Source: a virus
Length of the DNA: 38,902 nt
Direction: 5' to 3' (one strand)
Virus record (IMG/VR): IMGVR_UViG_3300046787_000308
Span: 1-38,902 of that record
Below, piece by piece: positions 1 through 38,902 of this stretch; within the stretch, counting starts at the first letter, position 1; the number at the start of each line of letters is the position of its first letter. The position numbers and the translations under genes were made by a program. Under the pieces are notes generated by a model. It did not search any database. It was not told the origin of the DNA and saw only the letters and a program-made list of their open reading frames with translations.

Positions 1-146
1 TTTTTACGCAGTCATTTTGAAAGTTTTTCAATGACTTACAGTTTCGTGAGGTGCTTAAGTGGTCACATGTGCTATATTACTCACAATCGCTTACAGTATT
101 TTGAGAATCGATCAACCAACCAACCATACTTATCGGTATAAATTAA
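1..146. other. Left-end intergenic region upstream of terminase
   Basis: No gene is seen here. An imperfect hairpin lies at 11-35 (GTCATT..GAAA against TTTC..AATGAC, with a two-base bulge), followed by short palindromic runs such as CACATGTG near 64-71 and a CAACC-type short repeat near 113-124. If the genome is circular or circularly permuted, this joins the 195-bp non-coding right end to make one interval of about 340 bp between the HNH/small-gene block and the terminase. A pac or cos site is expected near the small terminase gene, but I cannot identify one. Confidence 0.5.
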
Positions 147-530
147 ATGGCAAACGTAAGAAAACCTACTTCGATCCATTTAGCTAACGGTACTTTTCGA
201 AAAGATCGGCACGGTGAAATCGACAACCAATTAATCATCGAGCAAGAGTTGCCACCACCGCCACAATGGATTGACGAACTTGCGCGTACAGAATGGTTTA
301 GAATTGTCGACGCGATGGGTCTAAGTGTATTGCGTGCAACGGATAGCGCAGCGTTAACGCTCTACTGTACAATCTACTCAACGTTCGTACAGTCTAAGGG
401 GTTGATACCGCCACCACTGATTGTACAATTTCGTAGCGTTATGAATGACTTAGGTTTGACTCCTCAATCACGGGCGAAGATTAATTTACCATCCAAAAAG
501 AAAAAAGGTAATGAATTCAGCAATCTATGA
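147..530 (+). CDS. terS: Terminase small subunit, P27-like
   Basis: Likely the DNA-recognition subunit of the packaging motor. The 127-aa length, the proline-rich segment ELPPPPQWID near residues 34-43 and the C-terminal signature DLGLTPQSRAKI (about residues 100-111) match P27-family phage small terminases. It ends in a Lys-rich tail (SKKKKG). The stop lies inside the next gene (overlap about 20 bp), and the next gene is the large terminase, which supports the call. No strong Shine-Dalgarno sequence precedes the ATG, so the exact start is less certain than the identity. It is the first gene of the rightward structural block. Confidence 0.85.
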   Translation: MANVRKPTSIHLANGTFRKDRHGEIDNQLIIEQELPPPPQWIDELARTEWFRIVDAMGLSVLRATDSAALTLYCTIYSTFVQSKGLIPPPLIVQFRSVMNDLGLTPQSRAKINLPSKKKKGNEFSNL

Positions 531-2235
531 ACACACTGAGGACGCTATACAGTACGCTCGTGATGTTATACTTGGCGTAATTCCTGCATGTGAAACAATT
601 TACAACGCTTGCCAACGATTTTTTAGAGATATTTCTGCCGATCAATATGTGTTTGATCACTACCTCGCAAACAAAGCTTGTAATTTTATACAGCTACTAC
701 CACATACCAAGGGTCGTTGGGCGGGTAAAAAAGAATTAATTAAACTTAAACCCTGGCAAAAATTCCTGGTGTGCAACATTTTCGGATGGATCGATAAACC
801 AGGACTGCCAACATTAGATTATCCTTATGGTTATCCTGGTGGGTTTCGGCGATTTAGAAAAATTGATTTTATGGTTGCGCGTAAAAACGGTAAATCAATT
901 CTTGCGGCCGCAATCGGTCTTTATGTTTTTTGTGAAAATGGAAATGATTTTGCGCCAGAAGTTTTCAGCGGTGCAACTACCGAAAAACAAGCGATGGAGG
1001 TTTTTAAACCTGCCCGACTGATGTGTTTAAAAACTTCTGAGCTTACCGAACACTACGACATTCAAATCAATGCACGCAATTTATCTTTACCTGATAGCGG
1101 TGGAAAATTTGAACCAGTAATCGGTAATCCTGGTGACGGCTCAAGTCCATCTTGCTGGATTGTGGACGAATACCACGAACACGCAACGAGTGAACAAGTC
1201 GACACGGCAACAACAGGAATGGGCGCACGTGAGGAACCCTTGTTGTTAATAATTACTACCGCAGGTTTTAATACCTCATCACCTTGTTATCAAGAATATT
1301 CGAGCGCTAAAAAAATGCTTGCCGGATTACTACCGATGGATGAACAGTTGTTCGCTTTGATCTATGAACTTGATGAGGACGACGACTACCGCGACCCTGC
1401 AAACTGGATTAAATCAAATCCCAATTTAGGTATTTCCGTTTACACCAAATACATTGAAGCGGCAGTAGCAAAAGCTGTTAGATCGTCGAGCGACGAAAAC
1501 ACAGTACTAACCAAAAATTTTAATAGGTGGACGAACGCCAAGTTAGCGTGGATCAACTCACAACAATGGAGCGCTTGCGGTGACTCGAATTTGTACGAAG
1601 GTGATTTTATAACTGACACGTGTATCGGTGCAGTCGATTTATCGAGCCGTATCGATTTAACAGCATTCGCTCGTTTGTATTTGCGCATGATTGAAGGCGA
1701 GCGCCATTATTATGTTTTTGTGGATCACTTCTTACCGCACGCAACAATCCAATCACGCTCAAACGATGCTTATATTGGATGGTGGAAGGACGATCACATC
1801 ACGGCTTGCGGTGAGAATGAAATCGATTTTAATGAGATCACCGAGCACGTATCAGATTTTCTGACAGTGTGCAACGTGCGCGAGATAGCATACGACACGT
1901 GGAAAGCTTCGCAACTTGCGCAAACGTTAAGCAGTGCTGGCGCTATAATGGTTGAGTATCGTCAGCAGGTCAAAGATATGACTGAAGCAATGAAAGAATT
2001 AGAAGGCGCTATAGCAAGCGGTCGGTTTCACCACGCTAATTGCCCCGTGTTAACTTGGGAAGCTGGCAACGTGACCAACCGTGTTGATCGTAAAGGAAAT
2101 TACTTTCCCAATAAAGATTGCGTCGGCAACAAAATTGATGGTATTGTGGCGGTTATAATGGCGGTAGGTCGTGCAATGCATGACCTAGTTGTTGATGATA
2201 GCTGCTATGATAAACGGGACGTACGCGAATTATGA
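511..2235 (+). CDS. terL: Terminase large subunit
   Basis: ATP-driven DNA translocase and headful/cos nuclease (Terminase_1/HK97 type). The 574 aa show a Walker A-like motif VARKNGKS at about residues 122-129, a Walker B segment CWIVDE ending at D219/E220, and the coupling motif ITTAG at 248-252. The C-terminal nuclease domain begins near GAVDLSSR (D376), with further acidic positions in AYDTW (about 460) and NKIDG (about 543). The length is normal for the family. It overlaps the small subunit gene, and its stop shares ATGA with the following small membrane ORF, suggesting translational coupling. Confidence 0.95.
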   Translation: MNSAIYEHTEDAIQYARDVILGVIPACETIYNACQRFFRDISADQYVFDHYLANKACNFIQLLPHTKGRWAGKKELIKLKPWQKFLVCNIFGWIDKPGLPTLDYPYGYPGGFRRFRKIDFMVARKNGKSILAAAIGLYVFCENGNDFAPEVFSGATTEKQAMEVFKPARLMCLKTSELTEHYDIQINARNLSLPDSGGKFEPVIGNPGDGSSPSCWIVDEYHEHATSEQVDTATTGMGAREEPLLLIITTAGFNTSSPCYQEYSSAKKMLAGLLPMDEQLFALIYELDEDDDYRDPANWIKSNPNLGISVYTKYIEAAVAKAVRSSSDENTVLTKNFNRWTNAKLAWINSQQWSACGDSNLYEGDFITDTCIGAVDLSSRIDLTAFARLYLRMIEGERHYYVFVDHFLPHATIQSRSNDAYIGWWKDDHITACGENEIDFNEITEHVSDFLTVCNVREIAYDTWKASQLAQTLSSAGAIMVEYRQQVKDMTEAMKELEGAIASGRFHHANCPVLTWEAGNVTNRVDRKGNYFPNKDCVGNKIDGIVAVIMAVGRAMHDLVVDDSCYDKRDVREL

Positions 2236-2381
2236 TAAACATTATAGTGTTATCGTTGATTATTAGCGGTGCAGCGTTGTTAATTGCAGCGTCATATATC
2301 GCGGCGGGCACAGCGTTAGCGCTCAGTGTTAGCGGTGCGATATGTGTAGCGGCTGCTTATTTTATTGATGTGCGGTTCTAA
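2232..2381 (+). CDS. Small hydrophobic membrane protein between terminase and portal
   Basis: A 49-aa ORF. It starts at the ATGA that contains the terL stop, and its TAA shares an A with the portal ATG (TAATG), so it sits in a fully coupled chain. The product is almost entirely hydrophobic and small (I, V, A, G, L, S), with two probable membrane-spanning stretches at about residues 2-24 and 28-45, ending in DVRF. Such tiny membrane ORFs occur between terL and portal in some siphoviruses, but I know of no established function. It could be a spurious reading frame, but the precise ATGA/TAATG spacing on both sides argues that it is translated. Confidence 0.6.
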   Translation: MINIIVLSLIISGAALLIAASYIAAGTALALSVSGAICVAAAYFIDVRF

Positions 2382-3598
2382 TGCGTAAAAAAATATTCTC
2401 ACGATCAGCGGTTTATAATCCCATACATCCAGGTGATGCGGGATTGTCCGTGCTGTTTGGCGGTGCGCCGACTAATGCCGCAGGTGTAACGATCGACACT
2501 ACCACAGCGATGACAATTAGCGCTGTTTATGCTGCTGTCACAATCATTAGTGAGACTGTTGCAATGTTGCCGTGGAACGTTTACCGCCGAAAGAGTGACG
2601 GTCACGAAATAGCGACGAACGATCCTAGGCAATTTCTGTTACACAACAAACCCAACCGATACCAAACGAGCTTTGAATTCCGCGAAATGATGATGAGTCA
2701 CTTGCTATTGCAAGGGCGAGCGGTGGCGGAAATCATCACAAATCAGCGCGGAAAAATTACCGATTTACTACCTCTACAGCCAGGAACATTTACACCATTT
2801 AGAGCAACCGACGGCACTATAGCTTTTGACGTTGGTGGGCGGATACTGTTAAGTGATGAGGTCGTCGATTTGCGAGGACATCCTGATCCAAAGGATAGCG
2901 CCCAGTGCATTTCGCCAATCAGGAATGCAGTAGAAACACTAGGTATAAGTAAAGCTGCTGATAAATACGCAGGCAGTTTTTTTGGTAACGGTACGGTAGT
3001 TGGCGGTGTGTTGCAGACTGATGCTGCGTTAACTGACCAAGCGTACGCAAGATTGAAGAAATGGACTGAGCGACATCAAGGTGTAGGACGTTCACACAAT
3101 CCTGCAATCCTTGAAGAGGGTCTTAAGTGGACTCAAACCTCGCTCAATGCTGAAGATGCCCAGCTAATACAGACTCGTAAGTTTCAGGTTGATGATGTTG
3201 CTAGAATTTACAGGATACCTAGTTATAAACTTAACTCGATGGATCGGGCATCGTTTAACAACGTTGAACAACAATCAATCGATTTTGTGCGTGACACGAT
3301 CCTGCCGAGGACAGTAAGACTCGAACAAGCCATAGCTAGAGGGATATTCACGGATCTTGAACTTGTTAATATGTTCAATGAGATCAAGATTAATGGATTG
3401 ATGCGTGGTGATAGCGTAGCGCGCTCAGAGTTTTATTATAAAATGTGGTCGATGGGTGTTTATTCTATCAACGATATTCGCCGATTAGAGTCGGAAAATC
3501 CGGTGAATGATGGTGATCGCCGATTCGTACCAGTGAATTTTGCACCGATTGATAAAATTGATGAGGTAAAAGAAAATGGTAATGGAACTAAGGTATAG
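2381..3598 (+). CDS. Portal protein, HK97 family
   Basis: Dodecameric ring at the unique capsid vertex, through which DNA enters and leaves. The 405-aa length and the order of conserved blocks fit Phage_portal: AVYAAVTIISETVAMLPW near residues 50-66, the region around NPIRNAVE-like SPIRNAVETLG (about 178-188), and the C-terminal block ARIYRIPSYKL to SFNNVEQQ (about 273-300). The C-terminus reads RRFVPVNFAPI as in HK97-type portals. It lies between terL and the prohead protease, as expected. It starts with TAATG coupling to the small ORF upstream. Confidence 0.93.
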   Translation: MRKKIFSRSAVYNPIHPGDAGLSVLFGGAPTNAAGVTIDTTTAMTISAVYAAVTIISETVAMLPWNVYRRKSDGHEIATNDPRQFLLHNKPNRYQTSFEFREMMMSHLLLQGRAVAEIITNQRGKITDLLPLQPGTFTPFRATDGTIAFDVGGRILLSDEVVDLRGHPDPKDSAQCISPIRNAVETLGISKAADKYAGSFFGNGTVVGGVLQTDAALTDQAYARLKKWTERHQGVGRSHNPAILEEGLKWTQTSLNAEDAQLIQTRKFQVDDVARIYRIPSYKLNSMDRASFNNVEQQSIDFVRDTILPRTVRLEQAIARGIFTDLELVNMFNEIKINGLMRGDSVARSEFYYKMWSMGVYSINDIRRLESENPVNDGDRRFVPVNFAPIDKIDEVKENGNGTKV

Positions 3599-4160
3599 TC
3601 CTGGTGCGGTAAAGATTGAAAAACGTGCCGAATCTGAAAGTAATACGCTAGTTGGTTACGCCAGTGTGTTCAATCTGAAATCGCAAGACCTGGGCGGATT
3701 TTACGAAATCATCGCTCCAGGTGCGTTTAACGATGTGCTTGAGAACGATGTGCGAGCGCTGTTTAACCACAATGAGAATTTCGTACTCGGCAGAACTAAA
3801 TCAGGGACGTTGCGATTATCTACTGATGAAACAGGTTTACGGTATGAGATCGATCTCGCCGATAGCAACATGGCCAACGATATTGCTCGCAGCGTTGAAC
3901 GCGGTGATATTGACGGTAGTTCTTTCGCTTTCCGGATCGAAAGTGATTTGTGGGAAGAAGATGGTGAAGGTAATATTATTCGGATCATAACTAAAATTGC
4001 TTCACTTCGTGATGTCGGACCGGTAACTTATCCGGCATATTTGGATGCAAGCGTTGCTAAAAGATCGTTAAGTGATTTCATTGCAAAAAAGACTTGCGTG
4101 CCGGAACTCGAAAATGATAGGCTCCGAAAAGAACTAGACTTATTAACTAAGGTGTTTTAA
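3576..4160 (+). CDS. Prohead serine protease, HK97 family
   Basis: Maturation protease that removes the capsid delta domain during head assembly. The 194 aa show the family signature: LVGYASVFN (25-33), APGAF (47-51), ALFNHN with catalytic His65, and DIDGSSFAF containing the nucleophilic Ser (115 or 116). The C-terminal DVGPVTYPAY is also typical. The start at 3576 has a GAGG ribosome binding site 8 bases upstream; a second in-frame ATG follows two codons later. The gene overlaps the portal by 23 bp and is followed 2 bp later by the major capsid gene. Confidence 0.93.
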   Translation: MVMELRYSPGAVKIEKRAESESNTLVGYASVFNLKSQDLGGFYEIIAPGAFNDVLENDVRALFNHNENFVLGRTKSGTLRLSTDETGLRYEIDLADSNMANDIARSVERGDIDGSSFAFRIESDLWEEDGEGNIIRIITKIASLRDVGPVTYPAYLDASVAKRSLSDFIAKKTCVPELENDRLRKELDLLTKVF

Positions 4161-4162
4161 AT

Positions 4163-5392
4163 ATGGACGCGAAAGACTTACTAGCACTCAAAGAAAAACG
4201 TTTTGCTCTAATTACTCAAGCGCGTGCATTGCTTGATATTGCTGGTGTTGAGAAACGATCACTCACCGCTGAAGAAAACAACAATTATAATCTGATGATC
4301 AAGGATGTTGATAGTATTAGTGAAACTATCAAAGCTGAAGAGCAATTACGCGATCTTGAGCGCAGTGTTAATAATCCTCGCGTTGAAACCGCCCCAGCAC
4401 TACGAAAAGGCAAGGACGTTGTTATTGACGCTGCACGTTCATTTTTGCAGACTGGTAAAGTATCTCAAGAGTGTTACGCAGAGTGGCGAGCGCTACAAGA
4501 GCGAGCGCTATCACAAGGTAACGACACTTCAGGCGGCTATTTAGTAATGCCTGAACAATTCGCTGCTCAGTTGATTAGGTTTGTCGACGATATTCTACAC
4601 ATTCGCCAAGTCGCCACTGTGATATCTGTTAACCGTGCTACTTCGCTGGGTGCAGTGTCTTTAGATACTGACCCTGATGATGCAGATTGGACCACAGAAA
4701 TAGCTACAGGCTCCGAAGATTCCTCAACGGCATTCGGTAAGCGGTCTTTGACTCCTCACCCTTTCGCCAAGCGAATCAAAATTTCTAACAGCTTACTGAA
4801 TAACGCTACTCAGTCCGTAGAAAGTATTGTAATGGAGCGCCTTGCCTACAAATTCCGATTGACCGAAGAAAAAGGATTTTTAACAGGTAACGGATCACAA
4901 CGCCCATTGGGATTGTTTACCGCTAGCGCGTTGGGTATCTCTACAAGTCGCGACGTGTCAACAGACAACACTACTACGTCGATGACGTTTGACGGTTTGA
5001 TGAATACTAAATACAGTCTTAAACCTCAATATCGCAATTCTGCAAACTGTCGTTGGATGTTTCATCGTGACGCAGTCAAACAGATCGCCAAGCTCAAGGA
5101 CGGCGAAGGTAAGTATATTTGGCAACCTTCTGTAACGTTAAACACTCCTGACATGTTGTTGAATGTCGGCGTGATGGAATCCGAAAACGCGTCAAATACT
5201 TTCACTACTGGATTGTATGTCGGTCTGATTGGTGACTTTAAATTCTACTGGATTGCTGATGCAATGGACCTGATGATCAAGCGACTTGACGAACTTTACG
5301 CTGAAACTGATCAAGTGGGATTCATCGGTCGCAAGTCTTGTGATGGAATGCCGGTGTTAGAAGAGGCTTTTGCGCGAGTAAAACTAGCGTAA
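4163..5392 (+). CDS. Major capsid protein, HK97 fold
   Basis: Main shell protein. The 409-aa product starts with a charged, helical delta (scaffold-like) segment of about 100 residues. The HK97 core follows, with GNDTSGGYLVMPEQFAAQLI near residues 115-134, the ISNSLLNNA block (about 210), GFLTGNGSQRPLGLF (about 239-253) and the C-terminal block beginning DFKFYWIADAMD. The delta domain plus the upstream protease implies proteolytic maturation. An AAGGTG ribosome binding site overlaps the end of the protease gene. The gene is followed by a short intergenic stretch with a CAGGAG site for the next gene. Confidence 0.95.
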   Translation: MDAKDLLALKEKRFALITQARALLDIAGVEKRSLTAEENNNYNLMIKDVDSISETIKAEEQLRDLERSVNNPRVETAPALRKGKDVVIDAARSFLQTGKVSQECYAEWRALQERALSQGNDTSGGYLVMPEQFAAQLIRFVDDILHIRQVATVISVNRATSLGAVSLDTDPDDADWTTEIATGSEDSSTAFGKRSLTPHPFAKRIKISNSLLNNATQSVESIVMERLAYKFRLTEEKGFLTGNGSQRPLGLFTASALGISTSRDVSTDNTTTSMTFDGLMNTKYSLKPQYRNSANCRWMFHRDAVKQIAKLKDGEGKYIWQPSVTLNTPDMLLNVGVMESENASNTFTTGLYVGLIGDFKFYWIADAMDLMIKRLDELYAETDQVGFIGRKSCDGMPVLEEAFARVKLA

Positions 5393-5430
5393 TTTAATAG
5401 CGTGATCGACAATTTTCAGGAGTGTTTTGA

Positions 5431-5874
5431 ATGCAAAATTTAGGCAAGAACGTAGAAATACAAGTAGCGGCGAGCGCGTCGGCGGCTGGCACGTCGGCGG
5501 TCACTAGCGCAGCTATCGACCTGCAAGGCTATGAGGGTGTAATGGTGTTGGTGAAATTCGGCGCGATTGTGTCGGGTGCTGTAACATCGATCAAGTTACA
5601 ACAGTCTAGCGACGATGGCGGATCGGACGCTTATAGCGATCTTGAAGGCACTTCGCAAACTGTTGCCGATGATGATGACAACCTTGTGTTTGCGATCGAT
5701 TGTTATCAACCGTCAAAGCGTTACATCAAGTGTGTCGTTACTAAAGCAACGCAAAACTCAACCGTTGAAAGCATTCTAGCGATTAAATACGGTCCCAGAG
5801 AAAAGCCAGTAACACAAGGCGCTACTGTTGGCGGTATCGAGACTCACGCATCACCAGCTGAAGGTACTGCATAA
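5431..5874 (+). CDS. Conserved capsid-associated structural protein, putative decoration protein
   Basis: A 147-aa protein directly downstream of the capsid gene with a good CAGGAG site. The pattern DLQGYEGVMVLVKFG (about 31-45), VADDDDN (about 78-84), PSKRYIKCVV (about 94-103), KYGPREKP and a C-terminal HASPAEGTA resembles a family I recall at this position in many siphoviruses, usually annotated only as hypothetical or structural. A head decoration or stabilisation role is inferred from position and abundance-type composition (Ala, Ser, Val-rich beta protein), not from a catalytic motif. Confidence 0.6.
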   Translation: MQNLGKNVEIQVAASASAAGTSAVTSAAIDLQGYEGVMVLVKFGAIVSGAVTSIKLQQSSDDGGSDAYSDLEGTSQTVADDDDNLVFAIDCYQPSKRYIKCVVTKATQNSTVESILAIKYGPREKPVTQGATVGGIETHASPAEGTA

Positions 5875-5876
5875 TT

Positions 5877-6362
5877 ATGAGCGGACAAAACCAAGGCGTT
5901 TACAAAGAACAAGGAGCCAACAATATCGTCGTCGGCTCCGGTGGCGCTATCACTGTGCGATCCGGTGGCGTTATTGATATTCAGGCAGGCGCGAAAGCTT
6001 CGCCTGTCGCTGGTGCAACGTTTACTATCGGTACTGAATCCGCTAACGCTATTAACGTTGCTATTCAATTGACCGATGCTACCGGAGCGGATCTTGCTGT
6101 ATCGGCAGTTGTTGGAGTATTCCTGAGCGATAACGCAAGCGGACTCGATCTCACAGCAACGGGACCGGCGACTAGTGTCGCTATCGGCACCGATGGCGCG
6201 TTCTTGGTGACACACGTCGCTAAGAAAATTTTCACAGTGCAATCAGAATCCGACGGTGACATAGACATTACGTTGACCGAGACTGGTGTTGCCACTTGGT
6301 ACATGGTTGTGGTGTTGCCTAACGGGCTGCAAGTTGTTTCCAATGCCATAACTTTTGCGTAA
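5877..6362 (+). CDS. Putative head-fibre/decoration protein with Ig-like domain
   Basis: 161 aa in two parts. Residues about 1-40 form a Gly/Ser-rich repeat-like segment (VVGSGGAITV, RSGGVIDIQAG) like the N-termini of phage head-fibre proteins. Residues about 45-161 form a beta-rich domain with GTESANAINVAIQLTDATG and DGDIDITLTETG, and a C-terminal VLPNGLQVVSNAITFA. This second domain recurs in structural proteins of many siphoviruses and looks Ig-like. It sits 2 bp after the previous gene. Display on the capsid surface is inferred from position; a tail location is the alternative. Confidence 0.5.
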   Translation: MSGQNQGVYKEQGANNIVVGSGGAITVRSGGVIDIQAGAKASPVAGATFTIGTESANAINVAIQLTDATGADLAVSAVVGVFLSDNASGLDLTATGPATSVAIGTDGAFLVTHVAKKIFTVQSESDGDIDITLTETGVATWYMVVVLPNGLQVVSNAITFA

Positions 6363-6368
6363 TAAATT

Positions 6369-6653
6369 ATGAGTAGTAAATCAGAGAGAATAACAAATGT
6401 AGCTTCGCCGGGGATGTTAGTCTCAACGCCTAGCAAGTTGCTAAGCGTTTCGATGCATAAAACGACAGCGTCAGCAGGGTCGGTAGTTTTAAGAGATGGT
6501 GATGGTGATGGTGATATTAAAGTGACAATAAACTTATCAGCAACTGTAACTAATCATGAAATTACTTTCCCAGGCGGTATCAATTTCGGATCGGGCATTT
6601 ACGCTACATTAACAACGGTTACAGGGGTTACAGGGGTTTACCAAGAATTATGA
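6369..6653 (+). CDS. Small beta-rich structural protein, copy A of a tandem pair
   Basis: A 94-aa protein of unknown function that is clearly homologous to the next gene. Both start MSSK, share TPSKLL/TPAKLL, then SAGSVVLRDG/SAGTLTLKDG, then FPGGINFG/FEGGINFG, and end in GVYQEL/GIYQDI. It contains a DGDGDGD run encoded by a GATGGT hexamer repeated three times (6495-6515). The pattern of a short all-beta protein next to the decoration genes suggests a minor capsid or head-surface component. No ribosome binding site is evident; the stop overlaps the start of the second copy (ATGA). Confidence 0.6.
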   Translation: MSSKSERITNVASPGMLVSTPSKLLSVSMHKTTASAGSVVLRDGDGDGDIKVTINLSATVTNHEITFPGGINFGSGIYATLTTVTGVTGVYQEL

Positions 6654-6922
6654 GTAGTAAAACTGCGTCAATTGACTCAACGACAACACTAGTGACAACA
6701 CCCGCTAAACTATTAGGTATTCACATTAAGGCGTCATCGTCGGCAGGTACACTAACGCTGAAAGACGGCGGTAGCGGTGGAACTACTAGAGTCACGATCA
6801 AAACTGCAGCTGTTGCGGGTAATCATTTTATACCGTTTGAAGGTGGTATTAATTTCGGCGCTGACATATACGCTACTATGTCAAGCGTTGACAGTATCAC
6901 CGGAATTTACCAAGATATATGA
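6650..6922 (+). CDS. Small beta-rich structural protein, copy B of a tandem pair
   Basis: A 90-aa paralog of the preceding gene with the same order of blocks (TPAKLL, SAGTLTLKDGG, NHFIPFEGGINFGADIYATM, GIYQDI). The Asp-Gly run of copy A is replaced here by GGSGG. The two copies probably arose by tandem duplication and have diverged to roughly 40 to 50% identity by eye. It starts at an ATGA overlap, and its own stop overlaps the next start (ATGA), so the four genes from 6369 to 7543 form one coupled string. Function is unknown; a head-surface role is inferred. Confidence 0.6.
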   Translation: MSSKTASIDSTTTLVTTPAKLLGIHIKASSSAGTLTLKDGGSGGTTRVTIKTAAVAGNHFIPFEGGINFGADIYATMSSVDSITGIYQDI

Positions 6923-7278
6923 AAATTAAACTCAATAAAGGGGTCACTGTATGTGGTCCTGATTTAAGCATGAGTGATCATACTACTATTTATAAAGTGA
7001 AGGGATCACTAGGTAATCATTTGATCACCAGAGGTCAAGCGGTTTTAATAGAATCCGAAGCTGAAACCGTGTTAACACGACTCGACGTTGATGAAAAATT
7101 GGCGGGTAAGCTGGATAAAGCAGTGATTAGAGTGGTTGACATTGTGCAAGACATTAAAACAGTACTCAAAATAAATGATAAAACTAATTTAAAAGTTGAT
7201 AAGATATTAGCAGGCGTATTAAAGTTAGTCGACGCTCTTAAACTTCCAGGCGAAACGGATGAAGTTAATGAAAATTAA
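6919..7278 (+). CDS. Unknown protein, copy A of a second tandem pair
   Basis: A 119-aa protein. Its first 45 residues (MKIKLNKGVTVCGPDLSMSD, then a span ending RGQAVLIES) match those of the following gene (MKIKINKGVYVCGPDINLND, ending GRAVEVVES). The C-terminal part (about 50-119) is a Lys/Asp/Val-rich, probably helical segment with no match in the second copy. A short N-terminal beta module followed by a variable tail is common in virion-associated adaptor proteins, but I do not recognise the family. It starts at ATGA overlapping the previous gene. Confidence 0.55.
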   Translation: MKIKLNKGVTVCGPDLSMSDHTTIYKVKGSLGNHLITRGQAVLIESEAETVLTRLDVDEKLAGKLDKAVIRVVDIVQDIKTVLKINDKTNLKVDKILAGVLKLVDALKLPGETDEVNEN

Positions 7279-7543
7279 AATCAATAAAGGAGTTTATGTT
7301 TGTGGGCCTGATATCAATCTTAATGATTACCGTGTTGTCTATTCAGTTGATGATGTTCTTGCTAAAGCACTCATTGCCTCTGGTCGAGCCGTTGAAGTCG
7401 TCGAGTCGAAAACACTCGAAGTGGTCGAAGATACGCATATATCGAGCGCGCAGGAAATACCGCAAGATCCAACAGGAACGGTGGAAGAGGTTCAGCCCGT
7501 AGTAGCACCACGAAAGAAATTTAATCCCAGAGATCACAAATAA
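7268..7543 (+). CDS. Unknown protein, copy B of a second tandem pair
   Basis: A 91-aa paralog of the preceding gene over residues 1-45, followed by an acidic then basic tail ending APRKKFNPRDHK. An upstream in-frame ATG at 7259 exists, but I choose 7268. The sequence ATGAAAATTAA there is identical to the start of the first copy, and the protein alignment begins at that Met. The start lies within the last codons of copy A (11-bp overlap), which implies translational coupling. The stop overlaps the head-tail connector gene (TAATG). Confidence 0.55.
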   Translation: MKIKINKGVYVCGPDINLNDYRVVYSVDDVLAKALIASGRAVEVVESKTLEVVEDTHISSAQEIPQDPTGTVEEVQPVVAPRKKFNPRDHK

Positions 7544-8148
7544 TGCACTGGTCGTTAGAGGTGTCAACGGCACCAGCTAGCGAGCCGATCACAACAGCGC
7601 TAGCGAAAGTACATTTACGCGAAACCCTGAGCGATGCTACGAACGATACTTACATCGATTCACTGGTGACGGTTGCGCGTAAATACGTTGAACAAGTGTG
7701 TTCAATCGCGCTAATTACTCAAACATGTAAGCTTTATCTTGATCGATTTCCGGTATCGTCGTTACCTATTTGTTTACCGCGATCGCCTGCCATTGCTGTG
7801 AGTAGTATTTCATATATTGATACCGATGGCGCTACACAAACATGGTCGAGTGCGGAGTATGCGATTGACGTAAAATCGCGCCCATCGCGTTTGTATCTTG
7901 CGTATAACAGTACATATCCAAGTACCCGACCGATAACCAATGCAGTCACAATCACTTATACGGCTGGATATGGCGCAAGCGCTTCAAGTGTACCTGCCGA
8001 CATTATCCACGCGATGAAATTATTGATCACGCATTGGTATGAAAACCGCGAATCGTCGTCAATAGGTATGCTTAACGATATCCCGTTTGGTGTTAAAGCA
8101 CTGCTGAACGAATACCGATTACGTTATGATGGGCCTATCGATGTTTAG
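7543..8148 (+). CDS. Head-tail connector protein, phiE125 gp8/HK97 gp6-like
   Basis: Adaptor ring that docks under the portal. The 201 aa match the family pattern. The helical N-terminus has PITTALAKVHLRETLSDATNDTYIDSLVTVARKYVEQ (positions about 15-50, shown in part), followed by LPRSPAIAVSSISYID (about 77-92), a beta region with YTAGYG (about 141-146), and the closing helix DIIHAMKLLITHWYENRE (about 153-170). It is preceded by the paralog string and followed by head-closure and tail-terminator genes, the usual order. The stop overlaps the next gene. Confidence 0.85.
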   Translation: MHWSLEVSTAPASEPITTALAKVHLRETLSDATNDTYIDSLVTVARKYVEQVCSIALITQTCKLYLDRFPVSSLPICLPRSPAIAVSSISYIDTDGATQTWSSAEYAIDVKSRPSRLYLAYNSTYPSTRPITNAVTITYTAGYGASASSVPADIIHAMKLLITHWYENRESSSIGMLNDIPFGVKALLNEYRLRYDGPIDV

Positions 8149-8458
8149 CGGCAAGCTGGATAAACTCATAACGATCCAGACTAACACACCTTCACAGGAC
8201 GGTTTCGGCGAGCCGGTTGCGTCATGGTCGACGCTCGCTACAGTGTGGGCGGAGCGTATGAACCCTAAAGTATCGGAAAAATTCACAGGTTCACAGGATG
8301 CGGGTTTTAAATCGATTGATTGGCGCGTAAGGTATCGAGGCGACATTACTAATTTAATGCGCGTGTCGTTTGGTGGACAGATTTACGATATCAAAGGCGT
8401 GATTGATGTCGGTCGCAATCACTACCACATATTACAGACTGAAAGCGTGGTCGTATAA
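8141..8458 (+). CDS. Head closure protein (head-tail adaptor, SPP1 gp16-like)
   Basis: 105 aa from the chosen start. The N-terminus MFSGKLDKLITIQ and later SWSTLATVWAERMNPK fit the phage head-tail joining family, whose members begin M-x-(A/S)-G-x-L followed by a beta strand, so I prefer the ATG at 8141. Two in-frame ATGs at 8126 and 8129 would add five or four residues. The product is a small beta-barrel that closes the connector after packaging. It overlaps the connector gene by 8 bp and the next gene by one base (TAATG). Confidence 0.75.
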   Translation: MFSGKLDKLITIQTNTPSQDGFGEPVASWSTLATVWAERMNPKVSEKFTGSQDAGFKSIDWRVRYRGDITNLMRVSFGGQIYDIKGVIDVGRNHYHILQTESVVV

Positions 8459-8847
8459 TGGCCTTCGGCGAAACACTATACACTAAGTTATCAAATAATG
8501 TAGGGCTTACCGCGCTTGTAGGTACTCGTATTTATCCGGTTAAACTGCGTCAACAGCACACTTTACCAGCGATACGATACACACGCATTAGCAGTACAAC
8601 GCCTTCGGCGATGGGTAGCGACATCGGTATTACTGATTACACCTATCAATTTGACGTTTTTGCAGCGACATATAACGCTGCTGATGATGTGTTAGTCAAA
8701 CTTAAAGCAGCGTTACAGCGTTGGCGCACAACAGGTGTACAAGACTCTTTCATAATTTCCGAATCTGATTTAAGCTATGAAGACGATTTAGATATTTACC
8801 GTATTCGAATTGATTTTAGGTTTTTAGTTGACGAGATATTCTCATGA
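8458..8847 (+). CDS. Tail terminator/completion protein, DUF3168 family
   Basis: 129 aa with the DUF3168 pattern: an N-terminal helix (GETLYTKLSNNVGLTALVGTRIYP), then LPAIRYTRISSTTP, a strand-rich centre with TYQFDVFAATYNAADDVLVKLKAAL, and a terminal strand DIYRIRIDFRFLVDE. Family members cap the tail tube at the head-proximal end and join the head. The gene lies directly before the tail-tube gene and overlaps it (ATGA), the standard position. Confidence 0.8.
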   Translation: MAFGETLYTKLSNNVGLTALVGTRIYPVKLRQQHTLPAIRYTRISSTTPSAMGSDIGITDYTYQFDVFAATYNAADDVLVKLKAALQRWRTTGVQDSFIISESDLSYEDDLDIYRIRIDFRFLVDEIFS

Positions 8848-9569
8848 GTAAACTAGTTTTAACGGATCAAAAATTACTCGTAGCCGGTTATGATTTTACA
8901 TCGTCAATCAACGCTATCAATTTAGATTTTTCTGCGGAACCTAAAGAGTCAACGACGATGGGTAAAACATCGCGAACTTACCTAGGTGGGCTTAAAGCGG
9001 TACAACTCCAGGCGGCCGGATTTTTCGACGCAACCCCAGTCGATAAACCTATTTTCGACCGCATCGGCTCCGATGGCTTACCGCTAAGTGTGTTGATGGG
9101 TACGAGCGTCGGAAGCGTTGCTTATTTTTTCAAAGCGATGGCAGGTGAATATAGTTTCGGCGAGACAATCGGCGAGATCAACAAATTTAACTTAGGTGCA
9201 GGCGCTAGTGTCGGTCCATTAGTGCGAGGTAAGTTGTTAAATAACTCAACCGTTACAGCGACCGCCAACGGGACAGGCAACCAAACTGGCGCGGTGAGTG
9301 CTACCCAATACGCATACGCAGCTATACACGTTACAGCGTCGAGCGGCAGCGGGAATCAGACGCTTAACGCGATTATCACAAGTGATGATAATGGGAGCTT
9401 TACAAGTGAAACAACTCGCTTTACATTTACGCAGATAACTACCGCAGTAGGTAGTCAATTTATGAGTTTAGTGGGACCAATAACCGACGATTATTGGCGC
9501 GCAAAATTTACAGTAGGCGGTAGTGGTTCACCGTCATTTGATGTCGTCGTCGTCCTAGGAGTGCAATAA
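8844..9569 (+). CDS. Major tail tube protein, copy 1
   Basis: 241 aa. The N-terminal half resembles phage tail-tube proteins: SKLVLTDQKLLVAGYDFTSSINAINLDF (start region), then TTMGKTSRTYLGGLKAVQL (about 31-50). This matches the following shorter gene, which has TTCMGSSGTRTFLGGLKNW. The C-terminal part (about 130-241) is Ser/Thr/Gly-rich and all-beta, possibly an Ig-like surface decoration or a second tube domain. The gene lies between the tail terminator and tail chaperone genes, as expected for the tube protein. Confidence 0.75.
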   Translation: MSKLVLTDQKLLVAGYDFTSSINAINLDFSAEPKESTTMGKTSRTYLGGLKAVQLQAAGFFDATPVDKPIFDRIGSDGLPLSVLMGTSVGSVAYFFKAMAGEYSFGETIGEINKFNLGAGASVGPLVRGKLLNNSTVTATANGTGNQTGAVSATQYAYAAIHVTASSGSGNQTLNAIITSDDNGSFTSETTRFTFTQITTAVGSQFMSLVGPITDDYWRAKFTVGGSGSPSFDVVVVLGVQ

Positions 9570-9571
9570 CC

Positions 9572-9982
9572 GTGGCAAAAATAGTTTTAACCAACGCTAA
9601 AGTAACGCTTAACAGCGTGGATCTTAGCGATCATGTTGAGAGTGTCGAGATCAACTACGAATCGGCTGCTGAAGATACAACTTGTATGGGTAGTTCAGGC
9701 ACGCGGACGTTTTTAGGTGGTCTTAAAAACTGGACAGTGACACTAAATTTCCGTCAAGATTTCGCAGCGTCTAGTGTTGACGTGACACTGTTCGCGATTG
9801 TCGGTAGTGTGGTTGCAATTAGCATATTAGCTGTTAACACCACGATCTCGGCAACGAATCCTAATTATAACGGTAACGTTTTGGTGCAGTCGTATTCGCC
9901 GATAGGTAATACTGTTGGTGAAGTTGCAGCGGCACCAGTAACGCTACAAGGTACAGACACACTTTCAAGGTCTACATCGTAA
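9572..9982 (+). CDS. Tail tube-like protein, copy 2
   Basis: A 136-aa tube protein of the common siphoviral type. It has NAKVTLNSVDLSDHVESVEINY near the start, MGSSGTRTFLGGLKNWTVTLNFRQDF (about 38-63, shown in part), VDVTLFAIVGS (about 68-78), and a closing block NYNGNVLVQSYSPIGNTVGE. The start is GTG at 9572, supported by an AGGAG site at 9557-9561. Paralogy with the preceding gene means that either could form the main tube. The compact 136-aa form matches the family better, so the longer copy may be the variant. Confidence 0.8.
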   Translation: MAKIVLTNAKVTLNSVDLSDHVESVEINYESAAEDTTCMGSSGTRTFLGGLKNWTVTLNFRQDFAASSVDVTLFAIVGSVVAISILAVNTTISATNPNYNGNVLVQSYSPIGNTVGEVAAAPVTLQGTDTLSRSTS

Positions 9983-10326
9983 TGAAATATGAATTTTTTA
10001 AAAATAGTTTAAAGACTCGTGTTGTCCATTGTCCTGGTTTAGGTTTTGACGTAACGCTGCGCGCAATGAGCGCTAACGCTCGGGATTTGTTCGAACAGCG
10101 TTACGTCAGACTTAAACAAATTGAACCGGGAGTTATCGAAAATATTCGCGCTTATTTCCTGATCCACCATATCGTCGACGCTAACGGCGCGCTAGTTTTT
10201 GATAACTCTGACGTTGTTCAACTCGGAGAAAGTTTGTCCGCTGTTGATGCTGATTTATTGTTTACAGCGTGTCAGGAGTTGAGTGGATTCAGCAATAACG
10301 ACATCGACGAAATTAAAAAAAACTAA
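9982..10326 (+). CDS. Tail assembly chaperone, short product (gpG-like)
   Basis: A 114-aa protein at the position of lambda gpG, between the tube and tape measure genes, starting at TAATG. It is mostly alpha-helical after a beta N-terminus (GLGFDVTLRAMSANARDLFEQRY). The reading frame ends just after an 8-A run: the last codons read AAA AAA AAC TAA. The ORF after this stop in the -1 frame has no good start of its own, so this is the unshifted product of a gpG/gpGT frameshift gene. It is expected to bind the tape measure protein during tail assembly and not to remain in the virion. Confidence 0.8.
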   Translation: MKYEFFKNSLKTRVVHCPGLGFDVTLRAMSANARDLFEQRYVRLKQIEPGVIENIRAYFLIHHIVDANGALVFDNSDVVQLGESLSAVDADLLFTACQELSGFSNNDIDEIKKN

Positions 10327-10529
10327 ACGAAGATTATGAAACACAATGGCAAATGGAACTTGCCAAACAGTGTGGTCGTACTCTCGAAGAATTACGCAAC
10401 ACGATGAGCTACGCTGAAATGAAATTATGGTTAGCGGCAAGACTCATCGAACAAGATAGGATTAAAAAGCAACAATTACAGGATGAGGTTGACAGAGACT
10501 TTCGACGTAACAAGGGTAAATTCAAATGA
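9982..10529 (+). CDS. Tail assembly chaperone, -1 frameshift fusion (gpGT-like)
   Basis: Reading 9982-10323, shifting back one base and continuing from 10323 gives a 182-aa fusion. The added 68 residues read LNEDYETQWQMELAKQCGRT at the start, then LEELRNTMSYAEMKLWLAARL, and end in a Lys/Arg/Gln-rich helix. The block with NTMSYAEM and W resembles the C-terminal domain of phage tail chaperones, which are conserved across the frameshift. The fusion ends at TGA 10527-10529, overlapping the next ATG (ATGA). This accounts for the otherwise empty 200 bp after the short product. Frameshift efficiency cannot be seen from sequence. Confidence 0.8.
10317..10323 (+). promoter_or_regulatory. Programmed -1 ribosomal slippery site A_AAA_AAC
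   Basis: In the reading frame of the tail chaperone the codons are AAA AAA AAC TAA, giving a canonical X_XXY_YYZ heptamer (A AAA AAC). Both tRNAs can re-pair after a one-base slip, and the stop codon follows immediately. The -1 frame then stays open for 68 codons with coding-like content up to the next gene's start. I did not identify a convincing downstream pseudoknot by eye. Confidence 0.8.
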
Positions 10530-10945
10530 GAATGCAACTCGACATTGATATGAATCATATCATTCAAGCAATCGATAGATTACCCGATAAATTAGGGTTG
10601 AAAGTCACGCGAAACGCTGTAAAAGCTGGTGCTAACGTCATCGCTAAACGCGCTCGAAGACTCGCGCCTTTTAATCCTAATCGAAAAACCGGATTACATA
10701 TCAGAGAGGTGATCGTTGTTAAACGTCTTGACGGTACCAACGATATTATGCGCATTGGTGTAAAATACGGACGAGGTGGAGCGCCTCACGCTCATTTATT
10801 AGAGTATGGTACTGTTAAAATGTCACCTCGACCATTTATGAGACCTGCTGCTGAACAAACTCTTACGGAAATTTCGCAAAAAATTACTACGATTTTAGAT
10901 CGTGGTGTTAATCGTGAATTAGAAAAACTCGCAGGTAGACGATAA
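10526..10945 (+). CDS. HK97 gp10-like tail completion protein
   Basis: 139 aa with the HK97-gp10 pattern: a helical start (LDIDMNHIIQAIDRLPDKL), ANVIAKRARRLAPF (about 37-50), then HAHLLEYGTVKMSPRPFMRPA (about 90-110), with the motif E-Y-G-T and P-R-P-F typical of the family. The family functions at the head-tail or tail-terminator interface. It is usually encoded between head closure and tail terminator genes; here it lies between the chaperone and the tape measure, which is unusual. It starts with ATGA and ends with TAATG overlaps. Confidence 0.8.
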   Translation: MRMQLDIDMNHIIQAIDRLPDKLGLKVTRNAVKAGANVIAKRARRLAPFNPNRKTGLHIREVIVVKRLDGTNDIMRIGVKYGRGGAPHAHLLEYGTVKMSPRPFMRPAAEQTLTEISQKITTILDRGVNRELEKLAGRR

Positions 10946-12840
10946 TGGCTTTAGCATTTGGTGTTGAGGGTCGCTTAGGGCTTAATATCGCAGATTTCAA
11001 AACCAAGTTGATTGGTGCGAAAAACGGTATTAAGAAATTTGCGACTGATGTTAAAGCAGCGACTGAACGCTTGAAAAAATCTTTCGCTGGTGTTGGTGCA
11101 TCTATCTCTAAGTTGGGTAAAGCTGCCGTTGCTTTAGGTGCTGTTGCTACCGCTGCTATTATCGCTATGGGTAAAGCAACATTAGAGACTGCTGATAATT
11201 TACAAGACATGTCTGATGCAACGAATAGTACCGCTGCCGAGATCCAAGCGATAGCGATAGCGTTTGCCAATTTTGATCTTGAAGCTGACACGGTCGGTAA
11301 AACATTGGATCGTCTCGCTGATAAAACTCAAGATGCGTTGAACGGATCGACAGGGGTCGCCGATGCTTTTAGACTTGTTGGTATTTCAATAGAGGATTTA
11401 AAAGGCAAGCGACCTGCTGAACTATTCGAACTATTAAACGATGCCATTGCCAACACGGAAGATCCTATAGCGCGTCAATCAGCGGTTATTACGCTGTTAG
11501 GTAAGGATGTCGGTAGCAAACTTACACCCGCGCTGCTTCGCGGTGCCGATGGTTTTAAAAAGTTTTATGATGAAGCTAAAACATCAGGCGCGATAATGTC
11601 GGGCGGTGTGCTGCTAGGTGCTGCTAACGCAAGTGATGCCCTTACACGATTGAAGGTACTCATCACCGCAGGACTAACTAGAGCCTTTGCCGAATTTGGA
11701 CCGATGATTGAACTAGCGGCGAACAAATTCGAAGCGTTCTTAAATTTGAGCACTAAGTCTGGTGAATCAATAATTCCTAGTTTTAAAAATATTCTAAAAT
11801 TCGGCGGATTTGTGGCCGATGTATTCCAGGTTATGAAACTTTCGGTATATGGTGCAATCGCCGCTTATGATCTCTTCAAGCTTGGTGTTGTGTCAGTGAT
11901 GAAAGGCGCGTCAGCGGCTATTAGTGCATTCGGTAATACGATGATTACCGTATTTTTAGGACCGCTTAAAGCAACGCTAGGCGCGTTAGCATTGTTCAGC
12001 GATCAGTTAAAGATTGTGTTCGATGCAATAAACAATTTTGAGATTGAATTAAAACCAATATCTGATGAAACGTTTAACGAAACTCTCAACGATGCGACTA
12101 AAAGCACTAATGATTTCAAACAAGCCTGGGCGGAACCTATGCCATCGAGCGCTATTCCAGGTTTGATAGAAGAGCTTGAGACGATGAAAGCCAAGCTCGA
12201 AGAGACTGCAAACGCTACCGACGCGTTAAAAATTCGCTCAAGTAAAAAATCAGGAACTACAATTTTTCCAGAGCTTGACGCCGGTAAGAAAGAATTAGAA
12301 TTATTTGGAACTACTATTCGTCAGACTTTAGGATCAGAGTTGCAAGATGTATTATCCGGTAATTTCGAAAACATCGGCGATGCGTTTAAATCGATGCTTA
12401 TTAACATGGCTGCTGATGCTATTGCAGCGGACATTGCTAACAGTCTCGGACTTGCGGGCGGTGATATAGCAGGACAAGCGAAAACGGGCGGTGCAGGATT
12501 CCTTGCCGGTGCAGCGTCGTTTTTCGGTGGAGGCGGTAAGAGTGCCGATTTCGTTGGACCGATGCCTGAATCTAAAGGTATGTTAGGCGCGATTGGTGAT
12601 TTTTTTGGTGGATTTTTTGCCAGCGGTGGACGACCTCCTGTTGGTAAAGTATCGGTGGTCGGTGAGCGCGGTCCTGAGTTATTTAAACCAGACACGGCAG
12701 GAACAATAATTCCAAACGGTGCGAACATGGGTCAACAGCAGTTAGTCACTAATGTGTTTAATATATCGACTCGCGATGCTGAATCATTCCGTAGCGCACG
12801 CGGTAGAATCGCTTCACAAATCGGCGGTGCATTAAGATGA
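10945..12840 (+). CDS. Tail tape measure protein
   Basis: 631 aa; sets tail length and is ejected with DNA. The N-terminal region (about 20-130) has the typical helical repeats (TKLIGAKNGIKKFATDVKAA, ASISKLGKAAVALGAV) with a hydrophobic stretch near 54-75. TADNLQDMSDATNSTAAEIQ follows (about 90-110), as in tape measures. Further hydrophobic segments lie in the middle (about 300-360). The Gly-rich C-terminus has GERGPELFKP (about 572-581), a common tape-measure ending. By the usual 0.15 nm per residue rule the tail would be about 95 nm, a moderate length. The gene lies between the chaperone and the distal tail genes. Confidence 0.92.
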   Translation: MALAFGVEGRLGLNIADFKTKLIGAKNGIKKFATDVKAATERLKKSFAGVGASISKLGKAAVALGAVATAAIIAMGKATLETADNLQDMSDATNSTAAEIQAIAIAFANFDLEADTVGKTLDRLADKTQDALNGSTGVADAFRLVGISIEDLKGKRPAELFELLNDAIANTEDPIARQSAVITLLGKDVGSKLTPALLRGADGFKKFYDEAKTSGAIMSGGVLLGAANASDALTRLKVLITAGLTRAFAEFGPMIELAANKFEAFLNLSTKSGESIIPSFKNILKFGGFVADVFQVMKLSVYGAIAAYDLFKLGVVSVMKGASAAISAFGNTMITVFLGPLKATLGALALFSDQLKIVFDAINNFEIELKPISDETFNETLNDATKSTNDFKQAWAEPMPSSAIPGLIEELETMKAKLEETANATDALKIRSSKKSGTTIFPELDAGKKELELFGTTIRQTLGSELQDVLSGNFENIGDAFKSMLINMAADAIAADIANSLGLAGGDIAGQAKTGGAGFLAGAASFFGGGGKSADFVGPMPESKGMLGAIGDFFGGFFASGGRPPVGKVSVVGERGPELFKPDTAGTIIPNGANMGQQQLVTNVFNISTRDAESFRSARGRIASQIGGALR

Positions 12841-13502
12841 GTTTTTTAGAGACGCCTCGCTTTCCTGTTGATATTCGGTATGGTTCGATGGGTGGTCCTC
12901 AGTGGTCGACAGATATCACAGTAGGTGACAACGCTGTTGAGTATCGTAACGCTAATTGGTCGTTGCCGTTGTATCGATATAACGCTAAGTATGATGTTAA
13001 ACTGCGGTCGGTTGCTATCGAGGTTTATCAATTTTTCCTGGCGTGTCAGGGACGACTATCGGGTTTTCGCGTCAAGGATTGGTACGACTACACGAGCGCA
13101 GAAAATGGCGTTACAACGCCTGCACGTACTGATCAGACTATCGGCACTGGTAACGGTAGTACAACCACATACCAGATTATTAAAACATACACTCAGGGTG
13201 TTAACTCGGTTGTTCGTAACATCACTAAACCAGTTTCTGGATCGCTGATCGTTGAAAAAAACGGCGTACTGCAAACATTAACGACGCATTACACGATCGA
13301 TTACACCACAGGTATTATCACGTTCGTAACTGCTCCAACGTCAGGGCACGTAATCAAGTGTGGTTATGAATTTGATGTACCTTGCCGGTTTGAAAACGAC
13401 AATCTTGACGACTTGAGTTTTACGCTGATGGCGAGCGCGGCAGGCAGTAATAACGATATCGTTAACTATCCTGACATTGGATTGATTGAGATACGTGTAT
13501 GA
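12837..13502 (+). CDS. Distal tail protein, DUF2460 (GTA gp12-like)
   Basis: 221 aa matching the DUF2460/TIGR02217 family. It has FLETPRFPVDIRYGSMGGPQWSTDI at the start (residues 3-27, shown in full but short), then NANWSLPLYRYNAKYDV, GRLSGFRVKDWYDYT, and the closing FTLMASAAG. In the Rhodobacter gene transfer agent the homologous protein forms the distal tail ring linking tube and baseplate. An extra segment at about 95-165 (TDQTIGTGNG, TTHYTIDYTTGIITF) is the usual loop of the family. It overlaps the tape measure gene (ATGA) and the next gene. Confidence 0.85.
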   Translation: MSFLETPRFPVDIRYGSMGGPQWSTDITVGDNAVEYRNANWSLPLYRYNAKYDVKLRSVAIEVYQFFLACQGRLSGFRVKDWYDYTSAENGVTTPARTDQTIGTGNGSTTTYQIIKTYTQGVNSVVRNITKPVSGSLIVEKNGVLQTLTTHYTIDYTTGIITFVTAPTSGHVIKCGYEFDVPCRFENDNLDDLSFTLMASAAGSNNDIVNYPDIGLIEIRV

Positions 13503-15061
13503 CAATAATATCAGCAACGCGTCAAACATATAAAAATACTCGTAGCACTACGGATGCGTATTTTATGCGGATTGAACGGCGCGACGGTACGGTTATTCGC
13601 ATGACCAACGCTGCTAGCAACATTACAATGACTCAACGATATTCAAGCGCTGGTGTGTTGTCGAGCATTGGGACTACTGTCACGTATTACAGTACCGGCG
13701 GTTTTAGTCCTTCGGCAAACGCTAGCAAAGAGGGATTAAGTCCAGGAGACATAGATTTCACCGCGATCCTTGATACAACGTCGGCAAGCACAACCGTTAG
13801 TGAGTCGGTACAGTACACGCCATTGGCGGCTAACGTTGTATCGTCGTCAGATCATCCGTTATCTGCGTTACCTTCGATCACAGTCGATGGGATTAAAACC
13901 TATGCTGCTGGATCATGGTTTCCGTTATCTCAACAGACTAACGCAGCGCAAGCGTACTTAGGTTATGACTTTAAAATTCCCGTGACGTTAAACCGGATCA
14001 AGTTGTGGCATCCTGAAACTTGTTACGTATCGATCAAAGTTTCTAAGGACGGTCAGCGGTATGACGAAATCTACCCGATGACACAAGGTGTCGCTTCGGG
14101 CGGAGGTAGTCCACCAGCAAGAACTTTTACGTTGCCGGCAAATTTTCGCGCACGATACTGGCGTGTATATTTTGGAACTACTAGCGACTTACTCGACGTA
14201 ACAGAAGTAGAATTTTTTCGCGACACCACATACACGTCCAAGGGTGGGATAGCTCGTGAAGATGTCGAAAACGGATTGTACAATAATGCAAAAGTAGTTG
14301 TGTTTACATCAAACTATCTTGCGGCGATCGAGGACGAAGAAAAAGTTACTCGTGGACTCATCACGTCGATGACGCTACACGATAACAAATACACTGCTGA
14401 GAGTAAATCTTTTGAAGATGTGTTAAAACATCGCACAGGTCGTAAATTCTCACCAATGTGCGATGCTGAATTCGGTAGTCTTGCTTGCGGTATACGTATT
14501 AATACTATCGTTTGGAATAATAAATTATACGCTAGCGCAAAACCTACTGGCGACATGTCAGCAGCGACGATAATTAAACCGACAGTGCAGAACGGTTATT
14601 ATTATTACGCATCGGTTGCCGGTGCTGTAGCGCTTAGCGAACCCACATGGCCTACAACACCAGGGTTAACGGTTGTTGACGGTAGTGTTACATGGGTTTG
14701 TATGCGAGCGTATAAACTCACAGGTAATGTTATTGACACGGTGACAGACGACCGAACGTTGACTTTTAGCGAGATCGCAAGTGATGCCGCTAACACGTGG
14801 GCGGGTGGTATCCTTGAGTTTACTAGCGGTGCATTGCAAGGCGTGCAGGCGACGATAGAGTCTCAGACCGCAGGCGTTGTGGTGTTGCGCGAGGCGTTGA
14901 GAAACTTACCCGCAGTTAATGACACATGCACGTTGACAATAGGATGCCTTAAGCGGTTTTCACAGGACTGTATCACTAAGTTCGGAAATGGTATAAACTT
15001 TCAAGGATTTCCTTATATCCCAGGTAGCAAAAATGCTGGTAAATTTGGTGGACAAGAGTAG
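13499..15061 (+). CDS. Baseplate hub protein, DUF2163 (GTA gp13-like) with inserted discoidin-like domain
   Basis: 520 aa. The DUF2163 features are split around an insertion. The N-terminus starts with R-x-D-G and SNITM blocks, and the region from about 250 to 340 has REDVENGLYNNAKV and the family Cys-containing segment CDAEFGSLACGI (about 321-332). The C-terminal Phage_BR0599 region (about 482-510) reads CLKRFSQDCITKFGNGINF. Between about 160 and 245 lies a beta-sandwich like F5/8 type C domains (KLWHPETCYVSIKVSKDG, then RYWRVYF and VTEVEFF). Such insertions may bind surface sugars, by analogy only. The two Cys-rich blocks could be iron-sulphur or disulphide sites as in GTA gp13. Confidence 0.8.
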   Translation: MTIISATRQTYKNTRSTTDAYFMRIERRDGTVIRMTNAASNITMTQRYSSAGVLSSIGTTVTYYSTGGFSPSANASKEGLSPGDIDFTAILDTTSASTTVSESVQYTPLAANVVSSSDHPLSALPSITVDGIKTYAAGSWFPLSQQTNAAQAYLGYDFKIPVTLNRIKLWHPETCYVSIKVSKDGQRYDEIYPMTQGVASGGGSPPARTFTLPANFRARYWRVYFGTTSDLLDVTEVEFFRDTTYTSKGGIAREDVENGLYNNAKVVVFTSNYLAAIEDEEKVTRGLITSMTLHDNKYTAESKSFEDVLKHRTGRKFSPMCDAEFGSLACGIRINTIVWNNKLYASAKPTGDMSAATIIKPTVQNGYYYYASVAGAVALSEPTWPTTPGLTVVDGSVTWVCMRAYKLTGNVIDTVTDDRTLTFSEIASDAANTWAGGILEFTSGALQGVQATIESQTAGVVVLREALRNLPAVNDTCTLTIGCLKRFSQDCITKFGNGINFQGFPYIPGSKNAGKFGGQE

Positions 15062-15428
15062 GTCATTTATCGGCGTGCCGTATGTGCATCAAGGGCGCAC
15101 GCGCGCGGGCTTAGATTGTATCGGATTAATTTTGGCGATCGGCGAAGAACTCGGAAAACCTGTTAAACAGGATTACGCTTACCAACAAATACCTGAGCCA
15201 TCGATATTGTGGAAAGGTTTGGATGATAATTTTATTCGAAAGCCTGCACACAGACTCGCGCCAGGGGACATAATGGTGTTTAGAATCGCTGTCGATCCGC
15301 AACACATAGCAATCTATTTGGGTGATGATAGGATGTTGCACGCTTATGAAAATGTGGGTCAGGTCGTCGAACATCGCTATGCAGATGTGTGGAAGCGACG
15401 ATTATTAGCAGTGTATTCCTATGAGTAA
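15033..15428 (+). CDS. NlpC/P60 family tail peptidase (GTA gp14-like)
   Basis: 131 aa; a cell-wall peptidase that probably cuts the peptide crosslinks during DNA injection. The catalytic Cys29 sits in GLDCIGL, and His91 in DPQHIAIYL with the third polar residue shortly after. IGVPYVHQGRT precedes the Cys, as in the family. It overlaps the hub gene by 29 bp and the tip gene by 8 bp, in the same order as in gene transfer agents (gp12-gp13-gp14-gp15). There is no signal peptide, consistent with a virion-associated enzyme. Confidence 0.88.
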   Translation: MLVNLVDKSRSFIGVPYVHQGRTRAGLDCIGLILAIGEELGKPVKQDYAYQQIPEPSILWKGLDDNFIRKPAHRLAPGDIMVFRIAVDPQHIAIYLGDDRMLHAYENVGQVVEHRYADVWKRRLLAVYSYE

Positions 15429-18400
15429 TACATTCAAACAGGTACTAGGTACTGTTGTCGGTGGTGTGATTGGATTTGTCACCACAGGGACACTACAGGG
15501 CGGATTTAAAGGTGCGGCGATCGGTTATGCGCTAGGATCATCGTTCGCTAACACAATACTCGATAATGTTGAAGGTCCACGCGTTGACGAACTCACGCTA
15601 CAGACTGGTGATTACGCAGTTGACATTAATCAGGTCTACGGTAGCGATGAGATAGCAGGTAATCTTATTTGGATCAAAGACAACACTATTGAAGAGGTCG
15701 AACACCGTGAAACTGTTAAGACCGGTGCTAAGGGCGGCAGCAAAAAACAAACGATAATCAGCTACACATATCAAGCAACATTTGCGATTGCGCTATGTGA
15801 TCACCCGATAGGCGCTATCAGTAAAATATATGCTGACAATGTTTTGATTTATGATCTCGTCGGTGAAACAGCAGGTAGTCTCGCTGAGTCTGAATTTAGT
15901 ATCGACAACATACGTATTTATGATGCGGGTAGTAATAACGCGGTCGACGATATCATTGAAGCCAGCGAAGGCGCTAACACTCCAGCGTTTAGAGGCGTTA
16001 GTTATGTTGTGTTCGAGAACTTTCAATTAGGTGACTTTGGAAATCGAATACCTAATTTTAGGTTTGTTGTCTATGATTATGAATCAGCGTCAAACAGTGC
16101 AGATAATACGTTTAGATCATTGAGTGGCGGTAGTAGTCTTAACATCGCTCCAGGTTTACAACCATCGAACGGCGCTAATATTGCTGTGAGTGCTGGACAA
16201 TACGCGGGCGCAGCAGTCTTTAATAAAATCGAAGTATTGTCAATCACACAAGCGTTTACGCATCCAACTGATACTGCGCGAAATTTAACTTACACGAATT
16301 TGCCTAAAATTACGCAGTACACAACAGGCGCTAGCGATGTCGCAACTATCGCTAGTCAGCGTAGAATTGAATTCGACCCGACGAAATTACCAACGCGTGT
16401 GCTATCGTCGAACATGAGTACGACAACGTTAAGACTGTACCCAATAAGCAACAGCAATCAATTCGTGTGTACATACAAAGAGACATCTAATATCACGCGA
16501 ATATGTGTAGCTGATCTTGATGGACGATCCTACCAATTATATAACCTGAACAACACAGACATTACCAACCTTGCAAACCCTATAGCGTTCCAAGTTGGTA
16601 ATTTTATCTACATCGGTAGCTCAAGTTTTAGTGGCTACATTAGAATATCTCAAGACACTACCGCGACCGCTATTACGTGGGATGCTCAAGTTAATCGTAG
16701 AGCTAGCGCACATGTTGCAATGGGTGGGAATCCATCGAACAGTAAAGCGTATGCGATCCGTGCCGATGGTGTAACGATCGAGTGCATTAGCGATACACTT
16801 GGTACAACATGGACTTTAAATACTACTGCTACGGTTACCAGTGAATTAATCGTTAGCGGTCGCGGCAATATTGTTAGTTATATAAGTACAGGCGTAACGC
16901 TCGTTACTGTAAAGTTAAGCGACGATGATACAACCGTCACTAACTTGAGCACGTTTACGTTGACTACTGGTATCGGTCGACTCGCTGTGATGTATTATAG
17001 CGGCTACGTTATGTTTTTACGCACGTACACCAACGCGCACAACGTTGCGGCTGATCCTAAATCTATGCTCGTTGCTAGTGGATCGGACGTTAGCGCATCG
17101 TCAAACAGCACAGCATTATCAGCGATTCAGCGCATACTTGGTGACAATCCGTTTATTGATCTTGACGATGTGAACCTTGACGACATTGACACTAGTATTA
17201 CGTTGGGTGGCTATTCGTTAAATCAACGATCGTCCACACTGAGTAAGTTGCATCCGATAATGCAGGCGTATCAAATCACGGGCAGTCTCGCTGATTATCA
17301 ATTACGACTTAGATCGCGTACAGATAATAATAGTGTGGTTGCAACTATCACCGCTGCCGATTTGCGATGGCACGAATTAGGGAGTGAAATACCCGACCAA
17401 GCAACGATAACAATTAAAAATGATCTTGACGTACCTGCGCGGGTAACAGTCAACTATCGTGATATTGATCGACAGTATGAACCATCACTACAATACACTG
17501 AGCGACTAGGGTCAATCAATGAAGCAGAATATGATTTAGATTTGCCAATGTCATTGACGGCAACCACTGCTAAACAGATATCGGACATCCTGTTAAAAGA
17601 CACTCATCTTGAATCACGTGGAATGGTGAGTATTGTCACTAACAATAAATTTTCGCACCTTGACGCCGATGATTTGATAGATGTTGAAACGGATAATAAC
17701 TCAATGTCGTTGCGTGTGGTCGATATCGAGAAAGGTAAGCCAGGATTAGTAAAAATCAATGCAGTGTTCGCAGATGTGTCGGTCTACACCAGTAACGATG
17801 TTGCCGACGCTGGAGCGGCGAGCACGTCGACAATTACACCGGTTAGCGAATCAATTACAACCGTGTTTGACACCGTACCGTTATATGATGCTCACAACGA
17901 TTATGGATTTTATTATGGTGCGTATCCTTATGATGGTACTAATGCTCGCTGGGGAGGCGCACAGATTGCGACAAGTCGCGATAACACTCAATGGATTAAT
18001 GTCGATCAGTTGTTTAACGGGTTGACATGTGGATCATGCAGCAACGCTTTAACGAGCGGTCAATTGTACACGGTGTTTGACCAATCAGAAACGCTCAATA
18101 TATTCATGAGTTACGGCACACTGTCAAGCGCAACCGAAACTCAAGTACGTAATAATACTGCTAACGTTGCTGTTTATGGTCGTCCTGGTCGATGGGAAGT
18201 TATTAAATTTATCACAGCGTCATTACAAGGAGATGGTAGCTACACGATTAGTAATTTGTTGCGAGGGTATTACGGTACACAACACAACATGGGTAACCAT
18301 ATGATTGGTGATCTGTTTATCATCGTCACCAATGAAACAGTGCGCCGACATAATTTACAAGTCGACGAAGCAATATATATTAAAGCAACGAGTTTTAACA

Positions 18401-18789
18401 GAATGTTCACGAGTAATGACGCTGTGTATATTGACGCACCAGATGAGTCTGTTAATCTCAGAGCACCAACACATATTAAAGCCACACGCGCAAGCGGTGA
18501 TATTACTCTATCATGGTTTAGATCGCTGCTGACTCAACGCGAGTGGGTATCGATTGATTGGACAACTACAGACGTGTACACGTTTGAGATCGACATCTTG
18601 AGCGGTGCAGGCGGTAGCGTATTAAGGACACTGACGGCGAGCGGCAGCAATGGACCATTTACAGTAAGTTACACGAGCGCACAACAGGTTACAGATTTCG
18701 GTAGCGCACAAAATTCAATATACGTTAACATTTATCAAACAGACACTGCCACAGGTCGTGGTATCGTGGGGCAAGGTTTAGCAATATGA
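15421..18789 (+). CDS. Tail tip/central host-specificity protein (GTA gp15-like)
   Basis: 1122 aa, the largest gene. The N-terminus (about 5-55) is Gly/Ala-rich with two hydrophobic stretches (TFKQVLGTVVGGVIGFV, GAAIGYALGS). A conserved phage-tail block follows with YAVDINQVYGSDEIAGNLIW. A segment typical of the Phage-tail_3 family lies around 596-700 (YSLNQRSSTLSKL, LADYQLRL, EIPDQATI). The GTA_TIM domain of the Rhodobacter protein is not evident, and a long variable beta region (about 270-560) takes its place. It forms the tip and likely contacts the receptor. The end overlaps the fibre gene (ATGA). Confidence 0.82.
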   Translation: MSNTFKQVLGTVVGGVIGFVTTGTLQGGFKGAAIGYALGSSFANTILDNVEGPRVDELTLQTGDYAVDINQVYGSDEIAGNLIWIKDNTIEEVEHRETVKTGAKGGSKKQTIISYTYQATFAIALCDHPIGAISKIYADNVLIYDLVGETAGSLAESEFSIDNIRIYDAGSNNAVDDIIEASEGANTPAFRGVSYVVFENFQLGDFGNRIPNFRFVVYDYESASNSADNTFRSLSGGSSLNIAPGLQPSNGANIAVSAGQYAGAAVFNKIEVLSITQAFTHPTDTARNLTYTNLPKITQYTTGASDVATIASQRRIEFDPTKLPTRVLSSNMSTTTLRLYPISNSNQFVCTYKETSNITRICVADLDGRSYQLYNLNNTDITNLANPIAFQVGNFIYIGSSSFSGYIRISQDTTATAITWDAQVNRRASAHVAMGGNPSNSKAYAIRADGVTIECISDTLGTTWTLNTTATVTSELIVSGRGNIVSYISTGVTLVTVKLSDDDTTVTNLSTFTLTTGIGRLAVMYYSGYVMFLRTYTNAHNVAADPKSMLVASGSDVSASSNSTALSAIQRILGDNPFIDLDDVNLDDIDTSITLGGYSLNQRSSTLSKLHPIMQAYQITGSLADYQLRLRSRTDNNSVVATITAADLRWHELGSEIPDQATITIKNDLDVPARVTVNYRDIDRQYEPSLQYTERLGSINEAEYDLDLPMSLTATTAKQISDILLKDTHLESRGMVSIVTNNKFSHLDADDLIDVETDNNSMSLRVVDIEKGKPGLVKINAVFADVSVYTSNDVADAGAASTSTITPVSESITTVFDTVPLYDAHNDYGFYYGAYPYDGTNARWGGAQIATSRDNTQWINVDQLFNGLTCGSCSNALTSGQLYTVFDQSETLNIFMSYGTLSSATETQVRNNTANVAVYGRPGRWEVIKFITASLQGDGSYTISNLLRGYYGTQHNMGNHMIGDLFIIVTNETVRRHNLQVDEAIYIKATSFNRMFTSNDAVYIDAPDESVNLRAPTHIKATRASGDITLSWFRSLLTQREWVSIDWTTTDVYTFEIDILSGAGGSVLRTLTASGSNGPFTVSYTSAQQVTDFGSAQNSIYVNIYQTDTATGRGIVGQGLAI

Positions 18790-20225
18790 CAACAGAGATA
18801 TTAAAACTCACTGAAGTATTAAGCACTGACGCGGATAAATTCACGATCCACAACACGGCACTTAGGGAAATCGAGAGCCGTTTAATTCGTGTAAAATCTA
18901 AAACAAATGGTGGTCCACCAGCCTCGCCCGCAAGCGGTGATACATATATTGTGGATGTTGCTAGCGGTGCGTGGGCATCGTTTACGGTCGGTAATATTGC
19001 TCACTATTATGGCGGTGCATGGACTCAAGCGCTACCGTTGGAAGGTTGGCGCGAGTGGGTAAATGATGCTGACCGCGAACACATTTACAACGGTACAAAT
19101 TGGAATACTTACAACATTAACAGCGGTCCAGCTACTAGTGCTACTTCAATATCTATAATCGACAACACGGCTAACGCGTTTGCAATAAATGAAGGTGCGA
19201 ATCAATATTTTGGCATCACAACAACTAACGGTAGTGAAACCGTTAACATTGCCGCAAATAGCACACCGGTAAGCATTCAAGGTGTCACTACACACACTGA
19301 AAACGTATCAGTCACCAAGAGCACGAACGGTGCTATAAAATTCGACGTAATTAACGTTAACACAGGTGTAGCAGCGAACGCGCAAATTAGATTCAGCAAC
19401 GACAACTCAAATTTTGCGAGCATGAACTTAACAGGCGTCAATTACACAGGTGTCGCATCGTGGCAGGATTCATGGGTGTGGTACATGGATTCAGGTCTTA
19501 GCGGAGGCCTGAAATTATCGATTGATACTGGCGGGGTCAAAATCTCAACTAGTGGATTAGAAACTAGTGATTTTGTAGTTGATGATAGCGGTAACGTGAC
19601 GGTGGGTGTAGGTAAATTGAGATTGGTCGATGGATCAGCGGCAGCGCCTTCGAGCAGTTTTACGAACGACATAGACACAGGGATATATTCGTCGGCGGCT
19701 AATAGTATCGGGTTTTCTTGTGGTGGATCACTCAAAGCTGAATTAAATTCATCGGGACAACTATCAATACCTAGTGGCAGCATTGTTCTAAATGGTGGTG
19801 ATGCTCTCACCACATACGACGAAGGCATTTGGACACCCAGCATAGTTGACTCAAGTTTCAGCGGATCGGAAGGCGTTACGTATTCGGCGCAGGTGGGTAC
19901 ATACACACGCATAGGTGATGAGGTACATATTCAAGGGCAGATTATTGTCACAAGTTTAGGTACGTTAACTGCTGGCGATCCTGTGTACCTTGCTGGATTA
20001 CCATTCGCTGCTGAAAACGTTTCGTCGAGTCGATCGGGTATCAGTGTTCACGCTGCGTCAGGATTGAACATCACTGCGGGTCATAGTATCGAGGGTAGAA
20101 TTTTAGAAAACACTTCTTACGCTGATTTGCAAGTATGGGACTCCACCGCAGGAACCACCAGCATGTTAGTGTCGGAATTAAGTGCAACAGGCGATATAGT
20201 ATTCTCAGGCAACTATAAGGTGTAA
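18786..20225 (+). CDS. Tail fibre/receptor-binding protein with DUF2793-like N-terminal region
   Basis: 479 aa. An N-terminal helical stretch (about 1-38) is followed by a DUF2793-like module (about 40-110: GGPPASPASGDTYIVD, GGAWTQALPLEGWREWV). The rest is Gly/Ser/Asn-rich and likely a beta-structured trimeric fibre. It has FTNDIDTGIYSSAANSIGFS (about 295-315) and YDEGIWTPSIVDS (about 339-351), which recur in receptor-binding tips of many phages. The probable C-terminal domain (about 352-479) is a globular beta head. It is predicted to bind the cell surface. Host range would be set largely here and in the tip protein. Confidence 0.75.
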   Translation: MTTEILKLTEVLSTDADKFTIHNTALREIESRLIRVKSKTNGGPPASPASGDTYIVDVASGAWASFTVGNIAHYYGGAWTQALPLEGWREWVNDADREHIYNGTNWNTYNINSGPATSATSISIIDNTANAFAINEGANQYFGITTTNGSETVNIAANSTPVSIQGVTTHTENVSVTKSTNGAIKFDVINVNTGVAANAQIRFSNDNSNFASMNLTGVNYTGVASWQDSWVWYMDSGLSGGLKLSIDTGGVKISTSGLETSDFVVDDSGNVTVGVGKLRLVDGSAAAPSSSFTNDIDTGIYSSAANSIGFSCGGSLKAELNSSGQLSIPSGSIVLNGGDALTTYDEGIWTPSIVDSSFSGSEGVTYSAQVGTYTRIGDEVHIQGQIIVTSLGTLTAGDPVYLAGLPFAAENVSSSRSGISVHAASGLNITAGHSIEGRILENTSYADLQVWDSTAGTTSMLVSELSATGDIVFSGNYKV

Positions 20226-20228
20226 AAA

Positions 20229-20741
20229 ATGAAAGATTATGAAGTAACAATAAAATCGAACTCGGTTAGTGTCAAAACTAAAGAGTTTAAAGAGATGATC
20301 GATCCTGACACTAATGATTATGTCAGAGTTCCTTTAAGCGCCCATCGCAAAGCAATCGGGTTGGGCGACTTTAAAGGCGATGCTCAGAAATATAAGCGAG
20401 CTGTTGAGGAAATGTTGGAGGAGCCTTACGGCAAAAAGTTTTCTGATTTGATCGCAGTGCGCGCATCACTTGAGCAAGAACTCGACTTTCAAAAAGAGTT
20501 ACTAAAAGCTGTTGTTGACCGTAACACGGTTTTAATTCGGGATCTCGAAGCTGAGCGGGTTTCGAGACTCGAATTAAAACATAACTTATCAACAATGACG
20601 GATGAACTCGAAGTCGATAGAAAAATAAGACAAGAAACACAGGAAGAGTTGATCAAACTCGCGACGGCATATGAAACGCTCAAGCTCAAGAACGCTGCGT
20701 TAGAAAAAGAACTCACAATAATGGAGAATCTACAACGATGA
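20229..20741 (+). CDS. Coiled-coil protein of unknown function after the tail fibre
   Basis: 170 aa. The first 70 residues are soluble and charged (ending in EEPYGKKFSDLIAV). The remainder (about 75-165) is a continuous heptad-rich coiled coil, ASLEQELDFQKELLKA onwards, rich in Glu, Leu and Lys. A fibre-assembly or minor virion role is suggested by position between the fibre and lysis genes, but I recognise no family. The start follows a run of As at 20222-20228, and its stop overlaps the next ORF (ATGA). Confidence 0.6.
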   Translation: MKDYEVTIKSNSVSVKTKEFKEMIDPDTNDYVRVPLSAHRKAIGLGDFKGDAQKYKRAVEEMLEEPYGKKFSDLIAVRASLEQELDFQKELLKAVVDRNTVLIRDLEAERVSRLELKHNLSTMTDELEVDRKIRQETQEELIKLATAYETLKLKNAALEKELTIMENLQR

Positions 20742-21052
20742 AAAAATTAATCTTAGCACTGTGTTTAATATCGTCCCAATCCTTTGCAGCAACATTGCAC
20801 GCGCCAGGAACGATGAGCGACGGCGCACCGCTTAACGCTTCAGATATTAAACATTATATTATCGAGTATAACCGAGTCACTCGCTCGACGATGCAAAGCG
20901 CGGGCATTATCGTAATACCTCCGAAAACTTCAAGTATTCGCGCTAAAACGGTTTTGATGAATGGCGTTGAGTCCAATTGGTCGAATGAACTTATATTCAT
21001 CATAAAACCTAGCCCACCACGATTAACGAAAACTGACGGACTAGGGATATGA
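20738..21052 (+). CDS. Secreted small protein with FN3-like domain
   Basis: 104 aa. The first 17 residues are a strong signal peptide (MKKLILALCLISSQSFA, cleavage before ATLHAPG). The mature part has a fibronectin type III-like pattern: DGAPLNASDIKHYIIEY, later RAKTVLMNGVESNWSNEL, ending near PRLTKTDGLGI. A periplasmic or exported role is likely. It sits immediately before the endolysin and could take part in lysis or in superinfection exclusion; both are guesses. The stop overlaps the endolysin start (ATGA). Confidence 0.6.
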   Translation: MKKLILALCLISSQSFAATLHAPGTMSDGAPLNASDIKHYIIEYNRVTRSTMQSAGIIVIPPKTSSIRAKTVLMNGVESNWSNELIFIIKPSPPRLTKTDGLGI

Positions 21053-21600
21053 TTAACTTTGATTTTATCGCAACGCTCGAAGGTGGTTGTAGGGTTACTG
21101 GCTACGTTCCTGCTGCTGGAGTGAGTCAATCGGGTGTAACGATTGCGACTGGTTTTGATCTAGGTTGTCGTGATGAACGTGATCTTGTCGCGTTAGGGTT
21201 TTCTGAAAGCCTAATTGGTAAACTCAAACCATACTTAGGTTTGAGAACTTACGAAGCGCAAAAAGTACTGTTGAGAAAACCTTTAGTAATTACACAACCT
21301 GAAGCAAGGTTTATTAATAACTGTGTTAAAAGTAACGCAATAACACAGTTGATTGAAAACTACCCAGACTTTGAAGCGCTCTCGAACGAGTGTCAAACGG
21401 TAATAGCTAGTGTAGCTTTTCAATACGGTAATCTTGAAAAAAGATGTCCAAAGTTTTGGAAATTCTGTATTGCTAAAGATTGGGAAAACGTTATTATTGA
21501 GTTGAATAATTTTGGTGATCGTTACCCGACTCGACGAAAAAAAGAGTCGCAATTACTTAAAAGGTGGATGAATGGAAATATTAAAACGATTGAGTCTTAA
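21049..21600 (+). CDS. Endolysin, pesticin-like/T4 lysozyme-type muramidase
   Basis: 183 aa; cleaves the peptidoglycan glycan backbone during lysis. Catalytic Glu11 lies in FIATLEGG, followed by the GYVPAAGVSQSGVTIATGFDLG block (about 18-39) with Thr/Asp residues expected for the pesticin C-terminal fold. Later come QTVIASVAFQYG (about 122-133) and NFGDRYPTRRKKES, all typical of that muramidase family. No signal peptide or transmembrane start is seen, so a holin is needed to release it. It overlaps the preceding secreted protein by 4 bp and the next small ORF by 29 bp. Confidence 0.82.
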   Translation: MINFDFIATLEGGCRVTGYVPAAGVSQSGVTIATGFDLGCRDERDLVALGFSESLIGKLKPYLGLRTYEAQKVLLRKPLVITQPEARFINNCVKSNAITQLIENYPDFEALSNECQTVIASVAFQYGNLEKRCPKFWKFCIAKDWENVIIELNNFGDRYPTRRKKESQLLKRWMNGNIKTIES

Positions 21601-21742
21601 AAATACTAGTAGTCAAGTCGCTTTGGTCACTAGCGCGTTAACTGGAGGCGCAGTAACAGCAGGCGCAACCGACACGCTCGAAGGACAGATAGCAACATTA
21701 GTAATGTCAGTAATTTCAATAATTTTATGGTTTAAAAAGTAA
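21572..21742 (+). CDS. Small membrane protein, holin candidate
   Basis: A 56-aa ORF starting inside the endolysin gene, with a strong AAGGTGG site at 21560-21566. The N-terminus is basic (MEILKRLSLKN), a Gly/Ala/Thr-rich middle (about 17-35) may form a weak helix, and the C-terminus is a clear membrane span (GQIATLVMSVISIILWFKK). The product is the right size and place for a holin or a pinholin-like partner of the endolysin. It could instead be an antiholin or a spanin-like component; only one clear membrane span is seen. Confidence 0.5.
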   Translation: MEILKRLSLKNTSSQVALVTSALTGGAVTAGATDTLEGQIATLVMSVISIILWFKK

Positions 21743-21767
21743 CACCTCGTAATATCAGAAACTAGTT

Positions 21768-21791
21768 ATGAGCGTTGAAACACACGCTCAT
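21768..21791. terminator. 8-bp hairpin between late and replication modules
   Basis: ATGAGCGT at 21768-21775 pairs perfectly with ACGCTCAT at 21784-21791, leaving an 8-base loop. It lies in the only real intergenic gap between the structural/lysis block and the replication block. There is no downstream U-tract, so it may be a regulatory or processing site rather than a rho-independent terminator. An in-frame ATG at 21768 lies inside the stem and lacks a ribosome binding site; the next gene is better started at 21819. Confidence 0.45.
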
Positions 21792-21818
21792 AATATTCAC
21801 ACAATCAAGGTAATTAAA

Positions 21819-22442
21819 ATGAAATTAACAGTAGACTTGTCGAATCCTGAGGATATCGGCAGAGCTTTAGATTTTTTAAACGTGTTCTGCACCGAGAGTG
21901 TCAACACAGTACAGAGCGTACCAGCGGTTGAGTTATATCACGACGAAGCGCAAACAGTACCGAAAACGCATGATTCCACAACAGCAATCGTCGATGCGCG
22001 CACAGATAAACACGGTCGTATGTATGATGCGCGAATCGACTCAAGTAATCGAGAGTTGCTCAAGGATGGCGAATGGTGCAAACGTCGCAAACCTAAAGAC
22101 ATGACTGATAGTCAATGGTTGCAGTATCGCGCTAAAGTAATGAGCGAATACGAACCTGCTACCACCGAAGATGTTAGCAGTTTGTTCGGTGTTACAACGC
22201 CCGCTGCTACGGAACAGGTTGAAAACGACATTCGTTCGTTATTCGGCGAGCAACCAACAGCAATCACGTACGAAGCGCTTAGCGAAAAACTAGTCTGTGC
22301 ATTGATGGACAATTTTCAACCGTACTTTACAAGTAACACTGTTGCTAGCGCGTGTGCGAGTTGTCAGATCCCCAACCTCGCGGCAGCTAAAAACGATCCT
22401 GACATGCTAGCAAAACTTAACCGTATACTGTTTCCATCATGA
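21819..22442 (+). CDS. Conserved phage protein of the recombination/replication cluster
   Basis: 207 aa, chosen from ATG 21819, which has AAGG 8 bases upstream. An upstream ATG at 21768 would add 17 residues within a hairpin. The pattern DKHGRMYDARIDSSNRELLKDGEWCKRRKP (about 63-92, shown in part) resembles a motif I recall upstream of DUF2800 genes in many phages; its function is unknown to me. The centre (about 112-150) has two similar segments, VSSLFGVTTPAA and IRSLFGEQPTA. Its stop overlaps the nuclease gene (ATGA), suggesting joint expression. Confidence 0.55.
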   Translation: MKLTVDLSNPEDIGRALDFLNVFCTESVNTVQSVPAVELYHDEAQTVPKTHDSTTAIVDARTDKHGRMYDARIDSSNRELLKDGEWCKRRKPKDMTDSQWLQYRAKVMSEYEPATTEDVSSLFGVTTPAATEQVENDIRSLFGEQPTAITYEALSEKLVCALMDNFQPYFTSNTVASACASCQIPNLAAAKNDPDMLAKLNRILFPS

Positions 22443-23440
22443 TTAAAATTTACCCGTCACATGCCATGCGAATTGTAAAATGCCCTGGCAGCGCGGTACT
22501 GAACTCAGCAGCAGTTGATATAACACGAGATCGAACGGCGGCCGATGAGGGTATTGAACTACACAGACGCGCTCAAGATTATTTACAGGGTGATAGTGAT
22601 TGCACGCATGATGATCCTATTGCGAGTTATGTGAACTATTGTCGCTCGTTACCTCGCGGACAAGTGATGATCGAGAAAAAACTCAACACGTATTGGGGCA
22701 ATGGATATGTTGATTTCGCAGTGGTGTACGACGATGTGTTAGAGATAGTCGATTTTAAAACAGGTCGCCGCGCGGTTGACGATTACAATCAGTTAGTAAT
22801 ATATGCCGCTGCGCTCATTATGCAAACCATCAACACCGTTAGGCTCACGTATGTGCAGCCTAACGGCTATCACCCTGATGGACCTATACGTACGCTTGTA
22901 ATGACTCGCGACGAACTTAAACAGCGTAGCGATTATATCAACTCGCGTAAAGATCTCGCGTTAACCGATCGAGCGCCGTTGTTCAGCGGATCTCATTGCT
23001 ATCGTTGCGCAAGACAATATGATTGTCCAGCAAATACTATGGCAGCGGGTAATGCTATCGACGTTGCAAGCGATGTTAGTAAACAGGGCGCAGATTCAAG
23101 TAGCGAATGGTTGAGTAACGAGCTTATCGTGTTAGAGCGAGCGGCAGAGTTGCTTAAGGAGCGGATAATCAGTGTAGAAGAAATATTAACGCATAAAATT
23201 AAAAGCGGTGAACGTTCCAGCGTGTTCGAAATAGCGCCAAGCTTCGGGCATCGTAAATTTAATATTAGTAATGATGAAGTTAAAGTGAGGTGCAAACTAG
23301 CAGGAATTGAACACAGTGAAACGGTTTTAAAATCACCAGCACAGTTAGAAAAATGTGGCTTAGATGTTACTAAAATAACGTCGAAACCATCGGCAATGAA
23401 ACTCAAACGAATTAATAATGAGGTGTTTAAAAATGGGTAA
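22439..23440 (+). CDS. DUF2800 family PD-(D/E)XK nuclease (RecB/Cas4-like)
   Basis: 333 aa. The nuclease core is visible: His42 region (ELHRRAQ), Glu79 (IEKKLN), GYVDFAVV with Asp92, and the EIVDFKTG motif with Asp105 and Lys107, followed by YNQLVIYAAAL (motif with Gln118). A CYRCARQYDCPA segment (about 188-199) could bind a metal or an iron-sulphur cluster, as in Cas4-like enzymes. Members act as exonucleases in phage recombination and probably partner with the ssDNA-binding protein downstream. The stop overlaps that gene's region. Confidence 0.8.
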   Translation: MIKIYPSHAMRIVKCPGSAVLNSAAVDITRDRTAADEGIELHRRAQDYLQGDSDCTHDDPIASYVNYCRSLPRGQVMIEKKLNTYWGNGYVDFAVVYDDVLEIVDFKTGRRAVDDYNQLVIYAAALIMQTINTVRLTYVQPNGYHPDGPIRTLVMTRDELKQRSDYINSRKDLALTDRAPLFSGSHCYRCARQYDCPANTMAAGNAIDVASDVSKQGADSSSEWLSNELIVLERAAELLKERIISVEEILTHKIKSGERSSVFEIAPSFGHRKFNISNDEVKVRCKLAGIEHSETVLKSPAQLEKCGLDVTKITSKPSAMKLKRINNEVFKNG

Positions 23441-24281
23441 TGTAATTTCACCAGTGGGCAGAATAGTGCAAGGCGATCTATTCGAAGGCAGTACTAACGG
23501 CTATCAAAACAAACCTTATGGATTGCGACAAGATGGCAGTGTTATCAAAAAATGGTTTATTGCATTAGCGATCGAGAAAAATAATCCTGACCTCGCTAAG
23601 TTTATGCAAGATCTATTAGGACAAGCGCGTCAAGCGTGGCCAACATTTCACGGCAATCACTTGGACAACAACGTTTTCAAGTCGAAGATAGCCGACGGTG
23701 ACGCGACCGACGATCAAAACATGAAAGGGTGCGTTATATTCAAACTGGAATCGCAATACCCGCCAACAATTTTTGCGCCCGATTGTAAACGAGTAATAAC
23801 GAATCCTGAAGAAGTTAAACGCGGCTACTACATACAGGTAGCGGGTAGTTATGAGACAAATGGTGACAACCAAAAGCCTGGAATGAAATTCTGGCTACAG
23901 AAAGTTTTGTTCAAATACGCAGGGACTGAGATCAAAGGCAGTAGTGACGGCTCGTGTTTTGTTGATGCGTCGAGTGGTTATCGCCCAGCCGGTGCCGTTG
24001 ATATTGCACAACAAGGCTTCGCGCCTCACGCTGTGCAGGGACAACCTCAAGGGTTCGCGCCTCACGCTGTGCAGGGACAACCTCAAGGGTTCGGAGTGCC
24101 ACAAGCAAACCCTCAGCAGGTCGTACCTGCGCACAATGTGGGATTCGGCCAGTCACCAACTACTCAACAGAACCACACTTCGCATCAAATCCCTATTACT
24201 CAGCATGGTGTGACGAATGCGACATCCCCTTCTAATCATGTTGTGCCAGATTACTCGTTTCTAACTCCACCACAAAGGTAA
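23433..24281 (+). CDS. DUF2815 single-stranded DNA-binding protein
   Basis: 282 aa from ATG 23433; an earlier in-frame ATG at 23418 lacks support, while 23433 has GAGG at a good distance. The N-terminal OB-fold-like region (about 10-165) has GDLFEGSTNG, LDNNVFKSKIADGD, GCVIFKLESQYPPT and GYYIQVAG, matching DUF2815, a T7 gp2.5-like group. The C-terminus (about 175-282) is a disordered Gly/Gln/Pro/His-rich tail carrying two exact copies of a 12-residue unit (GFAPHAVQGQPQ) and ending in LTPPQR. Such tails recruit other replication proteins. Confidence 0.75.
   Translation: MGNVISPVGRIVQGDLFEGSTNGYQNKPYGLRQDGSVIKKWFIALAIEKNNPDLAKFMQDLLGQARQAWPTFHGNHLDNNVFKSKIADGDATDDQNMKGCVIFKLESQYPPTIFAPDCKRVITNPEEVKRGYYIQVAGSYETNGDNQKPGMKFWLQKVLFKYAGTEIKGSSDGSCFVDASSGYRPAGAVDIAQQGFAPHAVQGQPQGFAPHAVQGQPQGFGVPQANPQQVVPAHNVGFGQSPTTQQNHTSHQIPITQHGVTNATSPSNHVVPDYSFLTPPQR
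24018..24089 (+). repeat. 36-bp perfect tandem repeat within the ssDNA-binding gene
   Basis: Two adjacent identical 36-bp units (24018-24053 and 24054-24089) encode the 12-residue repeat GFAPHAVQGQPQ in the protein tail. In-frame units and complete identity suggest a recent slippage expansion in a disordered region. It is not a CRISPR, since no spacers separate the units. Confidence 0.9.
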
Positions 24282-24289
24282 GGTGTTTT

Positions 24290-26101
24290 ATGTTCGTATA
24301 CGATTTAGAAACCTATCCTAATTGTTTTCTGGCGGGATACGAGCATGTTGAATCAGGTCGTCGATTGATCTTCGAAATCTCGGATCGTGTTAATATGATC
24401 CGAGAGTATTTACATTTTCTTAAGATTTGCGCGACTCAGAAACAAACGATGGTAGGTTTCTATAATCTAAGTTTCGATGAGGCAATTGTTAATTGTGTGT
24501 TCAACACTGGTGAATCATGCACTTCTGATATGATATTCAATCACGCTCAATCAGTCATAAGTTCAGATAGAAATTTCAAACAAATTCCAGACTGGCAACG
24601 AATACACCCTCAAATTGATTTGTTTAAAATTAATCATTTCGACAACCCTGCAAAATCGACATCGCTAAAAATGCTTGAATTCGTTATGCGTATGGATGAC
24701 ATACAGGAATTGCCGTATCCTGTCGGATCATTGTTAAGTCATGATGAGATAGACAACCTTATTAAATACCTTCACCACGACCTAAACGCTACGGTTAAAT
24801 TTTTTCATAAGAACAGCGACGCGATAAAACTAAGGACTGATCTCACACAGAAACACAATTTCGATTTTATGAACGCTTCTGATATTAGGATAGGTACAGA
24901 ATACTTCAGAATGAAACTCGAAGAAAAGCAACCTGGAATTTGCGGTACACGCTCGCGACCTAGGCAAACGATAAGACGTGCAATCCCTATCGGTGAAATA
25001 ATAGTACCGTATTTAGGTTTTCAGCGCGCAGAGTTTCGTCAGATAAAAGAGTGGTTCGCAGACAAAACGATAACCGAAACTAAAGGTGTGTTTAAAGATG
25101 CTGAATTCACTATCGACGGTTTTAAATATGTTTTCGGCGCGGGTGGTATTCACGGTTCGATTAAATCAGGCATCGTCAGTGATCGTAAAATTATCGATCT
25201 AGACGTTACTAGTTTTTACCCATTACTTGCGATCGTTAATAGATTATACCCTGCACATTTGAGTCAAACGTTTTGTGATGTGTATAAGGAAATTTTCGAC
25301 TTACGTGCACAAAGACCTAAAAAACAATTTCCTGCTGAAAATGCAATACTTAAACTAGCGTTAAACGGTGTGTATGGTAATTCTAACAATAAATACTCGT
25401 GTTTCTACGATCCGCAATTCACAATGTCGATCACGATCAACGGACAGTTATCGCTGTTAATGCTGGCTGAATGGTTGACGACAATTGAAAGTCTCGAAGT
25501 GATCCAAGTTAATACCGACGGTATTACCGTTGCAATAGATGATCATGACGAATATAAAGTTGAACACATTAAAACAGTATGGGAAAAACACACTCGACTA
25601 TCGCTAGAGCGCAAAGACTACTCAAGGATGTTTATTCGCGATGTTAATAACTACATCGCGGAAGGTGTGGACGGATCGATAAAACGAAAGGGTGCGTACG
25701 AATACGAGTTAGGATATCATCAAAACCATAGCGCGCTAGTAGTGCCTAAGGTCGCGGAAAAACATTTGCTGTACGGTGCTGATATTACCCACAGTGTGGT
25801 ACTCCATGATGATGTTTTAGATTTTATGTTACGAACTAAAGTACCTCGCACAAGTAAGCTATTATACGGAGACGAACAGATACAGAACATTACTAGGTAT
25901 TATGTATCGAACACGGGTAATATGTTGACCAAGGTAATGCCGCCACTAGCGAAAAAACCAGATGTAGAAAGACGAATAGGTATAAACGTCGGTAACGTTG
26001 TACGAGTCTGCAACAATTTAAAAACCGCTGATCTAACAGATATCAACTATCAATATTATATAGATGAGGTTAAAAAATTATGCGATCCAATTACATGTTG
26101 A
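24290..26101 (+). CDS. Family B DNA polymerase with 3'-5' exonuclease
   Basis: 603 aa, replicative polymerase. Exonuclease motifs: Exo I YDLETYP (Asp5, Glu7), Exo II GFYNLSFDE (Asn59, Asp63), Exo III YLHHD (Tyr160, Asp164). The polymerase Y-GG/A-type motif is FGAGGIHGS (282-290). Motif A is LDVTSFYP (Asp305), motif B is KLALNGVYG (Lys355, Asn359, Tyr362) and motif C reads QVNTDGITV (Asn408, Asp410), followed by KRKGAY (465-470). Motif C has Asn in place of the first Asp of DTDS and Gly in place of Ser, a variant form. The short length fits a compact phage enzyme. No terminal-protein gene is seen, so I do not assume protein priming. Confidence 0.9.
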   Translation: MFVYDLETYPNCFLAGYEHVESGRRLIFEISDRVNMIREYLHFLKICATQKQTMVGFYNLSFDEAIVNCVFNTGESCTSDMIFNHAQSVISSDRNFKQIPDWQRIHPQIDLFKINHFDNPAKSTSLKMLEFVMRMDDIQELPYPVGSLLSHDEIDNLIKYLHHDLNATVKFFHKNSDAIKLRTDLTQKHNFDFMNASDIRIGTEYFRMKLEEKQPGICGTRSRPRQTIRRAIPIGEIIVPYLGFQRAEFRQIKEWFADKTITETKGVFKDAEFTIDGFKYVFGAGGIHGSIKSGIVSDRKIIDLDVTSFYPLLAIVNRLYPAHLSQTFCDVYKEIFDLRAQRPKKQFPAENAILKLALNGVYGNSNNKYSCFYDPQFTMSITINGQLSLLMLAEWLTTIESLEVIQVNTDGITVAIDDHDEYKVEHIKTVWEKHTRLSLERKDYSRMFIRDVNNYIAEGVDGSIKRKGAYEYELGYHQNHSALVVPKVAEKHLLYGADITHSVVLHDDVLDFMLRTKVPRTSKLLYGDEQIQNITRYYVSNTGNMLTKVMPPLAKKPDVERRIGINVGNVVRVCNNLKTADLTDINYQYYIDEVKKLCDPITC

Positions 26102-26595
26102 CGCGACACGGGCACGAGTTTGATTTCGAAAACACAACAACTAATATGATCGACATCCTAGATATCAACCACGGTTTACAACGCGCACCACGTTTTGCAG
26201 GACACACAAAGTACCACTACAGTGTAGCAAACCACAGCATCATGGTGATGCAGCATGTACCAAAACATTTACGTCTCGCAGCGCTATTGCACGATGCTGC
26301 TGAAGCATATATGTGCGATGTGCCACGACCATTGAAGGCGCTCATACCTGAGTATAGAGTCATCGAGAATCGAATCCTTAATGTGATTTATGAAAAATTT
26401 GGTATCAAAGTCAGTCCGCTTGATCGTATGAAAATAAAGATAGCGGATTCGATGGTAACAGAACGCGAGCGCATAGACCTAATGCAAGATCACAATGCTC
26501 AGGAATCTAAAGCTGTTAGGGCACATTGTCACTATTACGACGACTACGAATTTTTAGAATTTTTTAAAAGGCTGACACATGATTTACACGATTAA
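26080..26595 (+). CDS. HD-domain phosphohydrolase, YfbR-like
   Basis: 171 aa. The HD signature is complete: GHTKYHYSVANHS (His42, His46, His52), LAALLHDAAEAYMCDVPRPLK (His71, Asp72, Glu75) and a distal ADSMVTERERIDL acidic block with the last Asp. Close relatives act as deoxynucleoside monophosphatases and could adjust nucleotide pools during replication. It overlaps the polymerase gene by 22 bp, with GAGG upstream of the chosen ATG; a second in-frame ATG at 26095 would remove five residues. Confidence 0.8.
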   Translation: MRSNYMLTRHGHEFDFENTTTNMIDILDINHGLQRAPRFAGHTKYHYSVANHSIMVMQHVPKHLRLAALLHDAAEAYMCDVPRPLKALIPEYRVIENRILNVIYEKFGIKVSPLDRMKIKIADSMVTERERIDLMQDHNAQESKAVRAHCHYYDDYEFLEFFKRLTHDLHD

Positions 26596-26800
26596 CTACG
26601 CTTATCGCTCTAGCACAATAGCGCAGCAGTTAGGTTACTCTAAATCAGGCTGTGCGTATTTGTTAGATACTGACAACAGAGTAATATATTCCGATTTCAC
26701 CACGAGCAGTGTGTTAGAATTCGCAGACGATCATAATTTAGAGTTGACTACAGATAGTCGTGAGTGGGCGATGAGGACTATGGGATATGCGTGTAGGTGA
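26579..26800 (+). CDS. Unknown small protein
   Basis: 73 aa with no recognised family. The sequence has an N-terminal Tyr/Ser segment (TINYAYRSSTIAQQLGYSKSG), a central YLLDTDNRVIYSDF and a helical end rich in Glu/Met/Arg. It overlaps the HD gene by 17 bp and the next gene by 14 bp and has AAGG upstream of its ATG, so it is probably a real member of the replication operon. Confidence 0.5.
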   Translation: MIYTINYAYRSSTIAQQLGYSKSGCAYLLDTDNRVIYSDFTTSSVLEFADDHNLELTTDSREWAMRTMGYACR

Positions 26801-27182
26801 CAGAGTAAGACTGATAGACACGGAAGGACTGCCGCCAGGAGCGAGGCACTTAGACAAGTTCTTGGTATATCGTATCGCTTCTGTTGACGATTTTTCACTA
26901 ACTCTAGTCGGTCTTGATGACGTAACGCTGTTAACAACACGTTTTCGACTCGCTGGTGGGTCAGTTGCACAGGAGGGTGATACGATTGCATGGTTGTACG
27001 AACGCTCTCGTTGTGTTGGTATAGCGCGTCAAGGGATGTTTGGTCGCAAACGAATATACTTACACGCCTTTTATTTCCTCGACACAAGTCGCACAGGTGA
27101 GCAGTATATGGGAGAGTTTGAAACGTTCGCAGGATTTCAGGCTACAGGGAGTTTCGGCGATATGAGATATTATGAATTATGA
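26787..27182 (+). CDS. Unknown protein with SH3/KOW-like N-terminus
   Basis: 131 aa. The first 40 residues (MRVGDRVRLIDTEGLPPGAR, then LVYRIASVDD) have the compact beta pattern of KOW/SH3-like or small regulatory domains that bind RNA or protein. The rest is beta-rich (FSLTLVGLDD, GGSVAQEGDTIAWLYE) and ends FGDMRYYEL. I cannot assign a function. Its start overlaps the previous ORF and its stop overlaps the methylase (ATGA). Confidence 0.5.
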   Translation: MRVGDRVRLIDTEGLPPGARHLDKFLVYRIASVDDFSLTLVGLDDVTLLTTRFRLAGGSVAQEGDTIAWLYERSRCVGIARQGMFGRKRIYLHAFYFLDTSRTGEQYMGEFETFAGFQATGSFGDMRYYEL

Positions 27183-27631
27183 AAAAAAATGATTGTTTGC
27201 AGACGCCTTATTGGGTGTACGGTGCACTCGGTGATATCGACTTGGACCCTTGCGCGGGAATCGATACAAAGATAGGAAAAATAAACTGGGCAATAGAACG
27301 CGGTGAGGATGGTTTGGAACGCGAGTGGTGTGGTTTTACATTCGTCAACCCACCGTTTTCTGAAAAATCGAAATGGATCGAAAAATCCCTTGATCACATG
27401 CACGGTATTTTATTACTACCAGAGCGCGGATCCGCACCATGGTTCGGACCGTTAGCGAAAGCGGCAGGTAATTATTTTGTCATGGGCAAGAAGATCAATT
27501 TCATCGGCGGACCAAGTTCAAACAATTTAGGCACAGTGCTTTTTGCGCTTGGTGATGAGGCGCGGCGGCGTTTAATCGACACGACACTGCCTGGGCATTT
27601 CGTTGAGGTAGTTAAATTTACACCGCGATGA
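27179..27631 (+). CDS. DNA N6-adenine methyltransferase, Dam/PF05869-like
   Basis: 150 aa. The pattern QTPYWVYG at the N-terminus, DLDPCA (Asp23, Cys25) and FVNPPFS (NPPF at 57-60) match the short phage Dam-type methylase family, which modifies adenine in DNA. LLLPERGSAPWFGPL and INFIGGPSS follow, as in the family. It could protect phage DNA from host restriction or modify the phage's own expression. GATC sites are plentiful in this genome by eye, so a Dam-like specificity is possible but not shown. Confidence 0.85.
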   Translation: MKKNDCLQTPYWVYGALGDIDLDPCAGIDTKIGKINWAIERGEDGLEREWCGFTFVNPPFSEKSKWIEKSLDHMHGILLLPERGSAPWFGPLAKAAGNYFVMGKKINFIGGPSSNNLGTVLFALGDEARRRLIDTTLPGHFVEVVKFTPR

Positions 27632-29250
27632 ATTATAGAGACTATCAACAAACCCAACATGACGACATTCTACACGCGTGGAATACTGGCGAAAAGAATA
27701 TAGCGTTACAATCGCCAACAGGCAGCGGTAAAACCGTGTTGTTTTCTGGAATCACTCGCGAATTGAATATACCGACGGTTGCTATCGCGCACAGACAAGA
27801 ACTTGTTACGCAAATGTCTAGAACGTTTGCGCGGCATGGAGTTGAACACAGTGTCGTGGGACCGGCGACGTTAATCAGAAATATCAACAAGGCGCACATG
27901 ATTGAATTCGGTAAAACGTATTACCGTACGCGCGCTAATCTGCGTATTGCTAGTATTGACACACTAGTGGGTGCTAAACAATATCAACTTGCACAGGATT
28001 GGGGAAAAGAAGTAAAACTATGGATCATGGACGAAGGACATCATTTACTGAAGGCTAATAAATGGGGCAAAGGCGTTGATCTATTTCCCAACGCTCGCGG
28101 CCTAGGCGTTAGCGCATGGTTTGGGCGTACCGACGGCAAAGGGTTAGGGTCTTGTGCCGACGGATATTATAATGTGTTATTACATGGACCGACCCCACAA
28201 TATTTGATCGAGCGAGGATATCTAACACCATTTAAACTTTACGGCCGACCGTCGGACATCACAACCGACGGGATCGATGTTAGCAAAGTGACAGGTGAGT
28301 TTAATAAACATCAATTAAGTACTCGTGTTAAAGCTTCAAAAAAAATAACTGGTGATGTAGTCGAGCATTATTTAAAACTTGCACGCGGAAAAATTGGCGT
28401 TACGTTTGTTGATAATACCGAGACTGCACGAATCATTGCGGAAAAGTTTTGTGCAGCAGGCGTACCAGCGGTTGCGATCGATGCAAATACACCAGACGCC
28501 GATCGAATAAAAGCGTTAAAAAAATTAGAGCGTGGCGAGCTATTACAGATTGTTAACGTCGATATATTCGGCGAAGGTTTTGATTGTCCTGCTATCGAGG
28601 TTGTAAGCTTCGCCCGTCCGACCGCTAGTTATTCGCTCTATATTCAGCAGTTCGGGCGAGCGCTCAGATTATTAGAAGGTAAGCTATACGCAATTATTAT
28701 TGATCACGTCGGCAATATTGTAAGGCACGGTGGACCGCCGCTCGTGATGAAACCGACAACGTTAGAAAGGCGCGACGATAAAACGGAAACGATTGTTGAT
28801 CCTGACACAATCGGAACAAAACTCTGCACACAGTGCTTAGGACGATATGAATCATATTTGCGTATTTGTCCGTACTGTGGTTTTGAATATTTACCGATTG
28901 AGCGGTCAGTACCCGAACACGTTGAAGGTAATCTAGTGCTTTTGGATTTTGATGAGTGTCGACGGTTGCTAGCGCTCGCTGAAGATTCCGTAAAACCTCC
29001 TAGGTCACATGGTAACGAAATGATTGACGCGCGTAACATGCGACTATACAACGAAAAACTCGCGCTTAAAAACGATTTGAGAGATAACATTGCATTATGG
29101 TCGGGCATTCAAATTACCAAAAATATTGACTTGCAGGACAGGTATAGATTATTTTATAAAACGTTCGGCGTTGACGTACTAACAGCGCTTACACTTGACA
29201 AAAATAAAACGGAGGAATTACTAAATGCAGTTAATCGAGAATGTAATTAA
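27628..29250 (+). CDS. SF2 DEAD/DEAH-box helicase with zinc-finger-like C-terminus
   Basis: 540 aa. Motif I (Walker A) is PTGSGKT (30-36), motif II DEGHH (135-139), and motif VI resembles QQFGRALR (about 344-351). HRQEL and the F-G-E-G-F-D-C-P region (about 311-318) are also typical of the restriction/UvrB-like SF2 group. Cys residues CTQCLGRY and CPYCG (about 391-409) form a likely zinc ribbon. It probably unwinds DNA for replication or recombination. The start overlaps the methylase gene; the end overlaps the MazG-like gene by 26 bp. Confidence 0.85.
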   Translation: MNYRDYQQTQHDDILHAWNTGEKNIALQSPTGSGKTVLFSGITRELNIPTVAIAHRQELVTQMSRTFARHGVEHSVVGPATLIRNINKAHMIEFGKTYYRTRANLRIASIDTLVGAKQYQLAQDWGKEVKLWIMDEGHHLLKANKWGKGVDLFPNARGLGVSAWFGRTDGKGLGSCADGYYNVLLHGPTPQYLIERGYLTPFKLYGRPSDITTDGIDVSKVTGEFNKHQLSTRVKASKKITGDVVEHYLKLARGKIGVTFVDNTETARIIAEKFCAAGVPAVAIDANTPDADRIKALKKLERGELLQIVNVDIFGEGFDCPAIEVVSFARPTASYSLYIQQFGRALRLLEGKLYAIIIDHVGNIVRHGGPPLVMKPTTLERRDDKTETIVDPDTIGTKLCTQCLGRYESYLRICPYCGFEYLPIERSVPEHVEGNLVLLDFDECRRLLALAEDSVKPPRSHGNEMIDARNMRLYNEKLALKNDLRDNIALWSGIQITKNIDLQDRYRLFYKTFGVDVLTALTLDKNKTEELLNAVNRECN

Positions 29251-29683
29251 GTGGGGAGAAGATCGACATATCCACGCTGAATCAACGTATCAAGCACAGT
29301 TAAACGGTGCAGTTGCAGAGTGGTTTGAAATGCGCGAGGCGATCATCAAAGAAAAACCACTCAACGAGATTGCAATGGAAATCGGCGATGTGTTAGTGCA
29401 GTTTACCAATGCATTTATGATCAGCAAGCACTACAATGCTGCAGCAATTATACGCGATCTTTTAAACAGTGATCGCGCTAATAAAAGCAGTGATATCGAA
29501 AAATCCACGGAATGGTTTATCGAATCGATGGGTAGTCGGGATATTTGGTTAGCATTACTTGAGTTGAAAGCAGTTGCTAACGCTCAAGGATTAATTCTAA
29601 CAGACTGTTATCAACTCGCGTATAATAAAATCAGTAAGCGTACTGGCGCAATGAAGAACGGTAAATGGTGTAAGCATGAGTAA
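29225..29683 (+). CDS. MazG-like nucleotide pyrophosphohydrolase
   Basis: 152 aa. The metal-binding pattern EWFEMREAII (about 32-41) followed by MEIGDVLVQFTNAF (about 51-64) is the E-x-x-E plus E-x-x-D signature of the MazG-like superfamily. Members hydrolyse nucleotide triphosphates or (p)ppGpp-type alarmones. The second half is helical and less typical. A GGAGG site at 29212 and an in-frame ATG give a good start inside the end of the helicase gene. It fits with the HD protein as a pool-shaping enzyme. Confidence 0.75.
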   Translation: MQLIENVIKWGEDRHIHAESTYQAQLNGAVAEWFEMREAIIKEKPLNEIAMEIGDVLVQFTNAFMISKHYNAAAIIRDLLNSDRANKSSDIEKSTEWFIESMGSRDIWLALLELKAVANAQGLILTDCYQLAYNKISKRTGAMKNGKWCKHE

Positions 29684-29858
29684 ATTACGTGTAATTACGT
29701 CGAGTATATCTAACAAAATTATAATCGTTGATGGTTTACGCCTAGTGCAGGATATTACTGACGAAGCGGTGGAAGCGGTTGCCGTATATCTACTACAAAC
29801 GGGAGGTTCTACCGTCAACGACGGTAAATACACTCTCAAGATCGAGAAAACTGAATGA
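29676..29858 (+). CDS. Small conserved phage protein, DUF7446-like
   Basis: 60 aa with the order seen in a small phage family I recall as DUF7446: an N-terminal strand block (SKLRVITSSISNKIIIVDG), a helix DITDEAVEAVAVYLLQTGG and a C-terminal strand NDGKYTLKIEK. Its function is unknown. It overlaps the MazG-like gene and ends in an ATGA overlap with the nuclease gene, showing it lies inside the operon. Confidence 0.55.
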   Translation: MSKLRVITSSISNKIIIVDGLRLVQDITDEAVEAVAVYLLQTGGSTVNDGKYTLKIEKTE

Positions 29859-30328
29859 CTGTTAACGAGTGGGCGCAGCGATGGGGCATACCCGCTAACG
29901 CACTCAATGAGCTAACACAGTTATTGAGTGTTGACTGCACGTCAACCGAAACGGGATACAGTGAAGCGGCGGTAAGTAGTCGTATCGTGTTGGCCGCAAG
30001 TAAGCGCGGTATACGGTTATTTCGTAATAACGTTGGAGCGTGTCAGGCTGAAGATGGTCGTATGATACGCTACGGAATCGCTAATGAATCGACACGGATC
30101 AACAGCGTTATTAAATCGAGTGACTATATAGGGATTACTCCCCGCACTATCAACGGTCAACGCGTTGGTGTGTTTACGTCGATCGAGGTAAAACGTGCTG
30201 GATGGCGTTACACTGGTACAGGTCGCGAAGTCGCTCAAAAACGTTGGTTAGATTTCGTTAACGCTTCGGGCGGTATTGGTTTTTTTGCAAACGATGATCA
30301 GGTGATCAATGAAATTTGTATTGACTAG
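29855..30328 (+). CDS. VRR-NUC domain nuclease
   Basis: 157 aa. The VRR-NUC arrangement is clear: YSEAAVSSRI with Glu37, IRLFRNNVG (53-61), SSDYIGI with Asp90, then FTSIEVKRAGW (Glu111-Val-Lys113) and AQKRWLD (Gln128). These residues form the PD-(D/E)XK catalytic centre of the family, which includes Holliday-junction resolvase-like and repair nucleases. It probably resolves branched intermediates in phage replication. The first 30 residues form a helical extension. The end overlaps the primase-helicase start by 20 bp. Confidence 0.85.
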   Translation: MTVNEWAQRWGIPANALNELTQLLSVDCTSTETGYSEAAVSSRIVLAASKRGIRLFRNNVGACQAEDGRMIRYGIANESTRINSVIKSSDYIGITPRTINGQRVGVFTSIEVKRAGWRYTGTGREVAQKRWLDFVNASGGIGFFANDDQVINEICID

Positions 30329-32540
30329 AGACAAAAAAGCGCTACATCCCACAACACTACTACCGGCAGGAATCACAGATAACTCGATATATCTCACACA
30401 ATATGAAGCGGTGAAACTTGCAACACAACACGGTTGTAGAATAGGTGTAGCTATTGAGGCACCTTATTTTGTTATTGATATTGATCATGCTCTAGTAGAT
30501 GGTCAATGGTCGGAGTTGTCGAGGTCGTTAGTGAGTCGTTTCACCGGTGCATATGTCGAGGTATCGTCAAGCGGTACTGGATTACATATTATTGGCTCGC
30601 TCAGCGCACCGGTTGACCATCGTTGTAAAAACACTCAACTACATATTGAGTGTTATACGCATTCACGCCTCATCGTGCTCACTGGCACACAGTGTGTTGG
30701 TAGTTGGGATACGTTACACGATAATGAGTTCGTGGCGGTCGTTAACGAATACTTCGCGCCTACGGTTGACCTGTACAATCATCACTGGACATTGACCGCT
30801 TGCGAGGGTTGGCATGGTCCATTAGATGATGATGAGTTGATTAAAAAGGCGTTGAAGTCTAGCAGCGCGTTCGCTCTTAGCGCACCGTTCAAGCGCTTGT
30901 GGACTGCTGAAAATCTCGATGAGTATTATCCTCACGAGAATAAAGATTTTGATCACTCCTCGGCAGATCTCGCCCTGTGTTCGCACCTTGCATTCTGGAC
31001 CGGTAAGAATTGCGAGCGCATTGAACGTTTGTTTGCGTTATCCGGGTTGATGCGCGACAAGTGGACCAAACGACAAGATTACCGCCAAGATACGATATTA
31101 CAAGCGATTAACAACTGTAAAAACGTTTTCGATGACGGCAAGCGCGAACAGATTAGCGACGGTGTTAGACATGGTTATCAATGTAAAACTATCGACGATC
31201 AAATAACATATTTCCGAGATTGCGTTTACGTTGCCGACATCAACAAAATATACGTAGGTAATAGCACACTTTTAAACAGTAGTCAGTTCAGAGCGTTTTA
31301 CGGTGGCTATGTGTTTTATCTTGACGCACTTATGGACACTACAACGCGTAACGCCTATGACGCGTTTACCGAATCACAAGGTTATGAGTTTCCGAAGGTG
31401 CACACAACATGCTTTAAGCCGTTGCAAAAACAGCAATCGATTATTGATCTCGACGGGATACGAGCATTAAATATATGGCGCGTGCTGGATGTACCTTCAA
31501 CCCCTGGTGATGTGTCGCCGTTTCTATACTTCATATCTAAAATTTTACCCGACCCCAATGACCGTGATATTTTATTGAGTTACTTAGCGGCGTGTGTTCA
31601 GTACCAGGGTGTAAAATTTCAATGGTGGGTAGTGTTGCAAGGTGTTGAGGGTAACGGTAAAACGTTCATAGCCAACGCTGTAATGCGTGCGATCGGTGAG
31701 CAACATTGTCATGTACCTAATTCACGCGACATCGATAATAAATTTAATGCGTGGATTTACGGTAAAACGTTTGTCTTCGTTGATGAGATCGATGTTAGTG
31801 ATAATGTGCAAATCATTGACGCGTTAAAACCATTAATCACTAACACTAGGATTGAAGTGCAAGGTAAAGGTCGTGATCAAGCGATGATAGACAATTGCGC
31901 CAATGGCATGATGTGCATGAATCATCGTGATGGAATAATTAAAACTCGAAACGATCGGCGCTACTGCGTATTTTTTACAGCGCAACAAAACGTTGCCGAT
32001 ATTGCACGCGACGGAATGGGCGGTGATTTTTTTCCGAAATTATGGGATTGGGCGCGAAGCGGAGGTTTTGCACATATTACCCACTACTTACGCACGTACA
32101 ATATAAATACGAAATACAACCCTGCTGGCGGTTGTAATAGAGCACCGGATACGTCAACGATAAACGAAGTGCTAAGCGAATCGCTGAGTAATGCTGAGTT
32201 AGAAATACTTGAAGCAATCGCTAATGAATATGTGGGGTTTTGCGGTGGATGGATATCAACGCTAGCGCTCCACAGAGTAGTTGCTAAACTGTCGCGTAAA
32301 CGAGTATCATCTGTAATGGATCGACTCGGTTATATTAGACATCCTGCATTGACCGATGGGCGTGCAAGTCGCTATATTACATGCGACGGCGGAACGCCTC
32401 GACTCTATGTTAAACGCGACTCGTTAAACGCTCAAATAACTAACAACGTGACAGCAACAACGGTTTACGAAAAAGCGCAAGCACATGCGTTATCACTCAA
32501 TAACTACGGGACTGAAAATGGAAAACTCTTTGGAAATTAA
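30309..32540 (+). CDS. Primase-helicase with PrimPol-like and D5-type helicase domains
   Basis: 743 aa. The N-terminal PrimPol-like domain has FVIDIDHA (Asp57, Asp59), SSSGTGLHI (86-94, catalytic-type His), and RLIVLTG (120-126). The middle has AW/KWTKRQDY (about 250-258), typical of the linking PriCT region. The C-terminal helicase has Walker A GVEGNGKT (445-452), Walker B FVFVDE (488-493), and further KTRNDRRYCVFF (about 539-551). It likely primes and unwinds DNA at the origin, as do D5-type proteins of phages and NrS-1-like viruses. It begins with AGGTG upstream. Confidence 0.85.
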   Translation: MKFVLTRDKKALHPTTLLPAGITDNSIYLTQYEAVKLATQHGCRIGVAIEAPYFVIDIDHALVDGQWSELSRSLVSRFTGAYVEVSSSGTGLHIIGSLSAPVDHRCKNTQLHIECYTHSRLIVLTGTQCVGSWDTLHDNEFVAVVNEYFAPTVDLYNHHWTLTACEGWHGPLDDDELIKKALKSSSAFALSAPFKRLWTAENLDEYYPHENKDFDHSSADLALCSHLAFWTGKNCERIERLFALSGLMRDKWTKRQDYRQDTILQAINNCKNVFDDGKREQISDGVRHGYQCKTIDDQITYFRDCVYVADINKIYVGNSTLLNSSQFRAFYGGYVFYLDALMDTTTRNAYDAFTESQGYEFPKVHTTCFKPLQKQQSIIDLDGIRALNIWRVLDVPSTPGDVSPFLYFISKILPDPNDRDILLSYLAACVQYQGVKFQWWVVLQGVEGNGKTFIANAVMRAIGEQHCHVPNSRDIDNKFNAWIYGKTFVFVDEIDVSDNVQIIDALKPLITNTRIEVQGKGRDQAMIDNCANGMMCMNHRDGIIKTRNDRRYCVFFTAQQNVADIARDGMGGDFFPKLWDWARSGGFAHITHYLRTYNINTKYNPAGGCNRAPDTSTINEVLSESLSNAELEILEAIANEYVGFCGGWISTLALHRVVAKLSRKRVSSVMDRLGYIRHPALTDGRASRYITCDGGTPRLYVKRDSLNAQITNNVTATTVYEKAQAHALSLNNYGTENGKLFGN

Positions 32541-32742
32541 AAGACGTGTAGTAATAAGATATATCGATGTTTTTAGAAAATGGTACATTTGCAACGCGTG
32601 CAATTATCTGAATACTTTCAGGTCATCGGTAAACGGATTTATCACTAGACAAGATGCTGTTGATTTTGCCGAATCCAATAACTGTATACCGCGCTTACTT
32701 GCGGCCAACACGATACGACCCCTCCGAGCACACTACCAATGA
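32518..32742 (+). CDS. Unknown small protein
   Basis: 74 aa from ATG 32518; a longer frame starts at 32485 but would overlap the primase gene by 56 bp and lacks a ribosome binding site. There are two nearby Cys residues (YICNACNYL), a basic N-terminus (SLEIKRRVVIRYIDVF) and a helical end (PRLLAANTIRPLRAHYQ). CNAC plus surrounding aromatic residues suggest a small metal-binding or DNA-associated protein, without family evidence. Confidence 0.4.
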   Translation: MENSLEIKRRVVIRYIDVFRKWYICNACNYLNTFRSSVNGFITRQDAVDFAESNNCIPRLLAANTIRPLRAHYQ

Positions 32743-32754
32743 TGAGGAAATTAA

Positions 32755-32937
32755 ATGAAAGTACATGAATTATTAATAGTTATGTCGTTATGTACCATAT
32801 CTATGATTTTTTGTGCTAATGTTGGTTTTAAGGCAGGAATGTCCGAAGTTGCAAGCGGTCGTTATACATGTAAACAATATTATGATCAATGGGAGTGTCG
32901 GAAAACTAAATCGATGAAACATGAAAAGGTGAAATAA
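32755..32937 (+). CDS. Small membrane protein, first of a tandem pair
   Basis: 60 aa with a hydrophobic segment (LLIVMSLCTISMIFCANVG, about 6-24) and a Lys/Arg-rich tail ending MKHEKVK. It starts MKVHELLIVM, like the next ORF (MKAYEILAVV), which suggests two related membrane peptides. A GAGG site precedes it. Its TAA shares an A with the next ATG (TAATG). Confidence 0.5.
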   Translation: MKVHELLIVMSLCTISMIFCANVGFKAGMSEVASGRYTCKQYYDQWECRKTKSMKHEKVK

Positions 32938-33038
32938 TGAAAGCGTATGAAATACTCGCGGTGGTAGGTGCCTCAATAGCGTTAGCGGCTAATATAATCA
33001 TCATTTGTTTACTCGCTTATGTGTGCGGAGGTTTATAA
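32937..33038 (+). CDS. Very small membrane protein, second of a tandem pair
   Basis: 33 aa with the same N-terminal pattern as the preceding ORF (MKAYEILAVVG), then a full membrane helix (ALAANIIIICLLAYV) and the end CGGL. It is preceded by AAGGTG and joined on both sides by TAATG, so it fits precisely in the coupled string. It is too short for a family match. Confidence 0.45.
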   Translation: MKAYEILAVVGASIALAANIIIICLLAYVCGGL

Positions 33039-33292
33039 TGGGTGAAATTGAGGGACATGCTTTAATATATTGCGATCCGCCATATATTAACACCACGAAA
33101 TATAACCACGATATAGATCATAATAAATTTCACGAGTGGTGTAGAGATCGTGCGCGGGAAGGTCATACAATATTTGTTAGTGAATATACCGCGCCCGATG
33201 ATTTCAAACTAGTTTTCGAAAAAGAAGTATTGTGCGAACTCGATAAAAACTCGAAATCTAAACGAACTGAACGATTATATACGATAGACTAA
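33038..33292 (+). CDS. D12-class adenine methyltransferase C-terminal fragment
   Basis: 84 aa from ATG 33038, which has a strong GGAGG site at 33027-33031. LIYCDPPY (motif IV, Asp13 to Tyr16) and later FHEWCRDRAREGHTIFVSEY (about 37-56) match the second half of D12-class DNA adenine methylases. The SAM-binding motif I, FxGxG-like, and the target-recognition region are missing, so it is about a third of the usual 270 residues. It may be a remnant, a decoy or a partner of another subunit; it is unlikely to be a complete enzyme. It is the last rightward gene before the convergent junction. Confidence 0.6.
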   Translation: MGEIEGHALIYCDPPYINTTKYNHDIDHNKFHEWCRDRAREGHTIFVSEYTAPDDFKLVFEKEVLCELDKNSKSKRTERLYTID

Positions 33293-33633
33293 TCATTTCC
33301 TAGCGCCTCAAGTGATCGAGGCGCGTTTCCTACGATTCCAATCGACCCGCGTTCTAACAATGTATCATCTGTACAAATAACATTCTCTGCAAAAATAGTA
33401 TTAGCAATTTTACGCGCCTCACCCTTATATCGCGCGTGAATTATAACGTGATCGGTTTCTGCTCCATTTATTGCGATATATCTACGAGTAGTTAACGGTA
33501 CTTCTACGGGTAGCCACTCATTAGGTTTCATTTGTGCACGTCTAAACGCGAGCATTTCTTGATGTGTCATCGGGTAAATATTACCGATGGGTAAACCACT
33601 ACTGTGTTGAATAACATACCAACGAGTTTTCAT
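33289..33633 (-). CDS. Unknown leftward protein
   Basis: 114 aa starting at 33633 (ATGA), ending in tail-to-tail overlap with the rightward block. The sequence has an aromatic N-terminus (KTRWYVIQHSSGLPIGNIYP), a central Pro/Glu/Arg part (MKPNEWLPVEVPLTTRRY) and a beta/charged end. No family is recognised. Its start region, including the ribosome binding site and the first codons, lies at the edge of the 120-bp repeat that also carries the clamp start. The last 7 codons are within a hairpin. Confidence 0.5.
   Translation of the reverse strand: MKTRWYVIQHSSGLPIGNIYPMTHQEMLAFRRAQMKPNEWLPVEVPLTTRRYIAINGAETDHVIIHARYKGEARKIANTIFAENVICTDDTLLERGSIGIVGNAPRSLEALGND
33303..33324. terminator. Hairpin 11 bp beyond the rightward block, inside the opposing gene
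   Basis: GCGCCTC at 33303-33309 pairs with GAGGCGC at 33318-33324 (7 bp, 8-base loop), followed on the + strand by GTTTCC. It lies just beyond the end of the rightward operon (stop 33292) and within the coding end of the leftward gene. The placement suits a terminator for rightward transcripts, but the U-tract is short. A related hairpin occurs at 33755-33776. Confidence 0.45.
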
Positions 33634-33747
33634 TTATTGCGTTTCCTTATCATCTCATCATATGCTTTTGTTGCTGACGCAGTTCGGTACACATACTCGT
33701 TTTTGTTTATGTGTGTTCGATACGCCGCGCCTTTATGTACTAAATCG
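33628..33747. repeat. 120-bp direct repeat, left copy
   Basis: This stretch is identical to 34759-34878 except for one base (G at 33727 against A at 34858), offset by 1131 bp. It contains the start codon and ribosome binding site of the 114-aa gene and the last 38 or so codons of the leftward HTH gene. The two copies flank the sliding-clamp gene. Confidence 0.95.
33631..33747 (-). pseudogene. Startless duplicate of the HTH gene 3' end
   Basis: Read leftward, this segment repeats the C-terminal end of the 34761-35189 protein (GAAYRTHINKN and ATKAYDEMIRKRNK), with one substitution, Val to Ala, in the sequence GVAYR to GAAYR. It has no start codon of its own upstream and is probably untranslated as a separate protein. 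It does keep the AAGGA site that serves the next gene. It is the signature of a duplication that accompanied the insertion or amplification of the clamp cassette. Confidence 0.8.
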
Positions 33748-33754
33748 CTTTAAC

Positions 33755-33776
33755 GCGCCTCAATATCTTGAGGCGC
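33755..33776. terminator. 9-bp hairpin at the end of the sliding-clamp gene
   Basis: GCGCCTCAA (33755-33763) pairs with TTGAGGCGC (33768-33776) around a 4-base loop, covering the clamp stop codon at 33760-33762. It shares the GCGCCTC/GAGGCGC stem with the hairpin at 33303-33324, which ends the neighbouring leftward gene. There is no clear U-tract on either strand, so it may stabilise transcript ends or act as a weak terminator. Confidence 0.4.
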
Positions 33777-34764
33777 CTATCACATGCGTTAAATCACCGT
33801 TAATTATTACTAACCTATCGATAGCTCCTATATCTATTCTCACAATATCATCATCCACAGTTTTTAAAACATCTACCAAATATTGGGGATAGATATTAAA
33901 TGATATTTGTTTAGACTGATCACCGTGCCACGAGCATTCGATTGTCGTATCTAAAATACTGCATACACGACCTATTGACGATATCAATACAGGTTTTTTT
34001 GATCGTTTGAGTACTGACAATAATTGTTTTTTATTAAACGTCCAATAGTTTTTTGTCGCAGTAGGTATAATCCGCTCGTACTCCGGATATTCACCGTCAA
34101 TAATTTTCGATCTCACGATAATATTGGTTGTCGAAAACGTTATAGAGTTCGTTGTGTAATACATTATCATTTCATCACTCTTGATTTTCGACAACACGTT
34201 AATCGTTCGAGACGGTATTATTATTCGACAATCTGTTGATCGTATAAAGTTATGTTTTGACAGACTCAAACGACAACCGTCTGTTGCTACCATTATTAAC
34301 TGTTGATTTTTTATTTCTAACAAAACACTGTTTAAATAATAGCGCACATCTTTTACCGCCATTGCGTGTTTTATTTTAGATACTAACACAAGAGGGATTG
34401 TTATCGGTTCAATGGTTTCTGTAGACGTCGGGTTAATGCAGTCTGTACTTGATAATACATCTATTACAGATTGCACACCGTCGCATATTATCGATAATTT
34501 ACTACCGATCAAATTAAAATAAACATCTGAATGTTTATCAAATGATTTTAAAATCGTGAGCAATTTTTTACTGTCAACAGTGATTGTGCCGTCGTCAACA
34601 GTGATTGTGCCGTCGTCAACAGGGTCATTTAAAACACATGTTGTAGTTATTTCGATTTCATCATCACGGGACACAACCGACAATACGTTATCATTTACAC
34701 TTATGAAAACGCTAGACTGTGTTAATGTTTTGATCATCCATTTATTGATAATTATAAATTTCAT
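33760..34764 (-). CDS. dnaN-like: DnaN-like sliding clamp (DNA polymerase III beta homologue)
   Basis: 334 aa, a processivity clamp rather than a standard phage protein. The strongest matches to bacterial beta are ATDGCRLSLSKH (about 160-171), IIDGEYPEYERIIP (about 222-235), and SRTINVLSKI with the three-domain length. The C-terminus is HVIGASRY, where bacterial clamps end near a conserved Met-Pro-Met-Arg/Leu. An internal repeat (VDDGTITVDDGTITV) near 49-64 is unusual. The gene starts at ATGA overlapping the HTH stop, with AAGGA upstream inside the 120-bp repeat. It looks AT-rich and Ile/Thr-rich compared with its neighbours by eye, consistent with a separate origin. It could serve the phage polymerase or bind host clamp partners. 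Confidence 0.8.
   Translation of the reverse strand: MKFIIINKWMIKTLTQSSVFISVNDNVLSVVSRDDEIEITTTCVLNDPVDDGTITVDDGTITVDSKKLLTILKSFDKHSDVYFNLIGSKLSIICDGVQSVIDVLSSTDCINPTSTETIEPITIPLVLVSKIKHAMAVKDVRYYLNSVLLEIKNQQLIMVATDGCRLSLSKHNFIRSTDCRIIIPSRTINVLSKIKSDEMIMYYTTNSITFSTTNIIVRSKIIDGEYPEYERIIPTATKNYWTFNKKQLLSVLKRSKKPVLISSIGRVCSILDTTIECSWHGDQSKQISFNIYPQYLVDVLKTVDDDIVRIDIGAIDRLVIINGDLTHVIGASRY
34574..34622. repeat. 21-bp tandem repeat in the clamp gene
   Basis: Two full copies of a 21-bp unit (34574-34594 and 34595-34615) are followed by seven bases of a third. They encode the heptad VDDGTIT repeated in the clamp's first domain. The unit size, a multiple of three, keeps the reading frame, so it may be a recent slippage insertion in a surface loop. 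Confidence 0.9.
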
Positions 34765-34878
34765 TTATTGCGTTTCCTTATCATCTCATCATATGCTTTT
34801 GTTGCTGACGCAGTTCGGTACACATACTCGTTTTTGTTTATGTGTGTTCGATACGCCACGCCTTTATGTACTAAATCG
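34759..34878. repeat. 120-bp direct repeat, right copy
   Basis: This is the copy in its original context. It covers the C-terminal end of the HTH gene, its stop, and the start of the clamp gene. It matches 33628-33747 at 119 of 120 bases. Together the pair bounds the sliding-clamp cassette. Confidence 0.95.
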
Positions 34879-35189
34879 ATCAGTAGCAGTCTTGCGTAAC
34901 GTCTACTGATCCCACAACTTGTTGCAATGCTTTTCGATGTAGCGCCACCGACAAGCATTTCGCGGATCCGCACCGACGGTTCACCACTCTGCATTGGTGC
35001 TAGCGCTGTGAATATAAAGCGGCATGTGTCATGGAGGATTTGAGTCTTTCTGACTTGCTTACGCTTAACTAATTTATCGAGACACGCGTGTACGCTAACA
35101 CGTTTAATATCCGGTAGCCCTTCACAAACCTCTACCGATGTGGATGGTCCGGCAGTGTTTAAAAAATTTATCACTCGTCTAGTTATCAT
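34761..35189 (-). CDS. Putative DNA-binding protein with two winged-helix-like regions
   Basis: 142 aa. The first region (about 1-50: ITRRVINFLN, VSVHACLDKLVKRKQV) and the second (about 75-115: IREMLVGGATSKSIATSCG, SRRYARLLLIDLVHKG) both fit winged or bipartite HTH patterns, with helix-turn-helix around TSKSIATSCGISRRYAR. It could be the regulator of the leftward block or a replication initiator that binds the TTACGTAA motifs; neither is shown. It starts with a GGAG-type site and overlaps its neighbours on both sides. Its C-terminal end is duplicated at 33631-33747. Confidence 0.55.
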   Translation of the reverse strand: MITRRVINFLNTAGPSTSVEVCEGLPDIKRVSVHACLDKLVKRKQVRKTQILHDTCRFIFTALAPMQSGEPSVRIREMLVGGATSKSIATSCGISRRYARLLLIDLVHKGVAYRTHINKNEYVYRTASATKAYDEMIRKRNK

Positions 35190-35532
35190 CTCTCATAAGC
35201 TCCATAATCGACTCTTTGTGATCACGCCAAAACTCAAGCGCACCATGTGCCATTTTGCTAATCTGTTCGTCATTAAAATCGCTCCATTCACTGACTGAAT
35301 ACTGTTGACATCCTATTTGCAAAACATTCTTAGTCCAAGATATGTTCCAAAAGTATTCAGTTGTGTGCTTTATCTCTTTTCCGTTGCCTACGCACCCTTG
35401 AAGGTTCACGCCTCGAAGGTCCGCGCCTTGAAGGTTCACGCCTCGAAGATCCGCGCCTCGAAGATCCGCGCCTCGAAACAATCCATTCTTAACACATGTT
35501 CGCCAAGTATTCATAAAAGTTATTGCTATCAT
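35179..35532 (-). CDS. Pentapeptide-repeat protein
   Basis: 117 aa. Residues about 18-46 form five or six pentapeptides (GLFRG, ADLRG, ADLRG, VNLQG, ADLRG, VNLQG), encoded by 15-bp units at about 35396-35480. The rest, about 55-117, is a Trp/Tyr-containing region ending MRDDN. Short right-handed quadrilateral helices of this type can mimic DNA or protect enzymes such as gyrase (Qnr-type), but the tract here is much shorter than in Qnr and the role is unknown. It has a GAGGAGT site and overlaps its neighbours. Confidence 0.7.
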   Translation of the reverse strand: MIAITFMNTWRTCVKNGLFRGADLRGADLRGVNLQGADLRGVNLQGCVGNGKEIKHTTEYFWNISWTKNVLQIGCQQYSVSEWSDFNDEQISKMAHGALEFWRDHKESIMELMRDDN

Positions 35533-35930
35533 TTCAGCGACTCCTCAGGTATGTCATAGATTCTAGCAACGTCAACAACAGTCAATCCTCGCGCAGTAAT
35601 ATTAGCCGCGTAAACCCATCGACTTTGCAATATCTCCTGAGCGATGTGTTTACACAACGCTCGTCTACTATCACCGTATTCATCGTTGCCCCATTTATCG
35701 ATATGATTAGCGTATGCATGCTTCGGCGACATAGTCGCGTGCGGGACCGGATAAATCTCAGATCCCGACCAGTTTTCCCATATCATTGCGTATTTAGTGA
35801 TTAACATAAAGGCTGCACATGTGCCTATCAGTTCACCCAACTCATTGCAGACCCCTTTATTAGTGTTTTTCGGCTCAATCTCGCCGTTTGACAACGCGAG
35901 TAAATGTTTAGCGATCTCTAAATTATTCAT
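35529..35930 (-). CDS. Unknown phage protein
   Basis: 133 aa. Notable segments are KGVCNELGELIGTCAAFM near 26-43, then a Trp/Tyr/Pro-rich core, GSEIYPVPH at about 56-64, and DEYGDSRRALCKHIAQEI at about 84-101. A similar order of Trp, YPVP and DEYG-xxR-xxLC segments appears in uncharacterised proteins of other phages, as I recall. The last part, ARGLTVVDVARIYDIPEESLK, may be a helix-turn-helix-like module. No function is assigned. Stop and start overlap its neighbours. Confidence 0.5.
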   Translation of the reverse strand: MNNLEIAKHLLALSNGEIEPKNTNKGVCNELGELIGTCAAFMLITKYAMIWENWSGSEIYPVPHATMSPKHAYANHIDKWGNDEYGDSRRALCKHIAQEILQSRWVYAANITARGLTVVDVARIYDIPEESLK

Positions 35931-36351
35931 CTCTCAGTACCTTCTCACGAATCATAATATCCTTGTTTAATTTCGGCATCGTGCCGACTACAAAAACTTC
36001 GGTTTCGCGAGTAACTAGTACTAATTCAGGGGTTGCACCACGGTACACGCGCAACCAATCAGCAATCAGTTCAATCCTGTGTTGAGTTTCTACGTAGTCA
36101 TACTGTTTTAACAGCGCTCGCGCCGCGTCGTGGTGCTCCTTAAATTCGGTTATCCAAACATCAGTCTGAGGCGTCGCCACGCGACCTATCAACTCATAGT
36201 CTTTATGTATTCGTCGATTGCGTGGCACCGTTATGAGTGTTGCTCGCTTGCATGGATTGCGTGCGTACCAATCGTTGATCTTACTCACGCGTGAGTATGT
36301 GGGTTTCAAGCCATGTTTTTCTAACAATTTATTCGCTTTCATTGTGTTCAT
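35923..36351 (-). CDS. Unknown protein
   Basis: 142 aa, strongly basic at the N-terminus (MKANKLLEKHGLKPTYSRVSKIND). A middle part with Glu/His/Asp residues (EFKEHHDAARALLKQYDYV) and a strand-rich end follow. It is not a family I recognise. An alternative start at the second Met (36342) would shorten it by 3 residues. It overlaps the upstream gene by ATGA. Confidence 0.5.
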   Translation of the reverse strand: MNTMKANKLLEKHGLKPTYSRVSKINDWYARNPCKRATLITVPRNRRIHKDYELIGRVATPQTDVWITEFKEHHDAARALLKQYDYVETQHRIELIADWLRVYRGATPELVLVTRETEVFVVGTMPKLNKDIMIREKVLRDE

Positions 36352-36554
36352 ACTGTCACCAACTGTGATGAGCGCTGTATGAGACGCTCAATCATGTCCG
36401 TATCGACGATTTCGTCGGGCGTGTCTAGCTCGAACATTGCGTGACATAATGCCGCGTTATCTTCGACAGTCACTAGAGTCAAGTCGGGGAATTCGATGTG
36501 AATCGTTTGCGCGATTAACAGTTGATCTTTTTTGCTTCTAATATGCATTTTCAT
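36348..36554 (-). CDS. Unknown small protein
   Basis: 68 aa from the ATG at 36554, preceded by AGGAG in the leader cacAGGAGcgcaaaac that recurs before other leftward genes; a longer frame up to 36647 lacks such a site. It begins MKMHIRSKKDQLLIAQTIH, followed by FPDLTLVTVEDNAALCHAMF and an acidic end. No family is recognised. Confidence 0.5.
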   Translation of the reverse strand: MKMHIRSKKDQLLIAQTIHIEFPDLTLVTVEDNAALCHAMFELDTPDEIVDTDMIERLIQRSSQLVTV

Positions 36555-36571
36555 GTTTTGCGCTCCTGTGA

Positions 36572-36721
36572 TTAAAATGATTGCTCTGGTATTGACATGC
36601 ATTTGCCACATATTATCTGTGACATACCCGAGGCCCAATCGATACAAACGTACCAGTCATCACCTAGACCTAACTCAGATACATCATCAAAATACTGGTT
36701 TCTAACTATGTCGTTGAACAT
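36572..36721 (-). CDS. Unknown small protein
   Basis: 49 aa from the ATG at 36721, which has AGGAG in an aACAGGAGtaagaaac leader. A longer frame from 36775 lacks support. The protein is acidic with a WYVCIDWASG core (about 23-32) and a Cys-containing end CGKCMS. The short Cys pair could bind metal, but with no further evidence. Confidence 0.45.
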   Translation of the reverse strand: MFNDIVRNQYFDDVSELGLGDDWYVCIDWASGMSQIICGKCMSIPEQSF

Positions 36722-36726
36722 GTTTC

Positions 36727-36951
36727 TTACTCCTGTTCGAGTGCTGACATTGCGTTGTGACGTGCTACCGACCAATCGCCGCTTTCCTGTTCAATAATCC
36801 AGTTTTTACCGACAGTCTGAATTAATTGAGCGTCATTTCTAGTGATCAGTGTTGCATCACCATAATTCAGTATTTCATTTACATCATTGAGTATTTCATC
36901 AGTGTAATCACTATTCATGATCCCATCTAAAACTCTAAATAAGTAGTTCAT
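36727..36951 (-). CDS. Unknown protein, first gene after the leftward promoter
   Basis: 74 aa starting at 36951 with the leader aACAGGAGcgacaaac. It has an acidic first half (DGIMNSDYTDEILNDVNEILNY) and a polar/helical second half (ITRNDAQLIQTVGKNW). It is the leftmost-transcribed gene of the block, following a promoter 38-67 bases upstream, so it may be expressed early. No family is recognised. Confidence 0.5.
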   Translation of the reverse strand: MNYLFRVLDGIMNSDYTDEILNDVNEILNYGDATLITRNDAQLIQTVGKNWIIEQESGDWSVARHNAMSALEQE

Positions 36952-36988
36952 GTTTGTCGCTCCTGTTCGTTCACTGTATGTAATAACT

Positions 36989-37018
36989 ATAATACACTTA
37001 TGTTGAGAGTGGTGTAAA
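36989..37018 (-). promoter_or_regulatory. Leftward sigma70-like promoter
   Basis: On the minus strand the -35 box is TTTACA (37018-37013) and the -10 box TATTAT (36994-36989), with an 18-bp spacer. This gives 5/6 and 5/6 matches to consensus by eye. It lies 38 bp upstream of the first leftward gene (ATG 36951) and directly beside the arm of the large inverted repeat at 37023. It probably drives the whole leftward block, and a protein on the inverted repeat would be placed to control it. Confidence 0.6.
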
Positions 37019-37022
37019 GAAT

Positions 37023-37202
37023 TGTAATTTTAAACGACTTACGTAAAATTTGAGCGACTTACGTAAATCATCCAACGCGTTGGACGATCTGTGATAACGT
37101 AAGTTATTTAACGTAAGTCGTTTAACGCTATCGTATCTCGACTTACGTAAGTCGTTTTACGTGTAAGTCGCTCAAATTTTACGTAAGTCGTTTAAAATTA
37201 CA
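37023..37202. other. Inverted-repeat region with TTACGTAA motifs, candidate replication origin/operator
   Basis: A 40-bp perfect inverted repeat has arms at 37023-37062 and 37163-37202 around a 100-bp centre. It contains many copies of CGACTTACGTAA or its complement TTACGTAAGTCG: 37035-37046, 37055-37066, 37109-37120, 37139-37154 (a perfect 16-bp palindrome), 37179-37190, and degenerate copies at 37095-37106 and 37157-37170. A 14-bp palindrome TCCAACGCGTTGGA lies at 37071-37084. A further copy occurs outside at 37420-37431. Iteron-like density next to a promoter in a gene-free, AT-rich zone is typical of replication origins or master operators. The binding protein is unknown. Confidence 0.6.
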
Positions 37203-37713
37203 CCTTATTTACTGACTCATTAGTCACTCCGAATAATTTTAGACCTAACTAAGTGATAGTTATCAACGAGTTAGCCTTCGAAAACCCCAAATAAAAAACG
37301 AAAACAATTGTGGTTATTCAGTGACTTATACTTGTTTTACAATTTAAACTCAAAATCCCCCCGATTAATTCAGCCCGTCCCAGCGGGAGCACACCATATC
37401 ATATATACACAGTGCATAGTTACGTAAGTCGCTGTACGTTGGCCGACCTGTGTACAGCTATATATACATCATTTGTATATTATCTAATATAGTATCGGAG
37501 TGAGTAAATATAGATATATAAAACAATGTAACTTATTGATTTTGATAATTACGCAAGCCAAAATTATTTGGCGTGGCGAGGGGTTAAGTCGTTGATAACT
37601 AACAAACTGAGGGGGATATAAAAATATCATTATTCGGAGTACGTTGATTTATAAGACATTTGTCAAAGCAAGATAAGTGTGTTAAAAATCGCACACAACA
37701 GGAGACTCTATAC
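37203..37713. other. AT-rich non-coding region with further inverted repeats
   Basis: No credible gene is seen on either strand. It holds a 12-bp inverted repeat, AGTTATCAACGA at 37258-37269 and TCGTTGATAACT at 37589-37600, separated by about 320 bp. It also has a 7-bp inverted repeat GCTGTAC/GTACAGC at 37431-37437 and 37452-37458, a TTACGTAAGTCG copy at 37420-37431 and long TATATA-type tracts near 37400-37530. A possible rightward promoter TTGTCA-N17-TAAAAA lies near 37661-37689. Together with the preceding feature this makes a 760-bp gene-free zone. Confidence 0.5.
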
Positions 37714-37893
37714 ATGACTACAACAGCAACAACAGCGTCAGCAGTAGCCACAGCTACCACCGCAGTAACCACTGTTACAATCGCAACACTCGATATATCT
37801 GAAATTGGTACGATAGTTGGCATAGTCTGCACAGTGCTATCACTCGTAATGCAGTTAGTATTTAATATACGTCGAGATCGGCGTGAGCGATGA
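37714..37893 (+). CDS. Holin-like small membrane protein
   Basis: 59 aa from the ATG at 37714, with an AGGAGA site at 37700-37705; the longer frame from 37660 lacks one. The N-terminus is Thr/Ala-rich (MTTTATTASAVATATTAVTT), then a membrane span GTIVGIVCTVLSLVMQLVF (about 33-51), then a basic tail NIRRDRRER. This pattern, short N-terminus, one helix, basic C-terminus, fits small single-span phage holins, but it is not next to the endolysin. It overlaps the HNH gene by 4 bp (ATGA). It could equally be another membrane protein. Confidence 0.5.
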   Translation: MTTTATTASAVATATTAVTTVTIATLDISEIGTIVGIVCTVLSLVMQLVFNIRRDRRER

Positions 37894-38216
37894 AACAATG
37901 CGCTAGTGCAGGGTGTGGTGTGCTCGTGTCGTCCGGACGTTGTGTTAAACATCGCGTTAATACACACCGACCGTCATCGATACGCGAGAGCGCACATAAA
38001 CGCGGCTATACAACGCGGTGGCGTAAAGTGGCTAAGACATACCTTGCAACTCATCCGTTGTGTGTGAGCTGTTTGTTGCGGTCAGAGACACGGTTAGCGG
38101 TAGACGTTGATCACATTATACCGCATCGCGGTGATCCTGAGTTGTTCTGGGATGTGGGAAATTGGCAGGGTTTATGCAAACCCTGCCACGCTAAGAAGAC
38201 TAGAGCTGGTTTATAG
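37890..38216 (+). CDS. HNH endonuclease, HK97 gp74-like
   Basis: 108 aa. The HNH core is clear: DVDHIIPH (Asp74, His75), a conserved N at 91 (GNWQGLC), and the closing CKPCHAKKT (His100). Two Cys pairs (PLCVSC at 58-61 and LCKPC at 96-99) form the zinc-binding frame, and the N-terminus has a further C-x4-C-x8-C-x2-H set. Such enzymes stimulate terminase cutting in HK97-like phages and usually lie beside the small terminase gene. Here two small leftward genes and the ends of the window separate them; the arrangement is consistent if the genome is circular. Confidence 0.88.
   Translation: MKQCASAGCGVLVSSGRCVKHRVNTHRPSSIRESAHKRGYTTRWRKVAKTYLATHPLCVSCLLRSETRLAVDVDHIIPHRGDPELFWDVGNWQGLCKPCHAKKTRAGL
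38163..38188. terminator. 11-bp perfect hairpin near the HNH/leftward gene junction
   Basis: TGGCAGGGTTT (38163-38173) pairs perfectly with AAACCCTGCCA (38178-38188) around a 4-base loop ATGC. It sits inside the HNH coding end (NWQGLCKPCH) and begins about 23 bp beyond the stop of the convergent leftward gene (38211). On the minus strand it is followed by AATTTCCC. It probably ends leftward transcription from 38441-38211 and may be bidirectional. Confidence 0.55.
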
Positions 38217-38441
38217 ACCTAACTGTGTAGCATAATCTAAATGGTTTTCTTTCAACCACTTAGCAAACTTTTTAGTCAGTAGTGGTTTCGAATGAGAGTG
38301 AGGCCACTGGCGGGATGGCGACCTGTAGCCGCCGAGAGCGATATACTCAGCAGCCGGTGTACCTTCTTTAGCTTCCCAGCGACCACCGTTATCTCTACTC
38401 ATCATTGTAAAAAGATCTGACCAATCTAGTGTGGTTTTCAT
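38211..38441 (-). CDS. Unknown small protein
   Basis: 76 aa starting at 38441 with leader TGAGGAGTacaaaac, the same type as other leftward genes. It is rich in Trp/Arg/Lys/His (DWSDLF, GGRWEAKEGTPAAEYIALGG, RQWPHSHSKP). No family is recognised. It overlaps the HNH gene end by 6 bp in the opposite direction. Confidence 0.45.
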   Translation of the reverse strand: MKTTLDWSDLFTMMSRDNGGRWEAKEGTPAAEYIALGGYRSPSRQWPHSHSKPLLTKKFAKWLKENHLDYATQLGL

Positions 38442-38476
38442 GTTTTGTACTCCTCAGTTGTTTGGTGTATGTATCT

Positions 38477-38506
38477 ACTATAACCCACATATGTAGATTA
38501 TGTCAA
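38477..38506 (-). promoter_or_regulatory. Leftward sigma70-like promoter for the 38211-38441 gene
   Basis: On the minus strand TTGACA (38506-38501) and TATAGT (38482-38477) are separated by 18 bp. The -35 box is perfect, and the -10 differs at one base. It lies 36 bp upstream of the ATG at 38441 and overlaps the last codons of the upstream leftward gene (TTG ACA TAA). Confidence 0.65.
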
Positions 38507-38707
38507 GAGGGTTATAAATTCACCGTCGTTATCATAGACTCTATTATCAAGAACAGTGTAACTCTTATCAACCTTAGCGTCGTTGATGTAATTGGTTGCC
38601 GACTTGAGATCGCCAGCGTCGAGCGACTCAGCTAACTTGATCGCCTTGCGTAGTGATGTACAGTTGATAGCGGTCATGTTGTTGCGATTAGCAAATATAA
38701 ATCTCAT
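38498..38707 (-). CDS. Unknown small protein
   Basis: 69 aa from 38707, with a CAGGAGT leader. It has a polar middle (SLRKAIKLAESLDAGDLKSA) and a C-terminal Asp/Tyr/Asn region (YTVLDNRVYDNDGEFITLLT). No family is recognised. The end overlaps the promoter of the next leftward gene. Confidence 0.45.
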   Translation of the reverse strand: MRFIFANRNNMTAINCTSLRKAIKLAESLDAGDLKSATNYINDAKVDKSYTVLDNRVYDNDGEFITLLT

Positions 38708-38902
38708 GTGTGTTACTCCTGGTTTGTTTATTTGATAATTAAACTCTAGTTGTCGTTGAGTGATCTGTGAAAGATCGAGTTAATCTAGTCGTTGATCAAC
38801 CTATATTTATTTGATATGTTGCTAGCTACTTTGATCGACTTACGAAATTGTTTGGCTAATTTGGCGGGTAGGGGTTGTTTATTTGCTTTACATGTGTTAT
38901 AT
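38708..38902. other. Right-end intergenic region
   Basis: 195 bp without a credible gene. It holds the possible promoter above, a degenerate copy of the TTACGTAA element near 38836-38847 (CGACTTACGAAA) and several GATC sites. A weak rightward promoter-like pair, TTGATC and TATGTT with 17-bp spacing, at 38792-38820 could serve the terminase if the ends join, but is not strong. The sequence is AT-rich and may adjoin the left end in the real molecule. Confidence 0.4.
38743..38771 (-). promoter_or_regulatory. Possible leftward promoter for the 38498-38707 gene
   Basis: On the minus strand TTCACA (38771-38766) and TAGAGT (38748-38743) are separated by 17 bp. Matches to the sigma70 consensus are 5/6 and 4/6, so it is weaker than the others. 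It lies 35 bp upstream of the start at 38707. Confidence 0.35.

Follow-up and report, generated by a model that had tools for sequence, protein, structure and literature searches.

A 120-bp direct repeat brackets a sliding-clamp gene in a phage operon: a probable footprint of gene gain

How did a beta sliding-clamp gene come to stand between two nearly identical stretches of DNA, each of which carries the start region of the gene that follows it? The DNA analysed here, a 38,902-base IMG/VR virus record (the window), carries head, portal, terminase and tail genes that match tailed-phage PHROGs, together with replication genes for a primase, a PolB-type polymerase, a PD-(D/E)XK exonuclease and a Gp2.5-like ssDNA-binding/annealing protein. 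On the minus strand, a gene for an HTH (winged-helix-like) protein is followed by the clamp gene and then by a gene for a 114-aa protein (Table 1). An earlier note on this DNA had described near-identical 120-bp repeats on both sides of the clamp, and realignment bore this out: 119 of 120 bases are identical between two direct copies spaced 1131 nt apart, a degree of sequence match that chance cannot plausibly have produced. The sole mismatch, read on the minus strand, is a C in the left copy versus a T in the right, or GCG versus GTG in the HTH frame.

Table 1. Coordinates of the features of the clamp locus in the window.
Feature	Position	Strand	Basis
Gene for the HTH (winged-helix-like) protein (142 aa); the repeat derives from this full-length copy	34761..35189	-	ORF
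Perfect 9-bp inverted repeat GATCAGTAG/CTACTGATC within the HTH gene; its end coincides with R's upstream edge	34878..34911	-	
Right repeat copy R, made up of the final 38 HTH codons, AAGGA, the ATGA overlap and the clamp gene's initial 6 nt	34759..34878	-	
Gene for a DnaN-like beta sliding clamp of 334 aa; no other 1-kb region of the window has lower GC	33760..34764	-	PF02767, phrog_947, AF2, fold search
Exact 21-nt tandem duplication in the clamp gene (TITVDDG twice)	34573..34614	-	
Hairpin GCGCCTCAA-GATA-TTGAGGCGC(GTT) over the last clamp codons and stop	33752..33776 (hairpin 33755-33776)	-	
Left repeat copy R', a 3' piece of the HTH gene that has no start; RBS and start context for the 114-aa gene	33628..33747	-	
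Gene for the 114-aa protein, no known family	33289..33633	-	
Hairpin at the 3' end of the 114-aa gene, nearly the twin of the one at the clamp end	33303..33327	.	

The contents of the copies also agreed with what had been claimed for them. Both hold HTH codons 105-142, the ribosome binding site AAGGA and TAAATGAAA, and both finish in ...AAGGAAACGCAATAAATGAAA; here the genes are coupled through ATGA, in which the HTH stop (TGA) shares bases with the ATG of whichever gene follows. Immediately upstream of these codons in the left copy, an in-frame TAA shuts reading from upstream, and this copy is thus a startless HTH 3' fragment, as proposed. No sigma-70-like sites were listed within either copy. 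A scan seeded with 24-mers across ~200 further loci (2.4 Mb in total, almost entirely phage DNA) revealed no other non-tandem direct repeat of at least 80 nt at 150-5000 nt spacing, the matches in four of these loci being internal repeats with periods of 150-351 nt.

We examined where the identity of the two copies breaks off. Downstream, it ends 6 nt into each following gene, within ATGAAA, with which the clamp and the 114-aa genes both naturally begin; beta-clamp genes commonly start with Met-Lys-Phe, and an alignment of viral clamps contains several with an MK[FLI] start. Upstream, both copies adjoin perfect 9-bp hairpins, one in the HTH gene and one at the clamp end, where about 7-8 nt separate the stem from the edge of R'. 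Perfect hairpins of at least 9 bp number 13 in the 38.9 kb versus 1 to 7 in Markov shuffles, and random placement would bring both breakpoints this near to hairpins with a probability of ~1e-4, a post-hoc value from a test picked after the data were seen. A near-twin of the clamp-end hairpin lies at the end of the 114-aa gene (matching at 22 of 25 positions in inverted orientation and at 17 of 22 in direct orientation), and therefore both units read repeat-gene-hairpin. The hairpins were rejected as terminators, with no U-run behind them and no entry for them in the terminator scan, and a structured-RNA element was likewise set aside (no Rfam match; a weak folding z of -2.2 for a stretch that includes the hairpin). 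Between the copies the clamp is the only ORF, with no integrase or transposase, and insertion by an integrase or transposon was discarded: the duplication measures 120 nt and the hairpins do not form terminal inverted repeats around the insert.

The clamp ORF is intact, shortened, and bracketed by both copies. Profile matches (PF02767 at 3.9e-20, with PF00712 also above its cut-off and PF02768 below; phrog_947 at 1.3e-29), a predicted structure and a fold search place its product among genuine beta-clamps. The AF2 model (pLDDT 87.8) has the three-domain secondary structure shared by DnaN and phrog_947 clamps, and its top solved-structure match is the Pseudomonas aeruginosa beta clamp (TM 0.83, Foldseek E 3.7e-28). 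In contrast with DnaN clamps, the protein lacks ~14 residues of domain I (the RNTIPIL region), has a shortened domain III and carries TDGCR in place of TDGHR. Homology ends at ...VI, after which the conserved C-terminal MPMR(V/L), located near the partner-binding cleft in DnaN, is replaced by a hairpin-encoded GASRY in the last five codons, whereas 28/29 aligned viral clamps have M-P-x-R. The best identity in the collections searched was at most ~36% over a partial segment and at most 29% over the length. In the clamp tree the protein sits on a long branch, with gammaproteobacterial DnaN and Alteromonas phage XX1924 close by; since this fork is open and its bootstrap unsettled, we leave the donor unnamed. 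A dnaN match in an Acinetobacter 'phage' was rejected as a phage clamp, as it sits among the chromosomal genes dnaA, recF and gyrB.

Comparison of the clamp with its neighbours, which the earlier note had called for, covered GC content and codon choice. GC content is 34.0% in the clamp gene versus 38.5-50.8% in the other genes measured, within the lowest 0.13% of 1005-nt windows, but synonymous codon choice is ordinary (codon z 1.7), and the protein sequence itself may account for the low GC. Among 34 phage records with relatives of the window polymerase (~46-50% protein identity), none had a PF02767 clamp, an absence that falls short of proof because many of the records are fragments. Over the same records the more sensitive profile phrog_947, which detects the divergent clamp of Acinetobacter phage Loki, gave one weak match only, to a fragment-like 166-aa ORF of Proteus phage RS10pmA. 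That ORF, labelled 'DNA polymerase III' (MG575420.1 19328-19825; L215 829-1326), covers only the middle of the phage clamp profile. In the opposite direction, none of 42 records with DnaN-type clamps contained a window-type polymerase. The statement that this polymerase never meets a clamp nevertheless had to be narrowed, since in Loki a distantly related polymerase (25% identity) assigned to the same PHROG is directly coupled to a very divergent clamp; the pairing is thus not unheard of. The polymerase sequence QIDLF was dismissed as a clamp-binding motif, being conserved in clamp-less relatives; QGDLF is present in the phage SSB. To judge from sequence, the clamp is the foreign-looking part of the locus: it is AT-richest, has had its last five codons replaced, and has no full-length counterpart in the 34 records with related polymerases.

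The flanking genes have few points of comparison. Profile matches of the HTH protein to TrmB, MarR and PHROG transcription regulators are weak, and a single-sequence AF2 model of the 114-aa protein was uninformative (pLDDT 48). No relatives of either protein were found in IMG/VR, INPHARED, the fetched loci or 36 whole records, and tblastn against a phage database gave no match for the HTH protein and one chance-level match for the 114-aa protein. IMG/VR held no close relatives of the clamp, the 114-aa protein, the HTH protein or the primase; TerL matches there are 37-41% identical and polymerase relatives reach at most 50% among the matches listed, with GTDB polymerase relatives at 47% or less. 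A clamp-less form with a single repeat was not found in the same collections, and since these yielded no HTH or 114-aa relative, the clamp-less ancestor is reconstructed rather than seen.

From the anatomy, the near identity of the copies, the hairpins at both breakpoints and the foreign-looking clamp, we infer an order of events and a mechanism to which we give about even chances: a single illegitimate recombination or template-switch event would have put the clamp between the HTH and 114-aa genes and duplicated the HTH 3' end. In the ancestor, the HTH gene was most likely coupled by ATGA directly to the 114-aa gene. A beta-clamp gene would then have entered exactly at the 114-aa start codon, through illegitimate recombination or a template switch during replication, with one junction within the ATGAAA shared by the clamp and 114-aa starts. 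At the other junction, synthesis would have left the clamp 3' end at the hairpin and re-entered the HTH gene ~120 nt upstream of its exit point, at the base of the other hairpin, so producing another copy of that gene's 3' end. The right repeat would thereby complete the HTH protein and start the clamp, while the left would be a non-coding relic, probably retained because the 114-aa gene takes its RBS and start from it. The earlier note had read the locus as an insertion or amplification that keeps each downstream gene translatable, and the anatomy, the clamp composition and the absence of clamps beside related polymerases all fit this reading. The exonuclease and annealing protein encoded by the phage provide supporting context, as do other short near-exact copies in the genome (43-nt inverted, 42/43; 36-nt tandem; 21-nt tandem); because the genome holds such copies, the inverted one included, copying accidents like the repeat appear to recur in the lineage. 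The suggestion that the event was recent fits the near identity of the copies but is unproven, since gene conversion by phage recombination proteins could also have kept them alike.

Several observations count against the insertion of a clamp as such. The anatomy is symmetrical, and the 114-aa gene could itself be the newcomer, with an R'-114 segment copied or recombined behind an older HTH-clamp operon. While the symmetry and the want of detectable relatives of the 114-aa protein favour this account, it is the clamp that is AT-rich and relative-less in its polymerase background and that has an altered C-terminus, whereas the GC content of the 114-aa gene is an unremarkable 41.4%; we regard it as unlikely. 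Which of the two genes arrived second is a deduction made with no clamp-less sibling known. The similar hairpins at both unit ends would be explained more simply by an unequal illegitimate crossover between co-infecting siblings with different cargo in one slot, HTH-R-clamp-hairpin and HTH-R-114-hairpin, that joined the clamp-end hairpin of the one to the mid-HTH hairpin of the other. A single junction would suffice, and the clean ATGA coupling of both genes, the R-gene-hairpin layout of both units and the one-base difference (as allelic) would all be accounted for. However, neither sibling type was found in the collections searched and the hairpins are more alike inverted than direct; we hold this crossover to be a close, though less probable, rival to insertion. 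The ordinary codon choice and the Loki pairing also weigh against clamp insertion.

Two further explanations bear on the repeats themselves. Homologous recombination between the copies could excise the clamp precisely and restore HTH-114 exactly, and the earlier note had proposed a switchable module on this ground. In such a module the repeats would be maintained to toggle the clamp out, by annealing or homologous recombination, for bet-hedging or regulation; the phage encodes exonuclease and annealing proteins. Beyond the clean excision we found nothing in favour of a switch: the repeats bear no sign of selection, neither a recombinase nor an att-like site lies between them, the deletion form was not seen, and the genome offers no way to regain the clamp, which makes a switch very improbable. 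An assembly artefact, in which a 120-nt repeat was mis-joined from two metagenome strains, is suggested by the source, an IMG/VR virus record analysed as assembled sequence; set against the one-base difference, four distinct flanks and intact ORFs throughout, it has only a slight likelihood. A broader speculation, to which we attach little credence, is that a cargo port lies behind the HTH gene. Phages of the lineage would then hold different genes in a slot bounded by a constant start region and a constant 3' hairpin, and units could stack head to tail; single-strand annealing would frequently remove a stacked clamp again, so that populations would be mixtures of phages that have a clamp and phages that do not.

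Repeated segments that border cargo have precedents. PeSL cassettes (promoter early stem-loops) are said to have been described by Arbiol et al. 2010 and Comeau et al. 2014. In T4-type phages, these cassettes flank cargo as short repeats, each with a stem-loop and signals for expression, and are credited with its shuffling (PMC4503421). The window locus resembles them in its repeated short segments bordering cargo, its stem-loops and its expression signals, but its repeat, present in just two copies, is the coding 3' end of one gene with an RBS and start codon and not an intergenic element, and no early promoter was seen in it; nor is the window phage T4-like. The locus comprises two copies and two cargo genes, with no relatives found in the collections searched. 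MMBIR template switching, a model put forward for human copy-number variation (PMC2621351), likewise involves segments copied from near the breakpoint and junctions at hairpins or microhomology, although in the window such a process would be read from one phage genome. The Loki module shares with the window a PolB of the same PHROG and a phage beta clamp; in contrast, the Loki clamp and polymerase genes overlap in one operon, and its clamp has no detectable pairwise similarity to that of the window.

The underlying process, illegitimate recombination with duplication, is already well known, and we consider the locus a genuine trace of gene gain by a phage, clean and unusual; in kind it is ordinary, and its use as a switch is unproven. 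If the preferred reading, clamp insertion with duplication of the HTH 3' end, is true, gene gain in a phage operon has been caught early, with both breakpoints and the leftover copy still visible, and copying an upstream gene end offers a simple route to an extra gene in a translationally coupled operon without silencing the next. A clamp beside a polymerase type that almost never has one also raises the question of its role.

Other features of the window deserve mention. A short ORF (33040-33292, +) with a partial DNA methyltransferase match (DPPY motif, phrog_56 positions 234-321 of 647) looks, on sequence grounds, like a methyltransferase remnant. A pentapeptide-repeat protein gene (35179-35532, -) contains 15-nt DNA repeats that, because they are nearly identical, probably expanded recently. 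The 36-nt tandem duplication (24012-24083, 97%) lies in the tail of the ssDNA-binding/annealing protein gene, and the 43-nt inverted repeat (29979-30021 / 32677-32719) places part of a VRR-NUC-like endonuclease gene reversed inside an 85-aa ORF; since the primase gene lies between its arms, recombination could invert that gene. Finally, a long gene-poor stretch contains a perfect 40-nt inverted repeat (37023-37062 / 37163-37202) with a 10-bp hairpin (37111-37148) between its arms, and may be an origin or regulatory region.
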